From NCBI RefSeq assembly GCF_014844035.1, contig NZ_CP062159.1:3410001-3474000 (forward strand): 64,000 nucleotides of DNA, in the 5' to 3' direction. This document shows positions 1 to 64,000 of this stretch, in pieces. Below the pieces are notes generated by a model. It ran no database searches. It saw only the letters and a program-made list of their open reading frames with translations, and had not been told where the DNA came from. Both the position numbers and the translations under genes were made by a program. The stretch is from Flavobacterium sp. MDT1-60. GTDB taxonomy: Bacteria > Bacteroidota > Bacteroidia > Flavobacteriales > Flavobacteriaceae. Numbering within the stretch: the stretch's first letter is position 1; each line of letters begins with the position of its first letter.

Positions 1-841
1 GCAGGAAAAACTGTTACATGCTTATACAGAACGTTCTTTGGGTAAAAAAACCTTGATTTTCAACAACGGTATTCATACTTCATTATATGTATATGAAACG
101 TTTAGAGAAGCGGGTTACGACATTAGACACCTTGATAACACAAGTAGTTCAGAAGAACGTAAAGATATTTTAGCATGGTTTAAGAAAACTCCGGATGCGA
201 TTTTAACATCAGTAGGAATTTTAACTACCGGTTTTGATGAGCCAACTGTTGAGACCATTATCTTAAACAGAGCAACAAAATCCTTAACGTTATACTACCA
301 GATGATCGGTCGTGGATCTCGTAAATTACCTGGTAAAGACGAATTTACGGTTATCGATTTAGGTAATAATGCCGCGCGTTTTGGATTGTGGAGTGAGCCG
401 GTTAACTGGCAACATATCTTTAAATCACCTGAATTTTATTTGGAAAATCTGCGTGATGACACTGAAATTGAATTGTATTTCAAATATAGTATGCCTCCGG
501 AATTACGTGCAAAATTCAGTAAAACTGCCGATGTTACTTTTGATGTTGATGAGGAACATAAATTAATCATCAAACAGAATTTACGTTCTAAAGTAGTATT
601 AGACAAATCACTAGAGCAGCATGCTGCAATGTGCGTAGACAATACTGAAACATTACAAGAAGCAAAATCATTAGGAAAAGAGCTTGACGACGATATCGAA
701 TGCCGAATCAAACGTTACGCAAAATGTTTGAGTCAATGCAGTAAAAACTACCGCGAATGGCTGGTTGACGATTATAAATTGAAAATGGTTTTATTAATCG
801 GTAAAAAATACCGTGAAAAAATCATGAACGAACCGGATTGA
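1..841 (+). CDS. DEAD/DEAH-box (SF2) helicase, C-terminal part, 5' truncated
   Basis: The reading frame is open from the left window edge (first full codon at base 2) to a TGA at 839-841, so the gene starts outside the window. The visible part is the second RecA-like domain of an SF2 helicase of the restriction-enzyme-like type: a LIFNNG strand, the segment TSVGILTTGFDEP (motif V region) and YYQMIGRGSRKLPGK (motif VI, arginine finger region). About 150 residues of unassigned C-terminal tail follow, with four Cys and acidic patches. The DNA or RNA substrate cannot be told from this portion; the ATP-binding half is missing. Confidence 0.85.
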   Translation, partial: QEKLLHAYTERSLGKKTLIFNNGIHTSLYVYETFREAGYDIRHLDNTSSSEERKDILAWFKKTPDAILTSVGILTTGFDEPTVETIILNRATKSLTLYYQMIGRGSRKLPGKDEFTVIDLGNNAARFGLWSEPVNWQHIFKSPEFYLENLRDDTEIELYFKYSMPPELRAKFSKTADVTFDVDEEHKLIIKQNLRSKVVLDKSLEQHAAMCVDNTETLQEAKSLGKELDDDIECRIKRYAKCLSQCSKNYREWLVDDYKLKMVLLIGKKYREKIMNEPD

Positions 842-891
842 TTTTTTAAATTAAATGTTAACTGCAAAAAGTTAAAAGTTTCAAAAGACTA

Positions 892-973
892 TCATTTTGA
901 AAAAGGAGAAATCATATTACAAAGCATCGCATTGCATGCTAAGGATTATGTGATTTCTCCTTCGTCGAAATGA
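892..973. repeat. Diverged copy of dispersed inverted repeat
   Basis: The arms at 892-914 and 951-973 are inverted copies of each other with a few mismatches. They match the 23-bp arms of the perfect inverted repeat at 22603-22703 (core AAGGAGAAATC / GATTTCTCCTTCGTCG). It lies just after the helicase gene, where it could fold in the mRNA 3' end. It is a dispersed extragenic palindrome family; no ORF is inside. Confidence 0.75.
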
Positions 974-1026
974 TAAAAAGAATCGAAGATTCTATAAAAT
1001 CATTTTAATCTGAGTAATCTGTGGCA

Positions 1027-1062
1027 GAAATCTAAAATCTAAAATCAGAACTCTAAAATACA
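1027..1062. repeat. Short-word intergenic repeat (AAATCTAAA)
   Basis: The word AAATCTAAAATC occurs in tandem, followed by the degenerate copies CAGAACTCTAAAATA, directly before the DEAD-box helicase start. The same kind of words (TTTAGATTTTAGA) fills gaps in the his operon at 26086 and 28190. Confidence 0.55.
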
Positions 1063-1066
1063 AGTT

Positions 1067-2401
1067 ATGTCTAAACAATTCTCAGCATTAGGAGTTTCAG
1101 CACCAATATTAAAAGCATTAAGCGAATTAAACATTGTTGAACCGACAGAAATTCAACAAAAAACAATTCCGCTTTTACTGTCTGAAACGCACGATGTAGT
1201 TGGTTTAGCCAAAACAGGAACCGGAAAAACAGCTGCCTTTGGATTGCCATTATTGCAGTTAATTAATACCGAAATAGCAACAGTTCAAGCTATAATTTTA
1301 GTTCCGACAAGAGAACTTGGACAACAAATATTTAGAAATTTAGAAGATTTTGGAAAACATATTCCAAATATATCTATAGCTTCAACTTGTGGTGGAATCC
1401 CAATAAAACCACAAATTGAACGTCTAACACAGCCAACACAAATTGTTGTGGCAACACCAGGGCGTTTAATTGATTTAATTCAGCGTAAAGCAATTGACTT
1501 AAAACAAACTCAGTATTTAGTTTTAGATGAAGCCGATGAAATGGTTTCTATCCTAAAAGAAAGTTTGGACGAAATTGTAGCCGAACTTCCTAAAAAACAT
1601 CGCACTTTATTATTTTCAGCAACTTTGCCTGGAACAATAAAACAACTGATTCAGAATTACTTAAATAAAAATGTAGTTCAGGTAAGTGCCAATATGGAAA
1701 CTGTTGGTAACCAAGGAATAGATCATGAATATATTGTAGTTGACCCGATTGAAAAATTAGATGTTTTGATGCACTTTTTAAATTCTAAAGAAGGAGAACG
1801 CGGAATTATTTTCTGTAAAACCAAAGCTGCAGTCAATAAATTAGCTAAAAATCTGGCCATAAACCGTTTTTCTTCAGGAGCACTTCATGGAAGCTTGTCT
1901 CAGGGAATTCGTGACAGAATTATGGAGCAATTTCGTGAAGGACACATCAATATTTTAGTTGCAACCGATTTAGCTGCAAGGGGAATTGACGTAAAAGAGA
2001 TCTCTTATGTGGTCAATTATCATTTGCCGGACACTTACGAAACTTACGTTCACAGAAGTGGAAGAACGGCAAGGGCAGGAGCAAAGGGGCTTTCTTTAAC
2101 CGTTTTGCAGGAGGAAGAAGTAATTGAAATTCCGGAATTTGAAAAAGAATTAGGAATTAAATTTACCAAATTTCAAAAACCATCAGTAATAAGTTTAGAA
2201 GAAAACAATACGCTTTTATGGGCGAAGCAAATCTTCAAAACAAAGCCAAATCACGATATTTCAGCTGATTTAAAAACAAAAGTAAAAACCGTTTTTCATC
2301 ATCTTACCAAAGATGAATTGATAGAGAAATTAATGGCAAATTACGTTTTACAAAACAAAGTTGAAGTAACAGAAAAGCCTGTTAAAAAATTCAAAAAGTA
2401 A
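1067..2401 (+). CDS. DEAD-box ATP-dependent RNA helicase
   Basis: ATP-dependent RNA unwinding enzyme of the DEAD-box family, cytoplasmic, probably acting in ribosome assembly or mRNA turnover. Of 444 residues, the core runs from about 4 to 370: Q-motif region (PTEIQQKTIP, 26-35), Walker A AKTGTGKT (48-55), DEAD (154-157), SAT (184-186), and motif VI HRSGRTAR (329-336). The C-terminal tail of about 75 residues is short and Lys-rich at the end and does not look like the RNA-binding domain of DbpA/CsdA, so the exact subfamily (RhlE-like or DbpA-like) is left open. Transcribed in tandem with the upstream helicase but separated by a 225-bp gap with repeats. Confidence 0.93.
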   Translation: MSKQFSALGVSAPILKALSELNIVEPTEIQQKTIPLLLSETHDVVGLAKTGTGKTAAFGLPLLQLINTEIATVQAIILVPTRELGQQIFRNLEDFGKHIPNISIASTCGGIPIKPQIERLTQPTQIVVATPGRLIDLIQRKAIDLKQTQYLVLDEADEMVSILKESLDEIVAELPKKHRTLLFSATLPGTIKQLIQNYLNKNVVQVSANMETVGNQGIDHEYIVVDPIEKLDVLMHFLNSKEGERGIIFCKTKAAVNKLAKNLAINRFSSGALHGSLSQGIRDRIMEQFREGHINILVATDLAARGIDVKEISYVVNYHLPDTYETYVHRSGRTARAGAKGLSLTVLQEEEVIEIPEFEKELGIKFTKFQKPSVISLEENNTLLWAKQIFKTKPNHDISADLKTKVKTVFHHLTKDELIEKLMANYVLQNKVEVTEKPVKKFKK

Positions 2402-2432
2402 TATTTGAAGCCATTGATTTAGCTGATTTATG

Positions 2433-2477
2433 TTGTATTTTTATAAGCAAATGAAAATTTGAATTATAAAAATACAA
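2433..2477 (+). repeat. AT-rich hairpin before the acetyltransferase gene
   Basis: A perfect 14-bp inverted repeat (TTGTATTTTTATAA at 2433-2446 and its complement at 2464-2477) with a 17-base loop ends 7 bases before the ATG at 2485. It lacks GC pairs and a clear T-tract of its own. It could be a weak terminator for the helicase gene or a 5' mRNA hairpin that hides the next start. Confidence 0.5.
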
Positions 2478-2484
2478 TTTGACA

Positions 2485-3012
2485 ATGGCAGAAAATATCC
2501 AAATAAAAAAAATATCCCTAAACGAGATTGACCAATTACAAAAAATCGGGCGACAAACTTTTTATGAAACATTTTCAGAAGCAAATTCTGAAGAAAATAT
2601 GAAAAATTATCTGGAAAGAGGGTTTTCATATGAAAAGCTTACAGCTGAACTTACAGATGAAAACTCTGAATTTTACTTCGCAACCCTTAATAATGAAGTA
2701 ATCGGATATTTGAAAATTAATTTCGGATCCTCTCAAACCGAATTAAAAAACGATAAAACTCTTGAAATCGAAAGAATCTATGTTTCAAAAGAATTTCATG
2801 GAAAAAAAATCGGACAATTGCTTTATGACAAAGCTATCGAAATAGCAAAACAAAAAAATAGTGAATATGTATGGCTGGGTGTCTGGGAGGAAAATCTTAG
2901 AGCATTAAGTTTTTATAGAAAAAATGGTTTTGTTGAATTTGACAAACATATTTTTAAGCTAGGAAATGATGAGCAAACCGACCTTATGATGAAACTAAAA
3001 TTGGATAATTAA
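2485..3012 (+). CDS. GNAT family N-acetyltransferase
   Basis: 175-residue acetyl-CoA-dependent N-acetyltransferase fold protein. The segment IERIYVSKEFHGKKIGQLLYDKAIEIA contains the Q/RxxGxG/A-type acetyl-CoA pyrophosphate loop, followed by NLRALSFYRKNGF, the usual motif B region of GNAT enzymes. ATG at 2485 is chosen over an in-frame TTG at 2479 because the protein then starts at the expected place. The acceptor substrate is not predictable (small molecule, protein N-terminus or antibiotic). Single gene, no operon partner. Confidence 0.88.
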   Translation: MAENIQIKKISLNEIDQLQKIGRQTFYETFSEANSEENMKNYLERGFSYEKLTAELTDENSEFYFATLNNEVIGYLKINFGSSQTELKNDKTLEIERIYVSKEFHGKKIGQLLYDKAIEIAKQKNSEYVWLGVWEENLRALSFYRKNGFVEFDKHIFKLGNDEQTDLMMKLKLDN

Positions 3013-3137
3013 TTCTGAAAATATTTAACATAAATCTTAAAATTGGTTTTTGTATGTGGAATTATAATGTTAAATTTATACAACTGCTATAAGCAGAAAT
3101 AGTTTTATTCATAGAGGCCTACTTAATAACAACATAT

Positions 3138-4406
3138 ATGAACATAGTAATTATAGGAGGTGGTTTTGCAGGAATCAATCTCGCAAAAGAGCTTGTAAAC
3201 CACCCACAAATACAAGTAACCCTTGTAGACAAAAACAATTATAACTTTTTCCCACCACTTATATACCAGGTTGCTACGGCATTTTTAGAACCTTCAAGTA
3301 TCAGTTATCCTTTCAGAAAATTTTTTGCAGGCAAAAAGAATCTGCAATTTCGTTTAGGAGAATTACTTTCTGTTGTTCCTGAAGAAAATAAAATAATTCT
3401 CAACAATGGAGAATTGACCTATGATCATTTGGTTTTTGCTACGGGAGCTGAAACAAGCTACTTTGGCATGGAAAACGTGATGAAAAACGCCATTCCGATG
3501 AAAACCTTAAATGATGCCATCGAAATGCGTAATGCATTACTTAAAAACCTTGAGAAAGCCGCAATTACCAAAGATATACGCAAACGCCGTAAATTATTAA
3601 CGATTGTTGTCGCAGGAGGAGGGCCTACAGGAGTAGAAGTTTCCGGAATGTTTGCAGAAATGCGAAAAAATATTTTACTGAAAGAATACCCGGAATTAGA
3701 AACGTCAGCCAGTAATGTTTATTTGGTAGATGGAGGTGATGCATTGTTATCACCAATGAGCGAAGCTTCTCAAAAAGATACATTAGAGGCACTTACAAAA
3801 TTGGGCGTTGTAGTTAAACTTCATACTCGCGTTACAGATTATGTTGATGATACTGTGTTTTTTGAAAACGGAGAAACCATCAAAACCAAAAATTTAATTT
3901 GGGCAGCAGGAGTTTCTGCCAAACTTTTTGAAGGAATTCCGAAAGAAAGTTATGGTCGCGGAAGACGTATGGCAACTGATCAATATAGTAAGGTAAACGG
4001 GCTTCAGAATATTTATGCTATTGGTGATACTGCTATCTTAGCCGGAGATAAAAATTTCCCTGACGGACATCCGCAGGTGGCTCAGGTTGCTATTCAGCAA
4101 GGATTAAATTTGGCAAAAAACTTTAAAGCAATGGCTCAGAGCAAACCTCTTAAACCTTTTGTTTACAATGATAAAGGCTCAATGGCTATTATCGGAAAAA
4201 ATAAAGCTGTAGTTGATTTACCAAATCCTAAATGGCATTTTAATGGTTTTTTTGCCTGGATTATTTGGTTGTTTATTCATTTAATTTCGCTAATAACTTA
4301 TAGAAACAGATTAAAGACTTTTTGGAACTGGATGATCGCTTATTTCGCCAGAGATCAATCTCTAAGAATGATTATCAGACCTGATAAAAAACAACAAATT
4401 GAATGA
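3138..4406 (+). CDS. ndh: Type II NADH dehydrogenase (NDH-2), FAD-dependent
   Basis: Oxidises NADH and reduces quinone at the inner face of the membrane without pumping protons. The 422 residues hold two Rossmann dinucleotide-binding motifs: GGGFAG near residues 7-12 for FAD and VVAGGGPTGVEV near 156-167 for NADH. An AIGDTA motif near residue 295 marks the second FAD contact. The C-terminal 60 residues contain a hydrophobic aromatic-rich amphipathic segment (FFAWIIWLFIHLISLITY) typical of the membrane anchor of NDH-2. Followed by a strong bidirectional terminator. NDH-2 and sulfide:quinone reductase share the fold; absence of a CxxxxC-type sulfide centre favours NDH-2. Confidence 0.92.
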   Translation: MNIVIIGGGFAGINLAKELVNHPQIQVTLVDKNNYNFFPPLIYQVATAFLEPSSISYPFRKFFAGKKNLQFRLGELLSVVPEENKIILNNGELTYDHLVFATGAETSYFGMENVMKNAIPMKTLNDAIEMRNALLKNLEKAAITKDIRKRRKLLTIVVAGGGPTGVEVSGMFAEMRKNILLKEYPELETSASNVYLVDGGDALLSPMSEASQKDTLEALTKLGVVVKLHTRVTDYVDDTVFFENGETIKTKNLIWAAGVSAKLFEGIPKESYGRGRRMATDQYSKVNGLQNIYAIGDTAILAGDKNFPDGHPQVAQVAIQQGLNLAKNFKAMAQSKPLKPFVYNDKGSMAIIGKNKAVVDLPNPKWHFNGFFAWIIWLFIHLISLITYRNRLKTFWNWMIAYFARDQSLRMIIRPDKKQQIE

Positions 4407-4422
4407 TAAATCTAAATTATAT

Positions 4423-4452
4423 AAAAAAGCCAGAATAAATTCTGGCTTTTTT
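4423..4452. terminator. Bidirectional rho-independent terminator
   Basis: The stem GCCAGAA/TTCTGGC (4429-4435 with 4440-4446) is flanked by six A before and six T after. It sits between the convergent NADH dehydrogenase and DUF4242 genes, so it can stop transcription from both sides. Confidence 0.9.
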
Positions 4453-4453
4453 A

Positions 4454-4705
4454 TTATTCGGCGGTCGTTGGATCTATAATACCAAAAACCTCACTAACTG
4501 AATTGGCATGTTCATAAACCATTTCTTCATTTGGAGCAATGTATATACAATACAGTTTATCGCTTGTAATATAACTGTTTACCCATTGAATTTGAGTTCC
4601 TAATTGATTAAGTACACCACATGAGGCTTGCGAAATACTTTTTAACTGATCAGATGTAAGTTTACCGGCATTTGGGATTTCCCTTTCAATAACATATTTA
4701 GGCAT
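4454..4705 (-). CDS. DUF4242 domain protein
   Basis: 83-residue protein starting MPKYVIEREIPNAGKL and ending near FGIIDPTTAE, the pattern of DUF4242 proteins, whose ferredoxin-like fold members include the nickel-binding SCO4226 of Streptomyces. It keeps the stretch CIYIAPNEEMVYEHA typical of the family. No signal peptide; function in this organism is unknown. It ends right at the shared terminator with the NADH dehydrogenase gene. Confidence 0.8.
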   Translation of the reverse strand: MPKYVIEREIPNAGKLTSDQLKSISQASCGVLNQLGTQIQWVNSYITSDKLYCIYIAPNEEMVYEHANSVSEVFGIIDPTTAE

Positions 4706-4860
4706 AATAATTAAAAGTTTATTTTCCTACTCGTGTGGCTTTTCGGTTTCGCCCCGTTTTTCAAAATGGTTTCTGGGTTCCATTTAATTTTAAGCAGTAT
4801 AAAATTACGAAATAAACAACACTAAATCACTTAAAAACAGTATTTTAAATATTCAAAATA

Positions 4861-6090
4861 TCAATGCCTAACGGATATTTCATTTTCAGTATCTACCGCT
4901 ACCTGTTCCTTGATAAATCGTTTACCAACGTTCAAAACAACAAGGGCAATCAAAGTTGTTACGGTCATAATGAGAACCATTGGAGCAACAGAATCTTTCA
5001 CAAAAACTCCGACAGCAAAAGAAGCCAGCGCGCCCAAACCTAGTTGAATTGCACCCATCAAGGCTGAAGCACTTCCTGCATTTTTAGCAAAGGGAGCCAT
5101 TGTAAGTCCGGCCGTATTTGGGTTTGAGATTCCTAAGCAGCCTAGAAATAAAAATAACATTGTTATTGTTTGATATAAGCCCAAAAGATCGTTTAGTGCC
5201 AGTATTAAGAAGATAATACTAATTACAGACTGAGAAATTAGTGCTGCAAAAATCATTTGTTCACTAGAAAATTTCCTTAACAAAACCGAATTTAATTGAC
5301 TAGAACCAATAAAACTTACAGACATAAAAGCAAAAATCCAACCGTATGTTTTGGCATCAACATGATAAATGTCCATAAAAACTATAGGAGAGGCCGCTAC
5401 GTATGTAAATAACCCGGAAAATGCTATAGAACCAGTAAAAGCGTAAGTATAAAATTGTGGTTCTTTCAACACTTTTAGGAAATTAGAAATAATTGGCTTT
5501 GGTTTTAATGAAATACTAGTATCTGGTTTATAACTATTTGGCAAACCAATCTGTGAGGCGATTAAAATAGCAACTCCCATACACATCAAAATAAAAAACA
5601 CGGTATGCCAGCCGTAATCTTCAGTTACATAACCACCAATTGTTGGCGCTAACATCGGCGAAAGCCCAAGAACAAGCATTAATAAGGAAAAAACTTTCGG
5701 AATATCTTTCACCGGAAATAAATCACGAACCATTGCCACAGAAGCTACTGTTGCAGCACAACTACCAATAGCCTGAATAAAACGTAATCCGATAAAAGTG
5801 TCTATATCAGTTACATAAACACAGCCGAGTGAAGCTAAAATATAAACCATCAAACCCATAAATAAAGGTTTTTTTCGTCCAAAACGGTCTAACAAAGGTC
5901 CGTATAGTAATTGCCCGGCAGAGATTCCAATAAAATAACTTGACAAACTCATCGAAACTTTTGCTACAGTTGTGTGTAAATCTTTTGCAATACCCGAAAA
6001 ACCAGGTAAATACATGTCAATTGAAAAAGGACCAAGCGCTGTCAATGAACCTAAAATAAGAATTAGTTGTATATATTTCTTTGTTGTCAT
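4861..6090 (-). CDS. Bcr/CflA family multidrug efflux MFS transporter
   Basis: Proton-driven major facilitator of the inner membrane that exports drugs or metabolites (in E. coli Bcr: bicyclomycin, sulfonamide, cysteine dipeptides). The 409 residues form about 12 hydrophobic segments. The N-terminal motif LGPFSIDMYLPGF (about residues 19-31) is diagnostic of the Bcr/CflA subfamily, and GPLLDRFGRKKPLF (about 64-77) is the MFS loop 2-3 motif. Single-gene unit, divergent from the secreted protein at 6241. A TACCTTTG sequence on the minus strand (6120-6127) is a possible -7 box, but no clear -33 was found. Confidence 0.93.
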   Translation of the reverse strand: MTTKKYIQLILILGSLTALGPFSIDMYLPGFSGIAKDLHTTVAKVSMSLSSYFIGISAGQLLYGPLLDRFGRKKPLFMGLMVYILASLGCVYVTDIDTFIGLRFIQAIGSCAATVASVAMVRDLFPVKDIPKVFSLLMLVLGLSPMLAPTIGGYVTEDYGWHTVFFILMCMGVAILIASQIGLPNSYKPDTSISLKPKPIISNFLKVLKEPQFYTYAFTGSIAFSGLFTYVAASPIVFMDIYHVDAKTYGWIFAFMSVSFIGSSQLNSVLLRKFSSEQMIFAALISQSVISIIFLILALNDLLGLYQTITMLFLFLGCLGISNPNTAGLTMAPFAKNAGSASALMGAIQLGLGALASFAVGVFVKDSVAPMVLIMTVTTLIALVVLNVGKRFIKEQVAVDTENEISVRH

Positions 6091-6240
6091 TTTCTTAAAA
6101 GATTGCTTTTTATTTTCGGCAAAGGTAAATATTTAGTACCTTGTTAGGTAGAGAAACTCTTTATATCTTAAAAAGACTGGTTTTTCTGCATATTCGGCTT
6201 TCAAAAGTGTTTTGAAAACGATTAATCTAAAATAAAAAAC

Positions 6241-6657
6241 ATGAAAAAGTACATTTTACTATTAGCCTTTATCACAACAACCATTTCATTTGCTCAAACC
6301 ATTACATCTAAACAAGAAGATGCAAACGCAGCACAATATGCTTTGCTTCAAAAAGTAAACGAATTTTATCCGGACATTACATTGAGTAAAACAGTCACTA
6401 ATTTTTATGCTGACGGAAAAATAATTGATTCACAACAAGAATTTAAATTAAAAGGAACCAAATTTTCCAGTTATAAAATTGGAATTGAACCTGATAATAA
6501 AAAAGTATTGTTCGAATATGTTTCAGATGAAAACGGAAAAGTTTACGGAGATGTTTCTCTTTTTAAAGGGAGTGTTTTAAGAACAACATTTACTGAAAAA
6601 ACCGGAGAAGTTGAAGTTTCGTTAAATGGTAAAGCTGTTTACCAAACAAAAATTTAA
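6241..6657 (+). CDS. Small secreted protein of unknown function
   Basis: 138 residues with a clear Sec signal peptide (MKKYILLLAFITTTISFAQ, cleavage near residue 19). The mature part is a beta-rich hydrophilic domain containing FKLKGTKFSSYKIGI and VKGSVLRTTF-like strands. I do not recognise a family. Monocistronic, followed by a strong terminator. Confidence 0.75.
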   Translation: MKKYILLLAFITTTISFAQTITSKQEDANAAQYALLQKVNEFYPDITLSKTVTNFYADGKIIDSQQEFKLKGTKFSSYKIGIEPDNKKVLFEYVSDENGKVYGDVSLFKGSVLRTTFTEKTGEVEVSLNGKAVYQTKI

Positions 6658-6692
6658 TTCTGAAATGTATATTAAACTATCCTTTTTGATAG

Positions 6693-6722
6693 AAAAAAGC
6701 ATCACGTTTGTGATGCTTTTTT
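6693..6722 (+). terminator. Rho-independent terminator
   Basis: The stem GCATCAC/GTGATGC (6699-6705 with 6710-6716) has a 4-base loop, with A6 before and T6 after, 35 bases behind the stop of the small secreted protein gene. Confidence 0.9.
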
Positions 6723-6726
6723 AATT

Positions 6727-6734
6727 TATATTTG
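6727..6734 (+). promoter_or_regulatory. Putative -7 promoter box TATATTTG
   Basis: Matches the Bacteroidota -7 consensus TAnnTTTG, 32 bases before the start of the next secreted protein gene. A TTG at 6708-6710 is a possible -33 element, 16 bases upstream and inside the preceding terminator. Confidence 0.5.
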
Positions 6735-6766
6735 AGTCACAAAATAAATGTCAAAATTTTCTCAAA

Positions 6767-7150
6767 ATGAAAAAAATCGTCTTATTGTTATTATTTGTTT
6801 CTTTTTCAACATATGCACAAACAAATCTGTTTACAGGAACCTGGATCAATGAAAATTGTAAGGACTGTAGCAAAAAATATATTTTTAAAATTACTATAGC
6901 GCAATCTAATAACAAGATTGTGGGAACTGCAGAAATTATAAGTGATAATGCAGAATTAAATTCTGGTGTTATGGATGTTACTGGTTATGTATATGTTCTT
7001 GGGGAAAAAGCGCAGATAAAAATTAAAGCTGAAAATGGTCAGTCAACAAATGCAGTATTATTTGCAAACGAGAATCTTTTACAATTTATCAAAAGAGGCG
7101 GTTCTGATTTAGTACCAGATGAAACAATTCTGACAAAGCTATCTGAATAA
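6767..7150 (+). CDS. Small secreted protein, DUF2147-like
   Basis: 127 residues with a signal peptide (MKKIVLLLLFVSFSTYAQ). The mature region begins with a lipocalin-like pattern, LFTGTWINENCKDCSKKYIFKITI, then KIVGTAEI, resembling DUF2147 and other GxW small beta-barrel secreted proteins. Two Cys (CKDC spacing) could form a disulfide or bind metal. Function unknown. Probably its own transcript, since a terminator and a promoter box lie upstream. Confidence 0.7.
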   Translation: MKKIVLLLLFVSFSTYAQTNLFTGTWINENCKDCSKKYIFKITIAQSNNKIVGTAEIISDNAELNSGVMDVTGYVYVLGEKAQIKIKAENGQSTNAVLFANENLLQFIKRGGSDLVPDETILTKLSE

Positions 7151-7578
7151 GTTCGCTTAGATAGATTAGAATCAAGGAACAATAAAGTGTTGACAGCCAA
7201 ATTTAAAGCATATGCAGAATGACCTATAATTTATATTATGTAAAATAGAAAATTCTTAAAAACATATCCCTCTTCAATTATACCTGGCAGTTACTTTATT
7301 TACTCCGCGTACAACAAATAGCAAAATAGTATAAATAAAATTAAATCTAACACTTTAAATTCTGCTTCTATTTAATAATTTACTGTTATTAAAAGCTTTG
7401 CGGTAAAACGAAAGTTAAATAATAAAGATATTAATCAATAAAAAATCATTTTAAAGCTTATAAAACTGTAAATTTTAACATTTCTTTAAAATAATTACAT
7501 TCTGATAAAGATGCTTTCATTGTAAGAGTTTATTTTATTATTTTTACATTCGATACTTTAAAAAAATTATCAAAACAT
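7151..7578. other. Gene-free AT-rich stretch (428 bp)
   Basis: No ORF of useful length, tRNA-like fold or strong hairpin was seen. It separates the small secreted protein gene from the CBS/DUF294 gene, so the promoter of the latter is expected at its right end. A TTG near 7519 and TATTTTTA near 7537 are imperfect matches to -33/-7 boxes. Confidence 0.4.
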
Positions 7579-9495
7579 ATGAATACAATTGCTGAGCATA
7601 TTGCCGATTTTTTAAAAGAATACCCGCCATTTGATAATTTGACTTTTCAGGAATTATCTGATATTGCAATCAATATCCGAGTTATCAATTTAGAAAAACA
7701 TACCGTATTGTTTCAAAACAATGACGCGCTTCATGATAGTTTTTATGTTGTGGCGTCTGGTGTCATTAATTTAACTACAATTGCGGATGCCGAGGAAACA
7801 ATTATCAATAAATGCCATGAAGGAGATATTTTTGGTTTAAGACCATTTTTTGCCAAAAATAATTATATGATGACTGCGAAAGCACGTGAAGAAAGTATTA
7901 TTTACGCTATTCCGATCGCTGTTTTCAGACCTTTTGTGGCTAATAATTCTGATGTTTTAAATTTTTTACTAGAAAGTTTTGCTGTAAATTCAAGACACAC
8001 TAAAGACAGTGTAAATTCTAATGGAAAAGTAATTTCTGACACCTCTTTTTATGTAGATCAGGGATCAGAAATGCAATATATACAGTCACTTAGCTATAAC
8101 AATTCACCTTTAACAACTGAAGCAAATCATATTGTTAAAGATGTTGCTATTTTAATGACTGAGGCCATGGTTGATAATATCATTGTATGCGAGAAAAACA
8201 AACCAATTGGGATTGTTACTGCTACAGATTTATCATCTAAAATTGCTACAGGGCGCTATCCTATTACTGAAACGATTGATAAAATCATGTCTTCGCCAGT
8301 GGTTACCGTAATTGAAAATGTGTCACTTGCCGAAGCTCAGTTATTAATGCTAAAACACAACGTAACGCACTTATGTGTTACTAAAGACGGTACAAGTAAA
8401 TCTGCTGTTAAAGGAATTATTTCTGAGCACGATCTAATTGTTGCTCAAGCCAGTAATCCTGGTGTTTTGATAAAAGAAATTAAACGTTCACAGCTTCCGA
8501 AGGACTTAAAACAAATTCGTGATCGTTTGTCTGATTTGATTCAGAATTCTATTCAGAAAAATATTCCAATTTCACATATTAGTAATATTGCCAGTGAAAT
8601 TAATCTTGCTATAATTAAACGCGCCGTTGAGTTATCAATTTTAGACTTAGGCTCACCTCCTGCTCGATTTGCATGGTTAAGTATAGGTAGCCAAGGACGT
8701 AAAGAGCAACTTTTATTAACAGATCAGGATAGTATTTTAATATTTGAAGATGTTACACCTGAGAAATACAGAGAAACAAAAGATTATTTTTTAAGACTGG
8801 CTAAAAGAGCAACGGCTATATTAGAAAAAGTGGGTTATGAATATTGCCCAAATGGTCATATGGGAAGTAATATGTTATGGTGTAAGTCTTTGACTGACTG
8901 GACAAAACAATACAACAGTTGGATGAATACTCCAGGTGAAAATAGTAATGACCTGAGTAGTATTTTCTTTGATTACGAGATCGTTTTTGGAGAGCCAAAA
9001 ATTGAGGAAGTAATTGAAAACGTTATTTTCAAAAATGCTGTAAATAATACTTTATTCTTTGACTTTTTAGGAAACGATGCCTTAAAGAAAAATTCTCCTT
9101 TAAGTTTCTTCAAAAAATTCATTGTAGAAGAAGAAGGTCCGCACAAAACAAAATTTGACATTAAAACCCGTGCATTAATGCCTTTGATTGATGGCGCGCG
9201 TTTGCTAATTTTGAATGCCAATATAAAAGGAATAAAAAATACCTATTTAAGATTTAAACAGTTAGCAATAACCGACTCTAAAAATGCTGAAATATATTTA
9301 AGTTGTGCTGAAGCTTTTTTAACATTATCAAAGTTTAGAACTGTTGAAGGATTGAAAAATGATGATTCAGGACAATACATCAATCTTAGAGAAATGTCTA
9401 AGACAGATAAGGAAAAATTGAAAAATGCTTTGACACCAATGAAAGATCTTGAGGAATTAATTAAGAGTAAATTTCAACTTACCCAATTCTCATAA
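7579..9495 (+). CDS. Cyclic-nucleotide-binding / CBS / DUF294 nucleotidyltransferase-like protein
   Basis: 638-residue cytoplasmic regulator. Domains in order: a cyclic-nucleotide-binding beta-barrel (about 10-135, with EGDIFGLRPFF at 81-91), a pair of CBS domains that bind adenine nucleotides (about 160-290), a DUF294 nucleotidyltransferase-like domain with GSQGRKEQ...TDQD (370-384), the GlnD/GlnE-type signature, and the DUF294 C-terminal helical domain to 638. The next gene, a DnaQ-like protein, begins 3 bases after its stop, so they are one operon. This pair lies next to acs, as is also found in gammaproteobacteria. A role in controlling acetate metabolism by nucleotide levels is an inference from context. 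Confidence 0.9.
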   Translation: MNTIAEHIADFLKEYPPFDNLTFQELSDIAINIRVINLEKHTVLFQNNDALHDSFYVVASGVINLTTIADAEETIINKCHEGDIFGLRPFFAKNNYMMTAKAREESIIYAIPIAVFRPFVANNSDVLNFLLESFAVNSRHTKDSVNSNGKVISDTSFYVDQGSEMQYIQSLSYNNSPLTTEANHIVKDVAILMTEAMVDNIIVCEKNKPIGIVTATDLSSKIATGRYPITETIDKIMSSPVVTVIENVSLAEAQLLMLKHNVTHLCVTKDGTSKSAVKGIISEHDLIVAQASNPGVLIKEIKRSQLPKDLKQIRDRLSDLIQNSIQKNIPISHISNIASEINLAIIKRAVELSILDLGSPPARFAWLSIGSQGRKEQLLLTDQDSILIFEDVTPEKYRETKDYFLRLAKRATAILEKVGYEYCPNGHMGSNMLWCKSLTDWTKQYNSWMNTPGENSNDLSSIFFDYEIVFGEPKIEEVIENVIFKNAVNNTLFFDFLGNDALKKNSPLSFFKKFIVEEEGPHKTKFDIKTRALMPLIDGARLLILNANIKGIKNTYLRFKQLAITDSKNAEIYLSCAEAFLTLSKFRTVEGLKNDDSGQYINLREMSKTDKEKLKNALTPMKDLEELIKSKFQLTQFS

Positions 9496-9498
9496 TAT

Positions 9499-10095
9499 AT
9501 GCTAGACTGGTTAAAAAATATCAATAAAGAGTATCCGGATTTCTGGAAAGACTATTTAACGAAATTCGAAACAAAACCCAATAGATTTGTGGTTTTATCG
9601 ACTGAAACTTCAGGATTAAATCCCGATAAAGATGTTATTTTATCTTTAGGAGCATTTTCAGTTATTGACGACGGTATTGTAATTAAAGATAATTTTGAAT
9701 CGGTTTTGCTGCAATATAAATACCTGCAGGATAACGGACTTTCAAATGAGTTTATCATTGAAAGTAAAATGATAAAAATGCCGGAACCAGATGCACTAGA
9801 AGCTTTTATAAAATTCCTCGGAAATGCAATTTTAGTCGGCCATCATATTAACTTTGATATCGAAATGCTGAACTCAGCCTTGGAGCGCCTGGATTGTGGC
9901 AGAATAAAAAATGAAGCTTTGGATGTTGATATCATGTATAGAAAATTGATGGATGTGAATGACAAACAGTTTTCGTTGGATGATTTATGCGAAATATATA
10001 AAATTCCAAAAAGCGATCGAAATTCATCTGCCGAAGATGCGTACAGAATTGCGCTTTTGTTTTTAAAATTAAAATCAAGATTGGGGATAAAATAA
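9499..10095 (+). CDS. DnaQ-like 3'-5' exonuclease-fold protein with altered active site
   Basis: 198 residues. It has the RNase H-like DEDDh exonuclease layout: Exo I FVVLSTETSGL (residues 30-40), Exo II VGHHINFDIEML (113-124) and Exo III NSSAEDAYRIALLF (175-188). The usual Exo I DxE reads S34-T-E36, so the first metal-binding Asp is Ser, and the general-base His five residues before D180 is Asn175. E36, D120 and D180 remain. Normal activity therefore looks doubtful. It is coupled to the DUF294 gene by a 3-base gap and ends at a shared terminator with acs. It may be a binding or regulatory partner rather than a nuclease (inference). Confidence 0.85.
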   Translation: MLDWLKNINKEYPDFWKDYLTKFETKPNRFVVLSTETSGLNPDKDVILSLGAFSVIDDGIVIKDNFESVLLQYKYLQDNGLSNEFIIESKMIKMPEPDALEAFIKFLGNAILVGHHINFDIEMLNSALERLDCGRIKNEALDVDIMYRKLMDVNDKQFSLDDLCEIYKIPKSDRNSSAEDAYRIALLFLKLKSRLGIK

Positions 10096-10110
10096 AGTCT
10101 AACCATATAA

Positions 10111-10140
10111 AAAATGCCTCTTAATTTTAAGAGGCATTTT
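10111..10140. terminator. Bidirectional rho-independent terminator
   Basis: AAAATGCCTCTTAA at 10111-10124 pairs perfectly with 10127-10140 and is bounded by A-rich and T-rich ends. It lies between the convergent exonuclease-like gene and acs. Confidence 0.9.
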
Positions 10141-10159
10141 ATTTCTATTTATTTCAGAA

Positions 10160-12070
10160 TTAAGAAATTCTTTCTTTCATAATTTCTTCAACAATCTCAG
10201 GATTCAATAATGTTGAAGTATCTCCAAAATTAGAAAAATCTCCTTCAGCTATTTTACGTAAAATTCTACGCATAATTTTTCCGGAACGTGTTTTTGGTAA
10301 ACCAGAAACAAACTGAATTTTATCTAATTTAGCAATTGGTCCAATATGATCTGCAATATATTGATTAATCTCTTTAGTCAGGTTTTCTTTATTTCTAACT
10401 TCTCCCGTTTCTTTTAAGATTACATAACCATAAAGAGCATTTCCTTTAATATCATGCGGGAAACCAACAATAGCAGATTCTGCTACAGCCTGATGTTCGT
10501 TAATTGCATCTTCAATAGGGGCTGTTCCTAAATTATGACCAGAAACAATAACAACGTCATCTACTCTACCGGTAATTCTGTAATATCCAACTTCGTCTCT
10601 AAGAGCTCCATCTCCCGTAAAATATTTCCCAGGGAAAGAAGAAAAATAGGTGTCTTTGTAACGTTGGTGATCTCCCCAAATAGTTCTCGCAATTCCAGGC
10701 CATGGAAATTTAATACATAAACTTCCAACTACTTGGTTTCCTTCAATCTCATTGCGTTTTTCATCCATCAAAACAGGCTGAATTCCTGGTAATGGTAAAG
10801 TTGCATAAGTTGGTTTTGTTGGTGTTACAAAAGCAATTGGCGAAATCATGATTCCACCTGTTTCTGTTTGCCACCATGTATCAACCACTGGACATCTTTT
10901 ATCTCCTACGTGGTCATTAAACCAGTGCCAGGCTTCTTCGTTGATTGGTTCTCCAACTGACCCAATAACTTTTAATGATTTTAGAGGATATTTTTGAATA
11001 TAATCTAAACTTTCTTTTGCTAAAGAACGAATTGCAGTTGGCGCTGTATAGAATTGTGTGATTTTATGTTTTTCAATAATATCCCAAAAACGGCTAAAGT
11101 CAGGGTAAGATGGAACTCCTTCAAAAATTACAGTTGTTCCTCCGTTTAATAATGGTCCGTATAAGATGTACGAATGTCCGGTAATCCAACCAATATCAGC
11201 AGTACACCAGAAAATATCATTTTCTTCGTGAGCAAAAACATTTTTAAAAGTATACGCTGTATAAACCATATATCCGGCTGTGGTATGCACCATTCCTTTT
11301 GGTTTTCCAGTAGAACCTGAAGTATATAAGATAAATAAAGGATCTTCAGCATCCATGATTTCAGCAACACTATTATCTAGGGCTGCATCTAATAAAGGCT
11401 GTAACCATTCGTCACGACCTTCTTTCATTTTAATATTAGTTTGAGTTCTTTTCACCACTAAAACTTTAGAAACTGATGGACAAGAATCTAATGCTTCGTC
11501 TACAATTCCTTTAAGATCAATAGTTTTGTTTCCTCTATAACCACCATCAGATGTGATTACCATTTTGCATTCGCAATCATTAATTCTGGCAGAAACTGCA
11601 GAAGCTGAAAATCCGGCAAAAATCACAGAGTGAATAGCTCCAATTCTCGCACAGGCTAAAACAGCAACAGCCAATTCCGGAATCATTGGTAAATAAATAC
11701 AAACTCTGTCTCCTTTACGCACGCCCTGATCACGCAGTACGTTCGCCATTTTAGAAACTCTTTCGTAAAGTTCGTTATATGTTATATGCAAAGCTTCTTC
11801 AGAAGGATCATTCGGTTCAAAAATAATAGCCGTTTTTTCTCCTCTTTTACTTAAATGTCTATCGATACAATTTTTTGTAATATTAACTTTAGCTTCAGTA
11901 AACCATTTTACTTCGGCATCAGCCATATTAAAATCAACTACTTTATCCCATTGTTGATACCAAGTGAAATTTTCCTCAGCTATTTTTCCCCAGAATTTCC
12001 TTGGTTCTCTTATTGACTTATTGTAATGTTTAAAATATTGTTCTAAATTTTCAATTTTATAATAACTCAT
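10160..12070 (-). CDS. acs: Acetyl-CoA synthetase (AMP-forming)
   Basis: Activates acetate through acetyl-AMP to acetyl-CoA. The 636 residues show the ANL superfamily core YTSGSTGKPKGMVH (ATP P-loop), the WWQTETGG motif and the C-terminal KTRSGKIMRR segment, whose Lys is the catalytic and acetylation-regulated residue in the family. The ATG at 12070 (MSYYKIENLEQYF) is chosen; an upstream in-frame start at 12157 would add 29 residues that are AT-rich and unlike family N-termini. It converges on the DUF294/exonuclease pair, a neighbourhood known from other phyla and probably functional. Confidence 0.96.
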   Translation of the reverse strand: MSYYKIENLEQYFKHYNKSIREPRKFWGKIAEENFTWYQQWDKVVDFNMADAEVKWFTEAKVNITKNCIDRHLSKRGEKTAIIFEPNDPSEEALHITYNELYERVSKMANVLRDQGVRKGDRVCIYLPMIPELAVAVLACARIGAIHSVIFAGFSASAVSARINDCECKMVITSDGGYRGNKTIDLKGIVDEALDSCPSVSKVLVVKRTQTNIKMKEGRDEWLQPLLDAALDNSVAEIMDAEDPLFILYTSGSTGKPKGMVHTTAGYMVYTAYTFKNVFAHEENDIFWCTADIGWITGHSYILYGPLLNGGTTVIFEGVPSYPDFSRFWDIIEKHKITQFYTAPTAIRSLAKESLDYIQKYPLKSLKVIGSVGEPINEEAWHWFNDHVGDKRCPVVDTWWQTETGGIMISPIAFVTPTKPTYATLPLPGIQPVLMDEKRNEIEGNQVVGSLCIKFPWPGIARTIWGDHQRYKDTYFSSFPGKYFTGDGALRDEVGYYRITGRVDDVVIVSGHNLGTAPIEDAINEHQAVAESAIVGFPHDIKGNALYGYVILKETGEVRNKENLTKEINQYIADHIGPIAKLDKIQFVSGLPKTRSGKIMRRILRKIAEGDFSNFGDTSTLLNPEIVEEIMKERIS

Positions 12071-12231
12071 ATGTTTTTGGAATTTTTTTATAAATGTATT
12101 AAATATCAGCGTATTCTTAAAATTATTTAATTCATAAATTTTGACAAAAAAAAACACATATTAAAAAAAACACAATCTTTTAATATATATAATTTAAAAT
12201 TTTAGTTTTTCGCGTAAAAATACATATTGCA

Positions 12232-12266
12232 AAAAAGGCATGATAAATAAATACCATGCCTTTTTA
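12232..12266 (-). terminator. Rho-independent terminator-like hairpin
   Basis: AAAAAAGGCATG and CATGCCTTTTT form the arms around an AT loop. On the minus strand it lies 290 bases after ilvC and would end a long ilv 3' untranslated region; T-runs on both strands allow bidirectional use. Confidence 0.75.
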
Positions 12267-12405
12267 ATTTTAACAATTTCAATAACAATTAATTTCTTGT
12301 AATCTGCATTTTTATTTTGAAAATAGCAGCAGCTTTATTAATTAAAATAGAAATCTCTACAAGTATATCTATTACTAAACATACCCCATTATAAAGGGAT
12401 TACCT

Positions 12406-12433
12406 CACTTAACTTGCTTAAAGAAGTTAAGTG
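12406..12433. repeat. Perfect hairpin, 10-bp arms
   Basis: CACTTAACTT at 12406-12415 pairs with AAGTTAAGTG at 12424-12433 around an 8-base loop. No T-tract follows on either strand, so it is not a simple terminator. Confidence 0.7.
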
Positions 12434-12434
12434 A

Positions 12435-12448
12435 ATGCAATATTGCAT
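12435..12448. repeat. Perfect 14-bp palindrome
   Basis: ATGCAATATTGCAT reads the same on both strands and follows the 12406-12433 hairpin by one base. It could be a protein-binding operator or an extension of a folded RNA. Confidence 0.6.
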
Positions 12449-12555
12449 CTATATTCTTTTTTCTTAATAAGTGCTTACTAATTCAAAATATTAAATAAAA
12501 CAGAGATACAGTGCAAATCCCATCACAGTCGAATGTGTGGTAATTCCCCAATTTA

Positions 12556-14025
12556 TTATCCAATTTTTTTCATTGCTGTCATAGATTCTCTCAACCATGC
12601 TCCTACTTCTTCGATAGGGTGTTGACGAATTTCTTTGTTAACCGCAATTAAAATAGCATTATCTACTCCGTTTGAAGTTGAAAATGGTTTTCCGATTACA
12701 TTTGTTTCAACAGTTTTCATGTATTCAGTTAATAACGGCTTACAAGCGTGATCGAATAAATAACATCCGTATTCAGCTGTATCCGAAATAACGCGGTTCA
12801 TTTCAAACAATTTCTTTCTTGCAATTGTATTTGCAATCAATGGCAATTCGTGTAATGACTCATAATAAGCTGATTCTTCAATGATTCCGGCTTCTGTCAT
12901 AGTTTCAAAAGCTAATTCAACTCCAGCTTTTACCATTGCAATCATTAAAACTCCATTGTCAAAATATTCTTGTTCAGCTATTGGAGCATCAGTTGGAGGA
13001 GTTTTTTCGAAATTAGTTTCTCCTGTTGCAGCTCTCCATGTCAATAAATTTTTATCGTCATTAGCCCAGTCGATCATCATAGTTCTTGAGAATTCTCCAG
13101 AAATAATATCATCTTGATGTTTTTGAAATAACGGACGCATGATATCTTTTAATTCTTCAGCAATTTCGTAAGCTTCGATTTTTGCAGGGTTAGAAAGACG
13201 GTCCATCATATTTGTGATACCACCATGTTTCAAAGCTTCAGTGATAGTTTCCCATCCGTACTGAATTAATTTTGAAGCATACGCTGGTTCGATTCCTTTT
13301 TCAACCATTTTATCAAAACATAAAATAGATCCCGTTTGCAACAATCCACAAAGAATAGTTTGCTCACCCATTAAATCTGATTTTACTTCAGCTACAAATG
13401 ATGATTTCAAAACTCCTGCTTTATGACCTCCGGTTGCTACAGCGTAAGCTTTTGCCTGATCTAAACCAAAACCGTTTGGATCATTTTCAGGGTGAACTGC
13501 AATTAAAGTTGGTACACCAAATCCTCTTTTGTATTCTTCACGAACCTCAGATCCAGGACATTTAGGAGCACACATAATTACTGTGATATCTTTACGAATT
13601 TGCATTCCCTCTTCAACAATATTAAATCCGTGGGAGTATGCCAAAGTCGAGCCTTGTTTCATTAATGGCATAATAGCCGTAACTACAGCTGTATGTTGTT
13701 TATCCGGAGTTAAATTACAAACTAAGTCTGCAGTTGGAATTAATTCTTCATATGTACCTACAGTAAAACCATTTTCAGTAGCATTTTTATAAGAAGCTCT
13801 TTTTTCAGCGATTGCATCTGCACGTAATGCATATGAAATGTTTAAACCTGAATCTCTCATGTTTAAACCTTGATTCAATCCTTGTGCACCACAACCTACA
13901 ATAACAACTTTTTTCCCTGCCAATGCTGCGATTCCGTCTGCAAATTCAGATTGCTCCATAAATTCACAAACTCCTAATTGTTCTAATTGTAATCTAAGTG
14001 GTAATGTGTTGAAATAATTTGCCAT
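12556..14025 (-). CDS. ilvC: Ketol-acid reductoisomerase, class II (long form)
   Basis: Converts acetolactate or acetohydroxybutyrate to the dihydroxy acids with NADPH and Mg2+, second common step of Val/Ile synthesis. At 489 residues it is the long class II form (E. coli and plant type) rather than the ~330-residue class I. Rossmann motif [21 protein letters not shown] is at about residues 35-55; the all-helical C-terminal half carries the acidic metal ligands ([11 protein letters not shown]). Last gene of the ilvD-B-N-C operon, 42 bases after ilvN. Confidence 0.97.
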
Positions 14026-14067
14026 TTTTTTTTAAAATATTTAATGATATGTAATTTATAATTGATA

Positions 14068-14589
14068 CTAATTAAGAGCTTCTAACAATGATGAAATTTC
14101 CATCTTTTCTTTAGAAACAGATATTCTGCCTGAACGCACAAATTGCATAATACCGTAAGGTTTAAATTTGGCATATAATTCTTCAATTTCTGAACGTCTT
14201 CCCGATTTTGAAATCACAAAGAAATCACGAGAAACGGTCACAATTGTAGATTGGCTTTCTTTAATGATATTCTGAATTTGTTTTTCATCAAACAACAAAC
14301 TTGACTGTATTTTGAATAGAGCATTTTCCAAATAAATAGTTTCTTCATCTGTATGATAAAATGCTTTTATTACTTCAATTTGTTTTTCTATTTGTCCAAC
14401 GATATTCTGAACCCATTTTTCAGTTGTATCCACTACTATAATAAAACGAGACACATTCTCTATCTCTGATTCTGAAACGTTTAAACTTAATATATTAATG
14501 TGACGCTTTAAGAATATTCCTGATATTCTATTCAATAAGCCCACGTTATTTTCTGAGTATACCGATATGGTAAATGTTTTATCTTCCAT
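14068..14589 (-). CDS. ilvN: Acetolactate synthase small (regulatory) subunit
   Basis: 173-residue regulatory subunit with the N-terminal ACT domain TISVYSENNVGLLNRISGIFLKR (residues 7-29), which binds valine for feedback control in the family, and a second ACT-like C-terminal domain. It partners with IlvB encoded just upstream. The gap to ilvB contains a 23-bp intercistronic hairpin that might set the subunit ratio. Confidence 0.95.
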   Translation of the reverse strand: MEDKTFTISVYSENNVGLLNRISGIFLKRHINILSLNVSESEIENVSRFIIVVDTTEKWVQNIVGQIEKQIEVIKAFYHTDEETIYLENALFKIQSSLLFDEKQIQNIIKESQSTIVTVSRDFFVISKSGRRSEIEELYAKFKPYGIMQFVRSGRISVSKEKMEISSLLEALN

Positions 14590-14609
14590 TTGTTTTTTTA
14601 GTTTATTTT

Positions 14610-14663
14610 GTTTCAGGTTTCATGTTTCAAGTTTTGCTTAACTTGGAACATGAAACCTGAAAC
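14610..14663 (-). repeat. Intercistronic hairpin between ilvB and ilvN (GTTTCAGGTTTCA words)
   Basis: The arms at 14610-14632 and 14641-14663 pair with a single mismatch over 23 bases, loop of 8. They are made of the repeated word TTTCAGG/TTTCATG/TTTCAAG; a further word copy continues to 14670. There is no T-tract on the coding (minus) strand, so it is not a standard terminator. The same words recur at 38621-38732. Confidence 0.85.
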
Positions 14664-14675
14664 CTGAAACTTTTT

Positions 14676-16364
14676 TTAGCTTAATCTGATTTCAGAAACA
14701 CAAGCTCCTGTTGGAATCATTGGAAAAACATTGTTTTCCTTTTCTACCATAACCTCTAAGAAATAAGAATCTTTTGAAGCCATCATTTCGGCTACAGCAG
14801 CATCTAAATCTTCTCTTTGTGTTACTTTTTTAGACTTGATATGATATCCTTCAGCGATTGCAACAAAATTCGGATTGATCATTTTTGTTGAAGCATATCT
14901 GTTATCAAAGAACAATTCCTGCCATTGACGTACCATACCTAAAAACTCATTATTTAAAATGACAATTTTTACCGGCACTTGTGTCTGGAAAATAGTTCCT
15001 AATTCCTGAATGGTCATCTGGAATCCACCATCACCAATAATAGCTACCACTTCACGATCTGGCCTTCCCATCTTAGCTCCAATAGCAGCTGGTAAAGCAA
15101 ATCCCATGGTTCCTAAACCACCAGAAGTAATATTACTTTTAGTCGAATTAAATTTTGCATAACGGCAAGCAAACATTTGGTGTTGGCCAACATCTGAAAC
15201 GATAATCGCATCACCTTTTGAGTGTTTATTGATCATTTCCATGGTTTCCCCCATCGAAATACCTTTACCATTGGTTGGATTTAATTCTTCATTTATAACA
15301 GATTCCACTTCTATTTTATACAATTCTTTGAATTCATTATGCCATGAATCGTGTGATCTTTTTTCAATTAAAGGCAATATTGCATTTAAAGCTTCTTTAA
15401 CATCACCTAAAACTGCTACTTCAGTTTTTACGTTTTTATCAATTTCAGCAGGATCAATTTCAAAGTGAATTACTTTTGCCTGTTTTGCGTAAGTCGCTAA
15501 CTTTCCAGTAACCCGGTCATCAAAACGCATTCCCAATGCAATTAAAACATCACATTCGTTTGTTAACATATTAGGACCATAATTTCCATGCATTCCTAAC
15601 ATCCCAACGTTTAAAGGATGATCTGTTGGTAAAGCTGAAAGTCCTAAAATAGTCCAACCTGCTGGTACGCCTGATTTTTCAATAAAAGCTTTTAGTTGTT
15701 CTTCGGCCTGACCGAGAATAATTCCCTGACCAAAAACAATAAATGGTTTTTTAGCATTGTTGATCAAAGCAGCAGCTTCTGCTACTTTATCTAATTTTAA
15801 TTTAGGAACAGGATTGTAACTTCTGATTCCTGTACATTTTTCATAACTAAATTCGAACTCATCAAACTGAGCGTTTTTAGTAATATCAATCAAAACAGGG
15901 CCTGGACGACCAGAACGTGCGATATAAAACGCTTTTGCAATGATTTCAGGAATTTCTGAAGCTTCAGTAATCTGATAATTCCATTTGGTAACCGGAGTTG
16001 AAATTCCGATAATATCAGTTTCCTGAAAAGCATCAGAACCTAATAAATGTTTTCCAACCTGACCTGTAATACAAACCATTGGCGTTGAATCGATTTGAGC
16101 ATCTGCAATTCCTGTAACTAAATTTGTTGCTCCCGGTCCAGAAGTAGCAATTGCCACCCCTACTTTTCCAGTAGCTCTGGCATATCCCTGAGCTGCATGA
16201 GTTGCACCTTGTTCGTGACGTACTAAAACATGGTGTAATTGGTCCTGAAATTTATATAATTCGTCATAAACCGGCATGATTGCTCCTCCCGGATATCCAT
16301 AAACCAAGTCTACTCCTTCTGCTAATAAACATCTTATAACGGCTTCTGCCCCTGATATTTTCAT
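14676..16364 (-). CDS. ilvB: Acetolactate synthase large (catalytic) subunit
   Basis: Thiamine-diphosphate enzyme joining two pyruvates (or pyruvate and 2-oxobutyrate), first common step of branched-chain synthesis. Of 562 residues, the N-terminal Pyr domain has GYPGGAIMPVYDEL and RHEQGATHAAQGYARA with the catalytic Glu; the C-terminal PP domain has the GDGGFQMTIQELGT...NNEFLGMVRQW ThDP-binding motif. ATG at 16364 (MKISGAEAVIRCLL) is preferred over 16394, which would add ten residues of upstream AT-rich sequence. Confidence 0.97.
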   Translation of the reverse strand: MKISGAEAVIRCLLAEGVDLVYGYPGGAIMPVYDELYKFQDQLHHVLVRHEQGATHAAQGYARATGKVGVAIATSGPGATNLVTGIADAQIDSTPMVCITGQVGKHLLGSDAFQETDIIGISTPVTKWNYQITEASEIPEIIAKAFYIARSGRPGPVLIDITKNAQFDEFEFSYEKCTGIRSYNPVPKLKLDKVAEAAALINNAKKPFIVFGQGIILGQAEEQLKAFIEKSGVPAGWTILGLSALPTDHPLNVGMLGMHGNYGPNMLTNECDVLIALGMRFDDRVTGKLATYAKQAKVIHFEIDPAEIDKNVKTEVAVLGDVKEALNAILPLIEKRSHDSWHNEFKELYKIEVESVINEELNPTNGKGISMGETMEMINKHSKGDAIIVSDVGQHQMFACRYAKFNSTKSNITSGGLGTMGFALPAAIGAKMGRPDREVVAIIGDGGFQMTIQELGTIFQTQVPVKIVILNNEFLGMVRQWQELFFDNRYASTKMINPNFVAIAEGYHIKSKKVTQREDLDAAVAEMMASKDSYFLEVMVEKENNVFPMIPTGACVSEIRLS

Positions 16365-16379
16365 AGTATATTTTTTCTC

Positions 16380-16512
16380 AAAAATCAATATCAAAAATCA
16401 ATTTCAAAATTCAATCGCAATGTCAAGAATCAATCTTAATTGATCTATTTATTATTGCTATCGATTTTTCTTATTGTCATTGATATTGTAATTGACATTG
16501 TTATTTAATAAA
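16380..16512 (-). repeat. Intercistronic short-word repeat between ilvD and ilvB
   Basis: Built from degenerate copies of words such as AAAATCAATATC, CAATGTCAAGAATC and, inverted, ATTGTCATTGATATTG. The left half (16384-16435) and right half (16460-16502) can pair as a long imperfect hairpin. Non-coding. Confidence 0.65.
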
Positions 16513-18186
16513 TTAATTATCGGTAACGCAACCTGTAGAAGCGCTTGAAACCGATCTTGCATATTTAAGCAAAACTCCTTTTGAAACTTTTAACGGTGGT
16601 TGAACCCAAGCCGCTTTTCTGGCTGCAAATTCTTCGTCAGATATTTTCAGGTTGATTGTATTTTTCACAGCGTCGATAGCAATTAAATCACCATCATTTA
16701 CAAGTGCAATACCACCACCATCATAAGCCTCTGGTGTAATGTGACCTACCACAAATCCATGTGAACCTCCAGAGAACCTTCCGTCTGTAATAAGAGCAAC
16801 GCTGCTTCCTAGTCCAGCTCCAATAATGGCCGATGTAGGTTTTAGCATCTCAGGCATCCCCGGACCACCTTTTGGTCCACAGTTCCTGATGACGACTACA
16901 TCACCTGGTTTTACTTTTCCGGCCTGAATACCAGGAATAACATCAAATTCACCTTCAAAAATTACAGCAGGTCCTTCAAAAAACTCACCTTCTTTTCCAC
17001 TTATTTTTGCAACACATCCTTCAGAAGCAAGGTTACCATATAAGATTTGAATATTTCCTGTTGTCTTTAATGCTTTTTGGATTTCATGTATTACCTCTTG
17101 TCCATCTTGTAAATCCGGTACTGAAGCTAAATTTTCAGCAACTGTTTTTCCTGTTACTGTTAAACAATCACCATGAATAAGTCCTTCTTTCAATAAATAT
17201 TTCAATACAGCAGGAACTCCTCCAACAGCATGCAGATCTTCCATCATGTATTTACCACTTGGTTTTAAGTCAGCAAGTACAGGAGTTTTATCACTAATTC
17301 TTTGAAAATCATCGATTGTAATTTCAATATCAACTGAATGAGCCATAGCGATTAAGTGCATAACTGCATTTGTAGAACCTCCTAAAACTGCTACAAGGGT
17401 GATAGCATTTTCAAATGCCTTGCGAGTCATAATGTCTCTTGGCTTGATATCTTTTTCCAATAAATTTCTGATTGCTTTTCCGGCGTCCAGACATTCTTGT
17501 TTTTTTTCTTCACTCAAAGCAGGATTTGAAGAGCTGTATGGTAAACTCATTCCTAATGCTTCAATTGCAGAAGACATTGTATTTGCAGTGTACATTCCGC
17601 CACAAGCACCAGCTCCCGGACATGCATTTTGAATAACACCTTTATAATCTTCAGGAGAAATTGTATTGTTGAATTTTTTTCCTAATGCTTCAAAAGCAGA
17701 AACAATATTTAAAGATTCACCTTTCCATTTTCCAGAATGTATCGTTCCTCCATAAACCATAATAGCCGGACGATTTACTCTTCCCATTGCTATTAAAGCT
17801 CCTGGCATATTTTTATCACAACCCGGAATAGCAATTAAACTGTCGTAAAATTGTGCTCCCATAACAGTCTCAATAGAATCTGCAATTACATCACGTGAAA
17901 CTAGTGAAAAACGCATTCCTTCAGTACCGTTTGAAATACCGTCACTAACACCAATGGTATTAAAAATAAGTCCGACTAAATCTGAATCCCAAACACCTTT
18001 TTTAACATCTTTAGCTAAATCATTCAGGTGCATGTTGCAGGTGTTACCATCGTAACCCATGCTCACAATACCTACTTGTGCTTTTTTCAAATCTTCTTCA
18101 GTTAAACCAATACCATACAACATGGCTTGCGCCGCAGGTTGTGTTTGATCTTGAGTGATGGTTTTGCTGTACTTATTTAATTCCAT
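16513..18186 (-). CDS. ilvD: Dihydroxy-acid dehydratase
   Basis: Fe-S enzyme that dehydrates dihydroxyisovalerate and dihydroxymethylvalerate to the 2-oxo acids. 557 residues with the family cysteines at C50 (DGNTCNMH), C123 ([10 protein letters not shown]) and C189/C195 ([20 protein letters not shown]), and the C-terminal [11 protein letters not shown] signature. First structural gene of the ilv operon; its 5' region encodes a leader peptide and attenuator, so it is probably controlled by Ile/Val supply. Confidence 0.97.
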
Positions 18187-18216
18187 TATGTATTAATTTA
18201 TTTTTAATTTTTATTC

Positions 18217-18247
18217 AAAAAAAAACCTTCCAGTATTTGGAAGGTTT
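18217..18247 (-). terminator. ilv attenuator (intrinsic terminator in the leader)
   Basis: AAACCTTCC at 18223-18231 pairs with GGAAGGTTT at 18239-18247 (9 bp, extendable to 10) and on the minus strand is followed directly by nine T. It sits between the leader peptide stop and ilvD, where a terminator only makes sense as an attenuator. Confidence 0.9.
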
Positions 18248-18270
18248 ATAATATAGTTTTTCAATTATAT

Positions 18271-18345
18271 TTATACCATTCCCGATGCAGATGTGAAAAT
18301 CACATTGACAACAACGACAGAAGTAATAATAATTGAGATTTGCAT
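18271..18345 (-). CDS. ilv operon leader peptide (Ile/Val-rich)
   Basis: A 24-codon ORF with ATG at 18343-18345 and TAA at 18271-18273. It begins MQISIIITSVVVVNVIF and continues for seven further residues. It has three consecutive Ile codons, four consecutive Val codons, and 5 Ile plus 6 Val in total, but no Leu. It lies just downstream of a good promoter and upstream of an intrinsic terminator and ilvD. This is the arrangement of ribosome-mediated attenuation as known for ilv operons of enterobacteria: stalling at scarce Ile-tRNA or Val-tRNA would prevent terminator formation. The function is inferred, but the codon content is very unlikely by chance. Confidence 0.9.
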   Translation of the reverse strand: MQISIIITSVVVVNVIFTSASGMV

Positions 18346-18367
18346 CTTTTTATTTTTTTTAGTGTGA

Positions 18368-18400
18368 CAAAAGTATAAAAACTTAAGTGACTAAAAAAAT
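18368..18400 (-). promoter_or_regulatory. Promoter of the ilv operon
   Basis: On the minus strand a -7 box TACTTTTG (18368-18375) matches TAnnTTTG, and a TTG (18398-18400) lies 22 bases upstream, as in Flavobacterium vegetative promoters. The transcript would start about 16 bases before the leader peptide ATG. Confidence 0.75.
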
Positions 18401-18457
18401 AAAATCTCAACATTTTAAATACTTCTTGTTATTTCTTTTAAGTTTTAACAAAAAATA

Positions 18458-19576
18458 TTAAACAATTGTCGATTGTCCGATATGAACGTTGTCATTATTA
18501 AAATATAATAAGTCGTCTTTGCTGAAAATAAAATTAGAAACAAACTCCCCTACTTCATTTGTACCGAATTTTGAATCTGGTTTTAAATCAACAGTAACTA
18601 CTTTAAATTCAATTGCTTTTTCAATTGCCTGATAAATTATATTGGCTTCTTTAAACAAACCAAAATGCTCTAACAGCATTGCGGCTGATAAAATAGAAGC
18701 AATTGGGTTGGCAATATTTTTTCCTTTTGCTTGTGGATAAGAACCGTGAATTGGCTCAAACAAAGCATTTTTTTCTCCTAAAGATGCCGAAGCCAGTAAA
18801 CCGATTGAACCTGTGATAACGCTTGCTTCATCTGATAAAATATCTCCGAATAAATTCTCTGTCAAAATCACATCAAATTGTTTTGGATTTAAGATAATTT
18901 GCATTGCTGCATTATCAACAAACAAAAAGTCTAAAGCTACATCTGGATAGTTTTCGCCTACTTTCTGAACTACTTTTCTCCATAATCTTGAGGTTTCTAA
19001 AACATTTGCTTTATCTACCATTGTTAACTTCTTACGACGGTTTTGTGCCGATTTAAAAGCTAAATGTGCAATTCTGGTAATTTCTTCTTCTGAATATTCA
19101 CATAAATCAGAAGCATGTGTTCCTTCTTCATTTAGTGTTTTGGCTCCAAAATAAGCACCGCCTGTTAATTCTCTGAAAATAGTAAAATCAGCTCCTTCAA
19201 TAATTTCTCTTTTTAAAGGAGAAGCATCAATTAGTGATTTATACGGTTTTATTGGACGAATATTTGCAAATAAGCCTAGTTCCTTACGTAATTTCAATAA
19301 TCCTTGCTCCGGACGAACTTTTGCATTTGGATTATTGTCATATTTAGGATCTCCTATCGCTCCAAATAAAACAGCGTCAGTATTTAAACAAAGATTTAAA
19401 GTTTGTTCCGGAAGCGGATTACCTGTTTTGTCAATAGCAATCGCACCCATGAGTGCTTCTTCAAATACAAATTCATGATTGTAAACCTCACCAATTGCGT
19501 ACAACGCTTTTTTGGCTTGTAAAATTACTTCTGGTCCAATTCCGTCTCCTGGTAAAACTGCTATTTTCAAATTCAT
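18458..19576 (-). CDS. leuB: 3-isopropylmalate dehydrogenase
   Basis: NAD- and Mg2+-dependent oxidative decarboxylase of leucine synthesis. 372 residues beginning KIAVLPGDGIGPEV, with the substrate Arg region KVRPEQGLLKLRKELGLFANIRP, and the metal/NAD segment DVILTENLFGDILSDEAS...GSIGLLASAS plus FEPIHGSYPQAKGK near the C-terminus. Second gene of leuA-leuB. The isopropylmalate isomerase genes leuC and leuD are not in this window. Confidence 0.97.
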   Translation of the reverse strand: MNLKIAVLPGDGIGPEVILQAKKALYAIGEVYNHEFVFEEALMGAIAIDKTGNPLPEQTLNLCLNTDAVLFGAIGDPKYDNNPNAKVRPEQGLLKLRKELGLFANIRPIKPYKSLIDASPLKREIIEGADFTIFRELTGGAYFGAKTLNEEGTHASDLCEYSEEEITRIAHLAFKSAQNRRKKLTMVDKANVLETSRLWRKVVQKVGENYPDVALDFLFVDNAAMQIILNPKQFDVILTENLFGDILSDEASVITGSIGLLASASLGEKNALFEPIHGSYPQAKGKNIANPIASILSAAMLLEHFGLFKEANIIYQAIEKAIEFKVVTVDLKPDSKFGTNEVGEFVSNFIFSKDDLLYFNNDNVHIGQSTIV

Positions 19577-19589
19577 AACGTCTCGTTCT

Positions 19590-19655
19590 TTATGTATTTA
19601 AATCTTTATTTTTATCTTTCTTCTATTTTCTTTCTTCTTTGCTCTATTTTATTTC
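19590..19655 (-). repeat. Intercistronic short-word repeat between leuA and leuB
   Basis: Pyrimidine-rich tandem words (TTTATTTTTATC, TTTCTTC, TATTTTC) fill this gap. No strong inverted arm was found here, unlike the ilv and his gaps. Confidence 0.45.
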
Positions 19656-19658
19656 TAA

Positions 19659-20840
<1,182 letters not shown>

Positions 20841-20869
20841 TTATTTAATGTAATTTCACATCTTGATAA

Positions 20870-20877
20870 CAAATATA
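20870..20877 (-). promoter_or_regulatory. Putative -7 box of the leuA promoter
   Basis: TATATTTG on the minus strand fits TAnnTTTG, 30 bases before the leuA start. No TTG is seen at the expected -33 distance; a dyad (20890-20924) occupies that place, which could mean activator dependence or operator control. Confidence 0.5.
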
Positions 20878-20889
20878 TATTGTACTTAT

Positions 20890-20924
20890 ACAGTATGAAA
20901 TTCATTTTAATGAAATTATACTGT
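20890..20924. promoter_or_regulatory. Dyad-symmetric element upstream of leuA
   Basis: ACAGTAT (20890-20896) and ATACTGT (20918-20924) are perfect inverted arms enclosing a second AT-rich dyad (AATTCATT..AATGAAATT). It overlaps the -33 region of leuA and lies 65 bases before the divergent gene at 20990. A regulator-binding site is a plausible reading (inference). Confidence 0.5.
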
Positions 20925-20989
20925 TCATAACACAATTTATAACGAGTTAAATCACTAACAATCAATAAGTTATATTATTATATTTTACA

Positions 20990-22534
20990 ATGGCTAACCA
21001 TCAAAAAGATTTCTTATTTGTTCTGATAAAATCGCTTTCCAAATCTGAAAAAAGACAGTTTAAAATTTTTGCAAGCCGATTGGAAACAAGTTCGAATACT
21101 AAATTCATTGAATTATTTAATATTTTAGATAAATCTGAAACCTATGATGAAAAGCTTATTCTAAAAAGTGGCATCATAAAAAAAATACAGCTATCTAACT
21201 TAAAATCATATTTATACAAACAAATCCTAGTCAGTATTCGATTGAATATTCCGAGTCAGAATATTCGATATCAATTGCGTGAACAAATTGATTTTGCAGG
21301 GATTTTATATAATAAAGGATTGTACAAACAGAGTTTGAAAATTCTGGATAAGACAAAAATCATTGCACTGGAAAATGATGAAAAATATATGGCATATGAA
21401 ATTGTCGAGTTCGAAAAACTAATCGAATCACAATATATTACCCGAAGTATTCAGGGCCGTGCAGATGAGTTGGTGATTCAGGCAAAAGAATTGAATTACA
21501 GAAATACCATTTCAAGCAAATTGTCAAATTTATCGCTGCAGTTATACGGAATCATGTTAAAAACAGGTTACGTAAAAAATGATGAAGAGTATAAATATAT
21601 TGATGATTATTTCAACAGACATACTGCGAAATTAGACGAAAGTAAATTTGGATTCCGGGAAAAATATTGGTTTTACAATGCCAATCTTTGGCGCAGTTTC
21701 CTTGTTCAGGATTTCCTGGCAAGTTATAAATACGCTTATAAATGGGTTACATTATTTTATGATAACCCAAATATGATTTACCAAAATCCGGTTTTTTTCT
21801 TAAAGGGAAACCATTACTTTTTGGAATCGCTTTACATGTTAAAATACAAATCTAATTTCAAAAAATATTTATCGCTTTTAGAGCAAACTATTCAGGATGA
21901 TAAATTTCCGGTAAACGATAACATTGCATCACTATCATTTCTATATGTTTATAACAATAAGTTAAATTTACATATACTAGAAGGTACTTTTGCCGAAAGC
22001 GAATATTTGATTCCGGAGATTCTGGAGAAAATAAAAATTCACAGCGATCATCTTGACGAACATCACGAAATGTTATTTTTCTATAAAATTGCATCAATTT
22101 ACTTTGGAAATGAAAAGTATAACGAATGCATTCTTTATTTAGATAAAATAATTAACAACAAGAACTTAACGATGCGTGAGGATTTAATGTGTTTTGCGAG
22201 ACTATTATCGTTGATTGCACATTATGAGTTAGGAAAAGATTATTATTTAGAAAATCATCTTAAAAGCACGTACAAGTTTTTATTGAAAATGAATGATTTA
22301 CATGAAGTTCAAAAGGAAATCATTAAATTCCTGAGAAACTTAAACAACTTCTATCCAACAGACATTAAAAAAGAATTTATTAAGATGCGAGAGCGTTTTA
22401 TCGAATTGGAGAAAAATACCTACGAGAAAAGAGCTTTCCTTTATTTAGATATTATTTCGTGGCTGGAAAGCAAAATTGAAAACCGAAAAATTGCTGATAT
22501 TATTAAGGAAAAAGCGAAATTAAGCAGCAGATAG
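20990..22534 (+). CDS. Conserved hypothetical protein, helical-repeat-like
   Basis: 514 residues, no signal peptide or membrane segment. The sequence is Lys/Leu/Tyr-rich and appears all-helical, with stretches such as YNKGLYKQSLKILDKTK and NEKYNECILYLDKIINNK that resemble TPR-type helix pairs. I recognise it only as a protein type seen in Flavobacteriaceae, not as a named family. Divergent from leuA and sharing the 149-bp regulatory gap; no partner gene follows. Confidence 0.7.
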   Translation: MANHQKDFLFVLIKSLSKSEKRQFKIFASRLETSSNTKFIELFNILDKSETYDEKLILKSGIIKKIQLSNLKSYLYKQILVSIRLNIPSQNIRYQLREQIDFAGILYNKGLYKQSLKILDKTKIIALENDEKYMAYEIVEFEKLIESQYITRSIQGRADELVIQAKELNYRNTISSKLSNLSLQLYGIMLKTGYVKNDEEYKYIDDYFNRHTAKLDESKFGFREKYWFYNANLWRSFLVQDFLASYKYAYKWVTLFYDNPNMIYQNPVFFLKGNHYFLESLYMLKYKSNFKKYLSLLEQTIQDDKFPVNDNIASLSFLYVYNNKLNLHILEGTFAESEYLIPEILEKIKIHSDHLDEHHEMLFFYKIASIYFGNEKYNECILYLDKIINNKNLTMREDLMCFARLLSLIAHYELGKDYYLENHLKSTYKFLLKMNDLHEVQKEIIKFLRNLNNFYPTDIKKEFIKMRERFIELEKNTYEKRAFLYLDIISWLESKIENRKIADIIKEKAKLSSR

Positions 22535-22602
22535 AAAGTTTAAATTCCAATTTTTAAAATTCCAAATTCCAATAAAAGGGTTATTAATCTTTAACCCTTT
22601 TA

Positions 22603-22703
22603 TGTCATTTCGACGAAGGAGAAATCCCCGCAAGTAACTCGACAAAGATTGCCGATTTTTTCCACGGAGCTTCTTGCGAGGATTTCTCCTTCGTCGAAAT
22701 GAC
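22603..22703. repeat. Perfect 23-bp inverted repeat (dispersed element)
   Basis: The arm at 22603-22625 (beginning GTCATTTCGACGAAGGAG) and its exact complement at 22681-22703 enclose about 55 bases that include further short pairing (CGCAAG / CTTGCG). It lies between convergent genes. A diverged copy is at 892-973. The family resembles extragenic palindromes scattered in Flavobacterium genomes. Confidence 0.85.
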
Positions 22704-22730
22704 ATACTTTGTGAATAGTTTTTATATAAC

Positions 22731-22763
22731 AAACCCGACAGGTTTTAAAAACCTGTCGGGTTT
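22731..22763. terminator. Strong hairpin terminator, 15-bp perfect stem
   Basis: AAACCCGACAGGTTT at 22731-22745 pairs perfectly with 22749-22763, loop TAA. It lies between the convergent 514-residue-protein gene and the M1 aminopeptidase gene, with A and T ends for use in both directions. Confidence 0.85.
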
Positions 22764-22817
22764 ACTAAATTCCCCAGAATTGGAATTTGGGATTTTTTTA
22801 TTGAAATTTAAAAGAAT

Positions 22818-24473
22818 TTATTCCACAATATTAGAACTCGTTACATAAAAATCTTTATCCACTTCTAAAGTTCTGTTTTCATTGGCTGTTTTCACTGATT
22901 GCCATTCTGTTGTTGGTTTCAACCAAGTTTCAACACCATTTATTTTTACTTTTACCGGCATATCAAATTTTGCAACGCAATTAGTCCAATGGTACCCTAA
23001 AGTTCCGTTTTTGAACATATATTCAAAAACCGGAATTTGAGTTGTGGTTAAATATTGAGCAAAAACTCTGTTGAAATTAATTCCGGATTGCGTATTGATA
23101 TACTCTTCAATCTGTTTAGAAGTAACTGTTTGATGATAAAAAGTACTGTTTAAACCTCTTAAAATAGATTTCCATTTTGCATCATCATTTATAATTTGAC
23201 GGATTGTATGCAACATGTTTGCTCCTTTTGGATACATATCACCTGATCCTTCGTTATTTACATCATAATGCCCAATAATTGGCGTATCGTTCTGAATGTT
23301 TTTTCTGCATCCACGAACATATTCTGCTCCGGCTTCTTTTCCGTAATAATATTCGACAAAAAGACTTTCAGAATAGTTTGTAAAACTCTCATGAATCCAC
23401 ATATCTGCAATATCTTTATACGTAATATTGTTGGCAAACCATTCGTGTCCGGATTCGTGAATAATTATAAAATCAAATTTTAATCCCCAGCCAGTTCCGC
23501 TTAAATCACGACCTAAATAACCATTTTTATATTCATTTCCGTAAGTAACACTACTTTGATGTTCCATACCTAAATAAGGCGCTTCAACCAATTTGTAACT
23601 GTCTTCGTAGAATGGATAAGGTCCAAACCAGTTCTCAAAAGCTTTTAGCATTCTTGGAGCATCTTTAAACTGTTCTTTGGCTTTAGCCAAATTATCACGC
23701 AAAACATAATAATTACAATCCAATTCTCCTTTTTCTCCTTTATATTTTTCAGAGAAATTAACGTAATCTCCAATATTGATATTTACTCCGTAATTATTAA
23801 TTGGGTTTGAAACATACCAATTAAAAGTTTTAGTACCGTCTTTTTCTTTTTTAACGCTTTTTAGTCTTCCGTTCGACACATCTGTCAAATCTCCCGGAAC
23901 ATTAACACTAATCAACATATTTTCAACTTCATCATACATATGGTCTTTGTTTGGCCACCAAACGCTGGCACCTAAACCCTGACAAGAAGAAGCGATGAAA
24001 TCTTTACCGTTATTATCTTTTTTCCATGTAATTCCGCCATCCCAAGGTGGTCTAACGGCTTCTTTAGGTTTTCCTCCAAAAGAAATTACGATTTCTTTGG
24101 TCTCGCCTACTTTTTGTTTAGCTGTTAACTGAATGAAAAATGCATTTCCATCTCTTTCAAATTTCAATTCTTTTCCATCCTGAATTACTTTGTAAATCTG
24201 CATTGGTTGCTGCAAATCAATCTGCATTTTATTGTATTCTGATAAAACAGTATATTTTACCGTATTTGAACCCGTAATTGTTTTTCCAGCCGGATTTACT
24301 TTTACATCAAGATGATAATATTTTAAATCCCACCAGGATCGTTCTTTTGTAATGCTTCCGCGTAAAGAATCCTGATGTGTAAAAGCAGTCTCAGACTTAT
24401 TTAGAAGTCCTTGCGCATTGGCATTAAAACCAACCAAAAAAGCAATAAAAATGCCTCCAAAGTAATTTTTCAT
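22818..24473 (-). CDS. M1 family metallopeptidase (secreted aminopeptidase)
   Basis: 551 residues with a signal peptide (MKNYFGGIFIAFLVGFNANAQ). Zinc site HESGH at 339-343 with the third ligand E362 in WIHESFTNYSE fits gluzincins of the M1 family. The exopeptidase GxMEN motif reads LGMEHQ (301-306), a variant in which the usual N-terminus-recognising motif ends in His-Gln; the Glu is kept. Periplasmic or surface location is expected. It lacks the long ERAP1-like C-terminal helical domain, so it is a short M1 type. Confidence 0.92.
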   Translation of the reverse strand: MKNYFGGIFIAFLVGFNANAQGLLNKSETAFTHQDSLRGSITKERSWWDLKYYHLDVKVNPAGKTITGSNTVKYTVLSEYNKMQIDLQQPMQIYKVIQDGKELKFERDGNAFFIQLTAKQKVGETKEIVISFGGKPKEAVRPPWDGGITWKKDNNGKDFIASSCQGLGASVWWPNKDHMYDEVENMLISVNVPGDLTDVSNGRLKSVKKEKDGTKTFNWYVSNPINNYGVNINIGDYVNFSEKYKGEKGELDCNYYVLRDNLAKAKEQFKDAPRMLKAFENWFGPYPFYEDSYKLVEAPYLGMEHQSSVTYGNEYKNGYLGRDLSGTGWGLKFDFIIIHESGHEWFANNITYKDIADMWIHESFTNYSESLFVEYYYGKEAGAEYVRGCRKNIQNDTPIIGHYDVNNEGSGDMYPKGANMLHTIRQIINDDAKWKSILRGLNSTFYHQTVTSKQIEEYINTQSGINFNRVFAQYLTTTQIPVFEYMFKNGTLGYHWTNCVAKFDMPVKVKINGVETWLKPTTEWQSVKTANENRTLEVDKDFYVTSSNIVE

Positions 24474-24523
24474 AAATTAGAAATTTGAAATAAATAGGGT
24501 ATTTAATCGAACTTAATCGTCAA

Positions 24524-24531
24524 CAAAAGTA
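24524..24531 (-). promoter_or_regulatory. Putative -7 box of the M1 aminopeptidase gene
   Basis: TACTTTTG on the minus strand, 51 bases before the start codon, fits TAnnTTTG. A matching -33 TTG at correct spacing is not evident. Confidence 0.45.
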
Positions 24532-24641
24532 AACATTCGAATCAAGTTTTTAATAATTTTATAATTTCGATTAGAAAAATTTAATGTTAAAGTTTACAAT
24601 TCTTCCTTATTTTAGCCAATTCATTTTTTTACTATTGTTTT

Positions 24642-25340
24642 ATGAAAACCATTTCAATTGCTTCTTTTTTATATTGTTTGTGCTCGATAACAATGTATTC
24701 GCAAAACATTCCGATTCATAAAACAACTGATAAATTAATTATTGATGGAGATTTATCAGATTGGAAAACACCTTTTTTGGGCCCATTTGTAATTCATAAT
24801 TCTGATGCAAATGCTACTCAAAATACAATGGTTTCACTTTTGTGGAATGATGAAAACCTTTATATTGCTTATAATTCAGTCGATTCTAAAATCATTGGAT
24901 CAAGTAAGAAAAAAGATGCTCAAATATTTAAAACTGATGATTTAGTGGAAATTTTTATTGATCCTGACGGGGATGGCCAAAATTACATCGAAATTGGAGT
25001 GAATGCTTTTTCAACTAATTATGATATGTTATTGAAATGCATTTCATCTGATTGTGGTGGATGGAAAACTTCAATGACTTTTGATATTGAAGGTCTTGAA
25101 GCAGTAAGTACAATTACATCTGAAGGCTATACTACCGAAATTAAAATTCCGTTTTCGAGTTTGGATAAAGTTCAAAATGGAAATTTCAAGAAGCCAACAT
25201 TTGGAACAAAATGGAAAGGAAATACTTTTAGAATTGATTACGGTAATACTACCGAATATCTTGCCATACAATCTTACAAAAGCTTAAAATTTGGATTTCA
25301 TCAACCACAGGAATTTGCGATTTTTGAGTTTGTGGATTAA
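24642..25340 (+). CDS. Secreted CBM9-like carbohydrate-binding protein
   Basis: 232 residues with a signal peptide (about 20 residues). The mature part starts IPIHKTTDKLIIDGDLSDWKTPFLGPF and continues VSLLWNDENLYIAYNSVDSKI and DDLVEIFIDPDGDGQNYIEI, the characteristic beta-sandwich pattern of family 9 carbohydrate-binding modules and related sugar-binding domains. No catalytic domain is attached. It may bind glycans at the surface or be a subunit of an unknown complex; the ligand is unknown. Confidence 0.82.
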   Translation: MKTISIASFLYCLCSITMYSQNIPIHKTTDKLIIDGDLSDWKTPFLGPFVIHNSDANATQNTMVSLLWNDENLYIAYNSVDSKIIGSSKKKDAQIFKTDDLVEIFIDPDGDGQNYIEIGVNAFSTNYDMLLKCISSDCGGWKTSMTFDIEGLEAVSTITSEGYTTEIKIPFSSLDKVQNGNFKKPTFGTKWKGNTFRIDYGNTTEYLAIQSYKSLKFGFHQPQEFAIFEFVD

Positions 25341-25405
25341 TTAAAATGGAACGCGAATGACGCGGATTTTAACGGATTATTGCTGATTTTATTCTTATTG
25401 TTGTT

Positions 25406-25481
25406 ATTGTCAGACTGAGCGAAGTCGAAGTTTCTTATGCTGAATCACTTTGCGGACTTCGGCTTTGCTCAGTCTGACAAT
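25406..25481. repeat. Inverted repeat between convergent genes (CAGACTGAGCGAAGTCGAAG)
   Basis: Arms of 26 bases (25406-25431 and 25456-25481) pair with two mismatches. The GCGAAGTCGA core resembles extragenic palindromes widely scattered in Bacteroidota genomes. It lies between the CBM9-like gene and hisIE, where it may end both transcripts. Confidence 0.8.
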
Positions 25482-25487
25482 CTTGTA

Positions 25488-26084
25488 TTACTTTTGACGT
25501 TTCTTCAAAACATCAACAACATCATTCAATTGAAAGCCTTTTGCTTGTAGTAAAATCAAATAATGAAATAATAAATCAGCACTTTCACTTAAGAATAAAT
25601 CGTCATTGTCGTCTTTGGCTTCAATAACGACTTCAACAGCCTCTTCGCCTACCTTTTGAGCAATTTTATTGATTCCTTTTTCGAATAATGAAGCTACATA
25701 ACTCTTCTCAGAATCGGCATTTTCTCTACGAGTTGCAATTGTTTTTTCTAAGTTAGAAATGAAACCGTAATTTTCTTTATTTTCTTCCTGCCAACACGTA
25801 TCTGCGCCTGTGTGACACGTTGGTCCAACTGGTTTTGCCTGGATTAAAAGTGTATCACCATCACAGTCATTTTTAATATCTACAAGTTCTAAAAAGTTAC
25901 CACTCTCTTCGCCTTTTGTCCAAAGTCTTTGTTTCGAACGGCTATAAAAAGTTACTTTTTGAGTTTCTATTGTCTTTTGAATCGATTCTTCATTCATATA
26001 ACCCAGCATCAAAACATTTTTTGTTTCTGAATCCTGAATTATGGCCGGAATCAATCCGCGTGAGCTTTTAATATCTATATTCAT
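25488..26084 (-). CDS. hisIE: Bifunctional phosphoribosyl-AMP cyclohydrolase / phosphoribosyl-ATP pyrophosphatase
   Basis: Steps 2 and 3 of histidine synthesis in one 198-residue chain. N-terminal HisI (about 1-105) shows LMLGYMNEESIQKT, FYSRSKQRLWTKGEESGN and the zinc Cys segment GPTCHTGADTCW; C-terminal HisE (about 110-198) shows the MazG-like VGEEAVEVVIEAKDD. Last gene of the his operon, ending just before the intergenic palindrome. Confidence 0.97.
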   Translation of the reverse strand: MNIDIKSSRGLIPAIIQDSETKNVLMLGYMNEESIQKTIETQKVTFYSRSKQRLWTKGEESGNFLELVDIKNDCDGDTLLIQAKPVGPTCHTGADTCWQEENKENYGFISNLEKTIATRRENADSEKSYVASLFEKGINKIAQKVGEEAVEVVIEAKDDNDDLFLSESADLLFHYLILLQAKGFQLNDVVDVLKKRQK

Positions 26085-26085
26085 T

Positions 26086-26170
26086 ATAATTTTAGATTTT
26101 AGATCTCAGATTTTAGATTGCTGATCTCTTTTATTTTAGTTTTCTTTCTTCTTTCTTCTTGACTCTATTC
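26086..26170 (-). repeat. Intercistronic short-word repeat between hisF and hisIE
   Basis: Tandem degenerate copies of TTTTAGATTTTAGATC..CAGATTTTAGA are followed by TTTCTTTCTTC words. It belongs to the same class as the other his-operon gaps. Confidence 0.6.
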
Positions 26171-26172
26171 TC

Positions 26173-26928
26173 TTAAAGTCTAACCTCAATATCATTTTTT
26201 CGCAATTCCTCTTTCAAAGCTTTTATCTCAATCTCTTTAAAGTGAAAAACACTGGCTGCTAAAGCTGCATCTGCTTTTCCTTTTTTGAATGAATCTACAA
26301 AATGCTGAATGTTTCCCGCTCCGCCTGAAGCAATAATTGGAATATTGATTAATTCAGATAATTTTGCTAAAGCTTCGTTTGCAAAACCATTTTTAGTTCC
26401 GTCATTATCCATTGATGTGAATAAGATTTCGCCTGCCCCACGTTCAGCAACTTCTATAGCCCAATCGAATAAATTTAGTTCTGTGGGTACTTTTCCACCA
26501 ACCAAATGTACGATCCATTGTCCGTTGATTTGTTTGGCATCAATAGCAACCACAACACATTGGCTTCCAAATTTCTGAGCCAAATCATTAATCAACTGTG
26601 GATTTTTAACTGCCGATGAATTAATCGAAACTTTATCAGCGCCATTATTCAAAAGAATTTCAACATCTTCTACAGATGAAATTCCACCACCAACTGTAAA
26701 CGGAATGTTGATTTTTTCCGCAACACTTCGCACCATATTGACCAACGTTTTACGACGTTCTTCAGTAGCCGAAATATCCAGAAAAACCAATTCGTCCGCA
26801 CCTTCTGCTGAATAAATTTCCGCCAATTCTACCGGATCACCAGCATCGCGCAAGTCAACAAAGTTAACGCCTTTTACGGTTCTTCCGTTTTTTATATCCA
26901 AACAGGGGATGATTCTTTTTGCTAACAT
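26173..26928 (-). CDS. hisF: Imidazole glycerol phosphate synthase cyclase subunit
   Basis: Uses ammonia from HisH to form IGP and AICAR. 251-residue half-barrel-duplicated TIM barrel; catalytic Asp in the N-terminal [17 protein letters not shown] and in VVVAIDAK, with phosphate motifs [10 protein letters not shown] and [13 protein letters not shown] at 26928 ([11 protein letters not shown]) is chosen; the upstream in-frame start at 26961 lies in repeat sequence. Partner hisH is in the same operon. Confidence 0.97.
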
Positions 26929-26943
26929 CTTTTTAAATGTGTT

Positions 26944-27024
26944 AATTAGAAAATTTGACAATTAGATAATTTTACGCTCCGTATTAAATTATCTAATTGT
27001 CTAATTCTCTCATTATCTAATTTT
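26944..27024 (-). repeat. Intercistronic hairpin between the NIPSNAP gene and hisF
   Basis: GACAATTAGATAATTT (26957-26972) pairs perfectly with AAATTATCTAATTGTC (26986-27001), and further words CTAATTCTCTCATTATCTAATT follow. Near-identical words appear in the next gap (27370-27455). Confidence 0.8.
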
Positions 27025-27026
27025 TT

Positions 27027-27338
27027 CTACTCGAATACAGGACTCAAAAAGGTTCTTTCGTAACTTATAATGCATCTTGTGTTTTCAGCAATTTTAAAAG
27101 CTTCTACACACTCCTGATCGTCTTTTGAAAACATTTTTTTTCTATAATTTTCATAATCTGATAGACTTGGAAATGAAAATAAAGCATAGGCTATATTATT
27201 TGCTCCTTCCGAAGGCATAAAATAACCATGATGTTTGCCTCCTAAACGATTTACTATTTTAATCCACCTTTTACCGTAATCTTCAAATGCCTCTAATTGA
27301 TAAGGATCTATAACGTATTTTAAGTGACAAGTTATCAT
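27027..27338 (-). CDS. NIPSNAP family protein inside the his operon
   Basis: 103-residue dimeric alpha/beta-barrel type protein, start MITCHLKYVIDPYQLEAFEDYGKRW, then KHHGYFMPSEGANNIAYALFSFPSLSDYENYR and a C-terminal SYERTFL, the pattern of NIPSNAP proteins. Not part of known histidine synthesis. It sits between hisA and hisF in the same orientation, flanked on both sides by nearly the same repeat words, which suggests it was inserted together with a gap sequence (inference). Confidence 0.85.
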   Translation of the reverse strand: MITCHLKYVIDPYQLEAFEDYGKRWIKIVNRLGGKHHGYFMPSEGANNIAYALFSFPSLSDYENYRKKMFSKDDQECVEAFKIAENTRCIISYERTFLSPVFE

Positions 27339-27349
27339 AATCTGTAGTT

Positions 27350-27465
27350 TTAATGTGTTAGTTTCTTATGTGTCAATTAGAAAATTACATAATTTAAACG
27401 CAATGTCAAAAATTTTCTAATTTTCTCATTGGCACATTATCTAATTAATTCTCATTTTCTAATTA
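27350..27465 (-). repeat. Intercistronic short-word hairpin between hisA and the NIPSNAP gene
   Basis: TGTGTCAATTAGAAAATT (27370-27387) is mirrored by AATTTTCTAATTTTCTCATTGGCACA, forming a long imperfect stem. The words match those in the gap on the other side of the NIPSNAP gene. Confidence 0.7.
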
Positions 27466-28177
27466 TGTAGTTCTCTAACTGTTTCAACGTAATTCTACCT
27501 TCATAGATGGCTTTTCCGATTATCGTTCCCTCGCAACCTAATTCAGCTAATTTTGGCAATTCATCAAAAGTCGAGATTCCACCTGAAGCAATAAGTTTTA
27601 CTCCATTTGCTTCATCTAAAATTTTCTTATATAAATCAAAACTTGGGCCTTCAAGCATTCCATCTTTGGCTATATCTGTACAAATAACATATTGAATTCC
27701 TTTCATTTGATATTCCTGAATAAACGGAATCAAATCTTCATCAGAATCTTCTAACCAACCTGAAATCGCAACTTTTTCGTCTTTGGCGTCAGCGCCTAAA
27801 ATGATTTTATCAGAGCCATATTCTGAAATCCATTTTTCGAAGATTGCCCTGTTTTTAATCGCAATACTTCCGCCAGTTATTTGATTTGCACCACTTTCAA
27901 AAGCAATTTTTAAATCTTCATCTGATTTTAAACCACCTCCAAAATCAATTTGCAAACTCGTTTGTGTCGCAATTTGCTCCAGAATTTTATAATTGACAAT
28001 TTTACTCGATTTTGCACCGTCTAAGTCTACTAAATGTAAATACTCAATTCCGTGCGCTTCAAATGATTTCGCCACTTCTAGCGGATTTTCATTGTAAATT
28101 ATCTTGGTATCGTAATCGCCTTTTGACAAACGAACACATTTTCCGTCAATGATATCTATGGCTGGTATTATTCTCAT
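27452..28177 (-). CDS. hisA: Phosphoribosylformimino-AICAR ribotide isomerase
   Basis: ProFAR isomerase, step 4 of histidine synthesis. 241-residue TIM barrel with catalytic Asp in [21 protein letters not shown] (first strand) and the second Asp in [13 protein letters not shown]; phosphate motifs DFGGGLKSD and LIASGGIST. Homologous to hisF. Confidence 0.97.
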
Positions 28178-28184
28178 GTTTTAT

Positions 28185-28262
28185 TATTTTAGAGTTCAGA
28201 TTTTAGATTTTAGATTTCTGAAAACTGATATTGGATTGAAATTGATTTTTGATATTGTTTTT
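28185..28262 (-). repeat. Intercistronic short-word repeat between hisH and hisA
   Basis: TTTTAGAGTTCAGATTTTAGATTTTAGATTT is followed by CTGATATTGGATTG and TTTTTGATATTG words, the same vocabulary as at 26086 and at the ilvD-ilvB gap. Confidence 0.6.
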
Positions 28263-28268
28263 GAATTT

Positions 28269-28862
28269 CTAGATATTGGAATTTAATTTCAAAAAATTCT
28301 CTAATATTTTCTCTCCAACAGCTCCGCTTTTCTCCGGATGGAACTGAGTTCCATAAAAATTATCTTTTTGCAATGCCGATGCATATTCTAACTCATAATC
28401 CGTTGTTGCAATAGCTTCAATGCAGTTTGGAGCATAAAAACTATGTACCAAATACATAAATTCATTTTCCGGAATACCTTTAAATAAATCTGATTTTAAA
28501 TCGTAAATCTGATTCCATCCCATTTGTGGTACTTTTACTTTCGAAGTAAATTTAATCACATCAACATCAAAAATCCCCAAACCTTTGGTATTTCCTTCTT
28601 CAGATGATTTGCACATCAATTGCATTCCCAGACAAATACCTAAAACCGGCTGTCTCAATGTCGGAATCAAATTATCCAAACCGCTTTCCTTCAGTTTTTT
28701 CATAGCCGAACTTGCTTCACCCACACCAGGAAAAATCACTTTATCAGCCTGCTTAATTTCTTCCGGATTATTACTCAAAACAGCTTTAAAACCAAGCCTC
28801 TCAATAGCAAACATTATGCTCTGAATATTTCCTGCTCCGTAATTTATAATTACTATTTTCAT
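28269..28862 (-). CDS. hisH: Imidazole glycerol phosphate synthase glutaminase subunit
   Basis: Class I glutamine amidotransferase, 197 residues. Nucleophile C77 in LGICLGMQLM, and the His-Glu of the catalytic triad in GTQFHPEKSG near the C-terminus; N-terminal IINYGAGNIQS is typical of HisH. Supplies ammonia to HisF. Confidence 0.97.
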   Translation of the reverse strand: MKIVIINYGAGNIQSIMFAIERLGFKAVLSNNPEEIKQADKVIFPGVGEASSAMKKLKESGLDNLIPTLRQPVLGICLGMQLMCKSSEEGNTKGLGIFDVDVIKFTSKVKVPQMGWNQIYDLKSDLFKGIPENEFMYLVHSFYAPNCIEAIATTDYELEYASALQKDNFYGTQFHPEKSGAVGEKILENFLKLNSNI

Positions 28863-28930
28863 TAAAAAAGCTTTAAGCTTTAAGCTCTAAACTTTAGGCC
28901 TAATGCCTATAGCCTATTGCTTATAGCGTT
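28863..28930 (-). repeat. Intercistronic short-word repeat between hisB and hisH
   Basis: Repeated words AGCTTTAAGCTTTAAGCTCT and AGGCCTAATGCCTATAGCCTA, each partly self-complementary. The same vocabulary is in the hisG-hisD gap at 33003-33085. Confidence 0.7.
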
Positions 28931-30067
28931 TTACAACATTCCTTTCGTTGAAGGTAAAATCATTTTTTCAGTATCTCTTTTCACTGCTACTTTTATAGCT
29001 TTTGCGAAAGCTTTAAAAATCGCTTCAATTTTGTGGTGCTCATTGATTCCTTCCGCTTTAATGTTAATATTAGCTTTGGCTCCGTCAGAGAATGACTTAA
29101 AGAAATGATAAAACATTTCCGTTGGCATTTTACCCACCATTTCACGTTTAAATTCGGTTTCCCAAACTAACCAGTTTCTTCCGCCGAAATCAATTGCCAC
29201 TTGCGCCAGACAATCATCCATTGGCAAACAGAAACCATAGCGCTCGATTCCTAATTTATTTCCTAATGCTTTTGCAAAAACTTCTCCCAGAGCAATTGCA
29301 GTATCTTCAATTGTATGATGCTCATCAACTTCAAGATCGCCTTTTACGAGTATTTCCAAGTCCATTTGACCGTGACGAGAAATTTGATCTAACATATGAT
29401 CGAAAAATGCGATACCTGTATCTATTTTGCTTTTCCCGGTTCCATCTAAATTTACATTAATGAAGATATCGGTCTCATGTGTTTTACGCTTAATCGATGC
29501 CGAACGTGCCTCCAATTTCAAAAACTCATAAATTGTTTTCCAGTCCGTTGTTTGCAGGATAATTGTATCATCCAATTCTTCACGTTTAGACGAAATTTCA
29601 TTGCTTCCAATTCCGTCTGTCATATTCATGTAAATCGCTTTAGCACCCAGGTTTTTTGCTAATTCAACATCCGTCAAACGATCTCCTAAAACAAAAGAAT
29701 TGGCTAAATCATATTCAGAGTTATTCAAATATTTTGTCAGCATTCCGGTTCGTGGCTTGCGTGTTGGTGCATTGTCTTCAGGAAAAGATCTGTCAACAAA
29801 AATAGCATCAAACAAAACCCCTTCATTTTTAAAGGCTTTTAAAATAAAATTCTGTGTTGGCCAAAACGTATCTTCCGGAAAACTATCCGTTCCCAATCCG
29901 TCCTGATTCGTAACCATTGCCAATTCGTAATCTAATTCATTGGCAATTTTAGCCAAATATTGAAAAGCTTTTGGGTAAAATTCTAATTTATCCAGGCTAT
30001 CCAACTGTAAATTTTCAGGTTCTAAAACAATCGTTCCGTCACGATCGATAAAAAGTACTTTTTTCAT
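28931..30067 (-). CDS. hisB: Bifunctional histidinol-phosphatase / imidazoleglycerol-phosphate dehydratase
   Basis: 378 residues. N-terminal HAD phosphatase (about 1-165) with the DxDxT motif in [12 protein letters not shown] and a CxH-free insertion region; C-terminal IGP dehydratase (about 185-378) with metal-binding [13 protein letters not shown] and [16 protein letters not shown], and a final [18 protein letters not shown]. The fusion is the same as in enterobacteria. Confidence 0.97.
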
Positions 30068-30105
30068 TTTATATTTCTTATATTAATGATGAATTCAGAA
30101 TAAAA

Positions 30106-30540
30106 TCATAGGTATTTTACTTCTTCTTTCATTTTTTCTATTTTCTTTTTTGCATCTTCCTCTGTGATTTCTTTACAATAAATTTTAAAGCCTAAAATTC
30201 CATTATCTAAAAAAAACTGAACATAAGTTATTTTGTTTGGTTGAACCTCAATTTCACATTTTTCAACCTTTTCATTAATCTTTAATCCTCCAAACAAAAC
30301 ATAACATTCATGCTTTCCTTCAGAAACTTCATGAATCGAATATTTTTTATTACTTAATTTAGAAACGAGTTCACCGTCAATATAGGTTTTAAAAGAAGCT
30401 CCAGATCCTACAAAACCAGTTGATCTTAAAAAATACACCTTTGCTTTTTTTGGAATACTTACGCTATCTTGCGCTTTCATTAGTGCAGTAATACTCAAAA
30501 AAGTTATAATTAAAAATTTATTTAGTTTTACTATTTTCAT
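30106..30540 (-). CDS. Secreted DUF2846-like protein inside the his operon
   Basis: 144 residues with an N-terminal signal peptide (about 23 residues, ending in ALMKAQ). The mature part KKAKVYFLRSTGFVGSGASFKTYIDGE is the beta-sandwich start typical of DUF2846 proteins. The tail is Lys/Glu-rich helical. It lies between hisC and hisB, 10 bases from hisC, so it is probably co-transcribed; no link with histidine synthesis is known. Confidence 0.75.
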   Translation of the reverse strand: MKIVKLNKFLIITFLSITALMKAQDSVSIPKKAKVYFLRSTGFVGSGASFKTYIDGELVSKLSNKKYSIHEVSEGKHECYVLFGGLKINEKVEKCEIEVQPNKITYVQFFLDNGILGFKIYCKEITEEDAKKKIEKMKEEVKYL

Positions 30541-30550
30541 TTCAAAATTT

Positions 30551-31600
30551 CTACTTATTTAATCCCAATAAAATGTCCTTCAATTTATCATTCTCCTCTG
30601 GAATTCCAATTGTAAAACGCAAACAATTTTCGCATAAGGGCTGAGTTGTTCTGTTGCGAATTACGATTCCTTTTGCAATTAATTCGTCATATCTTTTGTT
30701 GGCATCATCTACTTTTACGAGTACAAAATTTGCCTCTGTTGGATACACTTTTTCAACAAAACTAACCTCAAGTAAAACTTTAAGTAATTCCTCTCTTTGC
30801 TCAATTATAGAAGTTATTTCTTGTTTTATCTTATCAGAATCCTTTAAACGTAAAATGGCCCTCTGTTGAGTTAATTCATTTACGTTATACGGTGGTTTTA
30901 TTTTGTTCAGAACCGAAATTACAGCTTCAGAAGCATAACAAATTCCTAAACGAATTCCGGCCAAACCATACGCTTTTGAAAGTGTTTGTGTAATAACCAA
31001 ATTTGGATACTCATCCATTTCTGTCAACCAGCTTTCTTTGTCTGAAAAGTCAATATAAGCTTCATCAATGACAACCAATCCTTTAAAATTTTGAAGTAAT
31101 TTCACCACACTTTCATCAGAGAAAGAATTTCCTGTTGGGTTATTTGGCGAACATAAAAAGATGATTTTTGTATGAGCATCAACAGCTTCTAAAATTTTCT
31201 CAACCTGTGGTTGAAAATCTGTTGAAAGTAAAACTTCCCTATTTTCTACCGCATTAATATTCGCCAAAACACTGTACATTCCGTAGGTTGGTGGCAATGA
31301 AATAATATTATCTGTTTTTGGTTCACAAAAAGCCCTGAAAAGTAAATCCAAAACTTCGTCGCTTCCGTTTCCTAGTAAAATCTGACTTGATTTTACATTA
31401 TTATTCTTAGCCAAAATCGCCTTTACTGAACTTTGCTGTGGATCAGGATAACGATTCACACCATTCTGAAACGGATTTTCATTGGCATCCAAAAAAATCA
31501 TTTCGGCAGTATCAAAATCTTCAAACTCATCTCGTGCAGAGGAATATGGTTTTAATGTTTTTACGTTTTCACGTGTTATTGTATTTATATCGAATTCCAT
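30551..31600 (-). CDS. hisC: Histidinol-phosphate aminotransferase
   Basis: PLP enzyme, 349 residues, fold type I. Motifs: LDANENPFQNGVNRYPDP near the N-terminus, GNGSDEVLDLL (cofactor phosphate), SPNNPTGN, and the Schiff-base K209 in TQTLSKAYGLAGIRLG; C-terminal substrate Arg in NCLRFTIG. Seventh step of the pathway. Confidence 0.97.
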   Translation of the reverse strand: MEFDINTITRENVKTLKPYSSARDEFEDFDTAEMIFLDANENPFQNGVNRYPDPQQSSVKAILAKNNNVKSSQILLGNGSDEVLDLLFRAFCEPKTDNIISLPPTYGMYSVLANINAVENREVLLSTDFQPQVEKILEAVDAHTKIIFLCSPNNPTGNSFSDESVVKLLQNFKGLVVIDEAYIDFSDKESWLTEMDEYPNLVITQTLSKAYGLAGIRLGICYASEAVISVLNKIKPPYNVNELTQQRAILRLKDSDKIKQEITSIIEQREELLKVLLEVSFVEKVYPTEANFVLVKVDDANKRYDELIAKGIVIRNRTTQPLCENCLRFTIGIPEENDKLKDILLGLNK

Positions 31601-31706
31601 TATCTTAATTTTTAGAATATAGAAAATAGAATAAAGAGAATAGACTTCTCATTTTATCTGTAAAATTTTCTATATTCTTTGTTCTATATTCTTTACTCTA
31701 TTTTCT
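31601..31706 (-). repeat. Intercistronic short-word hairpin between hisD and hisC
   Basis: ATAGAAAATAGAATAAAGAG words at the left are mirrored by CTATATTCTTTGTTC and CTCTATTTTCTTTAC words at the right, which allows a long imperfect stem. Confidence 0.65.
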
Positions 31707-32990
31707 TTACTCTATACTCTTTAATCTCAACGTTACAGCATTTTTATGCGCTTGTAACCCTTCGGCTTCAGCCATAATTTCAATAGCTTTTCCAATGTTT
31801 AGAATTCCGGTTTTAGAGATTTTCTGAAATGTCATTGATTTCATAAAGCTATCCAGATTTACTCCGCTATAATTCTTAGCGTAACCGTTTGTAGGTAATG
31901 TATGATTTGTTCCAGAAGCATAATCTCCAGCGCTTTCCGGTGTATAATTACCAATAAAAACAGAACCTGCGTTTACAATTCCGTTGCAATAAAAATCATC
32001 GTATTCGGAACAAATAATAAAGTGTTCGGGACCGTATTCATTGATTAAATCCAAAGCAATCTGATCATTTTCAATATAAATTAATTTTGAATTCTCAATA
32101 GCTTTTTTAGCAATTGCTTTTCTCGGAAGTGCTTCAAGTTGTATTTGAATTTCTTTTTCAACAGCATCAATTAATTTATTTGAAGTCGAAACCAAAATGA
32201 CCTGACTATCTGTTCCGTGCTCTGCCTGAGATAATAAATCGGATGCTACAAATGACGGAACCGCGGTATCATCAGCAACAATCAACAATTCTGAAGGTCC
32301 GGCCGGCATATCGATCGCTACTCCAAACTGAGTTGCCAATTGTTTTGCTACTGTTACAAACTGATTTCCTGGTCCGAAAATTTTATACACTTTCGGAATT
32401 GATTGCGTTCCAAATGTCATTCCCGCAATTGCCTGAATTCCGCCTACTTTTAATATTTTGGTAACTCCGCATAAGTTGGCCGTATACAAAATCGCCGGAT
32501 TTATTTTTCCTGTTTTGTCTGGAGGCGAACACAAAACAATTTCTTTACAGCCTGCAATTTCAGCAGGAACTGCCAACATTAAAACTGTTGAAAACAAAGG
32601 CGCTGTACCACCCGGAATATACAAACCAATTTTTTGAATTGGTCTTTTTTCCTGCCAGCAATTTACACCCTCTGTCGTTTCAACTGAAATTCGATCTGTT
32701 TTTTGAGCCGTGTGAAATTTTAGAATATTTGCTTTTGCCAATTGAATTGAAGCTTTCAACTCGTCTGAAATCGAATTAATTGCTTCTTCAATTTCTTCCG
32801 GAGTAACTTCATAATTGTCAAAAGCAATTCCGTCGAAAATTGATGTGTATTTTGCAACGGCTTCATCCCCTTTTTTCTGTACTTCTTTAAAAATTTCTTT
32901 AACCGTAACTTCGATATCTTCGATTGTTTTGGTTGATCTTTTTAATATTTCTGACCAGGTTTCTGGTTTTGGATTGTCTATCTTATTCAT
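31707..32990 (-). CDS. hisD: Histidinol dehydrogenase
   Basis: Zn- and NAD-dependent, two-step oxidation of histidinol to histidine. 427 residues with LYIPGGTAPLFSTVLMLAVPA, the catalytic/zinc region DMPAGPSELLI...LLSQAEHGTDSQ, the EYGPEHFII segment with the general-base His, and GTNHTLPT near the C-terminus. Confidence 0.97.
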   Translation of the reverse strand: MNKIDNPKPETWSEILKRSTKTIEDIEVTVKEIFKEVQKKGDEAVAKYTSIFDGIAFDNYEVTPEEIEEAINSISDELKASIQLAKANILKFHTAQKTDRISVETTEGVNCWQEKRPIQKIGLYIPGGTAPLFSTVLMLAVPAEIAGCKEIVLCSPPDKTGKINPAILYTANLCGVTKILKVGGIQAIAGMTFGTQSIPKVYKIFGPGNQFVTVAKQLATQFGVAIDMPAGPSELLIVADDTAVPSFVASDLLSQAEHGTDSQVILVSTSNKLIDAVEKEIQIQLEALPRKAIAKKAIENSKLIYIENDQIALDLINEYGPEHFIICSEYDDFYCNGIVNAGSVFIGNYTPESAGDYASGTNHTLPTNGYAKNYSGVNLDSFMKSMTFQKISKTGILNIGKAIEIMAEAEGLQAHKNAVTLRLKSIE

Positions 32991-33002
32991 TATTTTTTGC
33001 TT

Positions 33003-33085
33003 TATGCTATAAACTGTAGGCTGTAAGCTTTATTTACTTTGTCTTTATTTTTTTAGCCTAAAGCATATTGCCTAAAGCTTAAAGC
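33003..33085 (-). repeat. Intercistronic short-word repeat between hisG and hisD
   Basis: GCTATAAACTGTAGGCTGTAAGCTTTA and AGCCTAAAGCATATTGCCTAAAGCTTAAAGC share inverted words (TAAGCTTTA/TAAAGCTTA). Confidence 0.65.
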
Positions 33086-33095
33086 GGACGAAGTC

Positions 33096-33953
33096 TTAAA
33101 GAACCATTTTCTCAATTGGGCAAACTAAAATCCCTTCGGCTCCTGCCTCTTTTAATTTATCAATTACATCCCAAAAAGTGTCTTTATCGATTACCGAGTG
33201 AACACTACTCCAACCTTCCTGAGCTAATGGCAAAACAGTTAAACTTCTTAAAACTGGAAGAATTTTTCCGATTTCATCGATTTTATCGTTTGGAACGTTC
33301 ATCAAGATGTATTTTGAATTTCGCGCTCTTAAAACGGATTGAATTCTGAATTTTAAAGTATCGATGTGTTTTTGAATTTCCGGAGAAACTTTTGGAGAAA
33401 CCGCTAAAACAGCTTCACTTTTCAGAATCACTTCTACTTCTCTTAAATTGTTTTTGAATAAAGTGCTTCCGCTTGAAACGATATCCACAATAGCATCAGC
33501 AAGACCAATGTTTGGTGCAATTTCTACAGAACCTGAAATTTGGTGAATATCAACCGTCAATCCGAAAGAATTGAAATATTCGTTAACCGTGTTTGGATAA
33601 GAAGTTGCAATACGCAATCCTGCTAAATCCTGAATCGAATTATATTCGAAAGTTTTAGGAACAGCTACAGAAACCTTGCATTTCGAGAATCCAAGTTTCT
33701 GAATTACTTCGATATGTTTTCCTTTTTCTACTAATAAATTATCGCCAACGATAGCTAAATCTACTACTCCATCAATTAAATACTGAGGAATATCTGAATT
33801 TCTTAGGTATAAAACTTCTAATGGAAAATTGGAAGCTTCTGCTTTTAACTGATCGTTTCCGTTATTGATCGAAATACCACAATCTTTTAGGATTTGAATG
33901 CTGTCTTCGTTTAAACGACCTGATTTTTGAATTGCAATTTTTAAAGTACTCAT
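33096..33953 (-). CDS. hisG: ATP phosphoribosyltransferase (long form)
   Basis: First enzyme of histidine synthesis. 285 residues: the N-terminal type II periplasmic-binding-like catalytic domain (KIAIQKSGRLNEDS, ISGSVEIAPNIGLADAIVDIVSSG with the PRPP loop) and a C-terminal ACT-like regulatory domain of about 75 residues that in long-form HisG binds histidine. Long-form enzymes do not need HisZ. First structural gene after the his leader. Confidence 0.97.
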   Translation of the reverse strand: MSTLKIAIQKSGRLNEDSIQILKDCGISINNGNDQLKAEASNFPLEVLYLRNSDIPQYLIDGVVDLAIVGDNLLVEKGKHIEVIQKLGFSKCKVSVAVPKTFEYNSIQDLAGLRIATSYPNTVNEYFNSFGLTVDIHQISGSVEIAPNIGLADAIVDIVSSGSTLFKNNLREVEVILKSEAVLAVSPKVSPEIQKHIDTLKFRIQSVLRARNSKYILMNVPNDKIDEIGKILPVLRSLTVLPLAQEGWSSVHSVIDKDTFWDVIDKLKEAGAEGILVCPIEKMVL

Positions 33954-34002
33954 TTTTTAGTTGTTTGTTGAATTAATAGTTTGAGTACAAAGAATTGGAA
34001 TT

Positions 34003-34035
34003 AAAAAACCCGCTTGATGTACTCAAACGGGTTTT
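34003..34035 (-). terminator. his attenuator (intrinsic terminator in the leader)
   Basis: AAAACCCG (34005-34012) pairs with CGGGTTTT (34028-34035), and four more pairs follow after one mismatch. On the minus strand the stem is followed by a run of six T (34003-34008). It lies between the leader peptide and hisG, so it should act as an attenuator. Confidence 0.88.
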
Positions 34036-34062
34036 AAAATATGATGATTTACATGCATACCA

Positions 34063-34122
34063 TTAACACATCGCCTGAGAGCAATAATGAAAATGATGGT
34101 GATGTAATTGATTTGAAATCAT
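34063..34122 (-). CDS. hisL: his operon leader peptide
   Basis: 19-codon ORF MISNQLHHHHFHYCSQAMC, ATG at 34120-34122, TAA at 34063-34065. Four consecutive His codons plus one after a Phe, placed between a promoter and an intrinsic terminator upstream of hisG. This is the hisL arrangement of enterobacteria, in which ribosome stalling at His codons during His-tRNA shortage prevents termination. There is no Shine-Dalgarno sequence, as usual in this phylum; the start lies in A-rich sequence. The mechanism is inferred from this layout. Confidence 0.93.
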   Translation of the reverse strand: MISNQLHHHHFHYCSQAMC

Positions 34123-34157
34123 TGTTTGGTTTGTTTTATAATTCTTTGATTCGGTTG

Positions 34158-34189
34158 CAAATATACTAGTTAATTTCATAAAAAAACAA
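34158..34189 (-). promoter_or_regulatory. Promoter of the his operon
   Basis: On the minus strand, a TTG at 34187-34189 and TATATTTG at 34158-34165 are separated by 21 bases, a full match to the Bacteroidota -33/-7 consensus. The transcript would start about 29 bases before the leader ATG. Confidence 0.8.
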
Positions 34190-34261
34190 TTTTTAATTTA
34201 ACTTAACGATAGTTTATTGTTAAAAAATATTCTAGAGGCTATTTTTATTAGATTTTTTCAA

Positions 34262-35663
34262 TTACGATAACGTTTTCATATTTTCGTTAAAACTTAAAAT
34301 AACTGAGGTTCCTACTTCTATTTCGCTTTCAATTTTAAATTTAATACCAAGTAACTCGGTAGTTCTTTTCACAATCGACAAACCTAGTCCAGTTCCTTTA
34401 ATTTCGGGATGATCTGTAGAGTTTGATCTAAAAAAAGGATTTAAAATTGCGTCTAAATCTCCCTTCTCAATTCCGATTCCGTTATCTGAAATTTCACAAA
34501 CTGTTTTTTCCGTTTTGTTTTGATAGTAAAATCAAAACTTGTCCATTACTATTAGTGTACTTAATTGCATTCGAAATAATATTCCTTAAAATAGTAATCA
34601 CCAAAAAATTATCAGATTGAATATAATAATCCTGTTCAGCATCAAATTTTATATTTAACTTTTTGTTGTTTATTTTTTCTGAATTCAATATCAAAACATC
34701 TAAAATTAAAGCATTCAAATAAACCGATTCTGTATTAATATTTTGCTTTTGATTCTCAAAACGTGCTATTAAAAGAAGCTGATCAACGAGCCTGTTTAGA
34801 TGATCCACTTCATTTATACAATAATTTATCTTTTCTTCATATTCCTTATTATCACGAGGTTTACGAATCAAAACTTCAAGTGTTCCTTTAATAACAGTTA
34901 GTGGTGTTCTTAATTCATGAGATGCATCAGACGTGAACTGTTTCTCACGTTCAATTGCATCTTCAATTCGGTTTAATAAGTTATTAATGGTTTTTGAAAG
35001 CGTATATAATTCGTCACGAGTTTTAGGCAACGGAATTCGAGTTTTCAAATTGTCTTTTGTAATAATTTTTGAAGTAGTTATAATCGCATTTATCGGCTTT
35101 ATACTTCGTCCGGCAAAGAATCTGGCAATAAAAAACAGCAATAATAAAATTGCTAAAAATGACAAACACATGATGTCAAATAAATTATTTAAGACCAATT
35201 TGGAATCGGCCAATGACATAGCAACTATAATATATCCTATTTGTTTCTTTTTGACATGAAGCGGTACCTGAATTTGTCTAATATCATGATCTCCCATTTT
35301 GGTCTCAAACAACTCATAATCTTCTACTGAATCTTTAAATTCAAGAGTTTCTGTTTTTAGATTAGGCGCTTTTTCGATAATCTTTTTGTTCAAATCTAAA
35401 AACTCAACAAAAACCGGATTTACATCTACAGTATTGTGTTCGCGCTCATTCCATTCTTCTTCATCAATTAAAATTACTTTGTCGCCAACGACCTTGATTT
35501 CTGCTAAATGGTTCTTGATTTCAACCTTTATATTTTCATCTATATGACTGTAAACAGTATGTTTTACGATCGAGTAAATTACCGAAAAAACCACTAAAAT
35601 CAATAAACCAGTAGTGATTATATAATTTAACGCAATTCTGTTTTTAAAAGAAATTTGTATCAT
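34262..35663 (-). pseudogene. Two-component sensor histidine kinase, frameshifted in the ATPase domain
   Basis: The first frame (34494-35663, 389 residues) has two membrane segments (about 12-33 and 162-181) around a periplasmic sensor region, a HAMP linker, phosphoacceptor H249 in FTSDASHELRTPLTV and the N-box NIISNAIKYTNSNG, then stops. The missing ATP-lid boxes continue in the next frame down to a TAA at 34262-34264: DNGIGIEKGD and GTGLGLSIVKR. The frames join at a run of six T on the plus strand (34504-34509, A on the coding strand); five would restore a 466-residue kinase. It is either a recent mutation, a phase-variable site or a sequencing error. It forms a no-gap operon with the response regulator. 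Confidence 0.9.
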
Positions 35664-36329
35664 TTATAAGTCGTTTGCGATGTAACCAATACCGCGAATT
35701 GTTTTTATATAATCTTCTTCAATTTTTAAATTGAGTTTTTTTCGGATAGCATTCATAAAAACGTCTATAACTCCGGTATCATATTCAAAATTGATTTCCC
35801 AGACATCTTTTAAGATCTGATTTCGGGTACAAACCTTACCTTTGTGCTGAATTAAATAAGTTAGCAATTCAAATTCTCTTTGGGTTAAAGCGACTTCTTC
35901 ATCATTTTTTAATACAATATGTTTGGACAAATCTATTTTAATGGTTCCTAAAGTAAGTATTTCGTTTTCTTTTCTATTTCTAAAATGAACTTTAATACGT
36001 TCAACCAATTCTTCAAAACTAAATGGTTTTTTAATATAATCATTTGCACCAGCTTTAAGTCCTTCTATAGTTTCCTGCACGGTATCTTTTGCAGTTAAAA
36101 AGATTATTGGTGTTTTTTGATCTTTAATTCTAATGGCTTTACATAAATCCAAACCATTGATTTTAGGCAACATCCAATCTAACAAAATCAAATCAAATTG
36201 TTGATTCTGAACTAATTCAAAGCCTTTTGAGCCATCATTGGCAGTTGTTACCTCATAACCTTCCTCTTGTAAACCTTGTTGCAAAAACTGAACAATTCCT
36301 AACTCATCTTCAACTATTAAAATATGCAT
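35664..36329 (-). CDS. OmpR/PhoB-family response regulator
   Basis: 221 residues. Receiver domain (1-120) with acidic pocket, phosphoacceptor D51 in FDLILLDWMLPKING and Thr/Lys in IIFLTAKD; C-terminal winged-helix DNA-binding domain with ALTQREFELLTYLIQHKG. ATG at 36329 (MHILIVEDEL) is preferred over 36371, which would add 14 non-homologous residues and remove the leader. Its stop abuts the kinase ATG. Confidence 0.95.
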   Translation of the reverse strand: MHILIVEDELGIVQFLQQGLQEEGYEVTTANDGSKGFELVQNQQFDLILLDWMLPKINGLDLCKAIRIKDQKTPIIFLTAKDTVQETIEGLKAGANDYIKKPFSFEELVERIKVHFRNRKENEILTLGTIKIDLSKHIVLKNDEEVALTQREFELLTYLIQHKGKVCTRNQILKDVWEINFEYDTGVIDVFMNAIRKKLNLKIEEDYIKTIRGIGYIANDL

Positions 36330-36368
36330 GTATTTATTTAATTTAGATTTGATTTCTTTTGAATTAGT

Positions 36369-36376
36369 CAAAGATA
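36369..36376 (-). promoter_or_regulatory. Putative -7 box of the two-component operon
   Basis: TATCTTTG on the minus strand, about 40 bases before the response regulator ATG; a TTG at 36402-36404 lies 25 bases upstream, slightly beyond the usual spacing. Confidence 0.5.
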
Positions 36377-36422
36377 AATATTTTAAGGCGCACTAGAGAA
36401 TCAAAACGTTAGATTAAAACAA

Positions 36423-36460
36423 ACTTAATCATCTTAAGAAAACATTAAGTTAACACTAAG
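36423..36460. promoter_or_regulatory. TTAAG repeat cluster between divergent promoters
   Basis: ACTTAATC, TCTTAAG, CATTAAG, GTTAAC and ACTAAG follow each other at roughly 9-11 base spacing, including the inverted pair CTTAAT/ATTAAG. OmpR-family regulators bind direct repeats at about 11-base spacing, so this may be the autoregulatory site of the adjacent response regulator (inference). Confidence 0.45.
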
Positions 36461-36503
36461 TAAGGTAAAAGCGGAACTTAATCCCGAATTAATGAATCGG
36501 AAT

Positions 36504-36511
36504 TAATTTTG
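36504..36511 (+). promoter_or_regulatory. Putative -7 box of the LtaS/MdoB-like gene
   Basis: TAATTTTG fits TAnnTTTG 15 bases before the ATG at 36527, which implies a very short 5' untranslated region. No TTG is found at -33, as for activator-dependent promoters. Confidence 0.45.
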
Positions 36512-36526
36512 TAAAAAAATAATCTC

Positions 36527-38617
36527 ATGACTTTTTACAAGAAACTTGCCCCTTTTTACAATCTTGCTTTTTTCTATTTTGCCATAAGTTTTCTGCTGCG
36601 AATTGTGCTGTTTTTCCATCCTATTACGCAAAGCTCTTTTACTATTCTTCAGAGTCTGAAAATCTTTAGTTTAGGTCTTGTTTCAGATTTTTTCGTATTT
36701 ATTGTAGCGAGTGTTTTTTTGTGGTTGTATTTAATTTTTATTTCAAATTCGAAATACAGCAAACCTTTTGGATATATTATTCTTGGGATATTTGTTGCAC
36801 TATTTCTATATGTAGCTTCCGGAAAAAGTATTTTTGATGAATACGGAGGTGCATTGCCTGAGATTATTTTAATTTTTATTGGAATAAAAACGTTACTATT
36901 TGCTCTTTTGCTTTTCCTTCCAAAATGGAGAGTTAAAATCAGATTTTGGTTATTTGCCTTTGTGATCTTTTTATACGTTCTATTAATTCTTCAAAATGGT
37001 TTAAGCGAATATTTCTTTTGGAATGAATTTGGAGTAAAATACAATTTTATTGCTGTTAATTATCTGATTTACACTAATGAGGTTATCGGAAATATAATGC
37101 AGTCTTATCCCGTAATTCCTATATTTTCAGCTTTATTTTTAGTAACAGGAGTTGTTACCTATTTTATTCTCAAAAATTCCAGAAATTACATAGATAATAT
37201 TCCAACCATAAGTGAAAAAGTAAAAATCACTTTAGTTTACCTTAGTTTATTTGCCCTTTCTTTAATCGCTATTCCTACGTTGGCTAAAACTGAAAATTCT
37301 AAAAATGTTTTTGTTAATGAATTGCAAGCTAATGGTATTTATAAATTCTATTTGGCTTTTCAGAATAACAAATTAGATTACTTTAAGTTTTACAAAACGC
37401 TTCCTAATGAAAAAGCATTCGTAATTTTAAAGCAGCAGCTTAACGCTATTTCCGGAGAAAACACAACCCGAAAAATTACCGGAGATTCTATTGAAAATCA
37501 TAAAAACGTAGTATTAATTACTATCGAGAGTTATAGCGCCAACTTTATGAAGGCTTATGGAAATAATCAAAATATTACTCCTTTCTTAGATAGCCTGGCA
37601 CAAAAAAGTCTTCAATTTACCAATTTATATGCAGCAGGAAACAGAACTGTTCGTGGATTGGAAGCCGTAACTTTATGTTTGCCTCCAACAGCAGGAGAAA
37701 GTGTTGTAAAAAGAGAAGACAATAAAAATAAATTTTCTACAGGGGCTATATTCACACAAAAAGGATACAATGTAAAATTTATGTACGGTGGAGATGCATT
37801 TTTTGATAATATGCAGGACTTTTATTCTGGAAACGGTTATCAAATTGTAGACAAATCTAGTTTTTCTCCTGAAGAAATTACATTCTCAAATGTTTGGGGC
37901 GTTTGTGACGAAGACATGTATAACAAAGCCATAAAGGTTATGAATACTGAGTTTACACAAAACAAACCTTTCTTTAATCATATTATGACGGTTAGCAATC
38001 ACAGGCCTTTTACTTATCCTAATAATAAAATTGATATTCCTGGCGATATTAAATCTCGTGACGGCGGCGTAAAATATACGGATTATTCATTGAGAAAATT
38101 CTTTGAAATAGCAAGCAAACAACCATGGTTCCAGAATACTGTTTTTGTTATTGTAGCCGATCATTGCGCTTCAAGTGCCGGAAAAACACAGCTCCCTTTG
38201 GATAAATATAGAATTCCGGCTTTTATTTATAGTCCCGGTAAAAAACCTGCAAAATGCAGTAAATTAATGTCTCAAATTGATTTAATGCCAACGCTTTTTG
38301 GATTATTACATTTTGATTATCAAAGCAAGTTTTTTGGGCAGGATGTTTTGAAATCTGATTATAAACCAAGAGCTTTTATTGCAACTTATCAGGATTTAGG
38401 TTTGATAAAAGATAATATTTTGACCATTTTATCTCCTAAACAAATAGTAAAACAATTTGAACTAAAATTGAATCCAAAACCAGGAGTTGCTCCGGAATAT
38501 CAAATTTATTATGATGAAATTCCGTTGCAAACAGAAAGAACTGATTTGGTCAATGAAACTATTTCGTTTTACCAGACTGCTTCTGACATGTTGAAACACA
38601 AGAAATATGAAAAGTAA
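36527..38617 (+). CDS. LtaS/MdoB-like sulfatase-fold phosphotransferase
   Basis: 696-residue inner-membrane enzyme with five N-terminal membrane segments (to about residue 250) and an extracytoplasmic alkaline-phosphatase-superfamily domain. Metal and catalytic residues: E334 in VVLITIESYSANFM, nucleophile T374 in GNRTVRGLEA, and FVIVADHCASS further on. Relatives transfer phosphoglycerol (LtaS, MdoB) or phosphoethanolamine; in a Gram-negative the target may be a periplasmic glycan or lipid. Divergent from the two-component operon. Confidence 0.9.
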   Translation: MTFYKKLAPFYNLAFFYFAISFLLRIVLFFHPITQSSFTILQSLKIFSLGLVSDFFVFIVASVFLWLYLIFISNSKYSKPFGYIILGIFVALFLYVASGKSIFDEYGGALPEIILIFIGIKTLLFALLLFLPKWRVKIRFWLFAFVIFLYVLLILQNGLSEYFFWNEFGVKYNFIAVNYLIYTNEVIGNIMQSYPVIPIFSALFLVTGVVTYFILKNSRNYIDNIPTISEKVKITLVYLSLFALSLIAIPTLAKTENSKNVFVNELQANGIYKFYLAFQNNKLDYFKFYKTLPNEKAFVILKQQLNAISGENTTRKITGDSIENHKNVVLITIESYSANFMKAYGNNQNITPFLDSLAQKSLQFTNLYAAGNRTVRGLEAVTLCLPPTAGESVVKREDNKNKFSTGAIFTQKGYNVKFMYGGDAFFDNMQDFYSGNGYQIVDKSSFSPEEITFSNVWGVCDEDMYNKAIKVMNTEFTQNKPFFNHIMTVSNHRPFTYPNNKIDIPGDIKSRDGGVKYTDYSLRKFFEIASKQPWFQNTVFVIVADHCASSAGKTQLPLDKYRIPAFIYSPGKKPAKCSKLMSQIDLMPTLFGLLHFDYQSKFFGQDVLKSDYKPRAFIATYQDLGLIKDNILTILSPKQIVKQFELKLNPKPGVAPEYQIYYDEIPLQTERTDLVNETISFYQTASDMLKHKKYEK

Positions 38618-38620
38618 AAA

Positions 38621-38732
38621 TGTTTCAGGTTTCAAGTTTAACCGCAAATTTAGCAAGGAAATAATTCAAAAGAAAGCCTCAAATTCTAATTGAATTTGAG
38701 GCTTTCTTGTTTAGTTTTCAAACTTGAAACAT
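38621..38732. repeat. Nested hairpin with TTTCAAGTTT words and terminator core
   Basis: Outer arms TGTTTCAGGTTTCAAGTTT (38621-38639) and AAACTTGAAACAT (38720-38732) enclose a strong terminator stem (38669-38708). A third word copy, AAACTTGAAAC, follows at 38771. The outer words are the same as in the ilvB-ilvN gap hairpin at 14610. Confidence 0.75.
38669..38708. terminator. Bidirectional rho-independent terminator
   Basis: AAAGAAAGCCTCAAATTC pairs with GAATTTGAGGCTTTCTT around a 5-base loop. It lies between the convergent LtaS/MdoB-like and S1/P1-like genes. Confidence 0.88.
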
Positions 38733-38789
38733 GACACGAGGCTTTAGCCGAATTGGCGAAGCAAACTAAAGAAACTTGAAACAAAACTT

Positions 38790-39788
38790 TTAATCATTTT
38801 GATTCTGCATTCCAAAAAGATCTCCGTTTTGATATAATTGAAGATCATCTTTTAAAGCCTGATTGTTTCTTTGTGTAACTGCAGATGAATCTAAATCGCT
38901 TAAGTCAGGTTTTCCGGCATTTACCCACGCAGTATACCAAAAACTAGCTGTTGCAGTAATAGCTTTTCTCATTTGGTTTTCAACCATTCCATTTAACTCT
39001 TTATGCAGTTTTTTAGCGTATTCATCAGAGAAAACCGCCGAATTGTATTTACTTTTCAAAACTTTTCCATCAGCATCCATCTTGAAAACCTGATTTTCAG
39101 GAGTTGCCGTTCTTAGTTTTTTATCTATATCTAATAACGGTTGAGCTAAACTATGTGTATCATTAATCATATCCCAAACTGCCTTATGAACATCTCCATA
39201 ATATTGTGCCTGCGGAACATTTAGTTTATAATTTTTAGCAAACAATTCTGGTAATCTGCTTTCCCAAAGTGAATGAATTCCTTTTTGATCGCTTAATTGT
39301 CCGTCATGATTTGCAGAAGTGTGCAGTGGCATATGAGCATCACCAATATAATGACCTAAATCAGCAGCAAGAAATAAAATTTCTGCTCTGTTTTTATCTT
39401 TGAAAGCTTTAGTTAATTTAACCATCATATCTTCAATATACCAAGGTAAAATTCCGTTGTCGTTCAAGAATTTAGCATCGTATTTTTTCTTTGCTTCTTC
39501 CATAGTTTTTGGTAAACTGTCAACAGAACCAAAATTTTCCATATCAAAATAATGTCTTGGATTTTCGTCTTTAGAATTCAGGGCATATTTACGAATGTCC
39601 GGAACAGAAGCTTCCTGCGTAATAAAGTCAATATGATTGTAAAAGAATATTTGTATTGGTCGAGGCAGAGCCATTACAGCTGCTTTGTTAATACGTTCGT
39701 GACCAACGATTCCCCATGACAAGGTTAAAAATCCAATTCCTAATGCAAAAAAGGCGATTAGTCTTGGCTTCATTTTAAAGTTTTTCAT
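38790..39788 (-). CDS. Secreted S1/P1-nuclease / zinc phospholipase C-like protein
   Basis: 332 residues with a signal peptide ending before W25. The mature start WGIVGHERINKAA has the N-terminal Trp and His that bind zinc in this fold. Further ligands are in ASVPDIRKY and LAADLGHYIGDAHMPLHTSANHDGQ, with GIHSLWE behind, matching the three-zinc S1/P1 nuclease and phospholipase C clan. The substrate (nucleic acid or phospholipid) is not certain; the protein is probably periplasmic or secreted. Confidence 0.87.
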   Translation of the reverse strand: MKNFKMKPRLIAFFALGIGFLTLSWGIVGHERINKAAVMALPRPIQIFFYNHIDFITQEASVPDIRKYALNSKDENPRHYFDMENFGSVDSLPKTMEEAKKKYDAKFLNDNGILPWYIEDMMVKLTKAFKDKNRAEILFLAADLGHYIGDAHMPLHTSANHDGQLSDQKGIHSLWESRLPELFAKNYKLNVPQAQYYGDVHKAVWDMINDTHSLAQPLLDIDKKLRTATPENQVFKMDADGKVLKSKYNSAVFSDEYAKKLHKELNGMVENQMRKAITATASFWYTAWVNAGKPDLSDLDSSAVTQRNNQALKDDLQLYQNGDLFGMQNQND

Positions 39789-39938
39789 TTGTAAATTTGT
39801 TTGAAGGGCAAATTTATCTCATTTAAAGGAAATTCAAAAGAAAACCAATTAAGAATGTATTAATTTAATTTTTTTCAGGTTTTTAAAGATATAATTGCAA
39901 TAAAATCATTTTTAAAATTGCTTCTAATTTTAATTGTA

Positions 39939-40916
39939 TCAGCTAAAATATAATATTGACATTAAGCTTAAAGCTGTAATAAATATCCAAAGAAAGACTC
40001 CCTGCAACAAGGGCTTCACTCCTACTGATTTTAAAGTATTTACATTTAGAGTTGCACCAATTAAAAACAAAGTTATAGTTAAACCGACTTTGGCAATACT
40101 CACAATATATGGAGCTACAATGATGGCTTCTGGCACATATGTATTAAAAAGCATTGCCAAAACAAACAAACCAATAAAATATGGAATCTTGATTTTTGTT
40201 CCAACGCTTCCGGATTGATTTTTAAAAAGCATGGCTGTTCCGAGTGAAATTGGAATGATCCACAAAGCTCTGGCCAGTTTTACCGTTGTTGCAACCTGTA
40301 AGGCTTCTGCACCGTATTTATTTGCCGCACCGACTACAGAACTGGTATCATGAATAGCAATAGCACACCACAAACCGAAATCTTTTTGAGACAAATCAAG
40401 TTGATGCCCAATAAAAGGAAAAATAAATAACGCTATAGAGTTCAGAATAAATATTACACCCAAAGCAATTGAAGTCTGATTCTCATTTGATTTTATTACA
40501 GGAGAAATTGCTGCAATGGCACTTCCTCCGCAAATTGCTGTTCCGCACGAAATTAAATGCGATGTCTTTTTCTCTGTTTTAAGCCATTTTCCTAATAGCG
40601 TTCCGAAAATTAGCGTGCTAAATATAGAGAAGACAGTTAATAGAAAACCCTCTTTTCCTGCTAAAATTGCTGATGTAGCGTTCATACCAAAACCTAAACC
40701 AACAACTGAAAATTGCAATAAAAAAGTAATGCCTTTATGATTGAATGCAACAAATGGGTTTCCGAAAACATTTACTGTCAAAACTCCCAATAACAAAGCG
40801 ATTGGCGGAGAAAGTAGCGAGAAAAGACACAATGCAATAATTAATACAAAAACTACTTGCTGGAAATAAAGATTCACTTCGAATAAATGGGTTTCAGAAT
40901 GTTGCTTCGTTTTCAA
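39939..40916 (-). CDS. YeiH family (UPF0324) putative sulfate exporter
   Basis: 325 residues with about ten membrane segments. Family motifs: LLQFSVVGLGFGMNA, LISCGTAICGGSAIAAISPV and AIHDTSSVVGAA. YeiH relatives are linked to sulfite/sulfate or taurine metabolism. The LysR-type gene upstream on the same strand resembles the yeiE-yeiH pairing in E. coli, although there the two are arranged differently. Confidence 0.92.
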   Translation of the reverse strand: MKTKQHSETHLFEVNLYFQQVVFVLIIALCLFSLLSPPIALLLGVLTVNVFGNPFVAFNHKGITFLLQFSVVGLGFGMNATSAILAGKEGFLLTVFSIFSTLIFGTLLGKWLKTEKKTSHLISCGTAICGGSAIAAISPVIKSNENQTSIALGVIFILNSIALFIFPFIGHQLDLSQKDFGLWCAIAIHDTSSVVGAANKYGAEALQVATTVKLARALWIIPISLGTAMLFKNQSGSVGTKIKIPYFIGLFVLAMLFNTYVPEAIIVAPYIVSIAKVGLTITLFLIGATLNVNTLKSVGVKPLLQGVFLWIFITALSLMSILYFS

Positions 40917-40990
40917 AATATGCTATTTGATAATTATTGTACAAATGTCCGCCATATTTATTGAAAACACCAATCGTAAAATACAATTGA

Positions 40991-41887
40991 TTATAACTTT
41001 AAATTATAGTAAGATGATAAATTTTGAATAAAGAGCTCCGATAAAGAATCTGACTTCCCGACTAATGTTATAATGTAAAAATATCTTTCAATACTTAAAC
41101 TCTCAACATCTAAAACGATCAATTCATTATTTTTCAATTCATTGCTTACCGCGTGTATTGACATGAAAGCGAAACAATCTGAGTTTAGTAAATACGATTT
41201 TATGCTTTCTGTACTTCCTAATTGCATTTCGATTTGTAAATCTGTAAATTTTACATTTAGTTGCTTCAAAGCATATTCTATAACTTCAAGTGTTCCGGAA
41301 CCTCTTTCACGCGTTATGAATTTCATTTCTTTTAAATCTCCTAATGCAATTTTATGCTGTTTTACCAAAGGATTTTTGGTATTACAAACCAAAACCAATT
41401 CGTCTTTTAAAAACGGAATATATTTAATAGACTGATTCTTAGATTGTCCTTCTACAATTCCTATTTCAATTTCTTTGTTGATTAAAGCATTTTCAATTTG
41501 CTCCGTATTTCCGTTTAGTAAATTGACTTTGATCTCTTTTTGTTTTTGATGAAAACGAGCCAAAACCGGAGAAATAATATATTGTGAAATTGTCGTACTT
41601 GCCCCCAACCGCAATAAACCTTGACGTTCGTTGATAAACGAACTCATATCAAAGTCAATTTCTCTGTAAATCTCGAAAATATTTTTAGTATGTTTTAAAA
41701 GAATTTCTCCGGCTGGAGTTAAAGCAATTTTAGAACCGTTACGTTCAAAAAGCTTAGTTTTATAGGTTTCTTCGAGTTCCTGAATGTGTTTTGAAACTGC
41801 AGGCTGGGAAATGTATAATTCCGTTGCCGCCTTAGTAAAGTTAAGGCGGAGCGCAACGGTGTAAAATACTTTTAGCCTGAAATCCAT
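40991..41887 (-). CDS. LysR family transcriptional regulator
   Basis: 298 residues. N-terminal winged helix-turn-helix MDFRLKVFYTVALRLNFTKAATELYISQPAVSKHIQELE (first 39 residues, quoted here only as MDFRLKVFYTVALRL and AATELYISQPAVSKHIQ) and a C-terminal periplasmic-binding-like effector domain. It lies 74 bases upstream of the YeiH-type gene in the same direction, so it probably controls it. The effector is unknown; CysB/YeiE-like sulfur sensing would fit. Confidence 0.93.
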   Translation of the reverse strand: MDFRLKVFYTVALRLNFTKAATELYISQPAVSKHIQELEETYKTKLFERNGSKIALTPAGEILLKHTKNIFEIYREIDFDMSSFINERQGLLRLGASTTISQYIISPVLARFHQKQKEIKVNLLNGNTEQIENALINKEIEIGIVEGQSKNQSIKYIPFLKDELVLVCNTKNPLVKQHKIALGDLKEMKFITRERGSGTLEVIEYALKQLNVKFTDLQIEMQLGSTESIKSYLLNSDCFAFMSIHAVSNELKNNELIVLDVESLSIERYFYIITLVGKSDSLSELFIQNLSSYYNLKL

Positions 41888-41970
41888 TATGCTGTTTATT
41901 TTTGTTTCAAGTATAAAGTTTCAAGTTAAGGAAAAACTTTGAGCCTTTGCTCCTATAAACCTTTGCAACT

Positions 41971-43997
41971 TTAAAGAAGTCCATTATACTTTCTCACAAA
42001 CCATTCTGTTGTCAATAAAGCAGCAATTAAAATCAACAACCAAACCCAGTCAATCAATGGAGTTTTGGTTGAGACATTTTTTTCGATTGATTTATATTCT
42101 TTATTTTCTAAAAGTGTATTGATTAAATCATCTGCCTGATTTTCGAAGAAAGCTTTTCCGTTGGTTTGTAATGCCAATTGTTTCAATTTTAAAACATCAG
42201 GATTTACAAATTGCTTTTCGATATCGAAATCCAGAATTTCAAAATGACTTGAATAAGAAGTATTTGAATTTAGTTCTTTTACTGAAAAATTATATTTTCC
42301 GGCTGTTAAGCCATCTAGATTTACAGAGAAAGAGTTATTTCCTTTTAATAAATCGTAATTTTTACTTTGTTTCGTTTCGGCATTTGTAACTGTAATTGTC
42401 AATCTTGCTTTTTCGTCAAACTCGTAGTTTTTGTTGAAATATTGCGCATTGATTGCAATCGCTTCCCCTGAATTATAAAAACTTTCATGTGTTACCACCA
42501 AAGATTTTTTCGAAGTCGTTGAAGCTAAGTATTGAATAATCTTATCTATGAAAACATCATATTTTTCAAATGACTGATTATCAATATGACTTTGCAAACG
42601 CCATTTCCAACTATTTTCCCCTAATAAAAAGGCAGTTCTTTTTCCTTGATTTTCGGCGAAAGCCAACAAAGGCGCATTTGTAGCAACATTTCTAATTTTT
42701 GAAGAAAGCAAAACCGATACATTTCCATTAGTTGAAATTGTTCCGAATAAATTTTGCAAAGGCGGGAAATTCTCAAAACCAAAATCCTCAATGGCAAACA
42801 AATTAAACTCAGATTTAAATTCGGATAAATAATCTTCTCTTTGTCCGCTCATTTTAAAAACCAAATTGTTTTGTTGTTGATTTAAAAAATTAAAATCGGT
42901 ATTGTTTCCGGTAATGATAAAAGTGTTTCTTCCTGCTAATTTATTATTATCAAAAATTGCCTTGAAAGCTGTTGTTGGTTGATATAAAACCAAAACAGAA
43001 GCATCTTGTAATTGATTAATATCATTTGGTTTAACCAAAATCACTTTACGTTGCGCGTTAACTTCAATGGAGCGTTTTAACGACGCTATATCAGGATGAT
43101 TTATTGATGAAACAATTGCAATAGTTGATTTTTGGTCAATCACTTCGACTGCAAAGTTCTTGATATTATTATAACTGTTTTTCTCTTTTTCGTTTGATGA
43201 GATAGTCGCTTTAAAAATTTGCAAACCCACTTTATCAGCAGGCAAAAGTAAATTTATAGTAGCTGTTTTTTTAGAAGGCGAGAAAGAAACTTCCTCTTTT
43301 GCAACAACTGAATTTCCTTGCGAAATTGTAAAATCTGCATTTGTAACTTTATCTCCCGCATACTGTAAAAATACTTCAACAGGAAACTTGTTTTTATGAA
43401 AAGCGTATTTGTTTACGTTCAACTGATTGATTTTTAAATCAAAAAAAGTAGTTGTATCTCCCACAACCAAAGGATAAACTTTATTGACAGGATCAAAACG
43501 ATATACATAATCGTTTCCTGTAGTTTGATTTCCATCCGTAATAACAACCGTTGGGAAAATCAGATTTTTATTGATGCTTTTTAAATTCTTGGCAACTTCA
43601 TCAAGATTGGTTTGTTTTCCTTTGAAATCAAATTTTTCTGAAGGCTTGAAATCAGCATCAAATTGATAAGACTGAATATCAAATTTCTCCTGAAGTGCAG
43701 GATTTGAAATGATTTTTTGATATAATTCGGCAACTTTTTGTCTGCTTTTAAGGCAACAATAGAACTCGAATTATCAACCGCAATAGCCAGCGGTGTTTTT
43801 GTTATTTCAAGCGAATTTTTAGAAACTATCGGATTTATTAATAAAACCAATAATCCGAAAATAGCCAGAAAACGTAAAAAAGCCAAAAACACAATCACAT
43901 TGGATTTGTTTTTGGCTTTAAAATAATATTGAAAATACGACAAACCACCCGCTATTACTAATGAAAGCAATAATAATAGAATCGTATTTGTAGTCAT
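41971..43997 (-). pseudogene. Membrane von Willebrand A-domain protein, frameshifted
   Basis: The N-terminal part (from 43997) has two membrane segments and then LAIAVDNSSSIVALKADKK, a MIDAS DxSxS motif; this frame ends at 43581. The remainder (VAELYQKIISNPALQEKF, then VVITDGNQTTGNDYVY and on to 41971) is in another frame and needs one extra base in the run of five T at 43735-43739 (A on the coding strand). Restored, it is 675 residues: VWA domain, extracellular beta domains, and a final membrane helix (WVWLLILIAALLTTEWFV). Such proteins occur in Flavobacteria; the function is unknown. It is a frameshift mutation or an assembly error. Confidence 0.85.
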
Positions 43998-43998
43998 A

Positions 43999-44130
43999 TA
44001 TTTTTAGTATTCAGTATCAGTTTACAGTAATCAGATTTCAAAAGTCATCATTTTGCGACTATTCGGTTCCAGTTTCATTCTAGAGTCAGATAAAACTGAT
44101 TACTAAAACCTGTGTAACTTTGAACCTTTG
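43999..44130 (-). repeat. Intercistronic short-word repeat between fabG and the VWA gene
   Basis: AGTATTCAGTATCAGTTTACAGTAATCAG words are mirrored near 44090 by AAAACTGATTACTAAAAC, giving an imperfect hairpin. Confidence 0.6.
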
Positions 44131-44136
44131 CAACTC

Positions 44137-44889
44137 TTAAGTAAGCATTCCTCCACAAACATTAAGCACTTGTCCTGTAACATAGGCACTCATATCTGAA
44201 GCTAAGAAAAGACATGCGTTTGCGACATCTTCAGTAGTTCCGCCACGTTTCAACGGAATTCCGTCTCTCCATCCTTTTACTACATCTTCAGGTAATTTTG
44301 CAGTCATTTCTGTTTCGATAAATCCAGGAGCAATTGCATTGCAACGAATATTACGAGAACCCAGCTCTAAGGCTACAGATTTTGTAAAACCAATTGCACC
44401 CGCTTTAGACGCTGCATAATTTGTTTGACCAGCATTTCCGGAAACACCAACTACAGAGCTAATATTAATAATAGAACCAGCACGTTGTTTTAAGAAAGTT
44501 TTTTGAATGGCTTTAGTCATATTAAATACTGACTTTAAGTTTACATCAATAACCTGATCAAAATCAGCTTCTGACATACGCATCAATAAATTATCTTTTG
44601 TAATTCCGGCGTTATTAATCAAGATATCAACCGTTCCGAAATCAGCTAAAACAGCTTCAACAAAAGTTTGCGCTTCATTAAAATCGGCCGCATTCGATTG
44701 GTATCCTTTTGCTTTAACTCCTAAAGCGTTCAATTCAACTTCTAGTGCCTCTGCAGAAGCAGCAGATGAGCTATAAGTAAAAGCAACATTTGCTCCATGT
44801 TTAGCAAAAACTTCAGCAATTCCTTTTCCAATTCCACGACTAGCGCCAGTAATAATGGCAACTTTTCCTTCTAGTAATTTCATATTCAA
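44137..44889 (-). CDS. fabG: 3-oxoacyl-[acyl-carrier-protein] reductase
   Basis: NADPH-dependent ketoreduction in fatty acid synthesis. 250-residue short-chain dehydrogenase: TGASRGIGKGIAE cofactor motif near residues 15-27, NNAG, catalytic Ser in IINISSVVGVSG, YAASKAG with Tyr and Lys, and NAIAPGFIETEM. Start at 44889 (MNMKLLEGK) or 44883 (MKLLEGK). Length and sequence match FabG of Bacteroidota. Confidence 0.95.
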   Translation of the reverse strand: MNMKLLEGKVAIITGASRGIGKGIAEVFAKHGANVAFTYSSSAASAEALEVELNALGVKAKGYQSNAADFNEAQTFVEAVLADFGTVDILINNAGITKDNLLMRMSEADFDQVIDVNLKSVFNMTKAIQKTFLKQRAGSIINISSVVGVSGNAGQTNYAASKAGAIGFTKSVALELGSRNIRCNAIAPGFIETEMTAKLPEDVVKGWRDGIPLKRGGTTEDVANACLFLASDMSAYVTGQVLNVCGGMLT

Positions 44890-44937
44890 AATTAATTTTA
44901 ATATTATTTGTAGCTATTCCTGCTATGAATGACTCGT

Positions 44938-44945
44938 CAAATATA
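44938..44945 (-). promoter_or_regulatory. Putative -7 box of fabG
   Basis: TATATTTG on the minus strand, 49 bases before the fabG start; a TTG at 44972-44974 lies 26 bases upstream, longer than usual. Confidence 0.4.
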
Positions 44946-45035
44946 TGATAATTCCCTTTTTAAAAAAATAACAATCGCAATAACCTTTCAACAGTTCAAA
45001 ATATTTAGTGCTATTATAGATAAAACAAAATCAAA

Positions 45036-45060
45036 AAAGCAACTCAAAATTGAGCTGCTC
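45036..45060 (-). terminator. Terminator behind the small membrane protein gene (duplicated copy)
   Basis: GCAACTCAA (45039-45047) pairs with TTGAGCTGC (45050-45058) with one mismatch; on the minus strand six T follow. It is a diverged twin of the hairpin at 45390-45416, including the AAAATTAAAACTAAA flank. Confidence 0.7.
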
Positions 45061-45090
45061 CTTCTTCAAAATAAAATTAAAACTAAATTC

Positions 45091-45363
45091 TTATATATCA
45101 TTTTGCTTTGTAATGAGAAAAAACACCAATAGCATTACGCCCATAATAAGCATTCTATAAATTGATGATTGAAACTCTGTTGTATCATTAAGCTTATCTT
45201 CTTTTTTTTTCTTTATAAAATCAATAATAATTACCGGAATGATTACTATTAAAGACAGCCATAGGTAATCTCTTTTATATTCTGGGTAAAATCCCGTTAC
45301 AGCAATAAGTATAAGTGCCCATAAAAAGAAAACAACATTTATTGGTCTAATAGTTTTTTTCAT
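45091..45363 (-). CDS. Small membrane protein of unknown function
   Basis: 90 residues with three hydrophobic segments (about 8-24, 33-50, 68-85) separated by Lys-rich loops (KKKKEDK). No family recognised. It lies between two copies of a similar terminator downstream of the DUF4302 gene, so it may be transcribed by readthrough or from its own promoter, and may have been inserted with a duplicated flank. Confidence 0.65.
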   Translation of the reverse strand: MKKTIRPINVVFFLWALILIAVTGFYPEYKRDYLWLSLIVIIPVIIIDFIKKKKEDKLNDTTEFQSSIYRMLIMGVMLLVFFLITKQNDI

Positions 45364-45389
45364 TATGAATAATTGAAGTAAAAGTTATT

Positions 45390-45416
45390 AAAAGCAGCTC
45401 AAATTGAGCTGCTTTT
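45390..45416 (-). terminator. Terminator of the SusCD/DUF4302 operon
   Basis: AAAAGCAGCTCAA and TTGAGCTGCTTTT are perfect arms (13 bp) around one base. It is placed 32 bases after the DUF4302 gene stop. Confidence 0.8.
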
Positions 45417-45447
45417 CCAAAATTAAAATAAAACTAAAAATTATTGG

Positions 45448-46821
45448 TTACTGAAATGAGTATGCAACCATTCTAAAAGGTGTCGTTGTACTTGTAAAGG
45501 TATACGCAGTATAACCCGAAACTGGTGTTTTAGCAAAATAAAGTCCCTGAGGGTTCATAAACTGGTCATCAAGTGCTTTTAAGAAAGATGGAGTTGCAAT
45601 TGCGGGTGAAGCTGCAGTTGCTACTGATTTCCAAACTCCCGGAACTAAAGTCACAGTTTTGTTTGTTGCATTACTTTGAATCGTAAAATAATGATATCTT
45701 CTCGCAATTGTTACGGCTGGGTTTGAAACAGCAGCAAATCTGTATTCTATATAACTTGTTCCGTCAGGATTATTAAACCAAGGTTGTATTCTGGTAATCA
45801 TTAAACCTGTACCTGCCAATGCTTCTGCATTTGCTAATAGAGATAGAAACAAAGGAGAATTTGCCGGTTCCGGTTTTGTAATATTATAGATATATGCATA
45901 TACATTATTAGCGCTTCCAGGCAATAATATTTTATAATCATCTGTTAAAACAAGAGGCTTAGAAGAGTACTTTATTATAGCAGTAACCCCATTCGTTCCT
46001 GTGGCAGTAAAACTTCCATCAACATCATTGTATACAAAATTGGTTAATTTTTGTCCAGCAACTTCTACAGCCGGGCTTACTACAATTCCGGTTGGCGTGT
46101 AACCAACTCCCATGTTATAACTTACAGAATAACCAGCTTCTATGGAATTTGCTTCTGCAAAACGGGTTACATCTGAAAATGAGAAATCAAACTGGTGTTT
46201 TGCTGTTCCGTCATTAGTTTCTAATAATCTAAAAAGCGGACGCGTATCATCACCTACTACATTATCAATCATGTCAATGTTTTTTGGCAAATCAGTCCAA
46301 TCTTGTGCAGTTGCTTTTACAAAACGTAATTCCTTAGCAGTTCTGTTTGTTTTAAAAATGATTTCACCATTTTCCTGTCCGTAATATAAAAACTGAAAAT
46401 CTCCTAAATATCCTTTTGCTCTTAACGCCGCAATTGGATAATTATCTGACTCTGATAAAAGATGAATTCTGTTCTTGGTAGTAAAAACTACACTAACAGT
46501 ACTTCCTAATTGAATTTCGAATTCACTTTTATAAACGTTGGTATCACTATCAAAATCAGAAGCCATTTGTACAGTCCCGTCTTTGGCAAATTTGAATAAA
46601 TGAGTATATCCGCCTAAAACGGTATTATCAGTAAAATAAACCGCTTTCCATCCAAATTCCGAAGAAAGTAACAGATTATTCAATTCTGATTTTTGAGCAT
46701 TTAAACGCTCTGTTGGCGTTTGGTCAAACTTTTGTTCAGCATCTGTATCATTATTACAGCTGCTCAATTGCAGCACTAAAAATGCTGCAAATAAGTACTT
46801 ATATATGTGTTTTACTTTCAT
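45448..46821 (-). CDS. DUF4302 domain lipoprotein
   Basis: 457 residues with a lipoprotein signal (FLVLQLSSC, lipid Cys at 22), then NNDTDAEQKFDQTPTERLN and EFGWKAVYFTDNTVLGGYTHLFKF, the start pattern of DUF4302 proteins. Beta-rich, no catalytic motif seen. Last gene of the sigma/FecR/SusCD locus, 10 bases after the metallohydrolase gene. It probably sits at the cell surface with SusD and may bind the imported substrate (inference). Confidence 0.85.
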   Translation of the reverse strand: MKVKHIYKYLFAAFLVLQLSSCNNDTDAEQKFDQTPTERLNAQKSELNNLLLSSEFGWKAVYFTDNTVLGGYTHLFKFAKDGTVQMASDFDSDTNVYKSEFEIQLGSTVSVVFTTKNRIHLLSESDNYPIAALRAKGYLGDFQFLYYGQENGEIIFKTNRTAKELRFVKATAQDWTDLPKNIDMIDNVVGDDTRPLFRLLETNDGTAKHQFDFSFSDVTRFAEANSIEAGYSVSYNMGVGYTPTGIVVSPAVEVAGQKLTNFVYNDVDGSFTATGTNGVTAIIKYSSKPLVLTDDYKILLPGSANNVYAYIYNITKPEPANSPLFLSLLANAEALAGTGLMITRIQPWFNNPDGTSYIEYRFAAVSNPAVTIARRYHYFTIQSNATNKTVTLVPGVWKSVATAASPAIATPSFLKALDDQFMNPQGLYFAKTPVSGYTAYTFTSTTTPFRMVAYSFQ

Positions 46822-46831
46822 AATAATTTTT

Positions 46832-47692
46832 TTAATTATTTATTACAGCTGTTGTATTTTTTTCGGCTTCATCTCTTAAAGCGTAGAAATCCATGTTGAA
46901 AGCTTCTTTGAAATATTTTACTACAATTGCTTCCTTTGCTTTTAACGCAGCATAAGCAGTCGGACTTTCAATACCATCTAAAAACGCAGCATATTCTGCT
47001 TTAGAATAGATTAAAATCATTGAAGCTGTTTCTGCAAAATCTTCATTGATATTTGATCTTGCATAACTGGTAATAAAACCAAGTTCGTTCGATTCCGGTA
47101 TATCGTAATTGTACCAATCTGCCGTATAACCTCCTGGCGTTAGGGCTTTCCATGCTTTTTCATCAAATGGTTTATTTTGGTTCAAAATATGTATATACTC
47201 GTGCTGAATTGTGTGTATAAACTCTGATACGTTGTCACGATCTGATTGATCAATATAATCTGTTTCAAACAGAGTAACACGCTGTCCACCTTCGGCTAAA
47301 CCTAAAGTTCTGGTACCTACACTGTTTAAATTTACTCCTCCTACTAAAACAATTTCTCTTGGAGCTATTTTTTTTACGAAATCCGCCCCCCCGATTGTTG
47401 CATAACTTTTAAGCCATATTGTCTGTACAATCTCAAGTGCTGGTTGTACTTTATCAATTGTTGGAGGAAATAGATAGCGACTATTATCGACTGTATTTTG
47501 ATTCCATTTATATTGGACATTGATATTATATGGATTTAAATAAGTAGTTGTAATCCAATTATCTAATGCTGTTTTAGTTGGCTGTGTATAATCTAACTGA
47601 CTATCTCCCGGACGTTCATCATTTGCGCAGGAAATTATAGCCATCGAAACCATAACCAAAAGTGCTATTTTACTATATTTTATTAGTTTCAT
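46832..47692 (-). CDS. Substrate import-associated zinc metallohydrolase lipoprotein
   Basis: 286 residues with lipid Cys at 22 (MAIISCAND). Zincin motif HEYIH at 164-168 and a conserved INEDFAET (215-222) 48 residues on, which may give the third metal ligand. This fits the family of HExxH lipoproteins always found beside SusC/SusD-type TonB import genes. Probably cuts a peptide or modified ligand at the surface before import; the target is unknown. It sits between susD and the DUF4302 gene in a tight operon. Confidence 0.87.
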   Translation of the reverse strand: MKLIKYSKIALLVMVSMAIISCANDERPGDSQLDYTQPTKTALDNWITTTYLNPYNINVQYKWNQNTVDNSRYLFPPTIDKVQPALEIVQTIWLKSYATIGGADFVKKIAPREIVLVGGVNLNSVGTRTLGLAEGGQRVTLFETDYIDQSDRDNVSEFIHTIQHEYIHILNQNKPFDEKAWKALTPGGYTADWYNYDIPESNELGFITSYARSNINEDFAETASMILIYSKAEYAAFLDGIESPTAYAALKAKEAIVVKYFKEAFNMDFYALRDEAEKNTTAVINN

Positions 47693-47711
47693 AAGAATTT
47701 GCTTTTAAAGA

Positions 47712-49190
47712 TTATCTAGGATTTAGCTCAACACCTGTACTTGATGCATGCAATGGAATTTGTAAGGCTCTGCGGTTATCATCTTTTACTAATGTATTAA
47801 CCGGTTTATTTGCCGTTTCATGTTTCACTACAATATTAAAACGCTTGATATCAAACCATCTTAATCCTTCATGTATAAAATCTCTTCTTCTCGTTTCTGC
47901 AATCGCTTTTATATAAGAAGTCTGAACTGGCGTCATTGGATAAAATGGTGTGTATTCATCTGCAATAACCGGAAATCTTGCTACTACTTTGGCTTCAGTT
48001 ACTTTATCTGTTGTACTATTATATGTTGGTGTTCTTGTTGCTAAAAAGTACTCCAATTCTTCGTTTGCCAAAGCGGTCTGACCTTTCATAACATGTGCTT
48101 CGATTCTGTTTAAGAAAAACTCATCGTTACTTAATAAGACTTCGGCAACATAAGGATCTCCAATTCCAGCTGTTACGTTTGAATATTTAAAATATTCGTA
48201 AAACTTTGGAACAAATAAAGTGATACTGCTGTTTGATGAATAAAGATTATAATAATATGGTTTCCCAAAAAGATTTGTAGATCCTCCAAAAATTTCTGGC
48301 TGACGTGTACCTGATAAGTTAAAACGATTTAAATAATAAACTCTGCTTACAATTGTATTCGCAGAAACAATTAACAAATTTGTTTCAACACTACTTGCTC
48401 CATATTTTAATTGTTGATCTTCAACACCTATAGATTCATAAGCTGAATAATCTCTTAATTTACCTACTGGCTTTGAACCCAAATCATTTGATAATTCAAT
48501 AACTTTATCCCAATTTCCTTTTACTAAATAAAATCTGCTGGCAAAAGCTTTTGATGCATTTATATTAAAGTGAAATCTGGGTTCCTTGTAATCGTTTGTT
48601 ACATATTTTAAACCTTCTTCAATATCTTTTTCGATAAAATCAAAAACTTCAGCAACTGTATTTCTTTTGTATTTAGTCAATAATTCTGTTTCTGGTTTTG
48701 TTACATAAGGAACTCCTAAATCTGATGCTGCCGTAGCGGGGTTGTAACGTTTTGACCAAAGTGAAACCAACATAAAATGAGAATAAGCTCTGGCAATAAG
48801 TGCTTCTCCCTTTTGTGGATTAAGACTCGGTGAATTTCCTAATTCTTCAATTGCCTGTAAAGCCTTGTTTGCATGTGCAATTGCTTTATAGCATGCATCC
48901 CAATAGTAAGCTTGTGTATCAATATCTGCTGTTTCTGTTTGAATCAGCCAGTTATAGTTTTGTTCATTTTTTGGTAATGTTTCCGTCAATCCGCTATCAA
49001 AAACGTTATCTGACATTGTTTCGGCAATCTCAAAATAGCTCATTTGAGGGTAAGCTTCAACTAATAATTCTGATATTTTTGCAGGCGTATCAATTTCGGT
49101 TCTGTTATCTGGCTTTTCAGACAGAAAATCATCACAGCTAGTAATACAAATAAGTATTAACAGGGATAATGTTATTTTTAAGTTTTTCAT
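47712..49190 (-). CDS. SusD/RagB-family outer-membrane lipoprotein
   Basis: 492 residues, lipid Cys at 19 in ITSCDDFLSEKPDNR, with TPR-like helical repeats (ALIARAYSHFMLVSLW) and a C-terminal YIKAIAETRRRDFIHEGLRWFDIKRFN segment that marks the SusD family. It forms the ligand-binding lid over the SusC channel encoded just upstream (12-base gap). The ligand is not known; there are no glycoside hydrolases nearby, so a sugar is not specially favoured. Confidence 0.95.
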   Translation of the reverse strand: MKNLKITLSLLILICITSCDDFLSEKPDNRTEIDTPAKISELLVEAYPQMSYFEIAETMSDNVFDSGLTETLPKNEQNYNWLIQTETADIDTQAYYWDACYKAIAHANKALQAIEELGNSPSLNPQKGEALIARAYSHFMLVSLWSKRYNPATAASDLGVPYVTKPETELLTKYKRNTVAEVFDFIEKDIEEGLKYVTNDYKEPRFHFNINASKAFASRFYLVKGNWDKVIELSNDLGSKPVGKLRDYSAYESIGVEDQQLKYGASSVETNLLIVSANTIVSRVYYLNRFNLSGTRQPEIFGGSTNLFGKPYYYNLYSSNSSITLFVPKFYEYFKYSNVTAGIGDPYVAEVLLSNDEFFLNRIEAHVMKGQTALANEELEYFLATRTPTYNSTTDKVTEAKVVARFPVIADEYTPFYPMTPVQTSYIKAIAETRRRDFIHEGLRWFDIKRFNIVVKHETANKPVNTLVKDDNRRALQIPLHASSTGVELNPR

Positions 49191-49201
49191 GATTTTGACT
49201 A

Positions 49202-52200
49202 TTATAATGAAAGGTTTAAAGTAAAGGTATATTGAGATGTTACTGGTAAAGCAACTCCTCCTGAATTACGAAACTCAGGATCCTGACCATTTAATCTTTT
49301 ATCCGAATAAATTAACCATGGATTAACCGCTGATCCTTTTAAAGTAAAAGTACTTACTCCAATTTTTCTCTTGAAATCACTAGGAAATTCCCAACTCAAT
49401 GATATATTTTTTAATCGGACAAAATCACCGTCTGCAATACGAACATCTGAATAATTATACGTATTATAAGCTTTCGCAAGGTTACGTGCTCCATCATAAT
49501 TAGCATTTAAACGTCTGTCTGCAATAACCGGAACATTTGTGAAATTTTCATCTCCTGGATTGATCCAGCGATTTGTGAAATCTTTTGTAAATACAGTTAA
49601 ATCATCGTAAGTACTGTCGTAAATTGGATTCAATCGAACTTTGTTTCCGCCTGACCCAACAAAAAACACATATAAAGACCAGTTTTTGTATGTAAATGTA
49701 TTTGCTAAACCTATAGATTTATTTGGCTCGATTGATCCTTCATATTTTAAATATTTTGTAACATTTAAATTATCCTGAAAATTAGCTTCTGTAATATTAT
49801 TTTCAGCTCCATCCTGTAAAATAAATGTAGGTAGACCTTGATTATTTAAACCTGTAAATTGGTAGGAGTATAATGAATTTCTTGGATGACCAATTGTATT
49901 TCCTCCATTCGCATCAATTAAATCAAATGCTGTTGGCGTATTTTCTAACCTTGTAATTTCCTGGTTATAAACAGAAAAGTTAAGCGTTGTAGACCATTTA
50001 AAATCTTTGTTATCAAAGTTTTTAGTTGTAAATGCAACCTCTAAACCTTTAGTTTCCATATCTGCATTATTTCCTTGTCTGATTCTTTGACCTCCAATTC
50101 CGGAAGTAATTACATAATCGACTAAGTCAAATGCTTTACGACTATAAACATCTGTAGTAAATTGAACTCTATTATTAAACATTCCAAGATCTACTCCAAT
50201 GTTAGTTTCGAATTGTTTTTCCCATGTTAAATTTGAATTTTGCAATTCATCGATTCTAATTCCGGTTTCTCTGTCATCAAGAATAAAACGATCTGTCACG
50301 GCACTTTTGTAGATTGCCAAAGAGTTTGTTGCAGGTCCCGCTGTAGCTGTTAAACCATAAGAAGCTCTTAATGCTAAAGTATTTACCGATTCTACATTTT
50401 TCATGAATTTTTCTTCAGCAACATTCCACTTTCCACTGAAAGTATAAGTTGGCAACCATCTTGATGAATTGCTATTTCCTTGTCTGTTTGAGCCATCATA
50501 ACGTCCTGTCACAGATGCTGTGTAACGACGATCATAAGTGTATCCTACTTTACCAAAGAAACCTACAGTTCTTTCTTTTTCTTCATTAAAACCATAGTAT
50601 GAATCACCTCCATTAATTATTTTTTCAATTATTCTTGGATCTGTAAATGCTGTCAAACCTCTGTCATATTGTAAACCTGCAGCGGTAAAATTATCACTTG
50701 ACCTGTCTACTACTCTCATCTCAGTACCAAATAAACCTTCGACTTCATGTTTATCATTAAAAACATTTCTATAATTAACACTGTTTCTTAAGTTATAAGA
50801 TGTCATGTCGTTAGTAAATTTTCTTAAAAAACCTCCATTTGGTAAAACAGAAACTTTTGGAGCATTTAAATCATTCGGATCCTGATACAAAAAGATATTA
50901 TCGTTTCTTACAAGAGTATTAACTCCATCTTCCCCATCTGGTGTTCCGGCTTTATATGCGCCAACAACATTTGAACCTTCTAAAATTTTATGCTCACGAT
51001 TTGTATTTGCATAACGTGCTGAACCTGTCAAATTATAAGTTAAATGTGGTGATATTTTGTAATCTAAATCCAATTGAAAACGAATATCTTTTACCTCAAT
51101 TTCCATATAATTGTTGGCCAATTCGTTAACAATATTCATTTTTGCCCAGTTATTTCTATAGTATTCCAGATTACCATTTTCATCGTAAGGACGTAAGGTT
51201 CTGCTTGTATTTAATACGTAGTTAAAGGGATTGATATCAAAATCACGTGTTACTTTACCAAAAACAACATCTTTTTCGCTTTCGTAACTTCCGGGCGCAC
51301 CCTGATCACGAATAGACGCCAGTGTAGATAAGGTAATATTCAATCTGTCATTTACATAAAATGTACCTTTAATGTTACTTGATATTTGTTTTACATCATC
51401 GGCAATCGTCCATCCCGGATCTGTGTAAAAACCCAACGAAGCATAGAATGTATTATTTTTTCCTCCACCAGAAAAACTCAAAGAGTGATTTTGTGTAATT
51501 GATGGCCTAAATAATACACTAAACCAATCTGTATTTGCCAATTCATATTTTTTCAAGAAATTATTACGGCTAACAGGATCATTATTCACTAAATAAGTAC
51601 CTGTTTCAGGGTTATATGTGTTTATCGCTCTTCCTAAAATATTGTATGCCCCACCATATCTGCCATTCACTGTTGAAGGTAAATCAAGGTAGCCTTTAGC
51701 CTCCATTTCTTTAAAAATACTCATCGATTCCTGAGAATTTAAAATATCATATTGGCTGTAGTTTGGAACTGTTCTAACAGTTTGCTCCAAACCGTATGTT
51801 ATTTTTAATGGAGAATCTCTACGACCTTGCTTTGTTGTTACAACTACAACCCCGTTTAAAGATCTTGAACCATAAATTGAAGTAGCAGATGCATCTTTAA
51901 GAATTTCAATACTTTGAATGTCGTTTGCATTTAAACCTGCTACAGATGAACTTAATAGTGTTTCTGAATTTCCAGATGCTAAATCTGCAAATGATAAATT
52001 GATAATATCTTCCTGAACAACACCATCAATTACCCATAAAGGTTTTGTGTCTCCAAAAATTGAAGAAGATCCACGAACTGTAATTTTAGGAGCTGTACCA
52101 AAAGTTCCTGTTACGTTTTGAACAGTTACCCCTGCCGCTTTACCTTCAATCATTCTGCTCACATCGACAACCCCATCAACTTTCAATTCTGTTCCTGAAA

Positions 52201-52930
52201 TTTTGCTGATCGCACCTGTAAAAGTTCTTTTAGATGTTTTTTCGTAACCTGTCGTTACGACAACCTCTTTTAAGTTTTGACCTATTTCACTTAAAACTAT
52301 TGTTGGATTTGTATTTGTAGTACCAATTTCTTTGGTTTCCATTCCAACATAGGAAATCACAATCGTATCGCTATTTGCCGGCATTTCGATAGAAAAATTA
52401 CCATCAAAATCAGTTAAAACTGCAATTTTAGTTCCTTTTGCCATAACAGTTGCGCCAGGCAGAGGGCTTCCGCCTGAATCAGTTACTTTCCCCTTAATAA
52501 TTGGACCTGCAGCTAATATTTCGAATAGTGAATCATGATTTGTCGTACTTGAAAATGGATCTGCGGTCACATTTTTTTGTAATATAATCTGATTACTAAC
52601 TTCTGCGTAAGTAATATTGAAAGGCACTAAAATTCGGTTAAGGATACTCGACAAAGTTTCTTCATTTGCCTCGATACTTACCTTTTGATTTAATTGTGGC
52701 AGTCTTGAATTATAAGAAAATTTTACGTGTGCAGATTTTTCTATTTTTGATAACGCATTATCTAAAGTCAAATTTGCAACTGTAATCGTAACTTTTGTAT
52801 CTAGTTTTCTTTGCCCATTTACACTGTTTGCCATAGTAACACTTGAAAACACAAGTGCCAGGACAAACTGAAATAGCGTTATTTTCATGATTCGATGGAG
52901 TAATCGTTGTTTAACAACTGGTTTTTTCAT
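49202..52930 (-). CDS. SusC/RagA-family TonB-dependent receptor with STN domain
   Basis: 1242 residues. Order: signal peptide (about 15-40), a secretin/TonB short N-terminal (STN) domain (about 50-115, with TLDNALSKIEKSAHVKFSYN), a carboxypeptidase-like beta domain (IIKGKVTDSGGSPLPGATV, about 140-225), the plug with SRMIEGKAAGVTVQN and the SusC-type GSRSLNGVVVVTTK, and a 22-strand barrel ending in a hydrophobic strand TFTLNLSL. The STN domain and adjacent sigma/FecR genes mean transport is tied to transmembrane signalling of ligand presence. Confidence 0.96.
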   Translation of the reverse strand: MKKPVVKQRLLHRIMKITLFQFVLALVFSSVTMANSVNGQRKLDTKVTITVANLTLDNALSKIEKSAHVKFSYNSRLPQLNQKVSIEANEETLSSILNRILVPFNITYAEVSNQIILQKNVTADPFSSTTNHDSLFEILAAGPIIKGKVTDSGGSPLPGATVMAKGTKIAVLTDFDGNFSIEMPANSDTIVISYVGMETKEIGTTNTNPTIVLSEIGQNLKEVVVTTGYEKTSKRTFTGAISKISGTELKVDGVVDVSRMIEGKAAGVTVQNVTGTFGTAPKITVRGSSSIFGDTKPLWVIDGVVQEDIINLSFADLASGNSETLLSSSVAGLNANDIQSIEILKDASATSIYGSRSLNGVVVVTTKQGRRDSPLKITYGLEQTVRTVPNYSQYDILNSQESMSIFKEMEAKGYLDLPSTVNGRYGGAYNILGRAINTYNPETGTYLVNNDPVSRNNFLKKYELANTDWFSVLFRPSITQNHSLSFSGGGKNNTFYASLGFYTDPGWTIADDVKQISSNIKGTFYVNDRLNITLSTLASIRDQGAPGSYESEKDVVFGKVTRDFDINPFNYVLNTSRTLRPYDENGNLEYYRNNWAKMNIVNELANNYMEIEVKDIRFQLDLDYKISPHLTYNLTGSARYANTNREHKILEGSNVVGAYKAGTPDGEDGVNTLVRNDNIFLYQDPNDLNAPKVSVLPNGGFLRKFTNDMTSYNLRNSVNYRNVFNDKHEVEGLFGTEMRVVDRSSDNFTAAGLQYDRGLTAFTDPRIIEKIINGGDSYYGFNEEKERTVGFFGKVGYTYDRRYTASVTGRYDGSNRQGNSNSSRWLPTYTFSGKWNVAEEKFMKNVESVNTLALRASYGLTATAGPATNSLAIYKSAVTDRFILDDRETGIRIDELQNSNLTWEKQFETNIGVDLGMFNNRVQFTTDVYSRKAFDLVDYVITSGIGGQRIRQGNNADMETKGLEVAFTTKNFDNKDFKWSTTLNFSVYNQEITRLENTPTAFDLIDANGGNTIGHPRNSLYSYQFTGLNNQGLPTFILQDGAENNITEANFQDNLNVTKYLKYEGSIEPNKSIGLANTFTYKNWSLYVFFVGSGGNKVRLNPIYDSTYDDLTVFTKDFTNRWINPGDENFTNVPVIADRRLNANYDGARNLAKAYNTYNYSDVRIADGDFVRLKNISLSWEFPSDFKRKIGVSTFTLKGSAVNPWLIYSDKRLNGQDPEFRNSGGVALPVTSQYTFTLNLSL

Positions 52931-53019
52931 AATTTTGGTTTGTTTTGATTAATACTATTCGCGTGTATTTTAAGAAACGTACTGAATTGCTCTTTACAGA
53001 GAGAAATTCAATTTTATTA

Positions 53020-53054
53020 GTGTCGAAATGTTACAGCATTTCGGCACTTTTTTT
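53020..53054. terminator. Strong hairpin between fecR and susC
   Basis: GTGTCGAAATG (53020-53030) pairs with CATTTCGGCAC (53037-53047) with one G-U, followed on the plus strand by seven T. On the minus (coding) strand it lacks a proper T-tract. It sits in the 246-base gap ahead of susC, where it could be a weak operon stop, an RNA-processing site, or a terminator against antisense transcripts. Confidence 0.6.
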
Positions 53055-53176
53055 ATGCATTTGGTTTTTACATAGGCAATGACTGTAATTTTTAGTTTGG
53101 TTAATTTTTAGTTTTATTTTGGTTTTTAATTAAATTACTGAGCTTCTTCTATATAATTACAGTTATACAGATTAAA

Positions 53177-54289
53177 CTAATTACAACCTTCTGATGTGAT
53201 CGTGATTTGATTTCCATTCATCTCAAAATTGGTATTAGTTCCAATACTTTTACAAACAATTTTTAGTTTTTCTGTCAAAGGCTGATCACTGAGTGAAGTG
53301 GTAAGATGACAATCTTTTAGTTTATTTTTCGGATAATCAATATCAACTAAATAAGCTTGTTCTATTGTTTCAAAAATTTGTGAGACCGGAATATCTGTAA
53401 ATTCAAAACTTAGCTGTTCAATATTACCAACACTTTTTACTAATGTCTCATCTTGGGTAATATTTGTTATTTTGTTGAATTTCAAATCACTTCTTAAAAA
53501 TCGAAGTGCCTGATTAGGAAGCAGAACCACTTCCTGCTGATCTGATTTAGCTATCAGGTCATTTGATTTTACCTTAACTTTACCGGTGCGAACAAGAACT
53601 TCAACGTCAGGCTGATCAGAATAAGCTTTTATTCTAAAACTAGTTCCAACTACCTTGGTAACGATCTCGTTTGCATAAACATAAAAAGGTTTTCTTGGAT
53701 TTTTACTAATTTCAAAGAAACCTTCGCCGGATAAATAAACCTTTCTTTCGTTTCCGGTAAAGATTTTAGGGTAACTTAATTTACTATTGGGTTGTAACAA
53801 AACCGAACTACCGTCAGATAAAGTGATAATTTGCGGTTTACTGGAATTATTAGTTTGTTCAACTAACCCTTCGCTATTCTCATCGATTAACTCTTTGTAG
53901 GTAACAATATTGTCAGTCTTAAAATGATTATTATAAAACCAAACTGACATTAAACAGAGGAGTAAACTTGCAGCAATTCCTGCAAGAAAATATTTTCTTA
54001 AAAAAAATGTTTTTGAATTCTCTTCAGAATTACTTTGATTTTCTTTCTCTTCAATTTTGCGCCATACTGTTTGTAAGGCGTTATGAATATCTGAGGAAGA
54101 CAAATCAGATTCCGGAACTTTCATTGCTAACAATAAAAGTCTTGCATCCTGAACCAACTTAGCACGTTGGCGACTTTCTAAAGTCCATTCTTCCCAACCA
54201 TTTTCATCAATTTTAAATAAAATCCATGACTGGAAAGATTCGTCAGACAAAAAATCTTCAATTTGAGTATATGTGTTACGTTTTTGCAT
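53177..54289 (-). CDS. FecR-family anti-sigma factor
   Basis: 370 residues: cytoplasmic N-terminal anti-sigma region (1-100), a single membrane helix (101-119, FLAGIAASLLLCLMSVWFY), the periplasmic FecR domain (SDGSSVLLQPNSKLSYPKIF; VVGTSFRIKAYSDQPDVEVLVRTGKVKV) and a C-terminal STN-like DUF4974 domain (FEFTDIPVSQIFETIEQAY). It passes the ligand signal from the SusC STN domain to the sigma factor encoded just before it. Confidence 0.95.
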   Translation of the reverse strand: MQKRNTYTQIEDFLSDESFQSWILFKIDENGWEEWTLESRQRAKLVQDARLLLLAMKVPESDLSSSDIHNALQTVWRKIEEKENQSNSEENSKTFFLRKYFLAGIAASLLLCLMSVWFYNNHFKTDNIVTYKELIDENSEGLVEQTNNSSKPQIITLSDGSSVLLQPNSKLSYPKIFTGNERKVYLSGEGFFEISKNPRKPFYVYANEIVTKVVGTSFRIKAYSDQPDVEVLVRTGKVKVKSNDLIAKSDQQEVVLLPNQALRFLRSDLKFNKITNITQDETLVKSVGNIEQLSFEFTDIPVSQIFETIEQAYLVDIDYPKNKLKDCHLTTSLSDQPLTEKLKIVCKSIGTNTNFEMNGNQITITSEGCN

Positions 54290-54378
54290 CTAAAAATAAG
54301 GTTACAGAAACATAGAGGACAACACTCTTATTATATACTCATCAAATTGTGATTTTTTTTATTTTTTTTAAAATAAAA

Positions 54379-54990
54379 TTAAAAACTACTTGAAAATAGC
54401 ATAAGAAATATGGTAAAACTCCCTTTCCATTCCTTGCGAAGGCTAAGTAAACCACGATGTAGCAAATTACTAGCTGATTGATAATTAACATCCAGCATCT
54501 CTGCAATTTGCTCTACAGTCAGACCCTGATGATAACGAAGATATAGCGCTTCTTTTTGTCGTGCCGGTAAATCGTTCAATAAATTATTTAAATGAATAAC
54601 TTTTTCTTTTGTAGCATAATCATCGTCAATAAGTTCATAATCAACTGAAAACTCCAAAAGAAATGCAATAGAATCTGTACTGGTTGTTTTACGAAAAATA
54701 TGGTCTCTCTCATACAAACGAGCAATTCTTTTTCGTACGCTGGATAATAAATATGCTTTGACAATTACCGAACTTTGAAGTGCATTTCGATATACCCAAA
54801 TATCAGTAAATACATCCTGAATACAGTCCTGTACTTTTTCTTCATATGGAGAAAGTGAATTGCCATAACGTACCAAATCGGTATAATATCTTTCAAACAA
54901 CATCGAAAATGATTTTTCATCACCTTCTCTTAAATTATTCCAAAGCATTGCATCATCAATACTATTGAATTTTAAAATCGCATCCTTCAT
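54379..54990 (-). CDS. ECF RNA polymerase sigma factor (FecI-like)
   Basis: 203 residues. Region 2 (SFSMLFERYYTDLVRYGNSLSPYEE...DCIQDVFTDIWVYRNAL, about 28-75) and region 4 (LPARQKEALYLRYHQGLTVEQIAEMLDVNYQSASNLLHRGLLSLRKEW, about 142-190) are seen; these are quoted from longer stretches in part. The C-terminus ends in Phe/Leu residues. It should recruit polymerase to the susC-susD-DUF4302 promoter when released by FecR. Written evidence motifs: LFERYYTDLVRY and LTVEQIAEMLDVNYQSA. Confidence 0.95.
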   Translation of the reverse strand: MKDAILKFNSIDDAMLWNNLREGDEKSFSMLFERYYTDLVRYGNSLSPYEEKVQDCIQDVFTDIWVYRNALQSSVIVKAYLLSSVRKRIARLYERDHIFRKTTSTDSIAFLLEFSVDYELIDDDYATKEKVIHLNNLLNDLPARQKEALYLRYHQGLTVEQIAEMLDVNYQSASNLLHRGLLSLRKEWKGSFTIFLMLFSSSF

Positions 54991-55116
54991 CTTCTAATTT
55001 GGGGTAATGTGTTTAACAGACTTTTTACTTAAGGAATGCATTTATTTAACATTTTCCTTTCATTTTGTTTGCTAAATATATAAAAGCTTAAATTTAAAAG
55101 CCAATTTTTTTACATA

Positions 55117-55155
55117 AAAAAAACAGTTTCTTAATGTAGAAAACTGTCTTTTTAT
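55117..55155. terminator. Putative terminator hairpin
   Basis: An A8 run, the stem ACAGTTTCT / AGAAAACTGT, a loop of TAATGT, and a TCTTTTTATT end. It may be active in either direction between the sigma gene and the GIY-YIG-like gene; no close gene uses it obviously. Confidence 0.6.
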
Positions 55156-55384
55156 TAGATTTTTCGGGGGCTTCAGCTAAATGTTAAAATTATATTTTCT
55201 TTAACATATTTTTATGAAGTGTAATACTTTACTTATAATTGTATTGGCGTTTTTTTATTAATATGTTCAATTGAACTTTTTTATAGATTAGTTTAATCTG
55301 TCCTGGCAGCGTTTAAAACCATAAACATTATGTTATTCTTGTAATCAGTAAACAACATAAATGAGAAATAAATGATGTATTTGA

Positions 55385-55422
55385 TAAAAAAAAAGCCTTA
55401 CTAAATTAGTAAGGCTTTTTAA
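55385..55422 (-). terminator. Rho-independent terminator of the GIY-YIG-like gene
   Basis: AAGCCTTACTA/TAGTAAGGCTT form the stem, with a run of at least nine T after it on the minus strand. It starts 23 bases after the gene stop. Confidence 0.88.
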
Positions 55423-55445
55423 TGATTTTTTATTTAAATAACTTT

Positions 55446-55874
55446 TTAGAAAGCTACATTCCATCTAGGCAATTTTGCGTTTTCATCTAAGAAATTCTGC
55501 AAAACCTGACCTTCAACTGCAGTTGGAATAGCTTTTACATCTGCATTAAAAGTCTCATACCAAACCACTTCTAAAGCATCAATACTCTCCAATTTCATTT
55601 GTGCCGGCCAAGAATATTTTCTTCCTGTTTTAGCAAATTGATGACCGTTTACGATTTTATCATATAAACCACCATTTTTGCTTTTTAGAGTTCCATCATT
55701 CTGAACGGTTCCTGTAGAACCAACCATTATTAACTCTTTCGTATCACCTTCAACAGCATATACAACAAAAATTCCTGCACCTCCTTCAGGAGCATTACAA
55801 ACTTGTTCTAAACTATCCTCGATTGTAAAAGCAAAACTGTTGCTTACTTTAAACTTTTTTAATTCTTTGCTCAT
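55446..55874 (-). CDS. Protein with GIY-YIG-nuclease-like features
   Basis: 142 residues, cytoplasmic. The central region GGAGIFVVYAVEG...ELIMVGSTGTVQNDG resembles the GIY-(x)10-YIG start of GIY-YIG nucleases (aligned as GIF...MVGSTG). It is followed by LYDKIVNGHQF (position of the catalytic Arg/His helix, with Lys instead of Arg) and EGQVLQNFLDENAKLPRWN (position of the metal-binding Glu). The match is by eye only; the protein may be a relative without nuclease activity. Monocistronic, with its own terminator. Confidence 0.55.
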   Translation of the reverse strand: MSKELKKFKVSNSFAFTIEDSLEQVCNAPEGGAGIFVVYAVEGDTKELIMVGSTGTVQNDGTLKSKNGGLYDKIVNGHQFAKTGRKYSWPAQMKLESIDALEVVWYETFNADVKAIPTAVEGQVLQNFLDENAKLPRWNVAF

Positions 55875-56026
55875 CTTTCTTATTTTAAGCTTCTAAAATA
55901 TCCCGATAGCTATCAGGACTAAGTTGCTAAGTTTTTAATTATATTCCAATCATTTTAAAAATGTAAAAAAGCCTCAACACAATATTGAGACTTTTTTTTG
56001 GAATTTTTTATTTTGAATACTAGAGA

Positions 56027-56899
56027 TTATCCAAGTACTTCTTTTACTTTTTTACCAATTTCAGCTGGTGAATCAACAACGTGAATTCCGTTGTCTCTCA
56101 TAATTTGTTTTTTAGCAGCAGCGGTGTCATCAGAACCACCAACAATAGCACCTGCATGACCCATTGTTCTACCAGCAGGAGCAGTTTCTCCAGCGATAAA
56201 ACCAACAACTGGTTTACGGTTACCATCAGCTCTAACCCATTTAGCAGCATCAGCTTCTAATTGACCACCGATCTCACCTATCATAATGATAATTTCAGTT
56301 TCCGGATCATTCATTAATAATTCAACAGCTTCTTTAGTAGTAGTTCCAATAATTGGATCTCCACCAATTCCGATAGCTGTAGTAATTCCTAAACCTTGTT
56401 TTACAACCTGATCAGCAGCTTCGTAAGTTAAAGTTCCTGATTTAGAAACGATACCAACTGTACCTTTTTTGAAAACGAAACCTGGCATAATACCAACTTT
56501 AGCTTCTCCCGGAGTAATAACACCTGGACAGTTAGGTCCAATTAATCTGGAATTTCTTTCTTTAACATAATTATTTGCTTTAATCATATCTGCTACAGGA
56601 ATTCCTTCTGTAATAGCAATAATTACTTTAATTCCAGCATCAGCAGCTTCCATAATTGCATCAGCAGCAAAAGCTGGTGGTACAAAAATAATAGATGTAT
56701 CAGCTCCAGCTTGATCAACAGCATCTTTTACTGTGTTAAAAACCGGGCGATCTAAATGGCTAGTTCCTCCTTTTCCAGGAGTAACACCACCAACAACATT
56801 AGTACCGTACTCAATCATTTGAGAAGCGTGGAAAGTTCCTTCGCTTCCTGTAAATCCTTGAACAATTATTTTGGAATCTTTATTAACTAAAACACTCAT
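56027..56899 (-). CDS. sucD: Succinyl-CoA ligase (ADP/GDP-forming) alpha subunit
   Basis: 290 residues. CoA-binding N-terminal Rossmann domain ([17 protein letters not shown]) and ligase domain with phosphohistidine H248 in [11 protein letters not shown]. Converts succinyl-CoA to succinate with nucleoside triphosphate formation in the TCA cycle. Its beta subunit gene sucC is not adjacent. It is the distal neighbour of the efp-lpxD2 gene group. Confidence 0.97.
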
Positions 56900-56934
56900 G
56901 ATATATATTTTATGTAGTTTTTAAAATTGTGATG

Positions 56935-56942
56935 CAAAAGTA
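56935..56942 (-). promoter_or_regulatory. Putative -7 box of sucD
   Basis: TACTTTTG on the minus strand, 36 bases before the sucD ATG; no -33 TTG at the expected distance. Confidence 0.45.
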
Positions 56943-56983
56943 AGGTTTTGTAATGTATTTTAATCTTTTTGTCTTCAAAAAAA

Positions 56984-57346
56984 TTAAGAAAATTGACTCA
57001 TTTGATAACCACGGTATAATTTATCATCCTTAATTTGCCAAATTGTAGAAAAATGAGCTAATAACATCTCTTCTCTTGGGTTTTCAATCGTTTTCACAAA
57101 ATGAGAATAACGTATTGAAACCAAGTCATCTTCTGCAATAATATGACTAATTCTGACTTTTGAACGTACATATGCACGACTTAATTCAGTAGCCATTCCA
57201 AGCATAGAATTATAATCCATCTCAATTAATCCTTTGGTGCTATTCCAATCTAACTTTACATCAGGATGCAAATAAGTTTTCATGATTTCGCTATCAATTA
57301 AGGCATCCGACTTATAAAATTTCTGTACAAACTCTTTTATAGACAT
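56984..57346 (-). CDS. NTF2-like / SnoaL-like fold protein
   Basis: 120 residues with no signal peptide. The pattern VQKFYKSDALIDSEIMKTYLHPDVKLDWNSTKG and the C-terminal LAHFSTIWQIKDDKLYRGYQMS fits the cone-shaped NTF2-like fold of small enzymes or binding proteins; the substrate is unknown. It begins one base before the lpxD-paralog gene ends, so it is translationally linked to it. Confidence 0.8.
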   Translation of the reverse strand: MSIKEFVQKFYKSDALIDSEIMKTYLHPDVKLDWNSTKGLIEMDYNSMLGMATELSRAYVRSKVRISHIIAEDDLVSIRYSHFVKTIENPREEMLLAHFSTIWQIKDDKLYRGYQMSQFS

Positions 57347-57347
57347 A

Positions 57348-58277
57348 TTACTTCAATTTATTTAGAATTTCAGGAATTTTTTTGATATTAGCTAATTGTT
57401 TTAACTTTTCTCGTGATTCTTCGATTGGTGTACCAAAATAAGATTTTCCACCTTCAACTGATTTAGTAACTCCGGTTTGTCCCATAATAACAGCCTTCGC
57501 TCCTATTGTGATACCGCTTGTTGTACCAACCTGTCCCCAAATAGTTACTTCGTCTTCAATAATAACACAACCAGCAATACCCGTTTGTGATGCTATCAAA
57601 CATTTTTTTCCTATAACAGTATCATGCCCAATATGAACCTGATTGTCAATTTTTGTTCCTTCTTTAATTGTTGTATCTCCAGTAACGCCTTTATCAATGG
57701 TACAAAGCGCACCAATTCCAACATTATCTTCAATAACAACTCTTCCTCCTGAAATTAACTGATCGAAACCGTCTGGACGTTTTTTATAATAAAAAGCATC
57801 AGCGCCTAAAATTGATCCTGCGTGAATAATTACATTGTCTCCAATTACAGTATGATCGTAAATAGTAACATTGGGATGAATTAAGCAGTTTTTTCCAATT
57901 GTCACGTTGTTTCCAACAAAAGTATTAGGCTGAATTACCGTTCCTTCCCCAATATTTGCAGAAAGTGCTATAGATACATTTGTTGCCTGAAAAGGTCTAA
58001 AATGTTTGGTTAGGGTATTAAAATCTCTAAAGGGATCATCAGAAATCAAAAGTGCTTTACCTTCCGGGCAATCTACTTTTTTATTAATTAAAACAATCGT
58101 CGCTGCAGATTGTAAAGCTTTGTCATAATATTTAGGATGGTCGACAAAAACTATATCTCCCGGCTCAACAACATGTATTTCGTTCATGCCTAAAACTGGG
58201 AAGTTTTGGTCACCAATAAATTCGCAATTAAGCAAATTTGCAATTTCTTGTAAAGAATGAATCTTTGGAAATTTCAT
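57348..58277 (-). CDS. LpxD-like N-acyltransferase (second paralog)
   Basis: 309 residues: LpxD-type N-terminal uridine-binding domain (about 1-105, EPGDIVFVDHPKYYDKAL) and a left-handed beta-helix of hexapeptide repeats (about 110-285). The catalytic His is kept in IDNQVHIGHDTVIG. It differs from the lpxD at 61265 in length and in a shorter C-terminal helix. It may acylate a related UDP-sugar. It lies between efp and the NTF2-like gene. Confidence 0.88.
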   Translation of the reverse strand: MKFPKIHSLQEIANLLNCEFIGDQNFPVLGMNEIHVVEPGDIVFVDHPKYYDKALQSAATIVLINKKVDCPEGKALLISDDPFRDFNTLTKHFRPFQATNVSIALSANIGEGTVIQPNTFVGNNVTIGKNCLIHPNVTIYDHTVIGDNVIIHAGSILGADAFYYKKRPDGFDQLISGGRVVIEDNVGIGALCTIDKGVTGDTTIKEGTKIDNQVHIGHDTVIGKKCLIASQTGIAGCVIIEDEVTIWGQVGTTSGITIGAKAVIMGQTGVTKSVEGGKSYFGTPIEESREKLKQLANIKKIPEILNKLK

Positions 58278-58284
58278 ATTTTTA

Positions 58285-58371
58285 ATTAGTTTTTAGTCTC
58301 AGTTTTCAGTCTCAGTTTTCAATCTATCAACAAACTGCTAACTGCGACTGAAAACTAAAAACTTATAAAAA
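58285..58371 (-). repeat. Intercistronic short-word repeat between efp and the lpxD paralog
   Basis: TTTTTAGTCTCAGTTTTCAG words (three copies) are mirrored by ACTGCGACTGAAAACTAAAAAC, forming an imperfect stem. Confidence 0.65.
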
Positions 58372-58938
58372 CTACTCTTTTACACGCTCCATGTAAGAAC
58401 CTGAAGCAGTATCAATTTTAATTTTATCACCTTCATTAATAAACAAAGGAACGTTTACTGTTGCTCCAGTTTCTACTGTAGCAGATTTTGTTGCATTTGT
58501 AGCAGTATTTCCTTTTACTCCCGGCTCTGCGTAAGTAACTTCAAGAATTACAGAAGACGGCATATCTACTGATAAAGGTAAATCAGTTTCAGTATTTACC
58601 TGAACCATTACACTCGTTCCTTCTTTCAATAATCCCGGAGCATCTAAAATATTTTTGTTCAAAGAAATTTGCTCAAAAGACTCTGTATTCATAAAATGAA
58701 ATTCATCTCCTTCAGCATACAAAAACTGATAATTATGCGTCTCTACACGCACATCGTCTATCTTATGTCCTGCAGAAAATGTATTATCTAATACTCTTCC
58801 TGTAGTTAAACTTCTTAATTTTGTTCTTACGAAAGCGGGACCTTTCCCTGGTTTTACGTGAAGAAATTCGACTATTTTATAAATATCGTGATTGAATTTA
58901 ATACACAATCCGTTTCTAATATCTGATGTAGATGCCAT
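58372..58938 (-). CDS. efp: Translation elongation factor P
   Basis: 188 residues. Helps the ribosome past polyproline stretches. Domain I has the loop KPGKGPAFVR with K32 at the tip, the site modified or unmodified depending on species; C-terminal OB domains include FINEGDKIKIDTASGSYMERV. Embedded in the lipid A gene cluster, as usual in Bacteroidota. Confidence 0.97.
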   Translation of the reverse strand: MASTSDIRNGLCIKFNHDIYKIVEFLHVKPGKGPAFVRTKLRSLTTGRVLDNTFSAGHKIDDVRVETHNYQFLYAEGDEFHFMNTESFEQISLNKNILDAPGLLKEGTSVMVQVNTETDLPLSVDMPSSVILEVTYAEPGVKGNTATNATKSATVETGATVNVPLFINEGDKIKIDTASGSYMERVKE

Positions 58939-58971
58939 TTTACTTTGTTTTATTTAATATTTTGTTGAATC

Positions 58972-59018
58972 GTTAAATCGTTTATTTGTTTATCGATTAA
59001 ACAAATAAACGATTTAAC
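58972..59018 (-). repeat. Perfect 21-bp intercistronic hairpin between lpxA and efp
   Basis: The arm at 58972-58992 (starting GTTAAATCGTTTATTTG) pairs exactly with 58998-59018 around the loop TCGAT. The arms contain the words AAATCGTTTA and AACGATTTAAC. There is no T-tract, so it is not a classic terminator. Confidence 0.9.
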
Positions 59019-59024
59019 ATTTAT

Positions 59025-59810
59025 CTAATAATTTCCTGAATAACCTTTCATGATTCCTCTTGATGAATTTCTGATAAAATCTAAAATTTCATCTCTCTCA
59101 GGAGTAGCTTCCATTTCTGCTTCAATAATACTTAAAGCCTGAGTTGTATTGTAATTTTTTTGGTATAAAATTCTGTAAATTTCCTGAATTTCCCGGATTT
59201 TTTCTGTGCTAAAACCTCTTCTTCTTAAACCAACTGAATTGATTCCAACATAAGATAGTGGCTCTTTTGCAGCTTTTGTATAAGGCGGAACATCTTTTCT
59301 TACCAAAGATCCACCAGAAATCATTGCATGGTCTCCAATATGAATAAATTGGTGAATTGCCGCCAAACCTCCAATTACAGCATGGTTTCCAACCACTACG
59401 TGACCAGCCAGAGCAACTCCGTTTACAATAATTGCATTGTTCCCTATTTCGCAATCATGTGCAATATGCGCATAAGCCATAACTAAACAATTATTTCCAA
59501 GAATGGTTTGACCTGAAGCAACTGTACCTCTGTTGATTGTAACACATTCTCTAATGGTACAATTATCTCCAATGATTGCAAGAGAATCTTCTCCCCCAAA
59601 TTTTAAATCTTGTGGTACCGCAGAAATTACTGCTCCAGGAAAAATATTACAATTTTTACCAATTCGAGCGCCTTCCATAATGGTCACATTTGAACCAATC
59701 CAGGTACCATCACCAATAATAACATTATTGTGAATTGTTGTAAAAGGTTCTATTACAACATTTTTAGCGATTTTAGCGCCAGGATGAACATATGCTAATG
59801 GTTGATTCAT
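59025..59810 (-). CDS. lpxA: UDP-N-acetylglucosamine acyltransferase
   Basis: First step of lipid A synthesis. 261 residues: hexapeptide left-handed beta helix (about 1-185), with catalytic His in AYAHIAHDCEIGNN (position of H125 in E. coli), and the C-terminal helical domain. Follows lpxC-fabZ on the same strand. Confidence 0.96.
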   Translation of the reverse strand: MNQPLAYVHPGAKIAKNVVIEPFTTIHNNVIIGDGTWIGSNVTIMEGARIGKNCNIFPGAVISAVPQDLKFGGEDSLAIIGDNCTIRECVTINRGTVASGQTILGNNCLVMAYAHIAHDCEIGNNAIIVNGVALAGHVVVGNHAVIGGLAAIHQFIHIGDHAMISGGSLVRKDVPPYTKAAKEPLSYVGINSVGLRRRGFSTEKIREIQEIYRILYQKNYNTTQALSIIEAEMEATPERDEILDFIRNSSRGIMKGYSGNY

Positions 59811-59883
59811 CTGTAAGTTTTATATTTTAAATTAAAATAATCTAATTTGGGCAACAAACGTAAACAATAAAATTGATTTAATA

Positions 59884-61281
59884 TTATTGTTTTCTTGCAA
59901 TTTGAGCCATTAATTCTGCCTCGGTCACTAATTTTCCGTTTGCATAAGCATTTGCCTGCATATGGCAGATTCCTCTTCTGATAGGAGAAATCAATTCGCA
60001 TTTGAAAATTAACGTATCACCTGGCAATACTTTATGTTTAAATTTAACATTATCTATTTTCATAAAATAAGTTAAATAATTTTCAGGATCCGGAACTGTG
60101 CTTAAAACCAAAATCCCTCCTGTCTGCGCCATTGCTTCAACGATTAAAACTCCTGGCATAACTGGTGCTTCCGGAAAATGTCCTACGAAGAAATTTTCAT
60201 TCATAGTAACATTTTTCATTCCCACAACATGATTGTCAGACATTTCTATAATCCTGTCAATTAATAAAAATGGAGGTCTGTGTGGTAAAACAGCCATAAT
60301 TTTATGAATATCCATCAAAGGCTCTTGATTCAGATCGTACACTGGAACATGATTTCTTTGCTCGATTTTAATGATTTTTGCTAATTTTTTGGCAAACTGT
60401 GTATTTACGTAGTGACCTGGTTTGTTTGCAATGATTTTTCCCTGAATTCTTACACCAATTAAAGCCAAATCTCCAACAACATCTAACAATTTGTGACGAG
60501 CAGCTTCATTTGGATAATGCAACGTAAGGTTATCTAAAACCCCATTTGGTTTTACAGAAATTTTATCTTTACCAAAGGCTTTCTTTAAATTTTCCATTGT
60601 AGAATCAGAGATCTCTTTATCAACATACACAATGGCGTTGTTTAAATCTCCTCCTTTAATTAGTCCGTTTTCTAATAAAGATTCTAATTCATGTAAAAAA
60701 CTAAAAGTTCTTGAATTAGCAATTTCATGTTTAAAATCGGCTATACTTTTCATCGTTGCATTTTGTGTACCTAATACTTTAGTACCAAAATCAACCATTG
60801 CAGTAACTTGATAATCATCGCTTGGCATTACCAGAATCTCGCTTCCAGTAGCTTCATCAGTAAACGAAATCACTTCTTTTACTACATAAACGTTACGTTT
60901 AGCGTCTTGTTCTTCAATTCCTGCTTTTTCTATCGCTTCAACAAAATATTTCGAAGAACCGTCCATAATAGGAAGTTCTGAAGCATTTAATTCTATGATA
61001 ACATTATCCAACTCACAACCAACCAATGCAGCCAGTACGTGTTCCGGAGTTTGAATTTTTACACCTAATTTTTCTAAATTGGTACCTCTTTGGGTATTAA
61101 CAACATAATTAGCATCAGCCTCAATGACTGGTTGACCTTGCAAATCTACTCTTACAAAAGTGAAACCATTATTAATTGGAGCAGGTTTAAAAGTCATTGT
61201 AACTTCTTTTCCAGTATGTAGTCCAACTCCTGTTAGTGAAATTTCATTCTTGATGGTCTTCTGTTTAACCATTATTTCCAT
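59884..61281 (-). CDS. lpxC/fabZ: Bifunctional UDP-3-O-acyl-GlcNAc deacetylase / 3-hydroxyacyl-ACP dehydratase
   Basis: 465 residues. LpxC part (about 1-305): [26 protein letters not shown] and the zinc region [12 protein letters not shown]. FabZ part (about 325-465): [13 protein letters not shown] with the catalytic His, then [20 protein letters not shown] with the Glu. The fusion is typical of Bacteroidota and links lipid A and fatty acid synthesis. ATG at 61281 overlaps the lpxD end by 17 bases; ATG at 61272 (MVKQKT) is an alternative start. Confidence 0.97.
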
Positions 61282-62308
61282 TTTTTGGGTTTATTATTTG
61301 TTTTTTTAATTCTTCCACTTCAGCAACAATTTTAGGCAGATTTTTAAAATGAACATATGATTTATTAAAATCACCATATCCAAGCGATGGAGATCCTTGT
61401 AAAACTTCATCATCCTTGATGTTTCTTGCTACTCCTGATTGAGCCTGAAGCCTAACATTATTTCCTATAACTAAGTGTCCTGCGATACCAACTTGCCCGC
61501 CAATCATACAGTTTTCACCAATTTTTGTAGAACCCGCAACGCCTGATTGAGCAGCTATTACAGTATTTTTACCAATTTCTACATTATGGGCAATCTGAAT
61601 CTGATTGTCTAATTTAACTCCTTTTCTAATAATAGTAGAACCAAGAGTCGCTCTGTCAATTGTAGTATTAGCACCAATATCTACATTGTCTTCTATAATT
61701 ACATTACCAATTTGAGGCACTTTACTATATACACCTTCTTCATCTGGTACAAAACCAAAACCATCTGCGCCTATAATAGTTCCTGAATGAATAGTACAAT
61801 TGTTTCCAATTACCGTTTCTGAATATATTTTAGCTCCAGCAAAAATATACACATTGTCACCAATAACAACATTATCACCAATAAAACTATTTGGATAAAT
61901 TTTTACATTATCACCTAAAACCACATTTTGTCCTATATAGCTAAAACTTCCTAAATATAAATTTTCTCCATATTTAGTTCCTTCAGAGATGAAAGACTGC
62001 GTTTCGATTCCGGTTTTATTCAATTTTACCTGATTGTAAAACTGCAAAAGTTTAGAAAAAGAGGCGTAAGCATCTTCTACTTTTATTAAGGTTGTAGTGA
62101 TTTCCTGTTCTGGTATAAAGCTGTCATTTACAATTGTTACTGACGCTTTTGTAGTATATATGTAATTGATATATTTGGGATTAGCCAAAAAAGTAAGTGA
62201 TCCTTCCTCGCCTTCTTCAATTTTAGACAGCCGAGAAACTTCTGCATTGGGATTTCCAACAACTTCTCCTTCTAAAATTCCTGCTATTTGTTCTGCTGTA
62301 AATTTCAT
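61265..62308 (-). CDS. lpxD: UDP-3-O-(3-hydroxyacyl)glucosamine N-acyltransferase
   Basis: 347 residues. N-terminal domain (about 1-110, [20 protein letters not shown]), hexapeptide beta-helix (110-315) with the catalytic His in [14 protein letters not shown], and a C-terminal helix. Third step of lipid A synthesis. It overlaps lpxC-fabZ, so translation is coupled. First gene of the lpxD-lpxC/fabZ-lpxA-efp-lpxD2 group. Confidence 0.96.
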
Positions 62309-62313
62309 TGCGA

Positions 62314-62321
62314 CAAAAATA
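62314..62321 (-). promoter_or_regulatory. Putative -7 box of the lpx operon
   Basis: TATTTTTG on the minus strand, 6 bases before the lpxD start, fits TAnnTTTG. With so short a distance the mRNA would be leaderless or nearly so; if correct, this is unusual. Confidence 0.35.
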
Positions 62322-62347
62322 TAAAAAATAGATTTTAAATGTTAATT

Positions 62348-63577
62348 TTAGATAAGTTGTTTTGGAAAACAGATGTAATATTTTGTCACCAATTTAGATA
62401 ACGATTTCAAATTCAACTGATCAGATGCTTCTACAACATCTTCAATTGTTTTATCTTTTTTCAAAATTCGTATCGGTTCAGCTTCTTTACTATATGCCTG
62501 GTTTTTAATTTTTCCTCTAAAAATAAAATAACCTGCTTCTAATTGCGAAATATGATGCTCTTCGGCAAATTCTTCTTTCATCGATTGCGATTCTTCCATC
62601 GGAATTTTTTCGGCACTTAGTTTAATCTTTAACAAGTCTCTGTTAATGATCATTTTACTTAAGGTAGAAAGTATAAAATCATCTTGTTTTTGCCACGCTT
62701 TTAAAGCACTTATAATATCAAAATCATCTAATTGAGAGAATAAATCTAATTTTTCGGCATCAAAATCTTCTAAAGCTACTTTATTCTGCATAAAAAACAA
62801 CAGTGGTTCGCTGCAAGGTAAAGAAACGCCTTTTAAGGTTAGTTCTTTTGCTCTTTTCAATACTTTCATTAAAATTAATTCGGCCACCAAACTTGTTTTA
62901 TGCAAATAAGCCTGCCAATACATTAATCTTCTGGAAAGCAGGAATTTTTCAACAGAATAAATTCCTTTTTCTTCAATTACCAAAACGCCGTCAACCACAT
63001 TCATCATTTGAATCAATCGTTCTGAATTAACATTTCCTTCTGCAACTCCGGTGTAAAAACTATCACGTTTTAAGTAATCCATTCGATCCATATCTAATTG
63101 ACTTGAAATCAATTGCAACATGAACTTTCTATGATACTCACCTTTAAAAACCTGAATGGCTAAGCTCAATCTTCCGTTAAATTCTTCATTTAGCTGATTC
63201 ATGAATAACAATGAGATAGCTTCATGATTCACATCTTCGACTATACTTTTTTCCATTGCATGCGAAAAAGGACCGTGCCCAATATCATGTAATAAAATAG
63301 CTATCAGTAAAGCGCATTCTTCTTCCTGAGAAATAGCAACTCCTTTAAAACGAAGAGTTTCTACCGCTTTCTGCATCAAATGCATGCATCCTAAAGCATG
63401 ATGGAAACGTGTATGATTAGCACCCGGATAAACCAAATACGACAATCCCATTTGCGAAATACGGCGTAAACGCTGAAAATACGGGTGTTGAATTAAATCG
63501 TAAATAAGTTCGTTCGGGATTGAAATAAACCCATAAATGGGGTCATTAAATATTTTTAACTTGTTGATATGAGTCAC
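62348..63577 (-). CDS. HD-domain phosphohydrolase (dNTPase-like)
   Basis: 409 residues. HD motif in LLIAILLHDIGHGPFSHAMEK (about residues 90-110), upstream His in RRISQMGLSYLVYPGANHTRFHHALG, and the downstream Asp in SSQLDMDRMDYLKRDS, the full SAMHD1/dGTPase-like metal set. It may cleave deoxynucleoside triphosphates or other nucleotides; the true substrate is unknown. It precedes the lpx genes by 39 bases on the same strand. Confidence 0.92.
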   Translation of the reverse strand: MTHINKLKIFNDPIYGFISIPNELIYDLIQHPYFQRLRRISQMGLSYLVYPGANHTRFHHALGCMHLMQKAVETLRFKGVAISQEEECALLIAILLHDIGHGPFSHAMEKSIVEDVNHEAISLLFMNQLNEEFNGRLSLAIQVFKGEYHRKFMLQLISSQLDMDRMDYLKRDSFYTGVAEGNVNSERLIQMMNVVDGVLVIEEKGIYSVEKFLLSRRLMYWQAYLHKTSLVAELILMKVLKRAKELTLKGVSLPCSEPLLFFMQNKVALEDFDAEKLDLFSQLDDFDIISALKAWQKQDDFILSTLSKMIINRDLLKIKLSAEKIPMEESQSMKEEFAEEHHISQLEAGYFIFRGKIKNQAYSKEAEPIRILKKDKTIEDVVEASDQLNLKSLSKLVTKYYICFPKQLI

Positions 63578-63599
63578 TATTTGGTTATTTTTTGGTCAA

Positions 63600-63607
63600 C
63601 AAATATA
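63600..63607 (-). promoter_or_regulatory. Putative -7 box of the HD phosphohydrolase gene
   Basis: TATATTTG on the minus strand, 23 bases before the ATG, fits TAnnTTTG; no TTG at -33. Confidence 0.45.
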
Positions 63608-63805
63608 AGTAATTTAGATTTTAAAATTAGAAAGATTTAGAATACAGTCAGAAACCTTTTTTACGGAAGGTATTTTTTTCTATTTTATAAAATCCTGAAA
63701 AATATCTTACAAAAGAAATACAATTTTCTATCACAAAACCATTTTTATGCAAAAATTTCTTTCGAACAATTACTTTTTAACTAACTCCTACAATTTGTTT
63801 CAAAA

Positions 63806-64000
63806 TTAAACATTCTTTCTTCTGTCAGTCAGGTATTTTCGAACCGGAATGTCGTAAAAGATCATTACTAAATAAGCAAATCCAACTAAAAGAATAGTTC
63901 CTGCAATAATAATAAAAGCCAGCTGGTTTGTTTCTGGTTTATACTTTGTATAAAAATTCAAAAACATCCAAATCACCATATAATGAGTCATATATAAAGG
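63806..64000 (-). CDS. Acyltransferase-3-like membrane protein, C-terminus only
   Basis: The frame is open to the right window edge, so the 5' part is cut off. The visible 64 residues read PLYMTHYMVIWMF, a loop, a membrane helix (LAFIIIAGTILLVGFAYLVMIF) and YDIPVRKYLTDRRKN at the end. The PLYxxH and final Y-x-I/P-x-R pattern matches the C-terminus of integral acyltransferase-3 (OafA-type) proteins, which O-acylate surface glycans. An internal ATG at 63991 should not be taken as the start. Confidence 0.7.
   Translation of the reverse strand, partial: PLYMTHYMVIWMFLNFYTKYKPETNQLAFIIIAGTILLVGFAYLVMIFYDIPVRKYLTDRRKNV

Follow-up and report, generated by a model that had tools for sequence, protein, structure and literature searches.

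A putative ribosome-mediated attenuator with an Ile/Val leader peptide upstream of ilvDBNC in Flavobacterium

Introduction

Enterobacterial ilv operons (ilvGMEDA, ilvBN) are controlled by attenuators in which leader peptides rich in Ile and Val codons are combined with alternative RNA pairings. Bacteroidota ribosomes initiate largely without Shine-Dalgarno pairing, and Vitreschak et al. reportedly predicted some attenuators in Bacteroidetes/Chlorobi in 2004. The closest described family in the phylum is Bacteroid-trp (RF01692), which Table 1 of PMC2864571 gives as a Bacteroidete tryptophan peptide leader RNA. A 2021 transcriptome study of Flavobacterium psychrophilum (PMC9723704) reports clues for leader-peptide attenuation upstream of amino-acid operons, and places the elements before pheA and hisG in other genera as well. 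Attenuation in Bacteroidota, which an initial annotation of the DNA studied here had called less documented, is somewhat better documented than supposed, as RF01692 and PMC9723704 indicate. Among the titles listed by a literature search, none concerned an ilv attenuator from this phylum. This kind of attenuator is classical, but few accounts describe how widely it occurs in Bacteroidota.

Here, we analyse the leader upstream of ilvD in Flavobacterium sp. MDT1-60, within a window of 64,000 nucleotides (the whole stretch of DNA analysed) of its chromosome, a single contig of 5.56 Mb. Named relatives whose ilvD is 83-93% identical are nearly all Flavobacterium.

Results

The locus comprises the following features, by window position.

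18458-19576: leuB, upstream neighbour of the ilvD leader
18375-18368, minus strand: -7 promoter element TACTTTTG, exact match to TAnnTTTG
18345-18271, minus strand: leader peptide ORF MQISIIITSVVVVNVIFTSASGMV, 24 codons from ATG to TAA (stop at 18273-18271)
18335-18318, minus strand: strand 1, on the Ile-run codons, partner of strand 2 by minimum-free-energy fold, swap test and geometry; core TATTACTTC at 18328-18320, outer part CAATTAT at 18335-18329
18305-18291, minus strand: internal hairpin ATGTGA-TTT-TCACAT, within the ORF and the 1:2 loop, identified by covariation
18283-18262, minus strand: strand 2, GGGAATGGTATAAATATAATTG, overlapping the ORF's 3' end, stop codon included; partner of strand 1 or strand 3
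18255-18239, minus strand: strand 3, TATATTATAAACCTTCC, which pairs with strand 2 in the antiterminator and supplies the terminator's 5' arm
18247-18217, minus strand: intrinsic terminator, with a stem of 10 pairs at 18247-18223 whose 3' arm is strand 4
18225-18217, minus strand: terminator T run, nine T, the first three shared with the stem
16513-18186, minus strand: ilvD, start at 18186 (TIGR00110, PF00920/PF24877), presumably the first regulated gene
12556-16394, minus strand: ilvB, ilvN and ilvC (Pfam TPP_enzyme domains, ALS_ss_C, KARI), presumably one operon with ilvD

Pfam and NCBIfam support ilvD, ilvB, ilvN and ilvC as well as the leuB-like and leuA-like neighbours.

The 24-codon ORF with three-Ile and four-Val runs described in the initial annotation is borne out by its coordinates, and its translation likewise contains the predicted zero Leu codons: the Ile run occupies codons 5-7 and the Val run codons 10-13. 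Ile and Val make up 11 of the 24 codons; when the ORF is dinucleotide-shuffled, only 6 of 5000 versions reach that count (mean 4.7). The leader is thus rich in codons for the amino acids that its operon produces, as attenuators are. Ile and Val together have a median share of 44% in 126 distinct ilv leaders, against 13.4% (7.1% + 6.3%) in 91 downstream genes, a comparison biased towards enrichment by our choice of the ORF highest in Ile+Val where several ATGs fit (more than one reading frame was possible in 3 of 146 leaders). The peptide varies across the family to forms like MKKQILNIISIIVIVIISQG while keeping its Ile/Val-richness. Codon choice is also distinctive. ATA is rare in ilv leaders (40/758 Ile codons, 5.3%, vs 646/2917, 22%, in downstream genes), as if they were read mainly by the tRNA-Ile for AUU/AUC; the rare codon GTC is commoner there (146/427 Val codons, 34%, vs 232/2591, 9%), which may be due in part to the hairpin near those codons.

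Between the leader ORF and ilvD lies a predicted intrinsic terminator, as expected of an attenuator; the hairpin with nine T of the initial annotation stands as a 10-pair stem and its T run. A terminator scan of the region returned this one site only (0.0 such sites per shuffle), and the leader folds more stably than shuffled copies do (z = -4.19). Terminator and internal hairpin both covary, with 23 double-change cells against 6.4 in shuffles (0/500), and they are the only structures that RNAalifold predicts on alignment A1, which holds 40 of the 46 genus leaders (five exact duplicates and L031 left out). Two further alignments were hand-picked: A2, with 24/46 leaders after removal of misaligned rows, and A3, with 50. 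The internal repeat ATGTGA..TCACAT, proposed earlier as a competing structure, does pair, and is conserved and covarying; it sits in the 1:2 loop and does not compete with the terminator. We suggest that it could possibly act as an RNA polymerase pause hairpin. The other proposed competitor, GATGCA..TGCATC, pairs fully in only 23/46 genus leaders and is unsupported as a general element.

Comparison of leaders reveals the three alternative pairings of a classical attenuator — strand 1 with 2, strand 2 with 3 (the terminator 5' arm), and strand 3 with 4 — of which the antiterminator (2:3) and the protector pairing (1:2) were absent from the initial annotation. The 3' end of the MDT1-60 ORF (GGGAAUGGU) is complementary to the terminator-arm sequence ACCUUCC, and the same complementarity recurs in most leaders, with compensating variants such as GGAUGGU/AGCCAUCC (L165), GGAAGGCU/AGCCUUCC (L102) and, before pheA, GGGACU/AGUCCC (L137). 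When strands are swapped between 31 representative leaders, the 2:3 duplex weakens from -7.73 to -6.87 kcal/mol and 0/5000 swaps are as good, energies that are conditional on the exclusion of leaders with 2:3 weaker than -4.5 kcal/mol. With no energy cut, 0/2000 swaps are as good over 136 distinct leaders, and after clustering, which reduces the effect of relatedness and does not abolish it, 0/5000 (76 representatives), 1/5000 (36) and 35/5000 (13). Within the genus, 2:3 shows no covariation in fixed alignment columns, since strand 2 is almost constant there and its register of pairing moves. The case for an antiterminator that excludes the terminator is made by the swap tests, since the fixed-column test alone is negative.

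In partition functions, strand 2 has a competing partner that clusters at the Ile codons, 30-50 nt further upstream; this strand 1 peak rules out a design in which strand 2 has no upstream competitor. The 1:2 duplex weakens from -8.11 to -5.83 kcal/mol on swapping (31 representatives), with 0/5000 swaps as good at both 62 and 31 representatives and 7/5000 at 15. A control stretch adjoining strand 2 had no effect (4819, 3653 and 4060 of 5000 for 62, 31 and 15 representatives). Coevolving examples include UAAUAGUUUCU/GGAAGCUAUUA (L053) and UAUCAAUCU/GGAUUGGUA (L046). A protector pairing with the regulatory codons is therefore found for the family; it is weak in the MDT1-60 leader itself, whose 1:2 core reaches -3.6 kcal/mol.

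We modelled ribosome positions with a footprint assumed to reach from 18 nt upstream to 14 nt downstream of the first base of the A-site codon. With this assumed footprint, and with leaders whose 1:2 is weaker than -3.0 also dropped, a ribosome that has reached the stop codon masks strand 2 and frees strand 1 in 128/128 leaders, the arrangement expected of an attenuator. Stalls that mask strand 1 and spare strand 2 fall on 935/1214 Ile/Val codons (77%), against 1573/2780 of all codons (57%); in MDT1-60 such masking is permitted at codons 3-15, where 9 of the leader's 11 Ile/Val codons lie. As long as arm 4 has yet to be transcribed, the mean antiterminator probability over the 128 leaders is 0.52 in the absence of a ribosome, rises to 0.91 under a stall and falls to 0.02 once a ribosome occupies the stop. 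Some results from MDT1-60 count against the attenuator reading: besides the weak 1:2 core, its antiterminator is already at P = 0.92 with no ribosome and arm 4 still missing, and its terminator stands at P = 1.0 at equilibrium in each of the three ribosome states. Over all leaders the equilibrium terminator probability averages 0.95 with no ribosome, 0.74 with a stall and 0.97 at the stop. Because the MDT1-60 terminator wins at equilibrium even with a stalled ribosome, switching must be kinetic.

The "full promoter" of the initial annotation holds in part. The -7 element matches TAnnTTTG exactly, and this motif lies at most 70 nt from the leader ATG in 43/46 Flavobacterium leaders versus 13% of shuffled stretches; an exact -33 TTTG is not visible upstream of it. 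Both motifs follow what we take to be the Bacteroidota promoter consensus. A sigma-70 scan of the region gave 2 sites against 2.3 expected, the sigma-70 consensus being uninformative for Bacteroidota. The sequence TGTTGAGATTTTATTTTTTTAGT (18390-18412, minus strand), 5' of the -7 element, is by eye strongly conserved in close relatives, above its flanks, and may be a -33 region or a regulator site. An inverted repeat, TTGAGATTT 5' of the -7 element and AAATCTCAA at codons 2-5, was considered as an RNA stem and rejected, pairing fully in only 22/46 genus leaders.

The initial annotation had tied its reading to conservation in other Flavobacterium genomes. Matches to ilvD occur in 80 of 150 genus genomes (none in 70), and the Ile/Val ORF and terminator are kept, with stem covariation, in 46 of 77 full ilvD upstream regions, searched over the 120 nt before ilvD (one more region was partial and others ran beyond their contig). 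The other 31 regions, which count against the reading, have no such leader or terminator within these 120 nt; in most of them a gene that by eye is leuB, leuA or ilvE extends to ilvD. At family level, model R1 matches 99/397 Flavobacteriaceae genomes in 75/237 genera, Phe and Asn leaders included, and, counting against the reading, has zero matches under strict filters in the other 298 genomes, many of which may lack the pathway. Of its 105 matches, 102 precede ilv, pheA or gatA and 95 precede ilv genes (ilvD 74, ilvE 18, pheA 5, gatA 2, and ilvB, ilvN and ilvA 1 each; two have no gene in the fetched DNA and one gene is unrelated), classes that were assigned from short motifs and gave the same counts by blastp against one reference per class. 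The ilvD, ilvB, ilvN, ilvE, ilvA, pheA and gatA references were checked against Pfam or NCBIfam; pheA, gatA and a truncated trpE fell under their best NCBIfam cut-offs and over those of Pfam. One R1 match looks false (L184, before a pyrH-like gene by eye).

Relatives extend to other families. At E <= 0.05, model R2 matches directly before ilvD in 42 of 79 named loci (80 fetched) and before an ilvE-like gene upstream of ilvD in 9 more, including Myroides, Niastella, Longitalea and Chitinophaga. At E <= 0.01 it matches 52/395 phylum genomes, other Bacteroidota families included; in the loci read, the gene behind an Ile/Val-rich leader is ilvD- or ilvE-like, and that behind a Thr/Ile-rich leader encodes an aspartokinase. 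Tandem Ile/Val leaders stand before ilvE- and ilvD-like genes at G605:C121:29259-29508 and G878:C7:162038-162301 (L209, L212), and also at L214, L220 and L283, the second leader of L214 and L220 being seen by eye only. One Thr/Ile leader, MTINNTTIITIITTG..., precedes aspartokinase in another family (L215, checked; L217, by eye); the enterobacterial thr operon has a comparable Thr/Ile leader.

Leaders for other amino acids were found in MDT1-60 and in the family.

34003-34126, minus strand: His leader before hisG, ORF MISNQLHHHHFHYCSQAMC at 34122-34063 with four consecutive His codons
G000:C1:5038208-5038339, plus strand, own genome: Ile leader MTNLNNIIIAINIIVIEQ before ilvA (L187)
G000:C1:1975851-1975978, minus strand, own genome: Trp leader MKTLMNNTWWWKNLRQTS before trpE (L190), Rfam Bacteroid-trp
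1492-6639 of L326 (G310), minus strand: Asn-leader locus, its leader in L183; others are L179/L325 (G200) and L156 (G318)

Codon type tracks the downstream gene in MDT1-60, with Ile before ilvA, Trp before trpE and His before hisG. In this genome R2 has seven matches at E <= 1: the leaders of the ilv operon, ilvA and trpE, and four others (E 0.2 to 0.97) with the appearance of chance hits. The hisG leader ends in a terminator, ACCCGTTTGA..TCAAGCGGGT plus a T run; a DNA search recovered it in 14/26 genomes including its own, with a His-run ORF in 12/12 of the relatives' loci read (of 13). Near the end of the His ORF, CARGCG is complementary to CGUYUG in the terminator arm in 13/13 loci including MDT1-60, in one by compensating change, the duplexes being weak (-2.7 to -5.8 kcal/mol). 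Model R1 found five Phe/Tyr-rich leaders before prephenate dehydratase (pheA), and two Asn-rich leaders before gatA plus one at a contig end. One Asn-rich leader, MINNNNNNNFNNPNF, has the same strand design, and behind it lie a small ORF, gatA and the gene for a GatB-AspRS fusion of 1111 aa; the genome also encodes a full AsnRS. It is possibly, judging by its sequence, an attenuator of tRNA-dependent asparagine synthesis, and among the titles listed by a literature search none concerned it.

Against 4227 Rfam models, which presumably include the His, Leu, Thr and Trp leaders, no family reached its gathering score in the ilv leader, Bacteroid-trp included; Phe_leader (RF01859) came to 33 of 55 bits. 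Among nine leader loci of several amino-acid types, the Trp leader alone matches an Rfam family (74.5 bits to Bacteroid-trp, gathering 49). In the whole window, the sole family at gathering score was the DUF805 RNA (RF03081), at 4720-4788 on the minus strand with 76.8 bits.

Discussion

We conclude that the ilvDBNC leader is very probably a classical ribosome-mediated attenuator under the control of charged tRNA-Ile and tRNA-Val. The earlier reading to this effect gains support from codons, terminator and mutually exclusive pairings that are conserved with compensatory change across Flavobacteriaceae, and from relatives in other families. Sequence comparison shows the ORF, the terminator, the coevolving 1:2 and 2:3 pairings, the codon specificity and the gene context. 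We propose that RNA polymerase starts near 18362 and that a ribosome would translate the leader close behind it. When Ile- or Val-tRNA is scarce, the ribosome would stall on codons 3-15, covering strand 1 and leaving strand 2 free to bind strand 3, which would block the terminator and allow transcription of ilvDBNC. When Ile and Val are plentiful, a ribosome at the stop codon would instead cover strand 2, and the 3:4 terminator would form. Without translation, the 1:2 pairing may also favour termination in many relatives.

The hairpin sits 3' of leuB and Ile codons are plentiful in AT-rich DNA, so one could picture an ordinary leuAB terminator, an ilvD promoter elsewhere and an ORF that is a chance AT-rich frame. 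We consider this very improbable: few shuffles attain the observed Ile+Val count, the ORF is kept where the next gene is ilvE or where no leuB match is seen nearby, and the strands coevolve. No more credible is an active peptide, for example a small hydrophobic membrane peptide or a trans regulator. The peptide is indeed hydrophobic, and trans roles are reported for the Sinorhizobium leader peptide peTrpL (PMC7298713), but residues other than Ile and Val are highly variable, and Phe-, His-, Trp- and Asn-rich leaders of the same layout precede matching pathway genes. The structured leader and its alternative folds would also suit a riboswitch that binds a metabolite, or a T-box-like RNA, in which the ORF is incidental, an explanation to which we give very little weight: all Rfam families score below gathering, Phe_leader being the best, and the conserved content consists of codons and attenuator strands, with no aptamer-like core evident by eye.

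Taking the attenuator reading forward, we lean towards a single Bacteroidota design in which strand 2 lies on the leader's stop codon and which serves operons for Ile/Val, Ile, Thr, His, Phe and Trp and even tRNA-dependent Asn synthesis. If true, such a shared design would imply tight transcription-translation coupling in a phylum without much Shine-Dalgarno initiation; since classical attenuation needs a ribosome close behind the polymerase, these leaders make coupling under such initiation directly testable. The ilv leader offers a concrete, testable control of branched-chain amino-acid synthesis in a large phylum, and from leader codons one can predict which amino acid other operons sense, the unexpected asparagine case included.

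The MDT1-60 leader shares with Bacteroid-trp its phylum, codons for the amino acid of the pathway and a long hairpin that precedes the terminator arm, and differs in that Bacteroid-trp carries Trp codons and precedes trpE. In the main text of PMC9723704 "ilv" is absent, and its section on 5' cis-regulatory RNAs describes no alternative pairings. The Corynebacterium glutamicum ilvBNC attenuator (PMC11857589) likewise belongs to a branched-chain amino-acid operon outside Proteobacteria, in a different phylum and with a different first gene. Like the enterobacterial ilvGMEDA and ilvBN attenuators, the MDT1-60 leader combines Ile/Val codons with 1:2, 2:3 and 3:4 pairings before an ilv operon; unlike them, it belongs to a host whose ribosomes start mostly without Shine-Dalgarno pairing, and it has zero Leu codons and no Rfam match.
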